From Monosporascus cannonballus (Eukaryota > Ascomycota > Sordariomycetes > Xylariales), in contig QJNS01000066.1 of assembly GCA_004154925.1 (NCBI GenBank), positions 186,001 through 250,000 on the forward strand: a stretch of 64,000 nucleotides of DNA. Reading direction: 5' to 3'. The notes beneath the pieces were generated by a model. That model was given only the letters and a program-made list of their open reading frames with translations, was not told where the DNA came from and made no database searches. Shown here piece by piece: positions 1 to 64,000 of this stretch. A program made the translations under genes and the position numbers. Each line of letters opens with the position of its first letter. Positions within the stretch are counted from its first letter, which is position 1.

Positions 1-201
1 GATTTAATACACGTTTTAAAATTACTTAAAAAAGGTGGATAAAAATATAATCTATATATAGTCGACATACCTTATTTTTAATAATGTCATTTTTAACATT
101 TTAAATAAATAATTTTCAATGTATAAAAATTAAATACTGAATTGACGTCGAGGGAGAATTGGTCTTAATCAGTGCGAGTAATCATTTTATGTCACGATAC
201 G
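1..201. other. Sequence flanking element A, unassigned
   Basis: No reading frame or repeat that I can assign. Base composition is the same AT-rich, CpG-retaining type as the rest of the window. A slightly GC-richer patch at about 140-200 sits directly against the LTR at 202 and may be the older insertion target of element A. Confidence 0.4.
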
Positions 202-554
202 TGTAACGGCTAGGGGGTTTAACCAACTATTAAACCTTAGTAGTACGTGTTTATGTTAACAGGAATATCATGAAAATCTAAGCAACAAATATAGTAATCG
301 TATTACGTCTCGCAATTCTAAGGGTACTTTAGGTAACGATATTATATTGCAAGCTAAAATTATCTAAAATATGGAATTAATAAATATATATATTTTATTC
401 CTATTTGCTGGATTACAACCAATAAATTGGTAATCCGGCTTACTGGCTTACCACCAGTAAGTTAATAATTTATTACGTAACCTGCCCTATGGTGCACTTG
501 TAGTTAGGTTACGACAAACTGTTTTTGGAAACTATGGTTCGTTAAACCATAATA
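202..554 (-). repeat. 3' LTR of element A
   Basis: Matches the LTRs at 26,233, 27,343, 34,506 and others. Read left to right it starts TGTAACGGCTAGGG and ends GGTTCGTTAAACCATAATA, that is a TG...CA LTR in reverse orientation with RIP changes. The centre has the CCGGCTTACTGGCTTACCACC type repeats that define one LTR subtype. A polypurine tract lies directly to its right, which makes it a 3' LTR. No clear target duplication pairs with it. Confidence 0.8.
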
Positions 555-570
555 CGATCTTCGTTTTCCA
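555..570 (-). other. Polypurine tract of element A
   Basis: On the minus strand this reads TGGAAAACGAAGATCG, directly before the LTR. It matches the tract GGAAGGGGGGAGATCG before the LTR at 29,943 and equivalent tracts before the LTRs at 34,890 and 53,899. Family knowledge: plus-strand DNA priming uses this site. Confidence 0.6.
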
Positions 571-630
571 CAAATCTTGTTCTCAAAACAATTTTTTTTC
601 GGTAAACTTTCTATATTTATTAAACATATG

Positions 631-818
631 TGTAAAAGGCTTCACTTAATCAGTCTGCAATCAGTTGCCAATAAGAGTTTATTTTCTAGCTAAAGAGAAA
701 AAAAAGGGAAGATAAAAATGAAGTTATGTGTATTCGCATATAAGGCGCTGCGCTAATGTTATTTGGTACCGGCGTTTATCCGGTGCTCTATAATAAGGTT
801 CCATATAACCTTATTATA
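631..818 (-). repeat. 3' LTR of element L (188 bp)
   Basis: Matches the LTR of element E (58,322-58,505) and the split 5' LTR of L. It starts at the left with TGTAAAAGGC and ends at the right with CCTTATTATA (ACA changed to ATA). It holds an unbroken copy of ATTCGCATATAAGGCG at 732-747, the empty-site version of the target used by insertion X. A hairpin (ACCGG...CCGGT) lies at about 770-783. Confidence 0.75.
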
Positions 819-840
819 TTACTTTTTACCTTTTCCAAAA
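819..840 (-). other. Polypurine tract of element L
   Basis: The minus strand reads TTTTGGAAAAGGTAAAAAG just before the LTR start. Position and purine content fit a plus-strand primer tract. It differs from that of the A family, in keeping with a separate element family. Confidence 0.5.
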
Positions 841-1129
841 CAGGTTAACGTATTACAAGATTAATAATTACGTTAATACTTAACTTTTAATTGGTCGGAA
901 ATTCAGAAATTATTAACTTCCGAACCAGGTTTAAACTAAATAATTAATTATGGGTTAATTATGCGTTAAGTAAGCCTATATATAAAAACGCGCTTATATT
1001 TTTACTTATTTCAATTTTTTATAATAAAAATTTAATTTGGTAAATTAATTTTTTATATTTATTATAATATTTTTATACGTTATATCGTAATGGTTTAAAA
1101 ATTAATTAATACGTTATAACGTTGCGAAA

Positions 1130-1315
1130 ATGCCCCGCAAAAAGGACGTTTCTATATTTTCGGGCCCTTTTAATAAATCGGAATCCGCCAAAACTTTTTG
1201 TAAATTACGTATTTGCATTATTTTAAACGAATATCCTATCCGTATTTGTAATATATTTTGCTTTATTTATATAACTTATTTTGTCGAATACCCGGATGCG
1301 TTTTGTTTAAATTAA
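1130..1315 (+). CDS. Possible antisense accessory ORF of element L, 61 aa, decayed
   Basis: An open frame on the strand opposite to L pol, between the pol 3' end and the 3' LTR. It encodes several cysteines in spaced pairs (around residues 24, 29, 40 and 44). Past its stop the same strand stays coding-like with few stops to about 1,800. The position mirrors the accessory ORFs of elements A and B (18,878, 26,745, 29,257), which suggests an equivalent gene, but I could not align them convincingly. A chance ORF is the main alternative. Confidence 0.3.
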   Translation: MPRKKDVSIFSGPFNKSESAKTFCKLRICIILNEYPIRICNIFCFIYITYFVEYPDAFCLN

Positions 1316-2239
1316 CAAAATATAAAATTCGTTTATATATTATTTATTCGTTATTCTTAAAATATTTATTATTTTAGGTAAAAAGGTGGTCCGTTATTAG
1401 GTTTACGTTAATTATAATTATTAATATTCCGAAATAAATATTTTTATTTATTTTTATTAATATGTTTTTTTATCGTAATTCCCGCGTAATTTGCGGATTT
1501 TCCCGAATTTCGTTAGGCGGTCGACGTATTTTACGAAATTACTTTTAATTACGATTATCGAAACCATAATAAATTCGCTTTTTTTACGTATTTTCCGTAT
1601 TGCTCCTTTGCCGTTAACCTTAATTTAACGGTTATCCGTAGCTAGGAAAAAGCAGATATTAAGGCCTTACGTTCGTATTTTAAACTTTCGTATATTGTTT
1701 GTTCTAAAATAAATTTACGCCCTTAATTCCTGGCTTTTGCGCTGTTAATATATAAGTTAAGTTACCGGTTTTGCCGGTTTTTCCGCCTTGCATAAAAAAG
1801 GACATATTAAATATAAAAATAACAAATTCCGTTATATAAGGTTTTTTTATAATATTTTCCCGCTTTTTTTATACAGTTTATTAATTTATGTTATAAGTTA
1901 AATTAATAACCGTTAATAATTACATTATTAACGTTTTCGAAAATCTTATAATTATAATTTAAGCGGTTAAAAAAAGATTCCGGTTTTAACGAAATTTGAT
2001 ATAAATAAAGCCGAATAATTATGCGTTTTAAATACGTAATTTTTGCGTTACGTTAATGTTATAAATTCGTAAAATACATCGTTAAATTTATAAATCTTAA
2101 AAAATATTTAAATACTTTCGTATTTAATATATTATTTTTATAACTTTTAATTTTTTTTAAAATATCTTTTGTTGGTAAATAATTAAAAAGTTATTTTTCC
2201 GTTTATTTGCGGATTATATAAGGTTATTTTTAAGCGGAT
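1316..2239. other. Decayed 3' region of element L
   Basis: AT-rich and CpG-retaining, lying between pol and the 3' LTR. The + strand between about 1,500 and 1,800 keeps a frame with few stops that may continue the ORF at 1,130. Nothing else is recognisable. Confidence 0.35.
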
Positions 2240-5200
2240 TCCTCAAACTCTTTATACCGTTTACGCGTTATCCGGCCGGCGTTTTTAAATAAGATTTTTA
2301 CCTGTCTGTTTTTAAATAATACGCTGGATTTGGGGTCCGTTATTAATAGTTATATTACTATATTTTTTTTCGAATTATCATAAAACCGCCGTATTTGCAA
2401 ATTTTTTAAACAGTTTTTAAATCGGTTTTACGTAATTTAATTATTTTATTTGGATTTGGTGTATAAAGGTTTTTTTTTATTTTTTTAATCCGGGTTTAAA
2501 AATCTTTTCGATTTTGAATTGTGGTTCGTTATTTTTTTAACAATAATAAAAAAAGGTTATATATTTACGTTAATTTGAATTAATAAGGATTTACGGTTTA
2601 TACGCCTTAATAAATTAGTGTAAAAACAGTTATAAATCTTTTTAACTAAATTTAATTCGATAATATAAAAAATAATTATTTTAAATACTTTATATTTAAC
2701 TTAAAATTATCGTAATCCTTTTAATAATTAAAGAATAATAATATTCGTTAATAATAATTAAATTTTGTTATTAATTTCGTATTTTTCGGTAGGAAAACGA
2801 CGTTTATTCGTTATTTCCTTTTAAGTTTACTAGGTCGCCTTTATCCGAAATTAGGCAAATTCCGTATTTTTTCGTAATTTTCTAACGGAAATTTCCGTTT
2901 TTATACGTAAATTCTTCTGAATTATTAAATTAACTTTTATTTAGGAAATCGCATTAACATAATAATTATAAAATAATAAAAAGTTAATTTTACCGAAATC
3001 GTATTTTATTTGTTAATCGTAAATATTGACCACGGAAAGAACATATTTTATTTTTATTATAAATATGTTACGAAAATTCGTAAAAAAAGTAATATTTTTT
3101 AATTAACATTTTAATATTTTCATTAATTTTTATGTAATATATAGTAAAAAAGTATTATTTTATTTTTCTTAATTCTTTTATTATGTATAATAACTGTAAA
3201 AAATATAAAATCTTTAATATGTTTTTACCAATATCTTTATATAAACTTTTACGTTTATCGTATGTATCCCTTTTAAGAATATTATTTTAAATAATCGGTT
3301 TATTTTAATTGTTAAAATATATAAATCGTATTTGAAAATAATTAATAAATCGGTTATAAAATAAATTAATAATTGGTTATAAAATCATTCGGAAACCGGG
3401 AATAATTTTAATAATTCATTTATTTTTTATATGTTTTTATAGCAGTATACGTTATAATTCTTATAAAATTATCTTATTATATAATATATTCCCGGCCAAA
3501 ACCTTTTTTTCGAAAATACCGTTATTATAACCTTTTTACCTAAGTAGCTTATTATATAGGAATTATAAGTATTTTATATCAAGACCGTTTTAAGCGGGTT
3601 TTAATTTAAAATCTAAAGGCGCTTTCGAAATTAAAAACGGCCCTTAACGTTTAAAGTATATTTAATAATCGATATTAATAATTTTAATTCCGTACAAAAA
3701 TTATATTTTTTTATAATAGCCTTAATAATATGGTCGTAATTTTTATTATCCTTTAATATTACGTCCTAAAACCTTTAACAGTTTTCGTAATTTTAAAATA
3801 TTTATATTTCTCGAAATAACTTGTAATTTTAAATCCTAATAATATTAATTTTTATTGCATTTTTAATACATTTTTAACGTTTTATTAGTAATATAAATAA
3901 TTATTTATTCTTTATTAATTAAAATATTTATATGGTTTTTCGGTTATCGTTTTTCTTTATAAATATATTTTATTTTTTACATACAAATATATCGGCCTTA
4001 ATATTTAAACGGCCGGTACAGAATTTCAAATAAAAATTAAAATAACATAATTTCTTTAATTATATTTCTTAACATTCGTTTAATCTTTTAATTATTATAA
4101 AATACTTTAAATTTTTATGGTCGATAATAATTTTAAACGGGGTTATTATGTTACATAATTTTATATCTTATATTTGTAAATAACCTATTACCGTTGAAAA
4201 CGTTTATTATATATTTTATAATTTATTTTAATAAAAATTAATATTTAAAAATTAAAAAAAGTTAGGCGGTATGTTTTTAATTTATTAATTTAAAATATAT
4301 AATTTTTATATATAACTATTAAATAATTTGTATTTAATATTATAAATTTTTCAAAGTTTTATTATGCCAAAATCGGTTCCGTTATAAAGGCGCTTTTAAA
4401 ACGTTCGAACGTAACTTTTTTTTCTCTTAACGGAATAAAATTCCTTTCCGGATTAAGCTTATTAATGATACTAATATATTTACGTAATAAGCTATAAAAT
4501 CGCAATAAAAATTTGCGAACTCTAGGAAATTTCGGACTTCTTTAAAGGTTTTAAAAGTTTCCTACTTTTTAATCGAACGTAGTTTTTCGGGGTCCATTCG
4601 TATCTTTTTTCTGGCGTCTATAATAAATCCAAGATATTTTATTCTTTTTACGGCGAATTCGTATTTGGAAATATCTAGATTTAAATCCGCTTTTTTCAAC
4701 CGCCTTAAAGTTTTCTTTATTTTTTATATATAATCCTTCTTACATCCGGAAGAAAAAAATAAATATATCGTCTATATACGCTAAGTAAAAAACATTAAAA
4801 TACTTTTTTAGAACTTTATTAACGTATTGCTGAAAAGTTGCAAAAACCTCGTACAAATCGAACGATATTACTAGTTATTCGTATAAACCGAATCGTATTC
4901 GGAATACTGTTTTTTATTTATTTCCCTTTTTAATTCTAATTTTATAAAACGTTATTTGGACGTTTATTTTCGTAAATTACTTAATATAAAAAATAATCTT
5001 AAGGTTTCTAAAATAAAGGGTAAAAGATAACGGTTTTTTTCGGTTGTTATATTTAACACCCGATAATCGTATTAAAAACGCAACGTTTTTCCGGATTTTT
5101 TTACAAATAAAACTAGAATCCTTATAAGCGAATTATTTACGCGAATATACCCTTTATTTAAAAGTTTGGTTAGGGTTTTCCTTAAGGTTAATAATTCGTC

Positions 5201-6050
5201 CTTAATTATATTATATAAAGGCCTTTATAATATTAACATTTTTTTTCCTTATTTTGTCTTTACGTAATAAGATAGCAGAATTTATTCCAGGGCGGGATAG
5301 AAATAAACTATTACCTAATTTTTTATCGAATAATTTCCGAAACGTTTTTAATTTAAACGGAAAATTTCTACTTTTTTTAGGCGTTAATATCTTATTAATA
5401 TCGGTTAAAATAATTAAAAATAATTAAATTTTTTTATTTTCCGAAATCCCGCCCTAAAAATGGCAATTAAAGTTTTTCTTATTTGATAAATTATTTATAT
5501 GTTCTTTCCTTAAGTTTCGTATGTTTTTTTCGTAAATTCTTATATAATTACTTATATTTATTGTTAAAAGGTATTTTTGAATTACGTATATAACGTCGTA
5601 ACGTTTTATCCAAAGTTTCTTTAAAATCAATGGGTAATTAAGGCCATTAATAATATATATAAATATCCTGGCCTTAAAACCGTCGATATGTATCTTTATG
5701 TATATTATTTCTTTAAATTTTTCTTGCCGTCGTTGGCTTTTTCTTCGAACTTTTTTTAATGCGCGTAATTTTATTAAAATATGCGGTAACCGTAAAATTT
5801 TACGAATGTTTTGCTTATTGCGGTAAAATATATATATCTTTAATTAATAAAAACTTTTATGAATTTTTCTTAATTAATATATATATCGGTAATAAATAAA
5901 ATACCGTCCATATTTTATTTCACGACTTTTATTTCGGCCTGGGTCGTTTTTCGTTTCCAAACGCGTCGATATTCGAAAATTACTTTTTTTTTCGTTTTTA
6001 AATTTCGACCTTTCGTCCTTATACGTTTTTAACGAATTAAAATTTTTTAC
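2240..6050 (-). pseudogene. pol of element L (protease-RT-RNase H-integrase remnant)
   Basis: Translated on the minus strand, the RT active-site box YIDDIFIF lies at about 4,756-4,786. Upstream are the RT N-terminal blocks, including RNNSLIRILVLFVKKSG and YDYRVLN at 4,990-5,150. Downstream, at 4,470-4,700, is the RT/RNase H connection with KYLGFII, IRMDPEKL and FANFY, typical of fungal Ty3/gypsy. The integrase tail matches element E around 2,690-2,800, and a conserved C-terminal block with GRI and KRYKE is at 2,245-2,300. Many TAA/TAG stops from RIP and some frameshifts disable it. The YxDD catalytic pair itself survives. Outer limits are estimated by comparison with element E. Confidence 0.75.
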
Positions 6051-7239
6051 GGTTTTTTTTTGTTAGTAAAAACGGATAACGATTCGCCTGGTAATTAAAA
6101 TGCCTATAACGCAAATAAAGGCCTTTTGTTTTATGGGCATTCCGTTCTTTTTAAATTATTTATCGTAAGTATTATTTGGGTGTTAAAAATAAAATTTAAA
6201 ATTTTATTTTTGCTGCTTTATTATCGAAATATTCGTTATACTTATATTGCTATCTGGGTTATTTTTTGCTTAATTATTACGGCTTAATTAAATGATTAAA
6301 AAATTATTTATTCCTTTTTATTATATTATTCTTTTAAGGCGTCCGGTAATTTCCATTATCCTATTTACTTATACATTATAATTTTTAAAAAGATTTATTA
6401 AAATTAAAATTTCAGTAAAATTTTTATTTAATGTTTTTTTAAAAACGTAAATATCGTTTCCCTTAGCCGGGTAATCCCTTTTACGTTTATTAACGCTTTT
6501 TCGAATAAGGGATAAAAAACGAAAGTTTTGCATTATTAATTTATGTTAAATTCCAAAAATGTTCGGTTATTTTTTATGCCGATTATTATTTTATTTGTAT
6601 AATACCTAAAAAAGATTAACAGGATTATAAATACCATTTAAACTTCCAATAATATATTAAATAATAACCGTACATTATATATTGGTTTCGAACCTTTTGT
6701 ATATAACGTGAAATTACTTACGAATTCCTTTTACGAAAATAATATTTATTTTGAATTTATAAATTATAAATACGTATTATTCGGGGAATCTTTTTTGGTC
6801 TCGTCGAACTTCTCCGGCCAAGGTAACGGCTTCCGCTTAGCTTTTATTATTAATTTGATTATTCGAACCGTTTTTACCAAATAACTTAATTACGTTTTCG
6901 ATTATTACTAGATCGAAAAGAATTAACGTTTATAAAGGTTATCACGTTCCGCATTTGCAATTAAATAATAAATTTTCATTAAATAATTAAACCATTTTTA
7001 ACTTATTCGGCCGGTTATTTTAATTCTTTATTTGCCTTATGTTACATTTTTATATATTTATGGAATTATGTTGCTTTTTTGGTTTTTTTTCAAATTAATA
7101 ATTTATACGTTATTTTATAGCCGTTATCGAACTTATTAAGGTTTCTATTATAACGCTAAATCCCTTCTATAACTTTGGGTCGATAAAGCCCTTTTATTAA
7201 ACTCTATAAAAAACGTTCGAAAATCTTAATATCTAATTC
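6051..7239 (-). pseudogene. gag of element L
   Basis: The position is upstream of pol on the minus strand. A short frame at about 6,790-6,900 reads FGKNGSNN followed by a block with QAEAV and VRRDQK, and the same block is in element E gag at 58,890-59,000 (FRRNGSND, QTEAV, IRRDKK). This shared block is the best evidence for coding. The frame is full of RIP stops and no clear zinc knuckle is visible. The exact start cannot be fixed. Confidence 0.5.
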
Positions 7240-7620
7240 TGTTACAACCCAAGCCAGCTGGGCCTGCGAAAACGGTCCAGCCAAGATCACAAAGCTACGC
7301 TAGCCCAAGGTCACGTGATCAGTGCTCAGCGGGTCTCAACTGAGCACGATTAAGCACGACTGAGAAGCACTGAGCAACCGCTTAGCAAGGCTCTGCTAAG
7401 CAGAGGTGAGCAGTAATAAAGGAATCTGGATATATACGCTCATTACTTCCATAATTTAAATAGCTTCAGCTTGCAATACAACATCGTTACCCAAGGCACC
7501 CTTGGAATTACGAGACGTGACATATTACTATATCTATTGCTCGGATTTCCACGATACTCCTGCCAACATAAACCCGTCGACTTCAGGTTTAATAGTTGGT
7601 TAAACCGCATAGCCGTCACA
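7240..7620 (+). mobile_element. Solo LTR of the chromovirus family, with 5-bp target duplication
   Basis: It starts TGTTACAACCC and ends TAGCCGTCACA and is flanked on both sides by AATTC (7,235-7,239 and 7,621-7,625). Its 3' two thirds align with the LTRs at 27,343 and 29,943. The centre (about 7,309-7,411) is a cluster of TGAGCAC/TGCTCAG-like repeats not seen in the other LTRs. A TATATACGC string near 7,430 may be the TATA region. It keeps many CpA and TpG steps, so it looks far less RIP-mutated than its surroundings. It interrupts the L leader between the primer-binding region (about 7,640-7,667) and gag. Confidence 0.88.
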
Positions 7621-7667
7621 AATTCCGAACATCTTTTACTTTATTAAATAATAAGCTAAAAAATATA

Positions 7668-7775
7668 TGAAAAGATTTACTTAAGCGGTTTGCAATTAAT
7701 TATTAATAAGAATTTATTTTCTAACTAAAGAGAAAAAAAAAGAGAAAATAAAAATACAATTATGTATATTCGCAT
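7668..7775 (-). repeat. 5' LTR of element L, inner part
   Basis: Starts TGAAAAGATTTACTTAAGCGG and matches 631-745 and the reverse complement of the E LTR. It stops at ATTCGCAT (7,768-7,775), where the sister LTR goes on with ATAAGGCGCTGCGC. The missing 79 bp lie at 18,745-18,823. The two parts total 187 bp against 188 bp for the 3' LTR. Confidence 0.75.
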
Positions 7776-7892
7776 TTGCTTTATCGTGATCAGGACCCCA
7801 TTTTGGAGGTTGTGGCTGCGCCTGCGGCGCAGCAACCGTAGCCACAGCTATAGCTTTCGATCAAGAAATATCTGTTAGGGGTCCAATGTATC
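7776..7892. repeat. Left end of X: GC-rich, hairpin-forming, RIP-spared
   Basis: Contains an inverted pair GGACCCC (7,793-7,799) / GGGGTCC (7,878-7,884), an outer stem TGTGGCT (7,811-7,817) / AGCCACA (7,840-7,846) and a perfect 8-bp stem GCTGCGCC / GGCGCAGC with a 3-nt loop (7,815-7,833). Composition changes abruptly at about 7,893 to AT-rich RIP sequence. It may be the terminal inverted-repeat region of X or a separate small foldback element. Confidence 0.6.
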
Positions 7893-10818
7893 AACTAAAC
7901 TCCTTTAAGAATAATATTTACAAAAATAATAAAACCTTTAAAATAAGGCCTAATAATAAGTTGTTATTTTTTCGTTTTATTTGGTACGTTCTTATATAAA
8001 TTTGCAAAAGTTATTAATATTAACTTTAGCAATAAATATTAGTTATAAATCTTTTAGTATTTTAACTTATATAATTTAACGCAAAATTAAAATTTTTATC
8101 TTTTAATATAATAATAATTTTAATTAATACGAAATAAAAATTATTACAATAAAAAAATAACCTAAAATCCCGATTAATACATATTACAACTTTTTATCTC
8201 CTTTAGGCCAATACGATAATAATATAATTTTAAAAGTTAAAATAATAATATATAAAGTTTAAAATCGCCCGTTTTAAACCGTAAAATATATTTTCTTTTT
8301 TATTAGCCAAACGAAAATAATATATTCGAAAATTTAAAATAAATATTTTAAATTTTCGAACACTTAATTTTCTAAAACGAAATATTTATTTTTATTTAAT
8401 ACCTTTATTAATTTTTTACCGATATAAACGTAATTAACTTATATGCCTACGTTATATGTATAGTCGATAACTTTATAAAAACCTTACGCCGTCGGTTTAT
8501 TCGCCTTATATTAAATATTATTTTTAATAAGTAAGGCCGTATTTTACAAAAAAAATAAATCGATATGATATATAATCTGGTTTTTAAGAAACTTAATATT
8601 TTTTTCGTTATTAAAATAAATTTCGGGAAATCCTTAATTATTTAAGCTTTTTTTAAATAATTAACTTCATTATTATTCAGGTTATATTATTAATAAAATT
8701 AATAAAAGCCTAACGAACTTTTATATTAATAATTCCATATTTTATTTTTATCCTAATATCCGCGGATACGAAAAAACTTAACTTAGAAATATTTAACCAT
8801 ATAACTGCCGGATAACATAACCATAATATTCTTAATCCTAAATAAATATCGAACGATTAATTCCAAACTGTTATATTAAAGTTTATTTTCGAACGATAAT
8901 ATAATTTAATTATTATTAACGAAATATATTTATTTTTTGAAATAAAAAGATTTCCGGCTTAAATATATTAATATCCGTAACTTATATTTTATTTTCCTTA
9001 TTTATATATATTAATTTACGTATATAATAATAATTAATAAGGTTACAAAAAGAAATTACAAAATAAAGCTGCTTTCGTTATATCGGCGGCCGAATTAAAT
9101 ATAGTTATAAAATGGAAATCCGGTTTTTTAATGTTAATTATTCCGAAATCGATATTATTATTTTTTTATACCTTAAAATTAATATGCGTATTACAAATGC
9201 TTAAATCTTTTAATAATTAATATATTCGGGCCATTAAATAATAATTTTTTAATTTAACTTAATAATTCGTTTTTATTATTAAAATTATTATTAATTAATA
9301 ATAAAACGAAAATTATAGATATCCGTATTATTTAATTAAAACTATAATATATTAAGGGTATTCGTTAAAGGTTATTAAAAAAAAGTATCAAATTTTATAA
9401 TTCCGAAATATTTTATAAGAACTAAATTTATATATATAATAACTTAAAACAATAAAATAATTTTATTTATATTATTATATTTATTATCGTTTTTAAATTA
9501 AATATAAATATTACGGATATTAATTAAATAATATATTAAGATAAACCGTAAAACGTTGCGATTAAGAATATATAATAATAATTTGATCGAATGGTTTATA
9601 ATTATAAGCAATTAATTATAATTAGCTATAAACAAATTATATTATTTATACTTTATTAAACGTTTGATATATATAAAACTGAATTATTTATTTTAAAAAA
9701 GGATAAAATAACGAAAACATTTTAAATTCCATAAATTAAATATTATATTGCATATAGAAATACAAAAGTTACAATAAAAAATAATGTAATAAACTTAAAT
9801 AATAATAAAAATAATACGGAATATATCGCAAATAATGTTAATTAAAACGAAATAATTACCCAATTTTAATTTTAATTTTCGGCCGGTTAAAATATTATTT
9901 TTAAATATCTGAAATAAAATAATTTTAATTTATAATACCGGATAAAAAAAAGCCTTAATAATACGCGTTATTTAATAGCAAATATGTAGGTTAAGCGGTT
10001 TTGATATTTTTGAAAAAAAGCGAAATTATTATATTAAAAAAAACTGTAATAACCTAATTCCGGTTGTAGTTTATTATAATATATATATGCTTAATTTCTT
10101 TTATATATCCGAACTTTTAATGGCGAAAATATTTACGTAAAAATAATTAAAAGTTAATTTAATAAAGGCGGTTATTTGGGAAATAATAAAATCTTAATAT
10201 AAATAACGGATAAACGAATTATTTTTTACGTAATCGTTTCGGTTTGGTAATAAAAGAATAAAATAGATATTTATTTTTATTAAATTTAAACATTTTTTAT
10301 ATAATAAGTTCTTAAATAAATTAAACGAAATTAAAAATTTATATTTAATTCAAAATATAATTAAATTAATTAAGGCCGTTTTCGGTTTCGATAAATAATA
10401 ATATTGACATATTTTAAAGAATTATTTATTTTTTAAGTTATATATAATATACGAGAAAGCTGCATTTTCGATTTTACAAAAAGCATAAGTAATTTTTTGT
10501 AAATGGCGGAATTCGTTTAATTGGAAATAATAGCGTTATATCTTTATGCCGTAAAAAGATTTATATAAATTACGAATTATTATTACGTTACATGTTCGAC
10601 AAATATCGGAAAAAATTATAAAGCCGCTTTAAATCGTGCTTTGACTTAATTACAATATGCCGTATATAATCGTTCGGTTTAAATTAGTAATTAACGGTTT
10701 AACGGTAATTTTAATAGTTTTAATATTAAACCGGCATATAATTTATACGTTTTCGTACTTTAAAATCGTAATTTCGGTTATAGCAACGTTTATATTTATA
10801 TGCGGAATTTATAAAGTA
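7893..10818. other. Interior of X, left part, no gene identified
   Basis: Very AT-rich, RIP-like. On the + strand around 10,390-10,700 one frame stays coherent if TAA is read as former CAA (contains NIGKNYKAALNRAL), but I do not recognise the protein. No RT, integrase or transposase signature was found. Confidence 0.35.
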
Positions 10819-11188
10819 TTAAGTAATTTTAATTAAAATTTTTTTATTTCCTTTATTTATAACGTCGGCGTAAAATTTATTATTATTAAATATTTTTAAC
10901 CTTTTATTTCCGTTTTCTTTATTATATTTATATTTGCATAATTTATTTATTTTTATATCGTTATTAAAATCGCCGGCGTTACCAAAACGTAATAATCCGC
11001 AGTTCGATATTATAAATAATATATCGGAAGAAAAAATCAAAATAATAAGTTTTGTCGAAATTAAGGAATTACGTATTAAAAATAAACGATATTTATGGGA
11101 TAATAATATTAATAATAAATTAAAAAATAATTGCGATATTAAATTAAAAAATAAAAAACGAAATTTTGCCGGTTTTAATAAAAGCTAA
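10819..11188. other. Overlapping short ORFs in X (73 aa minus, 84 aa plus)
   Basis: Two open frames overlap here on opposite strands: 10,819-11,040 minus and 10,934-11,188 plus. The minus frame (SNCGLLRFGNAGDF, many Asn/Lys) would become strongly acidic if RIP G-to-A changes at Asp/Glu codons were reversed. The plus frame is Asn/Lys-rich. Either may be a remnant exon of an X gene. Neither is recognised, and low GC makes chance frames possible. Confidence 0.25.
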
Positions 11189-11199
11189 TAATAAAAAAT

Positions 11200-12190
11200 G
11201 CGTTTAATTTCGGCGTAATATCGTAATTGTAAAGCGTAATAATTATAAATATTTATATAATATTAATTAAACTTATTAATATATTATTTATTTATTAAAT
11301 TCGTTATTTTTATTATTTTTTAATTTATTAAACCTTATGCAAAATATTAATTCGTTTTTATCTGGACTAATTATATGTTTTAATATGAATATAATAAATT
11401 TGTTTAATTAAAAAATTAACGGAACTTTTTATTATGCGATTTAAATTATAATATATTACTATTATTAGCAAATTATGTTTTTAATTTATAGCCTTGAATT
11501 TATAACGTCGAATTAAAATTTTCTAAATTTTATTTTTTAATTCTTTTTTAAATTTATTATATTAACTTTTAAAATGTTTTTTTTGAACTTTTAAGGTATT
11601 TTAATTTAAGTCGAATAATTAAGGTAAAAGATCGATTATAAGGATAAATAAATTATATGGATAATTTTTCGCCAATATTAAGGGAATTATTTTTTCATTA
11701 TTAATATAATTATCCCAATATTTGTTTTCTTTTAAATATTAATTCGAAATATTTAAAATCCCGGATTTGTAATAAAGTTTTATTAATTACGTTTAATAAT
11801 CTTATTTTTTTATAATTAACATTATTATTTATCGGCGTACGGTTTTAACTAATATTTTTCGAAGCCGTCCGTATATTTTGTTAGTATTTTGTTAAAACTT
11901 TTGATAATTATTTTTTTTTAAACTGGGGCTTTTTGGTTCCCTAATGAAAGTTAACGGCCGGATTTAGTTTTCTTCCCTTCGCCGCGTTTTCCTTTTGTCG
12001 GCGTAATTAAGACCCCGGCTGGTTCTAAGGATTTTTTTATTTTTTCCTCGACTGGTTTTAAAAATTCCTTGGTATTAAAATCTTACATAAATATAATAAT
12101 AATCGGATATTTTAGGTAACCGCCGAAATCCTTAATATTAATACCGAATATACCGCAATATTTAAAAATCTAATTTTTATATAATATTAT
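11200..12190 (-). pseudogene. Unidentified coding remnant in X, minus strand
   Basis: Between about 11,880 and 12,190 the minus strand holds a readable frame with few stops: a piece with DFGGYLKYP, then EFLKPVEEKIKKSLEP, then a basic stretch GKRGEGKKTKSGR. Local GC is higher than its surroundings. To the left it continues with more stops to about 11,300. A Cys-x-x-Phe segment (KYCGIFG) ahead of it could be a broken zinc-binding pair. I cannot name the protein. A DNA-binding or disordered region of an X-encoded protein is only a guess. Confidence 0.35.
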
Positions 12191-13860
12191 TTACTCGGCA
12201 ATTAATTACGTATAATTACGGATTTTCTTTTCGTTTAATATTATAAAAAAAACATCTATATAATATATACCATAAGATATATTACGGTTTTATATTTCTT
12301 TTAATCGGAACCACAAAATTACCATATTTTTAATATTATTTATATTATATAAATCGTTATAAATCATAAATTCCCGAAATTAAATAATGGCCCGAATTAT
12401 ACGATTTTTTAAAAAATATGCGCTGGTTAAATTTGTAATAACAAGAACGTTTATTTTACGATTTTAAAAAATTATTATCTAATAATTTATATTATTTATG
12501 TTAATAATTCTATTATTATATTTAAATATAAGGAAAAAAGCGAATAATATAATATATTATTTAATAACATTTTCGGAATTTAATAAAAATATTATTCAAA
12601 AATTATTAAAATATATAAATATATTTTTATTTACTTTTTATAAATTATATATATATATTTAAAATCCTAGAATATTTATTGAAATATTATTCCGAAATTA
12701 TCGTAAATAAAATATATATTAATATATATATAATAATAAAATTCGCTTTATAAAAAGCTTATAATATTAAAATTTTGTCGAATAATTATTTAACTTAAAA
12801 AAGACTTATTTTATAAATTAAGGCCGAATTTCCAAGAAAATAATATATATAGTAAAAAATACAATACGGAAAATAACGCCGTAATTAATATAATTCGTAT
12901 TAAAAATTAATTTAAACCCGTTACAATTTTTATATACGTTTTAATTTTTTATTAAATCGTTATATATTTCCCGGATATAATTACCGTATTTTATTTTATT
13001 TAATAACAATAATATTATTATAATAATTATATAATATTTAATATATATAAAACATAATTATAATTAAAAACTTAAATAATATTATAAGTTTACGGATATA
13101 AATTCCGCTTAATTAAAACCCAAAATATAAATAAAAAATATAAAATATAATACATAAAATAAAATTCATATATTAAATAATTACCGCATATATTATTAAC
13201 ATATATAAAAAATATATAAGAATTTATAGTATATAAATAAAATTTATAAACAATAAATACTAAATAAATTATAAAAATATTTTAAGGCAATATAAATAAT
13301 TAAAATTAAAATATATACAAATTTTAGGATTATATAATTACAAATACATAAATTATTAAATTTACATACATTATTAAATATAAATAAAAAAATAATATTA
13401 TTTTCTTATAACAAAATAATAACATATAAGGAAAAAACGTAATAATTATTTATAATTTATGTCAAATTTATATTCTGTTTTAAATTTCTTAATATAATTT
13501 ATAAAATTATTTCGATTAAATACATATTAAATATAATTATTAAAACTTTTTAATATATAATTCATATTATTTATTTCATCATAATTTCTTTTAATTGTAA
13601 ATATTTATTATATTTTGATATATGAAATTACGTCATTTCCAATATAATAATTATTAATTCATTATTTCTTTACTTAATATCTAAAATTTATATTATAATA
13701 TATATCTTTATATATTTTACGATATTATAAAAATAAATAAATTTCTTATCGATATAATAAATCTAATTTCTATTTTAATTTTTAATAATATATTCCCAAT
13801 AATCTTAAAAAACCTTATGCGCTTAATTAAAAATATTCAATTCGTTAATAATATTTTTAT
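12191..13860. other. Interior of X, middle, no gene identified
   Basis: About 1.7 kb of almost pure A/T sequence with scattered CpG, dominated by TAAT/ATAT runs. No frame, repeat unit or motif could be supported. Confidence 0.4.
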
Positions 13861-13871
13861 AAAATAATTTA

Positions 13872-16730
13872 TTTCCGAAAGAAATTCACACTTAAAAATA
13901 ATTTTAAAAACGGGTAATAAGATTTCGGACCAAAAAATAGCCGGAATAAGTACCAGAATAAAAATAATTTGCCTCCGAAAAATAACCTTAAAAATAGATA
14001 ATAAAATCCTTAACCAAAAAACAGTCGGAACAGGTATTAAAATAATTTGCAATAAGGCGAAACCGATAACGTAATCCAGGTTAAAATATTTTTGTATTAA
14101 CTAAATAATATTCGATTATCCTAAGATATAAAATATTCTTTACGGAAAATATATATTATACGTAATTAATTCCAAATAAAAAATATATATTATAAAGTTT
14201 TATTAATATAGCAAAAAAAAAATAAATGCTTTAAGTTTTAATATTAATACAAATATATATTAATTAAAACATTTTTATAATTATTAAAGATTTATAAATT
14301 CGATAATATTACGAAAAGCTTATATTACGAATAAGATTTTTTATTACGAAAAATACGGTATTTATATAAGTATTAAATATTAATAATATAATCCGGGATA
14401 TTTTCCGTAATAATAACCGGCAAAACAAAATTTACGTTATAGCGGATTATGCCGACTTTATAAATTATTAAATTATTAAGTTAATTACGAATTTATAAAT
14501 GATTACGGTTTTTGCAATTTAACGAAAAAATTATATAAACAGGATATTACATAAATAATACGAAAAAGAGTTTATAACTTTATAAACCAGATGATTTAAT
14601 TAAAAAATATATATTATATAATTATTTTATAAATATTATAATTTACGAAATTATATAGATAATAAATATGTAAATTATATATAAAAACGCAACAAAAAAT
14701 ATTTATATATAATCTTTAAATTTTCGATATTATTATATAATCCGAATAAAAGTTTTCAAAAGGATTTGAACGTAAATATTGCGTTTAAAACAAATAAGAT
14801 TTTAAGATCCGAAAACGTAAAAAGAATTATTAATATATAGGTTATAATAACGCGCGAAAAAAGATAAAACGGAAGGAAAAACTTTACAAAATATTTACAA
14901 ATATTAATTAATAAATTAATTAAAAATAAGGTATGCGGATTAACCCGAAATTAGGCGTTATATTTATTTATAAGTAATATAATATTTTTATACGATTTTA
15001 TAAAAAATAAAACATTTAAACGGGATATAATTTATTAAAATTACGTAAATTATAAATTTGATTATTTGTATTAATTTCGTTAATAATATTACCGTATATC
15101 GTATTATAAAATATTATTTTTTATTTACGATTTTACTATTAGAAATAAGCAAATTAAGTTAATATAATAATTAAATAATTACAGTAATATATAAATTAAT
15201 TTCGAAATTAATGAATTAAAATTAAACAAATAACAAAATTATATGAATATTAAAATTATAATATAAATATTATATTATTTGTATTTACATATATTAAAAA
15301 ATAATAAAAAGGTAAAAAATTATATTAACAGCTTATTTTCGTCTAATAAATCCTTATTTTGCTTATCCGATAATAATAATAACAATAAAAAACCGCCTTA
15401 ATTAAAATTATTAATTAAGTTATTGATAATTTATATTACAGGATTATAATTTTTTTCTATATACGGAATATTACGGTGATCTTAAACCAAATTGTTTTTA
15501 ACGAATTCAATATTAAAAGTTTTTCTGATAATTATATTAAGGCTATTTATAAGTTAATTTTCGTTTTTTGCCGTATTTAATTAATTAAGTTTACTTATAT
15601 CGTTAATAAGAGATACGATATTATTAAAATCGATAAACTTAATTTCTATAATTTTACGGCCCGTAACCAAAATATTTTCAAATTTTTAAATATTTTTTTG
15701 AATCCAAAATAAATATCGTTTAATAAGCCAAAAATTGCGAAATAAAAAATAGGTACGTTCGAGAATTTTATTTTAAAAGTTCCGAATAACGTAATGTTTA
15801 TTTTGCGAAAAAACATAACGGGCATAAAATATGCATAATAAAGATATACGGTACTTAATTAAAACCGAATTTTGGAAAAAAATATTAATATTATATATAT
15901 TATTTTTCGACCGGCGGAATTCGTTAATAAATTATAGATTATAATATTCGCCTTTTCGATTAAATAATTTTTAAATTTTCTTTTTAATATTTATTAAAAT
16001 CAAATTTAATACTAAATTGAATTTATAAACATTTAATTTGATGTTATAAAATATAATATATAATCGAAATAAAATATTTTTTGTTATAATTAAATTAACC
16101 GGCCCGATAAAAAATTATAATATCGGTATTAACTGTTTAATATAATTAATATTATTATATCTTGTAATATGCGAAAAATAAATTCAGGTTTGTTATAAGA
16201 AATAATAGTAATTTCGTAATTTTTTATCGATAAAAACGATATTAATTAATAATTAATTATTATTTTTAATAAAATTAAAAAAGTTATTACTTTATAAAAT
16301 ATTAGCCGTATTAAAAATATTTCCGGCTTTATAATTATCCGATAAAAAAACTTTATTCGGTAAATTTTAATTAATACCGTATTACTTAATATATAATATA
16401 AATAAATTATATTTTTAATTTAAAAAAATATATTCGAATTATTCGTTAAATTACTTATATTATGAAATAATATATTATTAATAAATAATAATAAAAAAGT
16501 TTCGTTAAAACGATTTTTATTAATTTATATGTTTTAATTCAGATTCCGTAATATTTTCCTTATTTATCCGGCGCGATTAAAATATTTAAAAATTATATTA
16601 TGCGCAATAAATTCAAATTCGGCAACAGTTAACCGAAAACAAATATATTTTATAAATTCGGTAAATTTGGTTTTCGAAAAAATTTTTTCGATCGATATAT
16701 TTCGGAAAGCTTTATGTATATTAAATGTTT
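13872..16730 (+). pseudogene. Large RIP-degraded ORF in X, unknown protein
   Basis: One + frame (codon starts divisible by 3) runs from about 13,872 to 15,480 with fewer stops than chance AT-rich sequence should give. Nearly all are TAA/TAG, which would restore to Gln. It opens with a Gln/Lys-rich stretch. It later shows IITREKR, KVCGLTR and a run of Asp-to-Asn-type codons before KKPP (about 15,372-15,398). From about 15,475 the coding-like frame shifts and continues (YGTQLKPNFGKKY, FSTGGIRQQIIDYN near 15,850-15,940) to roughly 16,700. That suggests about 900 codons with one or two frameshifts or an intron. I recognise no family. Confidence 0.35.
13898..14050 (+). repeat. 84-bp tandem repeat, about two units
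   Basis: The unit starting ATAATTTTAAAAACGGG at 13,898 recurs from 13,982 with mostly transition differences. The second copy ends at about 14,050. The period of 84 is 28 codons, so it is in frame with the large + ORF of X and would give a Gln-rich peptide repeat (TKKQPEQVPEQKQF and TKKQSEQVLKQF after reading stops as Gln). Confidence 0.6.
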
Positions 16731-18604
16731 TTATTATAAATAATTTGTATCGGATACGTAATTTTTACAAAAACAATGCAAATATGTAAATATTAAATAT
16801 GTAAAAAATAAAAGGTTTAAGAAAATAAAGTTTTGACGATTGTTAAAATAATTATATTATTTTATTTTTAAATTTATAATTTATTTTTAAAATTATTTAT
16901 ATTTTATGTATTCCGGTTATATTATCGGGCTAAGAAATATGTATAATTATAAGTAAAAAATTTATTTATATATAAAATCAAGTAGGAATAAAAAAATATT
17001 ATTTCTAATTATATAAATCGGTTATTTCGGTTTAATTAATCTATATTTGCCGAATATAATTAATTATTTTTTAATTTCTATAAATAAGATAAAAATGTTC
17101 CGAAATGCCATAAAATTATTTTTTTTAAATCCATATTTTTTTTTTAAAAAACTTTCGATAAACGTTATAAATACTGGTAATAATATTTTCGTTTTCCTTA
17201 ATTATATTTAACGAAATTAAACGGTATTTATTATACGGTATATATTATAATTTCGAAAAACCGGAAAATATTTAGTTATTACGTTTATAAAATATATTAT
17301 TAAAAACCTAAAATAAAATCCAAATAATATTAATTACAAATTAATAAAAAACATTCAAAAATATTAAATATTATTATAATATTTTAAAAAACCATTTTAT
17401 TTTATAATATTAATTAAATTAAAATATAAATTATTTTAATTTATTTTAAAAATATAAATATAATAATAAATAAAAATAATAATAATATTTTGCATAATGG
17501 TACAGTAATAAAAGGATATATTACGAACATAATTTTAAATATTAAAAATTTCGTATTAAAATATTATATCATTATATTATACCTAGTTTTAAAACGGAAT
17601 TTATTTTCATATAAATTATATTATTATAAAAAAAATTAATACGGTTATTTTTATTTTTTTATTAATTAAATTATATTTTTATTTAATGTATAACAATTTT
17701 CGTAAATATTTAACTTTTTTAATATATTAATATTATTCCGTAATAAATTCAAAAATTGTAAAAATTTACTTAATAAATAAAGTAAATAATTATTACTAAT
17801 ATTAAAAATTATATTAATTATAATAATTAGAATTATAAAAAAAATATAAAAATATCCGGATTGTTATTATTACGAAGCAGTTTCGTTTTCCGTATCGTAT
17901 TATACGATTAAATCTTTTTTTAAATTAATTAAAAATAAGCGTTTTTATAAGACGTTAACCCTTATCCAACACAGTATAAATTACGTTAATTTTGAATAAT
18001 AACTTTTTCGGCGGGCGGCGGAATTTAAGTTTTTTTTGCGAAAATTATGAATTATTTATATAATATATTATTATATTTATATATAACATGATTTTAATTA
18101 ATATAAATTAAAAACGTTTATTAATTTTCGTATGTTAATAACCGTTCATATATTCGTTTTTTTAACACGTTAATTAATCGGTTAATTTAAACTATTAAAT
18201 TTATAACTTGGCTTAAATCGTCGCATAAAATCTAATTACGAATAAAATTTTTAAACATTATGTTAATTCTTTTATGTTAATACCAAAAATTCAAAGTACG
18301 TATACATATATTTTGTTTTAAAGGCGTAACCCGGTAAAACTAAGAAAATTCGAATTTATCGTATTTTAAAAAAGGGGATAATAACGTAACGGATTCGGGT
18401 TATAGTTATTATACGTATTAAGGTTTAACAATGGCATATAAGTCCTAATTAAAATTATCGTAATATTAATAATAAGTTATAATTCAAGTAATTATTTATA
18501 TATATATATATATTTACAAAAATATATTATTATTAAGTTATTACGGATTTTTATTTTTTTAAAGAAACAAATATACTAAACGAAGTTGTTTTTACGCAAT
18601 TATA
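16731..18604. other. Interior of X, right part, no gene identified
   Basis: AT-rich, RIP-like, with an (AT)n tract at about 18,498-18,516. A purine run AAAAAAGGGGATAATAACG near 18,366 resembles an LTR-element polypurine tract, but no LTR follows that I can pair. Patches at 17,870-18,030 (CGGCGGGCGGCGGAA) keep more G+C. No family assignment. Confidence 0.35.
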
Positions 18605-18724
18605 ACTTAGGCCTCGCTGGCTCGTTACGGGGATTTGGGATTTGATTGGTTAATATTTAGCGTTATAAAGCGGTACTTGAGTGACTTTGAAGAAATTGGG
18701 AAAACGAGCCAGGGAGGCCTCAGC
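18605..18724. mobile_element. 120-bp MITE-like element with about 22-bp inverted repeats
   Basis: The left end holds AGGCCTCGCTGGCTCGTT (18,609-18,626). The right end holds the inverse of AGGCCTCCCTGGCTCGTT. Over 22 positions only three differ. TA dinucleotides flank it at 18,603-18,604 and 18,725-18,726, as expected for Tc1/mariner-type targets. There is no coding capacity and it is little mutated. Because it lies only 12 bp from the right end of X, it might instead be the right terminal structure of X. Confidence 0.6.
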
Positions 18725-18733
18725 TAGCTGAGG
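18718..18733. repeat. Perfect 16-bp palindrome CCTCAGCTAGCTGAGG
   Basis: It spans the right edge of the MITE-like element and the last bases of X, ending 3 bp before the X boundary. It could form a cruciform or be a protein-binding site at the X terminus, or be a by-product of MITE insertion next to a related sequence. Confidence 0.7.
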
Positions 18734-18744
18734 TAAATTCGCAT

Positions 18745-18823
18745 ATAAGGCGCTGCGCTAATGCTGCTTGGCACCGGCGTTTGTCCGGTGCTCCATAATA
18801 GGGCTCCATACAGCCCCATTACA
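18745..18823 (-). repeat. 5' LTR of element L, outer part
   Basis: Continues the LTR broken at 7,775. It is the least mutated copy: ATAAGGCGCTGCGC, then hairpin GCACCGG-CGTTTGT-CCGGTGC (18,771-18,791), a second inverted pair around AATAGGGCT/AGCCCCATT, ending in CATTACA at 18,823. On the minus strand the LTR therefore begins TGTAATGGGGC. Element A resumes at 18,824. Confidence 0.75.
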
Positions 18824-18877
18824 ATATCTTTCGATATATCCAAACGTTATTTTCGCAAATCCGAATAACAACATACT

Positions 18878-19390
18878 TTGGTTAATTTAATGAAACACGA
18901 AAAATGTAACATAATGCATTATTGTTTTTGTTTCGCCCAACAACTTAATTACGAAATAATTAACGGGATTTTTTGTTATAAAAAATATGTTCGTCGAGGC
19001 CGTTCGTACAATGGAATAAGAATTTTTGTTTTTATAATTAATCGTCATATTACGCAATTGAATAAGTTAACAGAAAAAAAAAAGTAACGACCGAAAAATC
19101 TTTATCCAAAACTTTTGCGTGTTTTTTTCGTATACGTCGTTAGCGTTAATATTATGAATCTTAAGGCGCGAAATTTATTACTCGTATTTTTCAATCCATA
19201 AATAAGTTTAATAATTTTGCATAATTAAAGTGAAAGTTTATAATTAAGGTACAGACGTTAAGTAAGGTAAACGTTATTAATTGGAATACGATGGATTAAG
19301 GGCTTCTTTCTTTAAATCTTACAAATTAGAATGCTATTATTTCGGATAGCTCCGTTATTGCTAGTAAAAGTTTTTTAACAGGCACTAGGC
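18878..19390 (+). pseudogene. Antisense accessory ORF of element A (Cys-rich, then charged helical part)
   Basis: The first 69 codons are open (18,878-19,087). They hold a cysteine-rich stretch (KCNIMHYCFCF, FCYKKYVRRGRSYNG) and then a Lys-rich tail. After a frameshift the homology continues with TEKSLSKTFACFFRIRR to about 19,200. The same protein is encoded at 26,745-27,180, and a relative is at 29,257-29,900, always on the strand opposite pol between chromodomain and 3' LTR. Function unknown. Zinc binding by the Cys part and a coiled coil at the C-terminus are inferences from composition. Confidence 0.55.
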
Positions 19391-22300
19391 GCCAATAAGA
19401 TTTTTGGCGGGTTCCCAGGTATTTTCGAAATTCGGGTAATTTTTCTATTTAATTATGTATTAGGTAAATCCGTTTTGTTTTCGTATATCGAGAACTTTTT
19501 TCATTTCGTATATTTATTCGTTTTTTATTTTTACGTCGTTTTATACCTTATATACTTTGATTATATTTATTATTAATTCGAATAAATACCGTAAAAAACT
19601 GGATATAATTTAACTTTTAATAAATGTTTTAATTAATAATTATTTTCTAGGATTTTGTTAAAGATTTTATGTAGACCAATATACATAAAATCGAGTTTTT
19701 TATTAGGGCGTTTTATTTCAATATTTTTAATAACGAGGAAAACCATTTTCCCTTTTTCGAAAATTAATTTTTTATCCTTTTCTGATTATAATACTTATTT
19801 ATTTAATTTAGTACGAATTTTAATTCCATTTTTATTTTTTGACATAATTATCGTAATTATTTTAACATAAAAATTACTTTGATATTAATTAACCGGTCGT
19901 TCCTTACGTTTTTATAAACTTTTAAAATAAAACCAATATTTGCGTTTACCGGTATTATTTTTATGTTTTCGTAATACCTGGTATTAGAAATTAATTATAT
20001 ACTCGGTAATTCTGTAAACTAACTGTTTTATTCGCAATTAATATAATATTGTAAGTATATTTTTAAGATTTAAGTTATCCGGTTTATTTATCTATCCGTT
20101 TAAGGTTTAAATACGTTAATTTATTTATAATTTATATTATTAGGATTTGTTACATTTTATATATAAATATCGATTTTTTATTTGAAATCAATTTTATTAA
20201 TAATCCGTAGAAATTAAAAATATATTTAAAGAAAATATATGCTATTTGTTTCGCGTTTATGTTCTCGTAATATGGTAAAAAATAAGAATATTTCGTAAAT
20301 CGATTCACGATTACGAAAATACTATCGTAATATATTTCCTTAATTAGATTTTCTGATATAAAAAGTGCAATAATGTAATTAAATATAATTAAATATTATG
20401 GTCGGTTTGCGATTAATAATAGCTATAATTTTCTGTATAGTTTTCGTCGTCGAATCTTTACTTTGGCGTAAATATCGTATTACCGTAAAACTTTCTATAT
20501 TATTAATTTTATTTTAGGAAAGAAATATATACCTTAAAGCCATTTTAAGGTCTTGTAAATTCCTGGATATCCGTATAATTAATATTCGTATATTGTTTGT
20601 ACTAAATCCTTTTGGTATTCGTTTAAAATTTTATTTTGTCCGTCTCTCGATTTCCTTAGAAATTATTATTATAATGCTGGATTTTCTGATATATATCGTA
20701 ATATATTACCCGAATTATCGCAATTTATTACAGACGTAAATATCCTTTTATAGTAATATCGAAAATTATATAACTAATTTTAAATAATTTCTTTTTGAAA
20801 TTTGGTTATTTATTCAAAGTATTTGTTTTATTATTCTTTTAGCCTTTTTGGTAAATAATAAAGAAATTAAAATTTCCTAAATTTTTTACAGAATTAAATT
20901 ATTATCCTATAAGCTTTTTGGTCGTAATAAATCGGGTAAGACTTTAATAATCCGTATACACCTTAATCTGGTACAAACTTCCCTTTAACAAATACTTAAA
21001 TTTTGGAAATGCCATAATAATAACCATAAATTCCTTATTTAAAATAACGTAATTGATTTGGGTTCCTTTTAATTTATACCAAAAAATTTAATAAGGTATA
21101 TTTTGCTTTAATTATTTTGTTATCAAATTATTATATTTAACATATAATTTAAAGTATTTACTTTGTATTCAACGGGGCGGTTTAAATCATATATAATTAA
21201 TACTGGCTCGTTAATAATCGTATCTTTAATATTTTAAAATGCTTTTTCCGTATCTGGCGTCTATTTAAATTCCTTTTTTTTCGTAAGGGTCGTTAAGGGT
21301 ATGTATATATTGGTAAAGTTTTAAATAAACTTTCTGTAATAGCTGGCAAATCCAAAGAATATCTGTATTTTTTGAGCTGTTATTAACGTTGGTTATTTTA
21401 TAATTATAACGATTTTTTTAGGGTTTATCCTAATATATTCTAGGGTAATAATATGTTCTAGATATTTTATTTCCTGTTTATAAAATTAATTTTCTTTTGC
21501 GTTAACGAATAACCTTATTTTATATAAAGCTTAAAAACCTTTATGAACGTATTTTATGTATACTTTTTCCGTTTCGGAAAAAGTAAGAATGTCGTCGGAA
21601 TCGTAAACGACGAAAATATCTAGGTATTTTCGTAATACATGGTTTATCATACGTTAGAAGATTGCTAATACGTTCGTAAATTTTATTGGTATTACTAAAT
21701 ACTTAAATAATCCGTATTTCGTTTTAAAAGCTATTTTTTATTCCTATTTTCTTTTAATCTTAATTACATTATATTCATTTTTGACATCGAATATTGTGAA
21801 TTATTCAGTTCCGTAACGTCTGTTTTTCTTTTCGTAATTAGGGGTAATATCGGTCGATTTTTGATAATAATATCGTTTAATTATCGATAATTAATTATAA
21901 ATCGCAATTTTTCGTTTTTGTTTAGTATAAAAAACATAAAATATCCTGTTAATAATTTAAAAGGTCGAATTCATCCTTTTTATACCTGATTTTTTAGTTA
22001 TTTTTTAAAAATGCGTACCTTATTTCCGTTAAAGTTGAAAAAGGGGTAAAATTTCGCTCAGGATCCTTTTCTAAGAATTATTTCGTAATCCCATTCGTTA
22101 TATTCTAATAACTTCGTATCGACCTTCTTTTTAAAAAGCTATTCGTATCAGTAATATTGTAATAATATATTAGTTAAATCTTTTAACTTTTAAGGTTATT
22201 ATTTTTATTATTTTAAATCCTTATTTAGTTACTTTAGTTTCGCTGTAATAATAATAATAATACATCGTATTTTTTTCTAATCCCGGTTTTTTCTTATATT

Positions 22301-22850
22301 TTGTCCTTATTGGTAATAACGTTGTTATCGTATCCTTATATTTGTATTTATCGCCATTATTAATCAAGTATTAAAGTTTTAATTTTTTTTCATTTATTAA
22401 TAAAAAGTAACATAAACTTTACCTAATTAATTTTACTGTTAATCAAAACTCTGTATTGGCATATCCATGGTAATCTTAAGATTATATCATAATTCTCGAA
22501 TAAAACGATATCGAAATTAATTGATTAATATCGTCCTTAAATAAAAATCATAAGGTAATTCATTTCGGGTATAATTTTTTATTATTATAAGCGAATTCCT
22601 AACTTTAGGCAGTTGTCGTTATATAAGGTTTTAACTTATATTTCTATAACAATCTAATCGTCATTTATTTACTACCCATATTATGAACTACCTATTAGGC
22701 TGTTTTTTCTGCCTTTTATTTCGTACTTTATAATTTTCCCTATTATGTTAATACCTTTACTTATCCGTACGAACAATTAGGCAAAAAATAATTTATAGCG
22801 ATTTACGTATTATAATATCGAATAATAATATGAAAAGAAAAACGCGGCAT
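19370..22850 (-). pseudogene. pol of element A (protease, RT, RNase H, integrase, chromodomain)
   Basis: Minus-strand frames show, from right to left: the protease-like segment (about 22,450-22,640, matching G at 49,985-50,170), RT with active-site box YDSDDIL at 21,580-21,604 preceded by FKTKYGLFKYL, the integrase region (about 19,600-20,850), and a C-terminal chromodomain at 19,370-19,560. The chromodomain makes this a chromovirus; in that group it is thought to steer integration to heterochromatin. RIP stops and frameshifts are frequent and no full-length frame remains. The catalytic Asp pair of RT is kept, but one aromatic beside it is changed. Confidence 0.75.
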
Positions 22851-22899
22851 AATAACTCTACGGGATATAACTTATTAATCTGAAAATTCTCTAACGATA

Positions 22900-24410
22900 A
22901 AAATAAAAGTATTACCGGAATCGTTAACTTTAAATTAAATTCCAGGAATTATTGTTTTATTATTAGAAAAGAAACTGGATTGCAAGATTTAAGAAGGGAA
23001 AAAAATAACGGAAAATACACACAAAAACGATTATATTTAGCAATTTAAAAAAACTCCGATTTTCGAATTAAATAATAATAACGGGTTGGATTACGAAAAC
23101 TTTCCGAAATAAAATTACAATAAGGTTTATTTTAAGGTATCGTTTTTTACTTTATAATATATAAGGATTTCCTAGATAAAATTAACGAATTTTCTTTATT
23201 AGTTTAAAAATTTACTTTACGTTATTAATGTTAGATTCTTTTACGAATATAACGAAAGGAATATACGTTAATATTTGGGTCGAGAATTTATGTGCTAAAA
23301 AATGGTTGAAATTCCTAATTTTGGGAAAAAAAATAACTGAATAACGTTGACGTAATAGAAATTCGAAATTTGGCTAGAAAAAAGGATCGGAAATAAAGGG
23401 ATTTGCAGCTTTATAATTAACGTTAAGTTAACGAACTTATAATAACGGCTCGGAAAAAAGTTTATAATTTTCTTCAACCGATACGAAATGGTAAAAGCCG
23501 AAAACCCCGACGACCTTTCTGAAAAGGTACGGATAATACGATTATTACTTAAGTTTACCGCTATATTATAAAGCGAAATTATTAAGAGAATTTTTCTAAA
23601 AATGAAAAAAAAATGTAATAACGAAAACGAAACGGGCAAAATTAATCCTTATTATTTTATACGAAATGAGTTCGATAAAAGAAACAGGAACAACGAAATT
23701 AGAGGGGTTATACCGGCGTATAATTAAATCTAAACCGGAAAGGTACCGGCGAATCGACGATTTATTAACTTTATTAACCTTATTATTATTATTAAAAAGA
23801 ATTAATCCAAAACTTATATAAAATTTTTTGAACGCCCGTAAAAGGTTTATAACGGCTCTATGGTATTATAATTACGGAACAAAATATATAAAATTTCATT
23901 ATTTCGAAATAAAGTATTTTTAATATGAAAAACCCGGATATAAAGGAAATTAAAATTTATAAAGCCGTATTTCTTTAACGATTGGGTTAAATAATATATT
24001 ATTCGGAATATAAAAGGTTTAAGTTATAAAATAAGGGGCTTTAGTTTTTCGGCCTAGATTCGAAATAATAATTAAGTTTCGACTTAGAAAAAAATAGATT
24101 AAGTATAGAGGTTTAATAAATGGCAGTAATAATTATAATCGATATACGAAAAAGGGTATTACCAGAATTAGTAATTCAAGATTTAATAAATAATATAACG
24201 ATAAGGGGCGTTTTTGCAAAAAGGGCCTTATTGAGAAAAATAAGTACGTTAATAAAGGTGATAAAGGACTAAGCGAGAATACGGAAAGTATGAGGTAATT
24301 CCCACGTTCTGAAGGATTTCTAAGGGTACGACGTAATCTTAGGCCTGCCCTGGGGAAGTGCTACCGACCCAAACTTGGATTTCAAAAAGAAATTATGGTA
24401 CTTTAGATTA
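22900..24410 (+). pseudogene. Putative gag/spacer of element K
   Basis: A + frame around 23,470-23,690 is readable (YEMVKAENPDDLSEKVRII, later NPYYFIRNEFDKRNRNN) and precedes pol in the same orientation, so gag is the natural reading. I see no CCHC knuckle. A longer open frame exists on the minus strand at 23,295-23,639, but its composition suggests a shadow. The stretch 24,260-24,400 is GC-richer and may hold the gag-pol junction. Confidence 0.35.
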
Positions 24411-24419
24411 AAAAAGGGT

Positions 24420-26232
24420 GATCTTATTATGGCCACGACTAAAAAGGAAATTCGTAAAGCGGCTAAGGAGTCGAAAGGAATAATAGCCCTAATAGTACTT
24501 AACGTACTAAATGCGAAATAGATATCAGAGGAGGCGCAGTCGGATAAAAGTGGTATAACCGTTAAGAGCTAAAAAGGGGCCGGTAGTAATGTTACGTTTC
24601 CTTCCAAATATCAAGATTATAAAGATATGTTCGACGTATCTTTTGCGGAAGCCTTAACTTAATACCACCATATGGAGTATCGTATCAACTTCGAAAAAGG
24701 GAAGATACATTTTTGAGGTCCTATATACCCCCTTTCGGAAAAGAAATATGAAGATTTGTAACAGTATATATAATAGGCGTTAGCTAAGGGCTGAATACGA
24801 CCTTTCCGGACCCGAGCAGGGATACTTATTTTATTCGCCCCGAAACCCGGGGGCAAGTTGTAACTGTATGTAGATTACCGGAGGCTTAATAAAATTATCT
24901 TAAAAAATAAGACGATATGATGATTAATTAGCGAAATATTAAATAAGTTGTTAAACGTAAAAGTATATATTAAGCTGGACCTAAAGAATACGTATTATAG
25001 GTTACGTATTAAGGCGGGAAACGAATGGAAAACGGTCTTCCGTACAAAATACGGTTATTTCGAATATTTAGTAATGTTATTCGGGTTCGCTAACGTTTTG
25101 GCGTTTTTTCAAAACTATATTAACCGCGTGTTAATAAGGTTGGTAAATATAATTTGTATTATATATTTAAATAATATTCTTATTTATTCGAAGGAGGAAA
25201 CGGATTACTTAAAGTATATTTATAACGTATTAAAACTTTTTTAGCAATAAGGGTTTTACGCGAATCCCGAAAAATATATTTTTTAAATAAAGAAATTAAC
25301 GTTTTTAAGTTTCGTCGTTAATCCGCAAAGTATTAATATAAACCTTGAAAAAGTTAATTTAATCCGGGAATAGTCGGAGCGCAGTGATAGTGATGACGTT
25401 TAAGTTTTTGGGGGTTTTGTTGGTTTTTACGAAAACTTTATTAAGGGTTATTTAAAAATTACGGCTATTTTAATAAATTTACTTAAGAAAACCCGGCCGG
25501 CAAAAATCAAACTGGAAAGTAACAGTTTATTCGCGTTCAAAAAATTAAAAATACTTTTTATAAATGCACTTTTATTTCGTTATTTTAATTGTTAAGTACT
25601 AATTAGGTTGGAAATTGACGTTTTGGATTTCGTTATTAGCGCAGTATTTTGGTAATAATACGATAATCGTTAATATCTACTAATATTTATATGTTAATAA
25701 TTGAAAAAGGCGGAATTACGTTATTATACCCCAAATATTAAGGTATTAACGATTGATTAAGTTTTCGAATAATAACAATATTACTTATTTCATTCCTAAC
25801 AAATTATTTAGGTAATTACAGATTACTTAAATTATAAATATTTAATATTTATATCCAAGCTAAACATAAAATAGGTAAGTTAGATAAAAAATTAATTAAT
25901 TTCAATTTCGGAATTTATTATAAGAAAAATCAGTAATATCCGGTAAATAATTTATTAAGGCGTCCGGATTCAAAGAACGTATTTGCTAAACAGGAAATAA
26001 GCAAATAGGTTTTACCTTAATTCCTGGAGAAATTTAGAATAATATCCGCGGGGTTTTTGGCAATAAATGTTAAAATAATAGAAGTTCCGGGCTGCCAGCG
26101 TGTAAACGGTTACTTAAAAATAGCCTAGGAACCAGGATACGTTTTAATATTAACTGTATTAAAAAACCATAATGGGTTAAAAAAACTTATCGTAAAATTA
26201 ATACGAACAGTTTAATAAAAAAATAGTTTTAT
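24420..26232 (+). pseudogene. pol of element K (RT and RNase H)
   Basis: The RT is well preserved. An N-terminal block with GPIYPLSEKKYEDL (about 24,715-24,760) is followed by ILFAPKPGGKL and VDYRRLN at 24,830-24,890. Then a 98-codon open frame at 24,948-25,244 carries YIKLDLKNTYYRLRIK, TKYGYFEYLVMLFGFAN and the active-site box YLNNILIYSKEE. Both catalytic Asp residues of YxDD are Asn, which one G-to-A change each would cause. Downstream are the connection (FLGFVGFYENFIKGY near 25,400) and RNase H (LDFVISAVF near 25,625). Integrase is absent because the element is cut at 26,232. Confidence 0.8.
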
Positions 26233-26618
26233 TGTGACGGCTTAGGGTTTAACCAACTATTAAACCTTAGTCGTACGGGTTTTTGTAAATAGGAGTGTCG
26301 TAGAAATCTAAGCAATAAATATAGTAATCGTATTACGTCTTATAATTCCAGAGGTATTTTAGGTAACGATATTATATTGCAAACTGAAATTATCTAAATT
26401 ATGGGAATAATAATCATACATATCATATTCCTGTTAATTAATGTATTACTAATAAATTAAGAATTCGGCTTATTAACTTATTATTAATAAGTTAATAATC
26501 CGGCTTACTAGCCTATGATTAGTAAGTTGGTAATTTATTACGTAATTTACTCCATTACGTACTTATAGTTAAATCATAATAAACCGGATTTGGAACCCGT
26601 AATTATTAAATTATAAAA
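26233..26618 (-). repeat. LTR, A subtype, reverse orientation
   Basis: Starts TGTGACGGCTTAGGG and ends just before TGATTTCTCCTTTCCG, the polypurine tract in reverse, so it is the 3' LTR of a minus-strand A-like copy. The central part has the CCGGCTTA repeat type. It shares high similarity with 202-554. The left flank is TTTAT and no matching duplication is found. Confidence 0.8.
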
Positions 26619-26744
26619 TGATTTCTCCTTTCCGTAAATTTTGCTTTTAAAAGTTTTTTTCGGTATTTTTTTTGTATTTATTCATTATGTTTTCCGGTAC
26701 ATTTAAGCGTTTTTTTTTGCAAATCCGAATAGTAACTTTCTCTA

Positions 26745-27180
26745 ATTAATTTAATTAAATTTAAAAGTTTTAACGTAATACTACGTTTTTTTGTTTTGTT
26801 AGGCAGCTTAATTGCCAAATAATAGATAGGGTTTTTCGTTATAAGGAATGTATTCGTTAAGGTCGTTCGTATAACGGGACAGGAATCCTTATTTTTATAA
26901 TTAACGGTTATATTGCAAAATGGAAAAAATTGAAAAAGGGAAAATTAATAGCCGAAAAATCCTTATCCGAAACTTTTGCGCATTTTTTTCGTATAAGTCG
27001 TTAACGCCAATATTATTAATTCCAGAGTGCAAAACCTGTTGATCGTACCTTTAAATTTTAAACAATTTTAACGATTTTGCGCAGTTTGAATCGGAATTTA
27101 TTATCTAAGTATAAGTTTCAAATAAGATAGATGTTATTAATTGGAATAAGGTAAATCAAAGATTTCCTTTTTTTAAATTT
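26745..27180 (+). pseudogene. Antisense accessory ORF, second copy
   Basis: Homologous to 18,878-19,390. The frame reads RQLNCQIIDRVFRYKECI, a stop, then GRSYNGTGIL, AKWKKLKKGK, AEKSLSETFAHFF. The spaced Cys residues and the following basic part are shared with the first copy. Only a few stops interrupt it, all of RIP type, and local G+C is higher than in the adjacent pol. It lies opposite to and downstream of the truncated chromodomain. Function unknown. Confidence 0.5.
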
Positions 27181-27224
27181 TGTAAATTGGAATATTATTA
27201 TTTCGGGTAGTTCCGCCGTTGCTA

Positions 27225-27342
27225 GTAAAGGTTTTTGAATAAACGCTGGGCGCCAATAAGGTTCTTGACAAATTCCCAGATATTTTCGGAATCGGGGTGC
27301 TTTTTTCAATTAATTAGGTACTGGGTAAATTTATTTTGTTTT
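27225..27342 (-). pseudogene. Chromodomain fragment of the A-like copy
   Basis: The minus strand reads FTQYLI, a stop, then KKHPDSENIWEF and IGAQRLFKN, the same C-terminal chromodomain as in element B (29,160-29,290). The upstream half of the domain and all of pol are missing because the LTR at 27,343 begins here. Confidence 0.7.
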
Positions 27343-27730
27343 TGTCATGGCCCAACGAGCCATGGTCTCCAGAAACGGTCTGTGGTAACCCAACCACAAG
27401 TGCGCGGTAGGGCAGGTTACGTAATGGATCACCAGCTTACTGGTGGTAAGCCAATAAGCCGGATCGCCAAATCAATGGTGGTAAGCCAGTAAGCCGGATC
27501 ACTAATTTACTGGTAGTAATCCAGCAAATAGGAATAATATATATACGCTTATTATTTCCATAATTTAAATAGCTTCAGTGTGCAATATAATATCGTTACC
27601 CAAGGTACCCTTGGAATTACGAAACGTAACATAATTACTATATTTATTGTTCAGATTCCCACGATATTCCTGCTAACATAAACCCGTACGACTAAGATTT
27701 AATAGTTGGTTAAGCCCCTTAGCCGTCACA
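27343..27730 (+). repeat. LTR, A subtype, forward orientation
   Basis: Starts TGTCATGGCCC and ends TAGCCGTCACA. It is one of the least mutated LTRs. Its centre has two near-identical direct repeats GGTAAGCCA(G/A)TAAGCCGGATC (about 27,443 and 27,488). Flanks GTTTT and ATAAT do not match, so it is not a simple solo LTR. It abuts a minus-strand chromodomain on the left and mid-pol of plus-strand element B on the right. Confidence 0.8.
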
Positions 27731-29295
27731 ATAATCATTAAGGAAAGATCCTCGACAAAGTTTTACCCCATTTACAACCTTAACTGAAACGAATTATGCA
27801 CTTTTAAAGAATACCTGGAAATCGGTTATAAAAAAGATAAATTCGACTTTCGAAAATACTAGCAAGATATTTAATGATTTTCGCACCTAAAAAACAACGG
27901 AAAATTACCATTTATGGTTAACTATTGACAATTAAACGATATTATTATTAAAAATCAAATACTATTACCTTTAATTACGGGAATAAAAAACCCATTTTAT
28001 AGAGCCAAATAGTTTATAATATTTAATCTGAAAAATAAATACAACCTTATTACGATTAAAAAAAATACGAATGGAAAATAACCTTTAAAACGAAATACGA
28101 ATTATTTAAATATTTGCTTACGTTAATAAGATTTACGAACGTATTAGCAACTTTCCAACAGATAATAAATTATGTATTACGAAAATACCTTAATATTTTC
28201 GTCGTTTGCTATTTCGACGACATTCTTATTTTCTCGAAGGCGGAAAAAGCATTTGCAAAAAAGGTTTAGACGGTTTTTAAAGTTTTACAGGACGTAAAGT
28301 TATTTATTAACGTAAAACAAAGTTAATTCCGTACATAAGAGGAAAGGTATTTAAAATATATTATTATCCTAAGACTTATTATTATAAACCCTAAGAAAAT
28401 AGTTATAATGACGGAATGATAAATTTTAAAAACGGTTGAGGAAATATAGGCATTTTTTGGATTTGCTAACTATTATAGGAAATTTATTTAAAACTTTAGC
28501 AAAATCGCTATATACTTAACCAACCTTACGAAAAAAAATTCAAATAGACGCTAGATAAATAAATAAATAAAAGAAATAAACAAAATTTTGGAAGTTTATT
28601 TATAATATTACATTAATTACGAATAAAATAACATAATTCAAAAATTACTAATCGTACAGTGAGCCTATAACATCAATTATTACGAAAATATTAAAATAAT
28701 ACCTATGAATATAAATTTTGATTTTATTTTAGAAATTTACAAAAGAATATGCGACGATAATCCAATTAATATCAAAATAATTTTTACTTCGGAATAATTA
28801 CGATAATTATGCCCAACAATAAAAATAAAAATAAAATTCATACAAAATTAAAATTTCAAATAGCAGAATTAAAAAAGGCTAAAGGGTTTAATTTTCGAAA
28901 AAGAGAAATTGGTTTTTTTCATTACTAAAAATATTTAAATAAAACGACCTAATAAAAAAATTCGTTTTTAAGTATTTCGGTTTATATAAAATTATTAAAA
29001 GAATTTAAAAAAATAATTATTAATTAGAATTTTTCTCAAAAGTCAAATTTTATTTAATTCCTTACGTTTTATTATTTGAATTAATAACGGATATAATTAA
29101 AATATATACGGCACAAGACGACGTAGAGATAAAAAACGAATAAGCGTACAAAATGGAAAAAATTCGATATGCGAAAACAAAACGGATTTACCCAGTATCT
29201 GATTAAATGGAAAAAGCATCCGGATTCCGAAAACACCTGGGAATCCGCCAAAAATCTTATTGGCGTCCAGCGTTTGTTGAAAAACTTTCACTAAT
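27731..29295 (+). pseudogene. pol of element B (RT, then deletion, then chromodomain)
   Basis: The + frame has TFKTKYELFKYLLTLIRF and the intact active-site box YFDDILIFSK (about 28,209-28,240). Compared with element G, about 1.2 kb covering the end of RNase H and most of integrase is deleted near 28,545. The last integrase part and a C-terminal chromodomain follow. The chromodomain is very well preserved: FTQYLIKWKKHPDSENTW and ESAKNLIGVQRLLKNFH, ending at a TAA at about 29,292. A one-base loss near 29,160 shifts the frame at the chromodomain start. Gag and protease are absent; the sequence begins directly after the LTR at 27,730. Confidence 0.8.
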
Positions 29296-29900
29296 AACGA
29301 CGGGCGCATCCCAGTTAACGGTTAACCAGTTAGTAGCCAGGATGTCGGGCCAGTCGGTCGCGGCCTGAGCTGATATGGCAGCCGTAACAGCGGCCTCCAG
29401 CTGTTTTTGTTCCTTTTCGAAACGCTTAAACTTCTCCATCGCTTCCGCGCCTTGGATACCGCGGCAAAGCATTTTAATCCTACGCTGGCAAAGGAATTTC
29501 TTTTGTTTTCGCAAACGGCTTAAGCGACCAAATAATTCGTTAAGATGTTATTAAGCTTTTAAAAGTTCTTTTTCGGCAATACGTTCCTTAAATTTCAGAC
29601 GGTTCTTTTCTGTATCCAATTTTCAGTATTTAATTTCGGAAGGACTAAAAAAATTATAAGGACCCCCGTAAGCAGTACAAAATGCATATTTCCCCGAATT
29701 GGAATAACCTTTACAAATTTCTTTTTTAAACTTATCACGGAAATAAGAAATATTCGAAAATAAAATAAAATTAAGGCGGTTAATTCGTTTCAAAAAAACG
29801 AAAACGTTAATGCGTTTACGAAATTTGGATTTTTTAATACGACCCGATATAATAAGTATGAAAAAAGGAAAGTTATTTGCGAAAATCTAACAAACAAATA
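29257..29900 (-). pseudogene. Antisense accessory ORF of element B, coiled-coil type
   Basis: The minus strand is open for 85 codons at 29,257-29,514 from a TTG codon. The frame extends upstream to about 29,900 with few stops (KEICKGYSNSGKYAFC, NFFSPSEIKY, AEKELLKA). The C-terminal half (RLSRLRKQKKFL, RRIKMLCRG, EKFKRFEKEQKQLEAAV) has heptad-like spacing and should form a coiled coil. It overlaps the pol 3' end tail to tail by about 35 bp. Parts align with the ORFs at 18,878 and 26,745 (AEK-L...F-R-SR, FR-K...G-SYN). G+C is far above its surroundings. I recall similar Cys-rich plus coiled-coil ORFs near fungal gypsy elements, but cannot name the family. Confidence 0.6.
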
Positions 29901-29917
29901 ATTTGATCTTTAAGGAC

Positions 29918-29942
29918 AAAGGTTTTGGAAGGGGGGAGATCG
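29918..29942 (+). other. Polypurine tract of element B
   Basis: GGTTTTGGAAGGGGGGAGA followed by TCG, directly before the LTR start TATTATGAC at 29,943. It is the best preserved copy of the tract in the window. Confidence 0.7.
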
Positions 29943-30359
29943 TATTATGACTTAACGGTCTTGGTTTCTAGAAACGGTTGGGATCCTGAAAAGCCAAATC
30001 CCGACCTAGCCAAAAGGTTATGTGACTAGCTTAAAGAACTTAAAGGCCCTGGTTGGTTAAAAAGGCTAAAGTCAATTAAATACCAAAGGGGGTTTAAAGG
30101 GGCTTAAGAAGATTTAACTAGAACAATGTCGTTAAGCCGTAATAAGCAATTTAAGCCAGAAAAAGAATATATACTTTTATTATTTTTATAATTTAGATAT
30201 CTTTAGCTTATAATTCTAATTTCGTTACCTAAGACATCCTTGGAATTACGAGACGTAATACGGTTACTCTATTTATTGCTTAGATTTCCACGATACTTCT
30301 GCTAATATAAACCCGTATGACTAAGGTTTAATAGTTGGCTAAAGCGCCTAGCCGTCATA
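29943..30359 (+). repeat. 3' LTR of element B (TTAAG subtype)
   Basis: Starts TATTATGACTTAACGG, ends AGCCGTCATA. It is preceded by a polypurine tract, so it is a 3' LTR. The centre is rich in TTAAGCC-like repeats, the same subtype as the LTR at 31,620 and unlike the LTR at 27,343, so the two LTRs around B are not a matched pair. Confidence 0.8.
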
Positions 30360-30399
30360 ATTAAGATATAATAATTAGTTAAACCGCTTAGCCGTTATA
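30360..30399 (+). repeat. Truncated LTR end, probably of element J
   Basis: ATTAAGATATAATAATTAG and the following bases to GCCGTTATA repeat the last 40 bp of the preceding LTR. Downstream is the usual post-LTR leader CGTTACAAATTTTG and gag. So this is the end of the J 5' LTR whose rest is displaced or lost. Confidence 0.7.
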
Positions 30400-30454
30400 C
30401 GTTACAAATTTTGTTTAATAGTACCGTTAAGCTTTGAACAATATTACCGACATT

Positions 30455-31619
30455 ATGTCTACCAACAAGCAGCTCGAATAACTTACTCACCAGGTCTCTA
30501 AGAACCCGGATACTGGAATGGAATCCGAAAAAGAAAAAAAGCAGCCTCGCTTTCCATGCGAAAAAGTTCTCTAACGCCTGGATGCCATAAACGAACGTAT
30601 CCTGCAGCATAAAAAGGACAATAACGACCTTACAACTTGCCTTTAAGCCGCCTATAAGAAGCTTAAGAGAAAAAAAGGCTCCCGAAACCGGAAAACCCAT
30701 TCGAACGAGCCAGTTTATTGAGCCGAATTTTACCAAAAAACCAACAAAAGGTTTTAAACCCCTTAAGCGAAAACCTTATATAAAATCGCGACCAATTTAT
30801 AATTTTTCTAATTTAATACCAAATATATTTCAGGTTCCCTTTTATTTAACTAATTAAGTTTACTATACAAATTACATATGCAGTCGGACGACTTACCGGA
30901 AATACGGCTATTTAATTTAATCTCGTTATAAAAAAATACGTTATCTTGCTAATCGAAAAACAAAACCCGGAGGTAATACGAATATATAACGATTACGAAC
31001 AGTTTAAATAGGCAGTAATAAAGGTTTTCGGAATAATAAACCAAAATATCAACTAAATTATAAATCTAATAATTACGACAAAAAAGAATTAATATCTAAT
31101 TACGGTAATATATTAGTTCAGTTAACCTTTAAGCTAAATTCAAGATAAAAGAATTAATAATTAAATTTTTTAATAAGCTGAAAAAAAAGAAAAGGTTTTT
31201 TAAATTTAATCGTTTCAATTATCTGTTAAATTATATCGTTATAACAGTTAGGATCGACGATCGACAATACGTTTAACGTATTAAAAACACGCAAGGAAAA
31301 AAGAACAACAAACTTCGACATACGGCCAATATTAACGTTTCTCGATATAGTAAGATTTTTCACGGCACGGAACTAAAACTTATAGAATTAGAAGCCATTT
31401 ACAAAAAGGACTGGAACCAGACAAAATACTTCAATAGCAACAGGATAGAGCATAAGGCAATATAATGCAAAGGACCTAAAAAACCCTGTTAAAATAATTA
31501 AAAACCTGTACCCGAAGGATAATTCAGAAAAGATTAAAAGAACGGAAGTAAACCTATTAATATAGTTCGGCCTAAGTACGTACCAGGCCCCCTATAGCGA
31601 AAACTCCAATAAGGAATAC
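30455..31619 (+). pseudogene. gag of element J, truncated by element I
   Basis: The frame begins MSTNKQLE, where the next codon TAA is a RIP-changed CAA. It continues HQVSKNPDTGMESEKEKK, FPCEKVL, RLDAINERI, AAYKKLKRKKG. The same N-terminus is at 32,086 (I), 47,835 (G) and on the minus strand near 40,940 (H). A CCHC zinc knuckle is recognisable at about 31,420-31,470, with its first two Cys codons changed to Tyr and Ser. Gag stops at 31,619 (GGAATAC), where the LTR of I begins. Several TAA stops disable it. A 113-codon minus-strand frame at 30,395-30,736 is only its shadow. Confidence 0.75.
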
Positions 31620-32029
31620 TGTTATGACCTAACGGTCTTGGCGTCTTTACGGACGGTCGGGCCCACGAAAAAGACAAAACCCGATCCCTGCCAAGATGTT
31701 ACGTGCTTAGCTCAAAGGTTTTAAGGCGCTAAGTATCTTAAGCCCTTTAAGCCGGCAAAAAAGGTCAAAAGGTTTAACGGGCTTAAGGGTTTAAGTCGTT
31801 TAAGCACCTTAAGCCAAAACGAAAATATATACGTTTATTACTTTCATAATTTAAATAATTTTAGCTTATAATATTTATTAATATTAATTTTTTATAATAC
31901 GATTTTTATACTTTTAAAATTATTAATTATAATTAAGTTATATTGTTGTTATAAAGTCCCATAATATTTCTGCTAATATAAACCCGTACGATTAAGATTT
32001 AATAATTGGTTAAACTCTTAGCCGTTATA
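31620..32029 (+). repeat. 5' LTR of element I
   Basis: Starts TGTTATGACCTAACGG, ends TAGCCGTTATA. The central segment (31,700-31,815) holds many TTAAG/CTTAA repeats. Followed by the post-LTR leader CGTTGCAAGTTTTTG and gag. It carries fewer RIP changes than its internal region. Confidence 0.8.
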
Positions 32030-32085
32030 CGTTGCAAGTTTTTGTTCAGTAGTACCGTTAGATTTTGAGTAATATCGCCGATATT

Positions 32086-33439
32086 ATATTTACCAGCAAG
32101 CAGTGCGAGCAGCCTATTTATCAGGTTTTTAATAACCCGGATATTGGAATAAAATCAAAAAAGGCGCAGCCTCGCTTTTTTTGCGAAAAAGTTCTCCGAC
32201 GCCTAGATGTTATAAATAAGCGTACCCTTTAGCTTAAAGGAGATAATAATGATCTTACGACGTTCTTTTAAGCCGCCCAGAAGAAATTTAAGAAAAAAAA
32301 AACTCACGAAACAGGAAAACCTTTTCGAATAAGCTAGGTTATTTGATTGGGTTTTACTATTAAAACAGGAGGCGTTTTTAGGCCTCCTGGATTAAGGCTC
32401 TTTAATAAGGGCTTGATTAGGTTATAATTATTTTTAATTTAATGTCAAATATACTTTAGGGATTTTTTATCGAATTAATTACGCTTATTATACGGATTGG
32501 ATTCGTGATTGAGTGGCTTACCGGGAGTACGGCCGTTTGGTTCGGGCTCGTTATAAGGGAATACGTTATTTTGCCAGTCGAAAAACAAAACCCGGAAATA
32601 ATATAAGTTTATAATAAGTACGAATAATATACATAAGTATTAACGAAGGCTTTCGGAATAATAAATGAAAAAAAGCAAAAATACAGATTTAATAATTACG
32701 ACAAAAGAATTAATATCTAATTACAGTAATACGTTACTTTAGTTAATGTTTAAGTTAAATTAAGGATAAAAAATTTTAATCGCCAAATTTTTCGACGGCT
32801 TAAAAAATATAAGAGAAATTTTGTAAATTTGATCGGCCTAATTATTTGTCGGATTATATTACGATAATAGTTAAGATCGACGATCGACAATATACCTAGC
32901 GGATTAAAACTATTAAAAGAAAAAACAATAACAAATCCCGATATACGATTAATATTAACGTTTTTCGATGCGGTAACACTTTTTATAGTACGAAGCTAGG
33001 GCCTATGGAATTAGGAGTTATTTATAAAAAAGATTAAAACCAAACTAAAGGCTTTAAATATAATAAAATCGGACATAAAGTAACGTGATATAATGCACTT
33101 AAAAAAACCATTAAAATAACTGGAAAGTAATAGCTAAAAGATAATTTAAAAAGAATAATCCAAAAAAGAAAGCAAATTTATTAATATAATTCGGCTTAAG
33201 TACGTACCAAGCCTCCTATAGCAAAAAATCTAGCAAGGAATACAAAAAGCTAGGAAATTAATTTAACAAATATTGCAAATATAATAAGAAGCATTGCGAG
33301 AATAATTACGCGAATACCAGGATTAAATAGAAAAAAATCTATCCCAGAACCCCTAATCGATACGGCAAAATGCTTATTATACTTTATCGACGACAAAAAT
33401 ATAGCGATTATAAGGAATAGAAATAATATATTTACGAAC
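32086..33439 (+). pseudogene. gag of element I, 5' part
   Basis: Homologous to J gag and G gag. The start codon is changed to ATA (TTATATTTACCAGCAAGCAG at 32,084). The frame contains CEQPIYQVFNNPDIG, FACEKVLRRLDV-like and AAQKKFKKK blocks. A knuckle remnant with GHKVT lies at about 33,040-33,080, its Cys residues lost. Gag is interrupted at about 33,440 by element F and resumes near 54,670. A 71-codon minus frame at 33,250-33,465 is a shadow. Confidence 0.65.
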
Positions 33440-33648
33440 AGATATAAGATAATGGATAGCTGCAAGCTGGGTAAGGTGATCTTCGACCAGTCGTAAAGCA
33501 GATTCCAGAAAGTGAGTGTATTAGGTTATTTTTATCTGGCGTTTCTTATTAGCTGCCAGATAGTAGATTTATCCTAGTAAGTAGGTCGGTGGCTAATCGA
33601 TAGCTGGTCGGTTACTAACTTTATCCTTATAAGAACTATATTTTTATA
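33440..33648 (-). repeat. 3' LTR of element F
   Basis: Aligns along its length with 54,462-54,669. This copy keeps many CpA/TpG steps (GATGGATAGCTGCAAGC, GTAGGTCGGTGGC, ATCGATAGCTGGTCGG), while the other copy shows mainly transition changes at the same places. The strand follows pol orientation. Confidence 0.65.
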
Positions 33649-34505
33649 ATTATTCCTCTTTTTTAATTTATTAATTTTTAATACTATTATTAATTAGTTG
33701 ATATTATACGTTTCGCAAATCTAATTACGTATATTTACCGATATTTTATCGTTATATTATGTTACAGGTACTTGCTGTAATAATTAATGCGTACCATATT
33801 ACGTATTTAATTATATTCCGCCTAATTTCTTAATATAATCCATTTTTTAACCTTTATTTACTTTTTTTCTTCTCTCTTTTGCGCCTATATTTTAATTTTT
33901 TGTTACGTTCGCGTTTTATTCGATCTCCCGTTTTTCTTTATTTTCATTTCGCTTTCTCCGTTTATTCTACGTACCATTTTCGTTCGTTACGTCTTTTTCT
34001 CGTAAGGAGTTCCAAAGAAATACCATTTTATTATTAATAAGGATTGGGATTTTCTGTAGCGTTATCTTTTCGACGATAACGATAAAATAAATCTTGATGG
34101 TATTACGAGCGGTAATAAGCTATATTATATTTACATAATATAGCGTATTTCGATTACGATACGGTCTACGTTCAGGTTACGGGCGCTCTAAATTATATTG
34201 TAACTAATTATTATTGTAAAAAGTTTCGCCTAATAAGTAATTATTTTTAATATTATTAATATCGTTATTTAATTTCCGTTTAAATTCCAATTATCGTTAA
34301 AAACACTGCTTATATAATTTTTTTATTTCGGTACGGTTAATTAGGAGTTAATCGATAGGCTCGAACAAACTTATATTACGGATATTTAATACGAACGTTA
34401 TAACGTAATTACGGTCGGTCATTAATTTGCCGTTTTTCGTGAGGCCCAATTCGCCCTTAACGCATTTATCACTAAGGAATATCGTCCTTTTAATATAACG
34501 GAAAT
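33649..34505 (-). pseudogene. Distal part of element F, left of H
   Basis: Continues F pol or its 3' region. The minus strand has a frame at 34,348-34,500 (FLSDKCVKGELGLTKNG, TDRNYVITFVLNIRN) that runs up to the H insertion. The rest (33,649-34,340) is AT-rich with T/C-rich runs and no recognised domain. The GAAAT at 34,501-34,505 is one half of the H target duplication. Confidence 0.45.
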
Positions 34506-34890
34506 TGTGACGGCTAGGGTGTTTAACCAACTATTAAACCTTAGTCGTGCGGGTTTATGTTGGCAGGAGTATCGTGGCACTTTGTAGTAATAAAGTACCG
34601 TAATTACGCCATTTAAGATTAAGATGTAAAAGTTATATTTTAAACGATTAGTATTAATAAGTATGGTAAGCTGAAGTTATTTAAATTATGGACATAATAA
34701 GCGTATGTATCTTTTTATAAATCCCGTTAAATTCTTTGGATTATTTCGGATCTTATCCGGATAATTGCATAGATCTTGTCGGATTTTTTCGATTATTCCG
34801 GATCTATGTTATGTAGTTCCGATTTACTTAGGTTCTGTTTTGGTTATCGAATTACTATTTCAGAGACTTTCTCTTAATTAGGTTATAATG
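34506..34890 (-). repeat. 3' LTR of element H (385 bp)
   Basis: Reverse-oriented LTR with two copies of the GATC-rich 52-bp repeat in the centre (about 34,708-34,815). A polypurine tract in reverse (CGATTTCCTTTTTCC) lies directly right at 34,891. Confidence 0.85.
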
Positions 34891-35555
34891 CGATTTCCTT
34901 TTTCCTTAAATTTTACCTTTAAAATTCTTTGAATACATTTTTCTTTAGCCGTTATTATGTTTAATTAAATTAATAAAAGTCGTAAACATATTAATGAAAA
35001 GGGAAAACGTAAGGCCTAAATTCGTTTCCTTTTTAATTTCGTTTTCTAAATTAAGCCTCAAATATTTTATTTTTTCGTGAATAATTTATGTATTATGTTA
35101 AAGGATATAACGTATTATTAATGATACATTTTGAAAAAATCTTAATATAATAATTTCCGCCTTTTTTCCCTTAAATAATATTAATAAGAAAATAAACTAT
35201 TTGCGATCAAAAGAGTTTTTTACGCGTTAATATTTGCATAATATTCGTTAAAAATATTAATAATATTCCGTTATTTAAACGAAATGTTATTTCGATTAAA
35301 ACCTTTTTGTATTTAATAGGGTTTTCTCCCGAAAAAAGCGTAAAAATAATAAATTAAGGTTTTCATTTTTTAAATAAATTAAAAAATAAGAAAAGGCGGA
35401 TCGCTTGAAACCAAAATACGAATGTTTGAAAATTAAGTTCCGTACCGTATTTTCCGAATAATTTAATTATTCAGATTTTACTATAAACGTAAATTAGAAT
35501 ATAAATATTTCTAAGGGTTTTGCCGTTATTAATAAAAAACTTTTTATAACCGTTA
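34891..35555. other. Region between H chromodomain and 3' LTR
   Basis: The position where copies A and B carry an antisense accessory ORF. Here the sequence is AT-rich with no open frame above about 30 codons on the + strand, so the ORF is either lost to RIP or was never present in this subfamily. Confidence 0.4.
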
Positions 35556-38500
35556 AGCGTTAATAAAATTTTTGATAAATTTTTAAGTATTTTCCGAATT
35601 CAAATATTTTTTTTATTTAATTAAGTCTTAAATAAATCGGTTTTGTTTTCGAATCTCCAAAATATTTTTTACTTTATATATTTGTTCGTTTTTTATTTTT
35701 ATATTCTTTTTAACCGTATATACTTGAATTATATCTGTTATTAATTTGATTAAGAAAAATTAAAGAATTAAAAGAGAAATTAATTATTTACAGTAGTTCT
35801 AATTAATAATTATTTTTTAAAATTATTTTAGTAATTTTGTGTAAACCGACGTTTTTACAATTAAATTCTTTAGTAGCTGATTTTATTTAAATATTTTTAG
35901 TAACGTAGAAAATTATTTTCTATTTTTCGAAAGTTTACTGTTTTAATTTTTTTAATTATAATATTTATTTATTTGGTTTTGTACGAATTGTAATTCCGTT
36001 TTTATTTTTTAATATAATTATCGTAATTATTTTGATATAAACATTATTTTATTATTAATTAAATTATTATTACTTATATGTTTATAAACTTTTAACATCA
36101 TACCTAAATTTATGTTTATAAATACTATTTCAATTTATTCGTAATAATTGATATTATCAATTAACTATATAATTAGTAATTTGTTAACATAAGTAGTTTG
36201 TTCATAATTAATATAATGTCGATAAAATATTTCCAAATTTGGTTTCTTTATTGCGTTTATTTATTCTTGAAATTTAAAGACGTTAAATAACTTATAATTT
36301 AGGCCGCTTCATATTATAAGGCTTTACCAAAATTTAAATACGAATACTAATGTTTTATTTAAAATAATTTTGATTAATAATCTATATATTTTAAAAATAT
36401 ATTTAAAAAAATATATGATATTTCTTTGCCGTTTATATTTTCGTAATATATTAACAAATAAAAAGATTTCGTAAATCGGTCGATGATTACCAAAATGCTA
36501 TGGTAATATATTTTTATAATTGGAATTTTTAGTATAGGCTGTTTATTAATTAATTCGAATATAATTAAATATTATAGGGATTTTACGATTACGAATATCT
36601 GTAATTTTTCTTACAGTTTGTGCTGTCGAACTTTTATTTTAATATAAATATTTTATTGCCGTATAACGTTTCATTTTATTAATTTCATTTTAGGAAAAAA
36701 ATAAATACGTTAAGGTTATTTTAAGATTTTATAGATTGCTAACTGTCGCTAGCATTAATACTTATATATTTCTTATAATAAACCCTTTTAATACTTTTCT
36801 AAAACTTATATTTTGTCGGGTTTTTGGTCTTTTAGGAAATAATTAATATATTATTAGATTTTTTAATATTTGTCGAAAAATATGACCCAAAGTATTGTAA
36901 TTTGTTGTAAACGGAAATAGTTTTTTATAATAACATCGAAAATTATAGGGCTAATTTTAACCAATTTTGTTTCGAAGTTATATTATTTTTGTAAAATATT
37001 TGTTTTGTAATTTTCTAAATTTCTTTTGTAAATAATAACGAAATTGAAATTCGCCAATCCTTCCGTATAAAGAAATTATTAGTTTGTAAGTTTCCTCATA
37101 ATGATAAATCGTGTCAGATTTTAATAATTTGTATAAACCTTAATTTTGTGTGAATCTCGCTTTAAAAATACTTACATGTTGGAAATATCATAATAATACC
37201 TATAAATGTTTTTTAAAATGCGTTAATGAAATTCACTTCTTTTTAATTTATATAAAAAAGTATAGTAAGCTACAATTTGTTTTAATTATTTTGTTATCGT
37301 ATTATTACTTTTAACGCGTAATCCGATATATCGATTTTTAGTTTAATAAGCGGGTTGGGATTATACATAATTAACATTAACTTACTAATAATTATATCCT
37401 TAATGTTATAAATTACTTTTTTCGTATTTAAAGTTTATTTATATTCTTTTTTTCGAAAAGTTTATTAAAGATATAATGATTTTATTAAAATTTCCAATAA
37501 CTTCCTAAAATAATTAACAAATCTAAAGAATATTTATACTTTTTTAACTATTGTTAAGGTTTATTATTTTATAACTGCAGCAACCGTCTTAGGATTTGTC
37601 CTAATATATTCTGTGGTAATATACTCTCTAAATATTTCATTTTTTATTTATAGAATTAAATTTTTTTTATATTAACAAATAATTTGACGTCTTATAAACC
37701 TTAAACAAGTTATGAACATATTTGGTATATATATTTTTTATTTTTAAGAAACTAAGAATAATATTAAGGAAATATAGGACAAAAATGTGCAAATAGTTTC
37801 GTAATATATAAAACATTATTAGGTAAAATATTATTAATATATTCGTAAATCCTATTAATATAACCAAATCCTGAAATAATCTGTTTTTCGTTTTAAAGGC
37901 TATTTTTATTCGTATCCTTTTTTTAATTTTAATAAAATAATTTTTATTTTTAAAATCGAATATTTTGAATTATTTTGTTCCTTAAAATTAGTCTTTTCTT
38001 TTTATGATTAAAGGTAAAAATTTTAAATCTTTACTAATAATAATATTTAAATATCGATATTTAACTTTAAATTATAATTTTTTATTTGTTTTGGTACGAA
38101 AAATATAATGTGTTTTGCTGGTAATTTCCCAAGTCGAATCCATTTTTTCATTACCGATTTTCCCGGTATTTTCTAAAAGTACCTATTTCGTTTCCGCTAA
38201 GATTATATATAAGGTAAAATTTCGTTAAAAATCTTTCTTTAAGGATTATCTTATAATTCCATTCGTTATGTTTTAATAAATTCGTATCGAACTTTCTTTT
38301 AAAATGCTATTTATATTTATAGTATTATGGTAATATATTGGTCAGACTTTTTAATTTTTAAAGTTGTTTTTATTTTAAATTGTTATTTAATTTCTTTAAT
38401 TTCATTGTAATAGTAATAAAGATATGTCTTATTTTTAATACCTATTTTTTTAATGTTTTACCCCTTTGGGTAATAAGGTTTTTGTCGTATCCTTATGCTT

Positions 38501-38950
38501 GCATTCGTGGCTATTATCTATCGAATATTAAAATCTTAATTCCTTTTCTTTTTCGTTTATTAATAAGTAATAAAATAAACTTTACCTGGCCAATTCTTTC
38601 GTTCATTAAAATTGCATATTAACGTATCTATAATCATCCTCAGATCATATCGTAATTTCTTAGTAAAACGATGCTAAAATTAATTATTTAATATCGTTTT
38701 TAAATAAAACTTTCGAAATAATTAATTTTTGCGATAATTTTTCGGTTATCGTAAGCGAATCTTTACCCTGTGTCATTCGTTGTTATATAAAGTTTTAACT
38801 AATATTTACATAGTAATTTGAATTTATTAACCATATTCGGTATCATATAATTCGCGCCCAAAAATCCGTATTTTACCATTATAATATACTAATGCGTTCC
38901 GATTTATATATCCACAATAATAAAGTTAATAACGGTTTCCATTATCGTAT
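35556..38950 (-). pseudogene. pol of element H
   Basis: The minus strand shows a C-terminal chromodomain at about 35,560-35,700 (KVKNILEIRKQNRF, KKYLNSENT), then the integrase region to about 37,000. RT is at 37,600-38,300, with an open piece 37,667-37,867 reading FTNILIIFYLIMFYILRNYL and the active-site box changed to YFLNIILSF, so the catalytic Asp pair is lost. The protease region is near 38,620-38,850. Stops are dense, as expected from RIP. Domain limits are set by comparison with G. Confidence 0.75.
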
Positions 38951-40965
38951 TTAAAGCCCTTTATAAGAATTTGTTTTAACTTTGTTAAGTTTCATTATTT
39001 TTCGGCTTTTTTATAAATAACTGTTTTTTTAAATTTATATTCGAATTTATCGACCTTTATTTATATTTTTGTATTTAGCGCGATAAGCTATTATATTTGT
39101 TGTTATTGCTGGCGTACTTTTCTTTTAAATCGTATTAAATATTTTCAATTTTGCCGTAAATACTTTTCCTTATCGTATAAATTGTTCTTTTATCTTTATA
39201 GTTATATTTCATTATATGTCGTTTTAACTGTCGTTTTAAAAATATTTTATAAATTAACCTTCTTTTTAATAGCCTTTTTTCATAAAAATCTCTAATAAAT
39301 ACGCATTGAAAGTAAAGCTCCGTAATAACTTTCCAGCAATATTTTTCGATTATACTCTAAATTAACTTTTTTTCCGTTTGGTTGTTATATTATTAATAAT
39401 AACAACAAAGATTTTCCTTCTGGTATTATTCGTTTCGTGCCAGGTTTTTCTTTCGGCTAATTATTAAATATTGTTTAATGTTATAAAACGAAAATTTCGA
39501 TATTATTGCTTCTTATCTTTAGTATTTCCGGCATAATTTGAAAACCTGCATCCCTTATAATATATCTTTGGTAATTCGTTCGTAAATATATTATTTTTAT
39601 TTTTCATAATTGCGATATTCTCGTCGTCAACAATATTTGGCATATATTTTGTTATATTAATCGGGGAATCCGGAATGAACTATTTCTGTGTAATTCTGGT
39701 ATTCGCGTAATTAGCCTTTTAATGTTTTTTATTATGTTTGCGATAGTTATTAAGCTAATCTTTTGGTTTTTCGCGTTTTTCGTCGAATATTTTGTTATAA
39801 TAACCTTTCTTATATTTTTCGTTATAAGAGACCTGGTATATATTTAGGTTAAATTATGTTAATATATTTATTTTCGTTCTTCAGAATCTTTTGTATTATT
39901 CTTTAGGTACTGGTTTTCAGTCGTTTTAATAAGGTTTCTGAGGTGCTTTATATTATATTTCCTTTTATCCTATTTGGTTATAATTCTAACATTTAATCTG
40001 GCTTTAAACATTTTTATAAATAACTTGTAATTTCAGAAGTCCTAGTTTTATACCGTAAAAAATATTATTATGTCGAAAAACGCTAATATTGGCCGTATAT
40101 CCGGATTTGTTATTATTTTTTATTTTAATACATTTAATACGGTATACGAATTATTGATCGTTAATTTTAATTATTATAATAATATAATTCGATAAATAAT
40201 TATGCCGATTCAGCCTAAAAATCTTTTTTTTATATTTCTTTTCAGAGCGTCGAAAAACTTAATGATTAATATTTTTTGTTCTTAATTTATTTAAAAAATT
40301 AATTTCATTCATGTACTGCCGCAATTAGATATTAGTTTGTTTTGTTGTAATTATTCAATTTATATTTTGGCTTTTATTTTTTTAATTATTATTACCAAAA
40401 ATTTCGTTAATCCTTATTAGAATTATTCGTAATCGTTATATATTTATATTATTTCCGGATTTCGTTTTCCGATAAATACAATCACGTACTATTTTATAAC
40501 GAATTTAAATTATTTAACCGTATTTTTGAGAAATTGTTTAATTACAATTTAATTCGTACTGTAAACGTAATAAATCAAATAAGAAAATACCTAAAGTATA
40601 TTCGGTATTATATTAAGAACAATTATAATTTAATTAAGATTCCGTAAGAAAATTCCGATTTAAAAAATTTAACGATTTTTTCTAGTTCCTTAGTAATGTT
40701 TAACTCAATAATCCGGTTTTTTTAAAAAGGCTTCCCAATTTCGGAAATATTCTTTTCTTAACTTTTTATAGGCGGCTTAATGGAATATTATAAAATCGTT
40801 ATTATTTCTTTTAAGCTGAATAATGCATTTATTTATGGTATCGAGACGTCGCAAAACGTTTTCGCAGAAAAAGCAAGGTTTTTTCTTTTTTTTCCCTCGA
40901 ATTCTATTCCAGTATACGGGTAATCAATGATTTAATAAATAAGCTATTTTGTCTGCTTACAAATA
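38951..40965 (-). pseudogene. gag of element H
   Basis: The minus-strand N-terminus near 40,965 reads MFICKQTK, then a frame with FFCENVLRRLDTINK and AAYKKLRKE, the same gag start as J, I and G. The rest of gag extends leftwards to the protease region with many TAA stops. The expected zinc-knuckle segment around 39,500 is too changed to read. Confidence 0.65.
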
Positions 40966-41032
40966 AACATAATATCGGCGATATTATTTAAAATTTAACG
41001 ATATTATTAAGAAAAAATTTATAATATATAAT

Positions 41033-41461
41033 TGTCAAATAATTTAACGAATTATTAAACCTTAATTAAATTTGTTTATATTCGTAAAACTGTTGTAAAA
41101 CTTTATAATAATAAAATAAATTAGTATATTTTTTAATATTAAAATATAAAAATCGTATTATAAATAGTTGATATTAATAAATATTGTAAATTAACGCTAT
41201 TTAAATTAGAAAAATAAAAATGTATATATTTTTTTATAAATTTCGTTAAATCCCTTACATTATTTCGAATCAAAACCGGATAATTGCATAAATCCCGTTA
41301 AATCTCTTAGATTATTTCGGATCTATACCGGGTAACTACATAGATCTCGTCGGATCTCTTAGATCATTTCGAATCTATGTTACGTGGTTCCGACCTATTT
41401 GGGTCCTGTTTTGGTTATCGAGTGACCGTTTCCGAGACCCTTCCTTGGTTAAGTTATAACA
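41033..41461 (-). repeat. 5' LTR of element H (429 bp)
   Basis: Starts TGTCAAATAATTTAACG and ends GGTTAAGTTATAACA followed by GAAAT. It has three copies of the 52-bp repeat, one more than the 3' LTR, which accounts for most of the length difference. The right third is clearly less mutated than the left. Confidence 0.85.
41236..41391. repeat. Three 52-bp tandem units in the H 5' LTR
   Basis: Units begin at 41,236, 41,288 and 41,340 (ATAAATTTCG, ATAAATCCCG, ATAGATCTCG). Each carries a TTAGATTATTTCGGATCTA-like core. The same array is in the LTRs of G (47,430-47,575 and about 53,995-54,125, inverse orientation) and in two copies in the H 3' LTR. Confidence 0.75.
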
Positions 41462-41466
41462 GAAAT

Positions 41467-44400
41467 CGATTTCCGACCGTCCGTTATGGTTATGGAAATC
41501 CAGTTTTAATGCCGTTTTATAAATTTGCAAATTTAAATCCTTTTTGTAAGTATTACGATCCTTTTTTTACTGTTCCGCAACTAATTTCCAATTAAGCGCA
41601 ATTTTAAGACACCCCTATAAGTAAAGCGACTTTCGAAAGCCGTTATGCCGTTACGTTCCCCATTTACGAATATTTTCCGCCTATCCTTTAATACTTTAAC
41701 GAATTTCTAATATTTATTAATAACTATAATTAAAAAAGGGCTTTGCTTATTAAGATTATTACCAAACCTAAATACGTTAAGCGTTTAAGGCACGGCGCTT
41801 TATTTTCGACTAATAACAAATTATATTTCGGTTATTTGGGTCTTATTTTTCGTAAGAAATAAAACATTTTTAAATTTTTTTCCAGATTTTACGTTTAATA
41901 AATTTAACAAACGTACCCGCTTTTTACCGTCGTATGTTTTCCGATTACTTTTCGATATTCCTATGTTAACTTTTTTAATACGCCTATAAAAGGCTGATTA
42001 ACATAAAATTTAATAATTAAGTATAAAATTTTATTTTTGAAATAAAAATTCAATTTTTTTAACTCGCTTATAGGTTTTCGATTAATATATATTAAGGTAA
42101 TTATTTCCTAAAAGATTAAAAGCAATTATGTAATTAAATAATATTTAATATTAATATTTTAATCTTGGTTATAATTATTTTTTTTAATTTCTGTAATTAT
42201 TAAGCAATTAATTTCTAATTAAGTTATTATTCCTCTGTAAATTTTAAAACGTTTTATTTCCTATATATGTATTTAATTTTTTTTCTAACGCTGTAATATT
42301 TTAAGCGCGTATTCGATGTACTTTCGAGGCTTTTACGTATTATATTCGGCGGGCCAGGTTTTTTATTTAATCAAATATTTACGTTACTTTCGATTATTTC
42401 GGTAACGGACGATATTCTTTATTATTTTTTTTCTTACGTTTTTATCAAGTCCGGTAATACTATCTGGACGTCGCCCGGTTTCCAATTATATTACGGTTTG
42501 AACAAAAATACTAGAAATATATTATATATCCGTTAAAATTTGGTAAAAGGAATTATTTATATATATAGAAACTTATTAGTTCCTTGATCGCAATAGGAAT
42601 ATAAATAAATATAAACGTTTTATTCATAAATTTAAAATTCTTAATAAATAAGTTTATTTATTACTTTAATTAAAATTTCATAGGCGTATAGCATTAATTA
42701 TAATATTTTCTTAACCTGCCGTTATCTTTTTCTAATATTCGTATATTATTTAACAAATAGCCGGTATTTTTTAAGGCGTTTTGTAATTCCTTAAACTTAT
42801 CTTTCAAACCTTAATAAAAAATATTTTAATATTTATTAATATAATTACAAAAATAATATATTTCGACTTAATAAATACGTTTTATTTATTTCTTAATTTG
42901 CTAGTAATAAACCGTCGAAATTTAGCGTTGTATTTTTCGCTTTTTATAAAATTCCTCCAAATATTAATCCGTTAATAATTTGTTTTTAGCGTCAATAATT
43001 TTAACCGATGTACTGAATTTGCATTTTACCTCATCGTAAAATAATCGGATTAATTTGGTTACGGTTAAGGGTTTAATCGTAAAAGTAAATAATTTTAATT
43101 TCGTAAAACGGTCGACGATTACCAGGATTCTATTATATTTTAACCTATTTTAACCTAAGTTTTTAAGCAGTTTTATAATAAAATTTAATAAGATTTCATA
43201 AGAAGGTTATATAGGTAACGGTAAAGATTAAAGATATTTATATGGTTTATAACGTAACTTTATAATGCTCTAATAATTAGGTTATTATTTAATATATTTT
43301 TGGTTATCTTTCGTTATATTTTCTTAAAAAATTATTTTGGTTATCAATTTTAACGTACTAATATATTTTATACATTTTCTCTTTAAATTATTATAGTACT
43401 AATTAATTAATTAATTCCGTAAAACGCTTTATAACGTAATTACGAATTTATCCCGATAACATAAAACCTTCTTAAAATTTAAGAAATATCTTTTTTTATT
43501 TGCACTTGGCGTTTAGTTATCCGTATTAGTTTTGTAATATTTAAGTCCTCAATTTACAATTTTCGAATCTGATCGTAAAATTATCGGAAATCTTTTAGCT
43601 CTAAGGTCGTTTGATTTTGGGCTACCTTTTTTACTAAGGAATATAAAACGTACTGATTATAAATAATAACCTTAATATTAATTTTATATTTTTAAAAAAC
43701 CTTTCGGAATCCGATTGAAATAAATTATAATTTCCGGTTAATATTATTTAACCGTTAATTATATTATTATTATGATTTGCACTTATATTATTATTCCCCA
43801 ACGAAAAGTTCGGCAGATATATAATTTCTTATTTTCCTTTTTTTTCGAAAGCTGTTAATAATTATATACTAAAAGTTTTCTGTTTTTGTTACGCAAATAA
43901 TAATTATCTAAATTTTTATTTTTTAAACATATTTGTGAATTTTATAACGAATAAACTTTACGTTATTTTATAGGCCGTTTACCCCCTTATAATACTTTAA
44001 ATTGGGTTATATATTTGATACCGTTTTCCGTACGTTTTTAAATGTATTATTCGTAAATTCTAAATTTTTAAATAACGTAAGGATTACTTTTTTATACGCA
44101 ATTCGATTTAATATGTAATCCAGGTATCTGCATAATCCATTCGCCGGGTTAATAACGTCCAGACAGTATTAGATTTCAAAATGAAATTACGTAAGGCGGT
44201 AAATTTGTCGGGTTAATATTTTTTTAAAATTACGCCCTAATACTTTTATTCTACGCTTTAAAGTTATATATTCGGTAAATATTAAGAAATATGTTTCTAT
44301 ATTTTCCGGCTATTACAGTTAATATTTTGGGCTTTTTATAAACGCTAATATTTTTTATTACTTTATAACTTATTGTTATGCGGTTAAATTTGATTTTCGT

Positions 44401-47340
44401 AATTAATATATAATTAACTGTTAATAGTTGCCATAATTTCATAAAAATATTTTTAATATGGTTTTTACCGAGGCGTTTATTTTAACTTTGCTATTTCTAG
44501 TATTATCCTAATATCGGTAAATAATTGTCGATTAAAAAGTATATTTTAAGTTTCGAAACGTTTTTTTAAATTTTTTTAGTTATCGAAATTTTTTATTTTA
44601 CATTTACCTTACGTCTTTTTTAAGAACGTAATAATTAGTTTAATAATGCTTAAATAATAAACGATAAACTTGCGATAATAAACGATAAATTCCCGATAAA
44701 AAATTTTAAATTCAAAAATATTTAAATATTAAAAATCACTTTTGGCTTTACCCATGTTTCCATAATATCGACCCGTTAACGGTCTATTTTCAAGCCGTTA
44801 ATATTAATTAGAAATTTTAAAAACTTGATTATATTTTTTAAGAAATTCGTATTTAATTATTTTGGAAAATAATTAATATTAAAATAACCGATCCTACATT
44901 AGCTAGAAATATTTCATATATTTTTTCGGTTATCAGAATAAATAATCATATTATTTAAATCTATTTTATATATATATTTAGAAGATTTAGTTACTATTGT
45001 ATATATATAAACCTGGATTATAACTCCCGTATTAATAAAGTTAAATAATATTACAATATATTTAAATTGCTCGTATTATATTTTAACATCGATTTTTTAC
45101 TTATTACCTTTTTAATCCTAATACGGTAATAAATGTCTTTAAAATTAATATTTAAAAGTAACTTAATTAATTTCAGGCGATTAATTATTTTTAAAATTAA
45201 AAATAAATAATATTGATTTTTTATCGATACTTAATTTAACCCCTTATAATTATCGTATAGTCGAAAATTGCCGTTTTTCTTAGGTACAAATAATACTGGT
45301 ATTTTTACGTCCGTTATCCAATACCTTTTGTCGCTAATATTTAGGTCTTCTCGGATATATTTTTCGAATTCCTTTTTTGGGTTTTCAAAATAAGATAAAT
45401 TAGGCCGAATAACGGCGTTTTCCTTAGGATCAGATCTATTGCATATTCTGCTCCTAATAACTGAGGTATTTTTTTCGCTGTTTTTCGGAATGTACTTGCA
45501 GGAAATTCTTTGGATATGTAAAAAGGTCAATTATTTCTTATTTTTGGTATTCTTCGAATTCCGGGAAATTTAACTTTTTAAATTTATTTATCAAATTAAT
45601 AATACAAATTTGCTTAGCGGAAAGTGTTAAATTTGCTATTCCCTGCCCGTCGACCTTTTGCAATAATCCATATAATTAGTAATATATTGTTATATCTAAT
45701 AAAACGTTTAACCTGTTTATTCCTGGTCTGGATAATAAAAATTTAAGCGTTTTCCGGCTACGGTTTATTGTAAAATAAATTTCCTTAAATAATTGTTCTT
45801 TTCTGTTATAAATAATTATATTAATGAAGCTTTTGCAACTTTTATAATATTTAATATATACGCCGTTAACGTTAATAAAGCCCGTAATATCTTTTAAAAT
45901 TATATAAAATTTCAGTCTTTTTACTAACCTTTTATTTATAATATTTATATTCTAATATTGTTATTTATTTACATTATTATATCCCGCGTATTCTTTTAAT
46001 AAATGCCTTTTTTTAAAACGCTGTTTTATAGCGACCGTTCCATAATTATTGGCCAAAATAAATTAAAGGTATATGCCTATTTCGGTTTCTTTTTGGCTTT
46101 ATGTTTAAGGATTAATTTTATTTATCGTTATATATTATAACATTTTGTACGGCTTTCGGATGTCGGTTTCCGTATGGCCGCCATAATATGGTTTTTTTAT
46201 TTTTTGATTTTAAAACTTTCCTTTTTGTAATTTGGTTTCTTATAGTTATAATATTTAAATAAGCCTTTATAAAGATTAAGGGTATTAAATCATACGAATT
46301 TATTCCGATTGGAATTAAATCGGCGATTATCTATTTTCTAAATATAAGAACGCCTGTAATCCTTATTGCTTTCATGCGGCGTTTTTAATTTGCTTTGGAG
46401 ATTTCCTTTCCGGATAGCGTTAAAATAAAATCGTTTATTCTTATTAATACATTTGGCGGAAGATAATTAGTTTTCTTTCGTTTTTCTTCAAACGTTTTAA
46501 TAACGTTTTACTTTATTTGTTATATTATTAATTCGCTTTAATTCAACATTTTTTCGTTGTAAAATATTTGGTAATCGTAATAATAATATGTAAAAGTAAT
46601 AAAAAGTAAAACGTTTATCATCCCGATTATTTTCGAAATTAAAAATATCTGTAATTTTTATTTTATAAATTAACAATTTTTATTTAATATAATGGTTTAG
46701 CAGCAATTAATCGCATTATTATTATAATTCTATATATTATTCCTTATATTCCTTATCGAAAAATTAGGATTGAAGTAACGTTTTTTAATAAAAGTCTATA
46801 AATTTTTAATTTTTAATTTTCTTTTGTAATTAAAGTAAAGAAGCGTAATGCGATACGATCGTTAAACGTTTGTAATAAAAACGTCCATATTGCCCATAGC
46901 TTATTAGCTATAAGTTTTCGTAATAACTTTTATTCAACTTTTTTAATTAACGTACATTTGGAAAACTTTAAATAATTATAATAAGATATTTATTTATTGC
47001 CGTTAAAGTTTGATAAGGATATTATAATTAATTTATAAAATTTTACTTTTTTAACTTATATTATTATTTATTATTTAGTAAATTATTAAAATAATTGAAA
47101 ATATTATATTTTTGTAACCGGATAATTTCTAAAATCGAATTAGTATTAAAGGATTTAACCTTTTTTTATTTTAAATTTCAGGATACAGTCGTTATCTTAA
47201 TCCGTTTTTTAGCGGCTTAATTAATAATTATTGGAACGTATTTTTATTATATATATAAAGTAATTTGAGATTCCGTGGATTATAGTTCTTTGTTTATTAA
47301 GGCTTTGTTATACGTGTTTTTGCTTATTCCCGTACAGTAA
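41467..47340 (-). pseudogene. pol of element F (RT, RNase H, integrase), between H and G
   Basis: The clearest part is a 99-codon minus frame at 45,231-45,530. It carries PNLSYFENPKKEFEKYI, then IPVLFVPKKNGNFRLYDNY and KGLN, the N-terminal RT blocks of Ty3/gypsy. Leftwards the minus strand continues through the remaining RT and RNase H (about 43,800-45,200) and an integrase-like region (42,300-43,800, with KPGDVQIVLPDLIK near 42,470). The part right of 45,530 should be protease and gag. RIP stops are everywhere outside the 99-codon piece. Confidence 0.65.
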
Positions 47341-47777
47341 TATTATGACCCAACCAAGGAAGGGTCTCGGAAACGGTCACTCGATAACCGAAACAGGACC
47401 CAAGTAGGTCGGAGCTACGTAACAGAGATCCGGAACGATCTAAGAGATTTAATGGGATCTATGCAGTTATCCGATATGGACCCGGAATAGCCTAAGAGAT
47501 TTAACGGGATCCCTGTAATTATCCGATATAAATTCCCCATAATTCAAAGGATTTAACGAGATCCATATAAAAATATATATGTTTATTATTTCTATAATTT
47601 AAATAATTTCGGTGTATAATATTTGTTAATATTAATTATTTATAATATAACGTTTATATCTTTTTATCTAAAAAACATAATTAAGTTATTTTATTATTAT
47701 AACATTTTACGATATTCCTATTAATTTAAGTGCGTATAATTAAGGTTTAATAATTAATTAAATATTTAATTATTATA
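47341..47777 (+). repeat. 5' LTR of element G (437 bp)
   Basis: Starts TATTATGACCCAACC and ends TAATTATTATA. The first half (to about 47,520) is little mutated and includes GATC-rich 52-bp repeats, while the second half is almost pure A/T. That is a sharp internal change in RIP load. Confidence 0.85.
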
Positions 47778-47834
47778 CGTTATAAATTCTTATTTAATAA
47801 TACCGTTAAACTTTAAATAATGTTACTAACAACT

Positions 47835-49330
47835 TATTTATTAATAAGCAGCTCGAATAGCCTATCTATCAGGTCCCTAATTGCTCGGATATTGGAATAA
47901 AATCCGAAAAAAAGGAAAAATCTCGTTTTTCTCGCGGAAAGGTTCTGCGACACTTAAATACTATAAACGAACGTATTATACAGCTTAAAAAAATAATAAC
48001 GATCTTATTACATCTTTTAAAGCCGCCTATAGGAATATTAAGGAAAAAAAAAGAAAATTCTCGAAACCGGAAAACTTTTTCGCACAAATTAGGTTATTTA
48101 GCTAAATATTATTAAAAAACCAAAAGAAATCCTGAAACCTTTTTAACCAAAACTTTTTAACGGAATCTTAATTAAGCTATAATTATTTTTAACTTGATAC
48201 CGAATATATTTCGGGTATTTTTATATTTAACTCGTTACGTTTATTATACGAATAAATTCGTAATCGAATAGCTTACCGGAAATATAATTATTTAATTCGA
48301 ACCCGTCATAAAAAACATATTATATTATTAATTGATAAAAGAAATCTGGAAATAATGCAAATCTATAATAATTACGACTAATTCAAATAAATATTAACGA
48401 AAGTTTTCGGAATAATAAACGAAAAATTAAAAGCCGAATTCCGAATGTAATAATTATACTAAAATATTTAACATTTAATTACGGCAGAATTTTGGTTTAA
48501 TTAGCCGTTAAGTTAAATTAAGGAAAGAAAATAGTAATAATTAAGTTTTTCGACGGCTTCAAAAAAATACCAAAGATATTTTTTAAATTGGATCGGCCTA
48601 TTTATTTGTCGGATTACATCGTTATAGTAATTAAAATCGATAATCGACAATATATATAACGTATTTATGGTATCAAAGGAAAAAATAATAACAAACCCCG
48701 ATATATAATTAACATTAACGCTTTTTAACGCACTATATAATTTTGCGGTATAAAACTAAGGTCCATGGAATTACAAGATATTTATAAAAAGGACTGGAAT
48801 CAGACCAAATGCTATAATTGCAACAAAATGGAATAGAAAATATCGTAATATAAGGTACCTAAAAAACCCCGTTAAAATAACTAAAAATTAGTACTTAAAG
48901 AACAATTTAAAAAGAATTAGAAAAACGAAAGTAAATCTATTAACATAATTTAGCCTAAATGTATACCAAATCCCCTATGGCGAAAAACACAATAAATTTA
49001 TTACGATAAAAAATTCGATAAAAAAGACGAAGAATTAAAAAGCTAGTTTAAAATATATTGCGAATATAATAAAATGTATTACAAAAATAATTGCGCAAAT
49101 ATTAGGATTAAATAAAGGAAATTTATCTCGGAATCCCTGATCAATACGGTAAAATATATGCCATATATTGTCAACGATGACACTATGCCGATTATGAAAA
49201 AAGGAAATAGTATATTTTCGGACGAATAACACTCATTTATTATAAAGGACTCCATTTTCCAAACCGTATCGGAAATATCAAATATAATAAATAATATTAT
49301 CAATATTGTCGAATTATAACCCTAAAAAAT
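47835..49330 (+). pseudogene. gag of element G
   Basis: The N-terminus aligns with J gag (NKQLE at 47,843). Blocks with FSRGKVL and AAYRNIKEKKR follow. A CCHC knuckle begins at about 48,810 with CYNCNK intact; the His/Cys half is mutated. Element F interrupts the homologous gag of I at the position that corresponds to about 49,240 here. Two minus-strand frames at 49,035-49,303 are shadows. Confidence 0.7.
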
Positions 49331-52300
49331 ATTTAATCACTAACCGAAAGAAAAAGCCGGCCCGAAGAAAAATAATGTCCGTAAAAAGCTTTTTTTTAAT
49401 TTCAGTAATTTAATTATTAAACGGAAAAAGAATTAATTTAACGCATTATAAAAGGCTATTGCTAAAACATTCTTACGAATTTTTATTTTTAATTAATATA
49501 TATTATAAGCACTAATAAAAAGAGGTTATTAAGAAAACGAATATGTTAATTTATAAAAAACCTTTAAAACTATAATTCAAACAACGTATAATAAATACGT
49601 CTAGGGATATAAAAAAACTAGTTATTCAATAAAAAAAGAATTATAACAAGGTTAAAAGTAATTAATACAATTCGAAAAAGAATACGCCGTTAATAACGAT
49701 AAATATAGCAGCTTAATGCGTTAAACGCAAAAACATAATTAAAACTTAATAAACTCGAACAGAAATTTAAAAAATCATTAATAAAAAAGCTATAAAATAA
49801 CAAAACTTAAAGGAATTAAAAGGAATTCCTAAAAAAGGCTTTAAATACAAGGGTGAAAACCGTTAATAACTTTATTACTTTAAATATATAAATCTGAACG
49901 TATTAATATATCGCACTAATGGACTGCGAAACTTTAAGTAGAAATTATATTGCACTAAATATAATTAATAAGCTTAAACTGTTATAGAAATATAAGTAAA
50001 AACTTTATATAATGACAAATACCGAAAGTCAGGAATTCGCTTACGATAACGGGAAAACTATTCGCGAAATTAATTATTTCGAAATTCTTATTTAAAATTA
50101 ATATCAAATAATTGATTTCGATATCGTTCTATTTGGGAATTACGATATAATCTTAGGATTTTTATACATACGCCTGTACGGAACTTCAATTAACGGAAAA
50201 ATTGGCCGCGTAAAATTGGTTTTATTCCTTATTAATAAACGACAAAAAAAGAAATTAAGATTTTAATATTTAATCGATAATAACGACGAATACAGGTATA
50301 AGGATGCGACGAAAGCCTTACCACCTAAAGGAATAACATATAAGACAAAAATGGGCATTAAAGAAAAATACGACAAATTATGATTTTTATCAAAATAAAA
50401 TTAAATTAATTAAATACCGATTTAAACAAAATAACAGCCCAAAAGTTCAGAAACTTTAACAAATATATCATTATAGTATTACAGATATAAGCACCTTTTC
50501 AAAAAAGAACTTAATACAACATTATCAAAACCTAATAAATAAGATTATGAAATAATGATTAAAAAAATCCTTAACAAAGCTTTACCCCATTTATAAGCTT
50601 AGTAAAAATGAATTAGGTATTTTCAGAAAATATCTGGGAAATCGGTTATCAAAAAATGTATTCGATTTTTAAATTTATTAACAAAATACTTTATGTTTTT
50701 TATATCCAAAGAGAAAATAAAAAATTATTACTTATAATTAATTACCAATAATTAAACAGTATTACCGTAAAAAACTAAATATTATGAACTTTAATTATAA
50801 AAGTAAAAGACCTAGTTTACGGAACCAAATGATTCATAATATTCGATTTCAAAAAGGAATATAACCTTATTAAAATTAAAAAAGAATATAAATAAAAAAT
50901 AACTTTATATATATAACACGGATTATTTAAATATTAAATTGAATTAATAGAAAATACGAACGTACCAGTAATTTTTTAACAGATAATAAAATCGATATTA
51001 CAAAAATATCGCGAGATTTTCGCCGTTTACTATTTCGACGACATTTTTATTCTCTCGAAAATAAAAAAACATATGCATAATACGTTCATAAAGTTCTTTA
51101 AGCTTTATAAAACGTAAAACTATTTATTAACGGAAAAACAATTTATTTAAAAAATAGAAAATAAAATATTTAGGATATTTTATAATTTTAAGATATATTA
51201 GGATAAACATTTCAAAAATAATAATTACAAAATTACAGACGTTAACGATAATTAAAAAAATATAAATATTTTTTAAATTCGCTAATTATTACACAACGTT
51301 TATTGGAATTTTAACAAAATAATTATATTTTTAACAAACATTATAAAAAAGGCTTTAAATAAATACCAAATACGAAAAGAATATTGCAGGATAGTAAGGA
51401 TATAATTATTAGCAAACCAATATTAATTATGTACGATTTAAAGCGTCTCGTTAAATTGAAAATTGACATTTTGAATTACGCGTTAAACTTAATAATCGGT
51501 TAACAAAATAATTAAAATAAATTATAGCCTATTATATTTCGATTGTATATGTTAGAAAGAGCTAAATTTAATTACGGCACTTTAAATAAGGGATTTATGG
51601 CGATTATTACGGTATTTCGAAAATTTAAGTGTTTCCTAAAGGGAAATTTGAACTAAATTAAGGTTTATACGGATTTTCAAAATTTTACTCGATGTATTAC
51701 GACCAGGAAATTTACCGGATAATAATTAAAATACGTAAAGAAATTAGCAAACTTCGATTTCGTTATTATTCGTAAAAAAGGCTTAAAAATAACAAAGCAA
51801 ATATTTTATATATGATTAATTTTCAAAAAAACATTAATGAAATTTCACCATATAATTTTTGATATTCATATGAAAGGATATTTATGTTTACGACAAATTA
51901 TGATAATTCGAGCAGTACTTTTAGATATATATTAATAATACAATAATATTTTTTCAAGAAAAACTCAAAAGTAAATTAAATAATAGTTTTTAAAAAACAT
52001 TAAAAAGCTTTAATACGCAAAATATACGAATATTAGTCATACGAATATTTTAGGATTTACAAAGCCTTAAAATAAGTTTAAAACATATATTTTTTTAAAA
52101 ATAAAATTAATGATATAAAATATTATATGGTAATATAAAATTTGCGCTAAAATAAAGGCTCGACGATATAAACTATGCCGAAAATTACAGTTATTATTAA
52201 TCGCAAAACGACTATAATATTTAATTTTGTTCGATTTCATTACCAAATATTTTATATTAAAAAGTCCAATTATGCAAATACATTATATTAATATTTTCGT

Positions 52301-53255
52301 AATCGTTAACCGATTCACGAAGTTTTCTTATTTCCTAGCATATTGCGAAATCATAAATGCCGAATACATAATATATATTTTTTAGATATATCGTTAATAT
52401 ATACGCATTATTAATAGAAATTATTTGAAATTAACGATCGATATTTATATTAAAATTGTAATAAAACTTTATAGCATAGAGCGGCTTAATTTACAAAATA
52501 TTTAATATATTTAAACCTTGAACAAATAAGCAAACGGCAAATAATTAAATTAAAATTTAAAAACTTATTTACGATATTATATTAATTGCGAATAAAATAA
52601 TTGAGCTTAAAGATTATGAAGTGCATAATTAACTTTTAATTAAAATTATTACGAATATATTTAAATAATATTTATACATGTAAATTTTTAATTTTATGCT
52701 AAAAACTTATAGATAAGGACGTAACGATAATTAATATTAAAATAATCTTTAAATTAAAATATTTAAGATAATTATATCAAAAACTAAAAACGGAATCAAA
52801 ATTCCCATGAAATTAAATAAGCAAATATTAAAATCAACAGTAATTAAAAGAAATAATTTTAAAAAAGGAGAAATAATTGTTGGGTATTAAAAATATTTAA
52901 AAACAATTTAATAAAAAGTTTAATTTTAAATACATTAATCTACACAAATATACTAATAAAATGTTAAAGAATAATTATTAATTAGCAGTTTTACCAACAG
53001 TTGAATTTTTTAAATCTTTTATATTTCCTTACATAAATTAATAATAGATATAATTAAAATATATACGGCATAAAATAATGTAAAAATAGAAAACAAATAA
53101 GTATATAATGTGGAAAGAATTTATAATATACGAAAATAAAACGGATTTACCTAATATCTAATTAAATAAAAAAAGTATGCGGATTCCGAAAATATTGAGA
53201 AATCCGCTAAGAACCTTAGTAGCGTTTAACGCTTCTTAAAAGATTTTTATTAATA
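49331..53255 (+). pseudogene. pol of element G (protease, RT, RNase H, integrase, chromodomain)
   Basis: The protease segment at 49,985-50,170 has the FDIVLFGNYDIILGF block. RT is at about 50,580-51,100 with the box YFDDIFILSK (51,030-51,060), which keeps both catalytic Asp. RNase H is near 51,450-51,500. Integrase is at about 51,800-53,000, with HHIIFDIHMKGYL near 51,840 as a likely part of its zinc-binding or linker region. The C-terminal chromodomain at 53,120-53,250 has KYADSEN and EKSAKNL-type blocks. The order and length (about 3.9 kb) are normal for a fungal chromovirus pol. Many RIP stops. Confidence 0.75.
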
Positions 53256-53898
53256 ACGGTGAAACCTTTAAAAATAATTACGTCCTAACTTACGTTTATA
53301 ATAGCTTTTGAAGAATAACACTCTTTGGAAAGTACGGTACGAAATTCAATTTTTAAACGTTTACGTTTTGTCTTCAGGTAATCGGCCTTTGCTAATTTTT
53401 TTAATTTATTTAATAAATAAAAGTTTAGGTTAATTATTTTTACGTTTTTCTTGTGAAAAATATCTTATTACATATGGAAATACTTTAGCCGCAATAATAC
53501 TTTATTCAGATAATGAAATATTAATAATAATATTTAACAAATATTACGTATATATTAATAGGTAAAACATTTTTTAGATTAAAAAGGTTTTATTTTTTAT
53601 TAATATTATTTCAGGAAAAAGAAAGATATATTAAAACCGTTGTAATAACGTTTTTTTAGGATATATTATTAATAACGTATTATATTTTTTAATGTAAAAT
53701 ATAAATTATTAATACGAAAATAAAATATATAAAATATAATGTCGAACCCGAAATTAAAAACAAAACAAATTAAGGTTTTACGTCTCTTTTTTATTAATAC
53801 CTTTACGATTTTTAATAATTGTTTTAAATATTATAATAAATGAGACAAAAACGTATTAAAAATATTTTAAGAGTAAAATTTAAGGAAAAAGAAAATCA
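53256..53898. other. 3' region of element G with polypurine tract
   Basis: Corresponds to the place of the antisense accessory ORF in A and B. The right end is the tract AAGGAAAAAGAAAATCA before the LTR. The minus strand has short readable pieces but no open frame of note, so the ORF is not supported here. Confidence 0.45.
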
Positions 53899-54333
53899 TA
53901 TTATAACTTAATTAAGGAAGGGTTTCGAAACGGATTATTCGATAAGCGAAATAAGGTTTAAGGAAATCGGAATTACGTAATATAAATGCTGAACGGTGCA
54001 AAAATTTAACGAGATTTGTATAATTATCCGATATAAATCCGGAATAATATAAAGAATTTAACGGGATTTATGTAATTATCCTATGTAGATCCGGAATATT
54101 TTAAAGGATTTAACAGAATTTTTAAAAGTATATATATGCTTATTATTTTTATAATTTCAATAATTTCGGCTTATAAAATTTATTAATGCTAATCGTTTAT
54201 AATATGACTTTTATATGTTCGTATTATGGGACGTAATTAAGTTACTTTATTGTTACAGAGTCCCACGATATTTCTGCTAACATAAACTCGTACGACTGAG
54301 GTTTAATAGTTGGTTAAACTCCTAGCCGTTATA
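53899..54333 (+). repeat. 3' LTR of element G (435 bp)
   Basis: Starts TATTATAACTTAATTAAGG, ends CCTAGCCGTTATA. The last 100 bp (TCCCACGATATTTCTGC, CGTACGACTGAGGTTTAATA) are nearly free of RIP changes, whereas the same part of the 5' LTR is saturated. The pair has diverged by position-specific RIP and not evenly. Confidence 0.85.
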
Positions 54334-54461
54334 CGTAATCAGTTATTTGTAGGTTAAATTCCGATCGGCAAGTGTTTCGATTAATAACTTAAATTCGTTT
54401 TGTAATTAACGAGTGGCATTTTTGGTAATTGCTATATTGTTTTTTATAATAAAAATAAAAC
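54334..54461 (-). pseudogene. Leader / gag start of element F, right of G
   Basis: Joins F sequence ending at 47,340 across the G insertion. The minus strand reads LQNEFKLLIETLADRNLTYK, a plausible gag N-terminal helix, between the F 5' LTR and the G insertion. Confidence 0.4.
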
Positions 54462-54669
54462 AATTATAAGATAATAAATAATTAGAAGATAAGTAAAGTA
54501 TTTTCCGTTTAATTATAAAGCCAATTTTCAAAAATAAATATATTAAGTTATTTTATTTATCGTGTTCTATTAGTTACTAGATAATTGATTTATATTAAAA
54601 AGTAGGTTGGTAGATGATCGATAGCTGGTAAGTTACCAGCTTTATCTTTATAAAAGTTATATTTTTGTA
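54462..54669 (-). repeat. 5' LTR of element F
   Basis: Partner of 33,440-33,648. Most differences are C/T or G/A. The right end is ATATTTTTGTA against ATATTTTTATA in the left copy. Confidence 0.65.
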
Positions 54670-57600
54670 CCGGATTATTTGCATATATGATGAAAAATTG
54701 TATTTTTTAACGTGTATTAGAAATAATAAAAATAATTAATAATAAAGATATTTTCTATCTATAACTCTAGGAAATATTTAATAATTGGCCGAAATAAAAC
54801 GTTGGCTTAAAAAATTTAATACTCGGAAGAAAACGTTTTTTATTATTATTAATAATATTATTATTAAATAAAAAGGAAATAATATAACATATAATGAAGA
54901 TTAAGAGAAAAACGTTATTATAAATTCTTACGAAAAAAATGTTATTAAGAAAAGAATATGTTAATTTATAAACGAATTTAAAAATAATAATTAATATGAT
55001 ATATAAAAGAATATAATCGAAACAATAAACATACAAATTAATTAATTAGACAACGAATTATAATAAAACAAAAAAGAATTAAAATTACTTAGAAAAACAA
55101 TACGCCGATAATAATAATAAATATAATAACTTAACAAATTAAATACCGAAATATAGATAAAGCTTAATAGATTTAAATAAGAATTTAAAAACAGTAACTT
55201 ATAAAAACGCCGTAAAATAATGAAAACCAGGAAGATTAAAGAGAACTTTTTAAAAAGGCTTTAAACGTAATAATAAATGTTATTAAAAATTTTATTATTT
55301 TGGATATATATATTAAAACGTATTAATATATCGTCATATTAAATTATGGAACTTTGGGCGGCAATTATATTATTTTAAATATGGTTAATAAATTTAGAAT
55401 ATTATAAAGATAAAAATTAAAACCTTATATAATGACAAATACCGAAAAATTGGAATTCGCTTACGATAACGAAAAATTTATATTAGAAATTAATCTGTTC
55501 GAGAATTTTGTTTTAGGATAATATTAGATAATTAATTTCGATATCGTTTGGTTTAGAAATTTCGATATAATCTTAAAATTGCTATAGATATAGTAGTACA
55601 AAGTTTTACTTAATATAAGGATTAGTTAAATAAGATTTGCCTTATACCCTGTTAATAAAAAAATTGAAATCTTAGTATTGGTTCGAAAATAGCGACAGGT
55701 GTAAATATAAGAATACGACAAAAACCTTATTACCTAAAGGGATAAGATATAAGAAAAAGAATAGGTATTAAAGAAAATACGACATATTGCTATTATTATT
55801 AAAACGAAATTAAGGTAATTAAATACCGATTTAAAGAAATAACAGCTCTAAAAGTCAGGATGTTTAATTAATATATTATTACGATACTATATATACGAAT
55901 ACGCTTTTTTAAAAAAATTGATTCGAAATTATCGAAATATAACGAATGGGATTATAAGATAATCTTTAAAATGAATTTCGACAAAGTTTTATCTTATTTA
56001 TAATTTTAACTGAAATAAGTTACGTATTTTTAAGAAAATAGCTGAGAAATCGGTTATAAAAAAATAAATTTAAATTTCGAAATTATTAATCAGTTACTTT
56101 TTTTTTATTTTCAAGAAAACTGAAAAATTGGGATTTGTACTTAATTACTGATAATTAAACGATCTTGTTATGAAATATTAAATATTATTTTTATAAATGC
56201 CGGCAATAAATATTTAATGTTACGACATTAAATAATTTATAATATTTGATATTAAAAATAAAAATAACTTTACCAATATTAAAACAAAATACCGATAAAA
56301 AGTAATTTTTAACATAAATTACAGATGATTTAAGTATTTAATTATATTAGTAATATTTATAAAAATACTAATTATTATTTAACGCATACTAAATTATTAT
56401 TTACAAAAACATTTTAATATCTTTGTCGTTTGTTAGCTCGCCGATATTCTTATTTTTTTTAAAAACGGAAAAAATATATACAAAATATTTTCATACAGTT
56501 CTTTAAAGTTTTTAAAATATATAATTATTTGTTAATATAGAAAAACGTTAATTCTATTCATAAAAAATACAATATCTGGAATATATTATTACTTTAAGAT
56601 ATATTAAAAAGAATGTTTAAAAAACTTCTTGTAATTATAAAATAACAGATATTAATTATAGTTAAGGACGTATAGGCATTTTTGAATTTTTTCATTATTA
56701 TAGAAAACTTATTAGGAATTTTAGGAAAATAATCATATTTTTAGCGAATTTTAAGAAGTTTCAAAATTTAAAAAAACGTCCTTGACGGAAAAAGTGGTTT
56801 AAAATATTAAGAATACAATTATTAACGAATTAATAGTAATTATATTTAATTTAAACCGCTTTAATAAGTTAAAAATTAATATTTTGCATTATACGTTAAA
56901 CTTAAAAATCGGATAACGAAATAATGAAAATAAATTATGTTATATGATATTCATTTTGTGTAAATTAAAAAAACCCGAATTTAATTACGATATTTCAGAA
57001 AAACATTTTATGGCTATTATTATAACATTTTAAAGATTTAATATTTCCTTAAGGGAAATTTATATCAATTAAAATCTATTCGTATTATTAAAATCCTATT
57101 TAATTTATTACAATGAGAGAATTTATAAAATAGTATTTCCGTTACGTAAAGAAATTAACGATTTTCGATTTCGTTACTATTTATAAAAAGAATTTAAAAA
57201 ATAACAAAATAAATTCTTTAAATATATACCTGCACTTTAAAAGGATTTTAATTAAGAATAATTATATAATTTTTCATATTACCATTAAAAAAATATTTAC
57301 GTCCGTAAGAAATTGCGGGAATTCGGGAAATACTTTCTAATATATATAAAAAAGTCTAATAATATAATAACGGTATTTTAAAAAAACAAAAAATATATAA
57401 AATATAAATTTTTAAAAAAGATTTAAAAACGTTTAATACAGAATATGAAAAGATATTACTTATATAAATATCTAAGGATTTACAAAACCTCAAAATAATT
57501 TTAATATATAAATACTATTTTAAAATAAAATTAACGATATAAAATATTATAGAGCAATACGATATTGGCGTTAAAATAAAATTTTATAATTATTATTACT

Positions 57601-58321
57601 TATAAAACGATTATAATATTTTAGTATATTCGATTTTATCACTTAATTTCTTATATTAAAAAGTATAATTACAAAAATATTTTACGATAATTTTATTGTA
57701 ATCGTCCGTTAATTTACGAATTTCCTTATTTTTTATTAGATTGCGAAGATATAAAAACCAAATAAATAATATATACATTTTGTAACTACATCTTTTATAT
57801 ATATGTATAATTAATAAAACGTATTTTTAAAAATGATCAATATTGGCATTTAAAGTATAACAAAGTTTAATCATATAAATCACCTTAAATTATAAATTAT
57901 TAAATATATTTAAACTTTATATAAATAAATAAATTAATAAAATGAAATTAAAATTTAGAACTTTAATTATAATATTACGTGAATTACGAAGAGAATAACC
58001 AGGTTAAAAATTTATAATTACATAATGAACATATAATATGAGTTATTATGAACGTAATAAAATAATGTTAACGAACGCAAAATCTGATTTTATTTTAAAT
58101 ATTTACAAAAATATATACAATTATAATCCATTTAATATCAAAGAAATTTTTATGTTAAAAAATATAAGAATTATGCCAAAAACTAAAACTATGAATGAAA
58201 TTCGTAAGTAATTAAATAAGAAAATATTATAATTTAAAAACGGTAAAAAAGTAATTTTCGAAAATAGGGCAATAATTCTTTTTATTGTCAAAAGTATTTA
58301 AATAAAACAACCTAATAAAAA
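54670..58321 (+). pseudogene. gag 3' end and pol of element I, right of F
   Basis: Parallel to G from about 49,240. The protease region is near 55,430-55,600, with GIRLR-type frame and FDIVWFRNFDIIL. RT is at about 55,960-56,470 with a damaged active-site box (LADILIF). RNase H is near 56,880. The integrase region is at about 57,230-58,250. It stops just before the chromodomain, where the LTR of E begins. Strongly RIP-mutated. A minus-strand 89-codon frame at 54,767-55,036 has no support. Confidence 0.65.
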
Positions 58322-58505
58322 TATAATAGGGCTATATGGAGCCCTATTATAGAGCACCGGACAAACGCCGGTACCAAGCAGCACTAGCGCACCGCCTTAT
58401 ATGCGAACATATATAACTCTATTTTTATTTCCTTTTTTTTCTTTTTAGCTAGAAAATAAATTCTTATTAGTATCTGATTATAAACCGCTTAGGTAAAGCT
58501 TTTTA
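58322..58505 (+). repeat. 5' LTR of element E (184 bp)
   Basis: Starts TATAATAGGGC (TGTAATGGGGC in the best L copy) and ends AAAGCTTTTTA. Contains CACCGGACAAACGCCGGT (hairpin) and GTTCGCATATAAGG read in reverse. The following TATATTTTTTAGCTTATTAT is shared with L (7,645-7,667 in reverse) and should hold the primer-binding region. Confidence 0.75.
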
Positions 58506-58849
58506 TATATTTTTTAGCTTATTATTTAACAAAACAAAAAATATTCGAGACTAGATATTAGGATTTTCGACCGTTTTTTAAAGGGCCTAGTAAAGGGCCT
58601 TTATTGACTTAGAATTATAAAAGGTATTTAACGTTATAACAAAAACCTTAATAAGTTTGATGGCCATTATAAAATAACGTATAAATTATTAATTCGAGGA
58701 AAACAAAAAAAAATAACTTTATTCCGTAAGCATATAAAAATATAATATAAGGTAAATACAAAGTTAATACAAACGGCCGAATAACTTAAAAACAGCTTAA
58801 TTATTATGTAAAAATTTATTATTTAGTTACAAATTCGGAACATAATAAC

Positions 58850-60250
58850 CTTTACGAATACTAACTTGTTTTCGATTTAATTACGATCGGAAGCATAATT
58901 AGGCTATTCCGCAGAAACGGTTCCAATGACCGAATTAACAGCAGGAACCAAACGGAAGCCGTTATCCTGGGCGAAGAGATTCGACGGGACAAAAAAAAAT
59001 CCCCGGATAGTACGTGTCCATAATTTATAAGCCTAAAATAAACGTTATCTTCGTAAAAAAGTTCGTAAGCATTTTTATATTATATATGGAAAGTTCGAAA
59101 TTCATATATAACGTACGATTATTATTTATTATATTACTGGAAAACTAAATAATATTTATAACCCTGTCGGTTTCCTTTAGATATTATATAATCAATATAA
59201 TAATCGGCATCAAAAAAAAGTAATTGACCGTTTTCGAAATTTAAAGCAAACCGATAACGCGAAATTCTTATTATTTTATCTTTTATTCCAAAAAACGATA
59301 ATAAATACCGGAAAAATTGTTTGGTAAACGGAAACGAAATTTACGTTTTTAAAAAAAATTAAATAAGAAATTTACCTGAATCTTAATTTTAATAAATTTC
59401 TTTGAAAATTATAACGTATGGATAAATAAGGTAATAAAAATTATCGGACGCCTTAAAAAAATAACGCGGTAAAAAAAAAAAAACTTTTCCGCAACATAAT
59501 TAGACAGTAATAATTATACAGGAAATAACCCAGATAACGATATAAGCATAACGGGTATTTCGGCAATAAAATAATAAAAGTAAAAATTCCAAATTTTATT
59601 ACTTACGCCGAAATAATACGTACGACAAATAATTTAAAAAAACAAAACGTCCGTAAAACGAAAGGCCTTTATTTACGCTATAAATATCTTAATTATAAAG
59701 CAAAATATTACCCGTTTTTATCAATAAAAAAAACCAAAAAAGGATTAATTTTTTAAAAATATATAAAAATAAAAAGTTAGAATTTAAGAACAAAAAAGGA
59801 AAAAAGTAACTTTTAAATATTGGCGCGTTCGGAAACGAAAAACGACTTAAGCCGAAATAAAATCGCAAAATAAAATATGAACGGCATTTTATTAATTATC
59901 AATATATATATTAATTTAAAAGAATTTATAAACATTTTTATTAATTAAGAATATAAATATTTTATTATAATAAACGAAACGATCGTAAAAGGCTTACACT
60001 TATTACATATTTTAATAAGATTATACGGATCAAAAGGAGTTTGAAAAAAAAGCCGATAATAACGAAAAAGAATTAAGGATATAATATATATAAATATAAA
60101 CATTAACGGTTTTAAAACTAAGATATTTGCGTATATTATTAATAATTTTAATTACTCCTTAATTTTATAAAAACCGTAGAAAAAATATCACGATATTATA
60201 TATGTAATATAAAAGTATTTTTTGACAGTAAATATAATAAATCGTATAAA
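58850..60250 (+). pseudogene. gag (and possibly start of pol) of element E
   Basis: A readable, less mutated frame at 58,890-59,010 reads IGSIIRLFRRNGSND, then NQTEAVILGEEIRRDKKK, matching L gag at 6,790-6,900. The rest is AT-rich with many stops. No zinc knuckle could be read. The gag-pol boundary is not determined. Confidence 0.5.
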
Positions 60251-63200
60251 AGTTTACGAAAAAAGATATACAACTTAAGAAAATAACGTACGAATAATTT
60301 ACGAAATAAAAAAGATTTTAATTATTATTTTCGGGGCGGAATTTCGGAAAATAAAAAAATTAAAAAAATTAAATAAGAAATTTAATTATTTTTAATTACT
60401 TGAACTAATATTAATAAGGCGTTAACGCCCAAAGAAATAATAAAGGTTAACGAATATTTTCCGCTTAAATTAAAAGCGTTTCGGAAATTATTTAATAAAG
60501 AATTAAGGAACGCCTTATTTTTACTTTTCCCCAAAATAAATTATGTAATCCCATTATATAAAGACGAATTAAAGAAAAAAATACTAATACTATGAAAGCC
60601 TTTATATGGTATAATTAAAAAAAGGTTGTTAGCTTTAAGAAAAACCGTAACGGAACTTTTAAATAAAAAGTATATCTATATAAATAATTCGTTTATAAAG
60701 GTGCCGGTTTTATTTGCAAAAAAACTCGGAAAAGAATTATGTTTTTGTTACGATTATCGGGCGTTAAATATAATAACAAAAAAACCGTTATTTTTTACCT
60801 ATTATTTCGGAAATCCTAAAATTGTTTTTTACGTTAAATAATTTATAAAAGTAAATATCCGATTAACGTTTTATAAAATTAAGATTAAGGGAAAATATAA
60901 ATAAAAAATAATATTTCGAATACGTTTTGGCTTATATAAATAGCTGGTAATACCGTTCGGCTTATATGGAATTCCCGTAATTTTCCAGCAATACGTTTAC
61001 GGGGTCCTAAAGAAATACCTCGACGTTTTTTGCTTAATATATATGGACGATATCCTTATTTTTTTTCCGAATCTAAGGAGAATTATATATAAAAAGTAAA
61101 AAAGGGTTTAAATTACTTAATAGAAATACATTTAAATTTAGATATTTTTAAATGCGAATTTGGCGTAAAAATAATAAAATATCTTGGATTTATTATAAAT
61201 ATTATAAAGGGAATACGAATAAACTTTGAAAAATTACGAACGATCAAAAAGTGGGAAATTTTTAAAACGTTTAAAAAAATCCGAAAGTTTTGAAGGTTCG
61301 CAAATTTTTTTGCAATTTTATAACTTATTATGCGGATATATTAATATTGTTAATAACTTTAAGCCGGAAAAAAACCCTATTCCGTTAAAAAAAATAATAT
61401 TTAAATATTTTAAAAACGCTTTTATAACAGAACCGATTTTAATATAATAAAGCGTCGAAAAACTTATAATATTGAAAATAAATTATATAACAATACTATA
61501 TAAATATTATTTATCTTAAGTTAATAAATTAAAAATATTACGTCCGGTTACGTATTATTTCAAGAATTTAAAATTTATTAAAACTAATTACAAATAAATA
61601 ATGAAAATATTTTAATAATAATAAAATATTTAAAAAAGTAAAAAATATAATTACGTAAAATAATAATTTTCTTTACAAATATTACTGTCTATAAAAATCT
61701 AAAATATTATATAATTATTAAAAGATTAAATAAATATTAAATAAAGTAATTAAAAAATTATTTTTTTTTAATTTTTATTTAAAATTTCGTACCGGCCGTG
61801 TAAATATTAAAAAAAACATATTTTTATATAAAGAATAAAATATATTTATGAAAAAAGTTATAACTGTATAACCGTATAAAAATCTTAGTTAATAAAAAAT
61901 AAAAAATTATTTATATTATTTAAAAAACGTTAAAAATATGCCGAACATACAATAACAATTAATAATATTAAAATTAAATATAACGGATTACTTTAAAAAA
62001 TATAAATATTTTAATATTAAGAAACTTTTTAAAAACTTTAAAACGTAACTTTAAAATATAATAAAAATTATAATCGTATTATTAAGGCCATTATCAAAAA
62101 ATAACGTAATTCTTTTACGAAATTAAAATTATTAATATTAATTGCAAAAAATATATTAAATATTAAAAATATGTTTTAATTTCGGAAATACTTTTAAGTC
62201 CTGAATTAAAAATTATTTACGACGGCCTTAATATAAAGTATTTAAGATTTTTATATAACAAATTACTTAAATAAAGAAATTATAATAATAATATTTTCAA
62301 AAAGATTTTTTCTGGCCGGATATATATCGTATAATAAGGCAGTTTTGTAAAACTTATAACGTATACGGCCATAAAAACATATAAAAAAATAAAACAAATT
62401 ATTGAAATTATTTCCGGTTTTTAAATAATTTTACAACAAATTATTAAATAATTTTTTAACCCGTTTATTAACCGATTTTAAATATAACTTATATTTTTTG
62501 ATAATAATATTAAAATAATTATTTATAATAATAAATTTAAAAATAAAATTTATAATAAACGTAAAACTATACGGAAATATTTATAAAAATATATTAAAAA
62601 GTTTATATTTTCTTTAAAATTATTAAAAATAATAAAGGAATTAATTAAATAAGGCAATTTTGGATTAAACTTTGCAATTTATAAAAATAAAATAATTTTT
62701 TTTTACTTTTTATTACTTAAAATTAATAATATTACGGAAAAAATGAAGTAAAAAATATAAATTTATTTATGAGTTTTTGTAATATATTTATAATAAAAAT
62801 AAAATAAGTTGTTTTTGGAAGCGATATTTATAAATAATAACCGAAATATAATTTAATTAAAATTAAAATTTTTTAATTTTACGGGTATTATATTAACTTT
62901 ATTCCTTAAATAAAGAAAAATTCGGTAATTAAAAAGACTTTACGTATAAAAAAGGAAAATTTAGTTAAGAAATTGCAAAAAAATATGGAATTTATTTAAG
63001 TTACAATAACGGCAAAATAGTAAACCTAGGAGGAAATAACGTATAAACGTCGTTTTCCTGCCGAAAAATATAAAATTAACGAAAAAATCTGGATATTCTT
63101 AAAAAATGTTATTATTTTCTGGCCGTCGAAAAAGTTAAAATAACTTTAAGCCAAATATTAAATAATTAAAATAATTAATGTTTATGTTAGTAAATTAAAT

Positions 63201-63270
63201 ATATTTAAAAAGATCCATAATTATTTTTATGTTAATGTATTAAAGTATATACATTATAATTTTTTATAAT
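60251..63270 (+). pseudogene. pol of element E (RT, RNase H, integrase)
   Basis: RT N-terminal blocks lie in the 71-codon open frame at 60,626-60,841 (FIKVPVLFAKKLGKEL, CYDYRALN). The active-site box YMDDILIFF is intact at 61,040-61,063. The RT/RNase H connection follows at 61,110-61,330 (KCEFGVKIIKYLGFII, GIRINFEKLRTIKKWE, FANFFAIL). The RNase H start is around 61,340-61,500. The integrase C-terminal barrel is near 63,075-63,230 (YKINEKIWIFLKNV, FWPSKKL). Stops and frame changes break it at several points. Confidence 0.75.
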
Positions 63271-64000
63271 TATAAATTAATATAAATACGTAATTTTTTT
63301 ATTATTATTAAAAGAAATAACAAATTAAAATTTAAAATTAAAAATATTTTTTAAACTAAAATTAAAAATATAAAAAAAGGTTTTATATGCCAAGTCCAGG
63401 TAAAATAATTAAATTATGCAAAAAGGACTTCAAAATATTCGAAAAAGTTATAAATATGATAATTTTATAATAATTCCAAAAGAAGTACGATAATATAAAC
63501 ATTAATAATAAACCCTAAATCTAACCTATTCCTTAAAAACGGACGAATAATAATTTAGCTTAAAAATACCGGCCGGATAGTATATAAACGGTATAAAAAA
63601 CTTAGAGAAATAATTTAGTAATAATTTTATAAAAGTTGTAAATAAATGTTAAAATAATATTTTTATTATTTACAAATAAAGTATATTAAGAAACAATTAG
63701 GAATTATAAATATAATATACCGGTTATGAAATTATTTAATTATTTTTGAAAATTTATACATTTAATAATTTACTTTATAAATCTATAATATTAACGTTAT
63801 ATGGAAATTACGTACTTATAATTGGTAATTATTTGGCCTTATTTATACTAGATTTTAATAAAACGGAAATTTTGTTTTAATTATTTAAATTATAATTACG
63901 AAATTTTCGAAAACGTTAATAATATAATTATTAAAAGTTCGTAATTTAATTTATAACTTAAATTAATAAACGGCGGAAAAAAAACGCAAAAATATTATAA
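63271..64000 (+). pseudogene. C-terminal / 3' part of element E pol
   Basis: Contains a block KNTGRIVYKRYKK (about 63,557-63,600) that matches L at 2,245-2,300, so it belongs to the conserved end of pol in this family. The remaining sequence to the window end is AT-rich with no further recognised domain. No LTR appears before the end. Confidence 0.45.

What the first reader, a model, noticed from the sequence alone, without database searches (positions are those of the whole stretch)
7768..18744. 10.96-kb unclassified insertion with an exact 8-bp target duplication inside a 188-bp LTR
Seen: the L 5' LTR breaks at ATTCGCAT (7,768-7,775) and its missing 79 bp start right after a second ATTCGCAT (18,737-18,744). 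The sister LTR at 631-818 and the E LTR show the unbroken site. The neighbouring bases differ, so the duplication is exactly 8 bp. Known: 8-bp duplications fit hAT, P, Merlin or KDZ-type DNA transposons, not gypsy elements (usually 5 bp). Inferred: X is a large cut-and-paste element, or a composite, with structured ends and no recognised transposase. It is the best candidate here for something undescribed.
Basis: partly seen in the sequence, partly recalled or inferred. Interest (0 to 1): 0.78.

Follow-up and report, generated by a model that had tools for sequence, protein, structure and literature searches.

The report
RIP-decayed helicase-bearing fungal DNA transposon
The 11-kb insert is one worn-out copy of what looks like a fungal jumping gene, whose ends occur hundreds of times in this genome and which once carried a likely transposase and a DNA-unwinding enzyme; it is close to a known group but leaves a slightly different footprint when it inserts.

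Summary
In detail: window 7776-18736 is an insertion flanked by an exact 8-bp duplication (ATTCGCAT). It is one element, not a pile-up. Of 14 insertions of its family with both borders read, 11 have perfect, all-different 8-bp duplications, two are near-perfect, one has none. The genome holds 463 right-end and 296 left-end matches. Full copies are colinear (10.7-11.1 kb) with short imperfect inverted repeats. X looks gene-less because RIP-type mutation has driven it to 18% GC.

Less decayed copies carry a DUF6589 gene on the minus strand (seen in raw DNA of several copies) and a RecQ-type helicase gene on the plus strand (weak in raw DNA, clearer after combining copies). Fungal DUF6589 proteins keep candidate D/D/E residues; two predicted models match P-element and Hermes transposases best, though weakly.

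Closest known group: AcademH. But AcademH is reported to make 9-10 bp duplications and X's family makes exactly 8, and no Academ transposase was available for comparison. Verdict: a new variant of a known kind. Main value: DUF6589 becomes a likely transposase.

The parts
7768..7775 (.). left copy of 8-bp target-site duplication ATTCGCAT
18737..18744 (.). right copy of 8-bp target-site duplication ATTCGCAT
7776..18736 (+). whole element X (10,961 bp), RIP-mutated copy of a family whose ends match hundreds of times; 'left' and 'right' follow the + strand
7776..7794 (+). left terminal inverted repeat, degenerate in X (11 of 19 against its right end; 16 of 19 in copy C13; counted by eye from the printed ends)
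18718..18736 (-). right terminal inverted repeat
7811..7846 (+). subterminal hairpin of the left end (18-nt arms, 78% complementary)
18603..18726 (.). subterminal inverted repeat of the right end: arms 18603-18626 and 18703-18726, 88% complementary
8678..9659 (+). remnant of a RecQ-type SF2 helicase gene (coordinates mapped from copy C13; no Pfam match in X itself)
15316..17869 (-). remnant of the DUF6589 (proposed transposase) gene, mapped from C13; the Pfam match in C13 corresponds to 16036-17340
17870..18317 (-). coding-like stretch just upstream of the DUF6589 frame, possible first exon (weak, no family match)
11877..12773 (-). coding-like stretch, no family match
13739..14247 (+). coding-like stretch with an internal repeat, no family match
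7681..7775 (.). first part of the host LTR split by X (includes the left TSD copy)
18745..18823 (.). remaining part of the same LTR

Best explanation
X is one RIP-inactivated copy of a high-copy cut-and-paste DNA transposon of about 11 kb in what is inferred to be a fungus. SHOWN: shared ends, colinear full copies, 8-bp duplications, RIP-type decay, a DUF6589 gene remnant read from the right end on the minus strand, a RecQ-type helicase remnant read from the left end on the plus strand, and internally deleted copies flanked by their own 8-bp duplications. INFERRED: the DUF6589 protein is an RNase H-fold D/D/E transposase with a helical insertion, in the manner of P-element and hAT transposases. 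It binds the two ends, excises the element and joins it to target strands staggered by 8 bp; host filling of the gaps makes the duplication. The helicase is assumed to help open or process ends or the excision gap. Deleted copies were moved in trans. The nearest described group is AcademH; X is AcademH-like with an 8-bp instead of a 9-10 bp duplication.
Confidence: 0.85

Rival explanations
1. (Splits the identity question inside the best explanation.) It is a true AcademH element, and 8-bp duplications belong to the normal range of that lineage.
For: RecQ-type helicase plus likely transposase on one cut-and-paste element; fungal Academ copies carry recQ_fam domains.
Against: Reported duplications are 9 or 10 bp, here exactly 8 in 11 of 14. 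No Academ transposase sequence was held, so homology of DUF6589 to it was not tested.
Confidence: 0.55
2. (Splits the identity question.) It is a separate superfamily defined by the DUF6589 transposase, related by fold to hAT and P elements, which acquired a RecQ helicase on its own.
For: 8-bp duplications as in hAT and Zisupton and, from general knowledge, P; weak best fold matches to P element and Hermes; Pfam gives only DUF6589 for the readout protein.
Against: RecQ helicases are a stated mark of fungal Academ and of KolobokH, so independent capture is the costlier assumption; fold scores are low.
Confidence: 0.25
3. KolobokH: Kolobok transposon with RecQ helicase, reported only from fungi.
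For: RecQ-type helicase.
Against: Kolobok duplicates TTAA (recalled, from no call); duplications here are 8 bp and vary. The helicase of KolobokH lies downstream of the transposase, here on the other strand at the other end.
Confidence: 0.04
4. A KDZ (Zisupton or Dileera) or ordinary hAT element.
For: Zisupton and a Dileera family make 8-bp duplications; hAT usually 8.
Against: Pfam scan at E up to 1 of the transposase readout returns only DUF6589; in the passages seen the accessory gene of KDZ is TET/JBP.
Confidence: 0.07
5. Several unrelated insertions meeting by chance in the LTR.
For: None found.
Against: Seven full-length copies are colinear with the same ends.
Confidence: 0.01

Closest known systems
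AcademH (Academ superfamily lineage with helicase; Kojima 2020, known here only through passages of PMC10045372 and PMC10799480; the paper itself is not held and was not read)
   Same: Fungal DNA transposon carrying a helicase besides a transposase; fungal Academ copies carry recQ_fam domains (X family).
   Different: 8-bp instead of 9 or 10 bp duplications; hundreds of end matches instead of low copy; transposase homology untested.
KolobokH (passage of PMC9587614)
   Same: RecQ helicase, fungi only.
   Different: Duplication length (TTAA is recalled) and gene arrangement differ.
hAT and P-element transposons (Hermes, Drosophila P)
   Same: 8-bp duplications (P from general knowledge); weak fold matches, model residues about 211-707.
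   Different: No sequence match to their Pfam families; they carry no helicase (general knowledge).
Zisupton / Dileera (KDZ; passages of PMC12730594)
   Same: 8-bp duplications in fungi.
   Different: No KDZ domain match; the accessory gene there is TET/JBP, here a helicase.
Telomere-associated RecQ repeats such as S. nodorum X26 (passages of PMC3017866)
   Same: RIP-decayed fungal repeat in which RecQ helicase similarity is stronger after correcting for RIP.
   Different: X26 is sub-telomeric and is not given as a transposon with ends and duplications in the passages seen.

Membership tests
AcademH | encodes a RecQ-type helicase | tested here: met
   Helicase_C 4e-7 and recQ_fam 4e-9, the latter below its curated cut-off, both on the readout; only 0.0067 in raw copy C13
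AcademH | 9 or 10 bp target-site duplication (PMC10045372) | tested here: not met
   11 of 14 insertions have exactly 8 bp, none 9 or 10
AcademH | Academ-type D/D/E transposase | not testable with these tools
   No Academ transposase sequence or profile held; only DUF6589 shown
Cut-and-paste DNA transposon | terminal inverted repeats and fixed-length target-site duplication | tested here: met
   16/19 TIR in C13; 8 bp in 11 of 14
Cut-and-paste DNA transposon | D/D/E transposase | tested here: inconclusive
KolobokH | TTAA duplication (recalled) | tested here: not met
KDZ (Zisupton, Dileera) | 8-bp duplication | tested here: met
KDZ (Zisupton, Dileera) | KDZ transposase domain | tested here: inconclusive
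   Pfam scan of the DUF6589 readout at E up to 1 returns DUF6589 only; decay may hide others
hAT | hAT transposase or dimerisation domain | tested here: inconclusive
P element | P-type transposase | tested here: inconclusive
Starship | DUF3435-type tyrosine recombinase near one end (recalled) | tested here: inconclusive
   not among Pfam matches of X or of C13 frames; decay may hide it

The most novel reading that the evidence does not exclude
DUF6589, a fungal domain without assigned function, is the transposase of its own superfamily of DNA transposons: P/hAT-like fold, 8-bp duplications, TTACCT termini, an on-board RecQ helicase at the opposite end, distinct from Academ and Kolobok.
Probability: 0.25. 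Interest if true: 0.6.

Novelty: new variant of a known kind. Interest (0 to 1): 0.42.

Why it matters
It ties an uncharacterised Pfam domain (DUF6589) to a defined mobile element with ends, duplications and a helicase, which makes its function testable. None of the 5.39 million papers held contains the word DUF6589; other literature was not searched. It also shows how RIP can hide a high-copy transposon so completely that a single copy looks gene-less, and how comparing copies recovers the genes. If the 8-bp duplication holds in intact relatives, it bears on the published suggestion that the accessory enzyme, helicase or nuclease, is linked to duplication length in Academ.

Tried and rejected
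Rfam on 7000-20000: no match. Stop-to-stop ORFs of X: longest 121 aa. Counting only stops that no copy could escape gave at most 191 aa, inconclusive because CpA sites are saturated. Six-frame Pfam read-through of X: zero families, while the same test on six frames of 18824-23800 found chromodomain, RNase H and integrase traces on the minus strand, so the test can work on decayed DNA. Search for an un-RIPed copy with a 263-base readout piece: best of 40 scored (209 candidates) is 88%. Protein search with the DUF6589 readout: no hit among 7,998 candidates; a less decayed relic (C275) then led to four proteins and these to 43. Readout of other coding-like stretches: no Pfam match for 5 of 5 pieces. 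PDB sequence search with the DUF6589 readout: none. Matches to Consortin_N (0.002) and Intein_splicing (0.042) were judged chance, a judgement not tested. The signature C/DxxH between second D and last E, given for hAT, P, Kolobok, MuDR and Dada, was looked for in P0003 only and is absent between those residues. Families absent from the fold lists are not excluded by that. Kojima 2020 (AcademH) and a 2017 fungal cut-and-paste survey (DOI recalled) are not held.

Papers: passages only were seen of PMC10799480, PMC10045372, PMC12730594 (also outline and abstract), PMC9587614, PMC3017866, PMC4522978, PMC8290104 and PMC6416283; of PMC12210899 and PMC9970103 only a reference-list passage; all others as search listings.

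Full report
WHAT WAS CHECKED. The window belongs to contig C578 of an unnamed 88.8-Mb genome in 618 contigs. That it is a fungus is inferred from RIP-type decay and from the fungal names on DUF6589 relatives. The 8-mer ATTCGCAT flanks 7776-18736 exactly, and the split LTR rejoins to match its sister near 631-818. The LTR belongs to an element whose protein traces read on the minus strand, so the split LTR is its 3' LTR.

ONE FAMILY, NOT A PILE-UP. Both ends have many relatives (40 candidates scored in each). End patterns match 463 times (right, 23-mer) and 296 times (left, 30-mer) with up to 2 mismatches, against 0 for the same patterns read backwards. Seven copies, X included, align colinearly over 10.7-11.1 kb at 82-86% identity, apart from small indels.

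TARGET DUPLICATIONS. Fourteen insertions had both borders read: 11 exact 8-bp repeats with different sequences, C4 7/8, C10 6/8, C605 none (C455 and C322 by eye). No exact repeat extends beyond 8. Four of the 14 are short derivatives lacking about 8.1-8.6 kb of interior (C4, C10, C455, C322), two of them with exact duplications; this is the pattern of non-autonomous copies moved in trans.

TERMINI. In copy C13 the ends are TTACCTCATCTTGATCAGG and, in reverse complement, TTACCTCAGCTAGCTCAGG, 16/19 identical; in X 11/19 (counted by eye). The left third base is A in some copies and G in others, X among them. The left end has a subterminal hairpin, the right an interrupted 24-bp inverted repeat.

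WHY IT LOOKED GENE-LESS. 78-93% of differences between seven copies are transitions. (CpA+TpG)/(ApC+GpT) is about 0.3-0.7 inside and 1.22 and 0.79 in the two end windows; mean GC is 0.08-0.29 inside and 0.34 and 0.37 at the ends. This is the mark of RIP. In X no protein family is detectable in six read-through frames, although the same test sees the neighbouring LTR element's domains.

GENES. (1) DUF6589, minus strand, right part. One of the 14, C275, is a GC 0.51 relic without a blastn match to X or C13. Raw C13 frames: E 2.3e-26. A profile built from 43 DUF6589-type proteins matches minus-strand frames (stops as X) of six of ten copies at E <= 1.3e-5 in a set of 66 frames: C13 76.1 bits, the other five 15.5-20.7 bits; the remaining four are C68 0.0096, C31 0.03, C50 0.083, X 0.42; the best plus-strand frame is at 3.9. 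Combining copies by a RIP-aware column readout gives E 2.5e-38 over positions 24-366 of 410. (2) RecQ-type helicase, plus strand, left part: Helicase_C 4e-7, recQ_fam 4e-9 though below its cut-off, best solved relative 1oyw at 4.8e-5 in a list that is mostly RecQ, Q1, Q4 and Bloom helicases; raw C13 gives only 0.0067, and there a presumably chance family (Consortin_N, 0.002) scores better. The readout takes C or G wherever any copy has it, so it over-corrects; the raw DUF6589 results do not depend on it, the helicase identification largely does. (3) Two further coding-like stretches have no family match.

PLACEMENT. Passages seen: AcademH makes 9 or 10 bp duplications (PMC10045372); 81% of fungal Academ copies contain recognizable domains, for example DEAD/DEAH helicase and recQ_fam (PMC6416283); AcademH is low-copy in fungi (PMC10799480); KolobokH has a RecQ helicase downstream of its transposase (PMC9587614); Zisupton and a Dileera family make 8-bp duplications (PMC12730594). 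X's family works like AcademH but fails its stated duplication length, and the transposase comparison could not be made. I therefore call it an AcademH-like variant and do not file it as AcademH.

MECHANISM. Shown: ends, duplications, gene remnants, deleted derivatives, RIP-type decay. Inferred: DUF6589 protein pairs the ends, excises and inserts with an 8-bp stagger; the helicase assists strand opening or repair; amplification came before or alongside RIP. No copy close to the pre-RIP state was found (best of 40 scored is 88% to a readout piece).

Noticed in passing
C275:24148-24525 (L059): A DUF6589 relic in un-RIPed, GC 0.51 DNA without a blastn match to X or C13; its best database relative is a Fusarium solani protein (P0001, 90% identity over 46% of the query piece).
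   Followed up: partly
window 7681-18823; C596, C588 and C50 copies: Of 14 insertions read, X and C596 sit in LTR sequence of the same kind (C596 by eye), C588 sits inside the left end of another copy of its own family, and C50 inside an inverted right end of the family.
   Followed up: partly
L014, L033, L034, L063, L064: Internal deletion derivatives with several different right breakpoints have left breakpoints clustered at about 1,550-1,640 from the left end.
   Followed up: no
pair list: Five of 35 end pairs are 17.6-18.3 kb apart; C573 and C605 are also 17.5 and 18.3 kb, with about 7 kb of extra DNA at different places: probably nested insertions.
   Followed up: partly
terminal ~150 bp of the family: Ends keep GC 0.30-0.59 and 94-98% major-allele frequency while the interior is RIP-saturated. 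Could be a boundary effect of RIP or bias from finding copies by their ends.
   Followed up: partly
window 18824-23800: Gypsy-type element with chromodomain, RNase H and integrase traces on the minus strand, also decayed (the class name is my reading of those domains).
   Followed up: no
window 58324-58491: Another copy of the same LTR, minus orientation, 87% identical.
   Followed up: no
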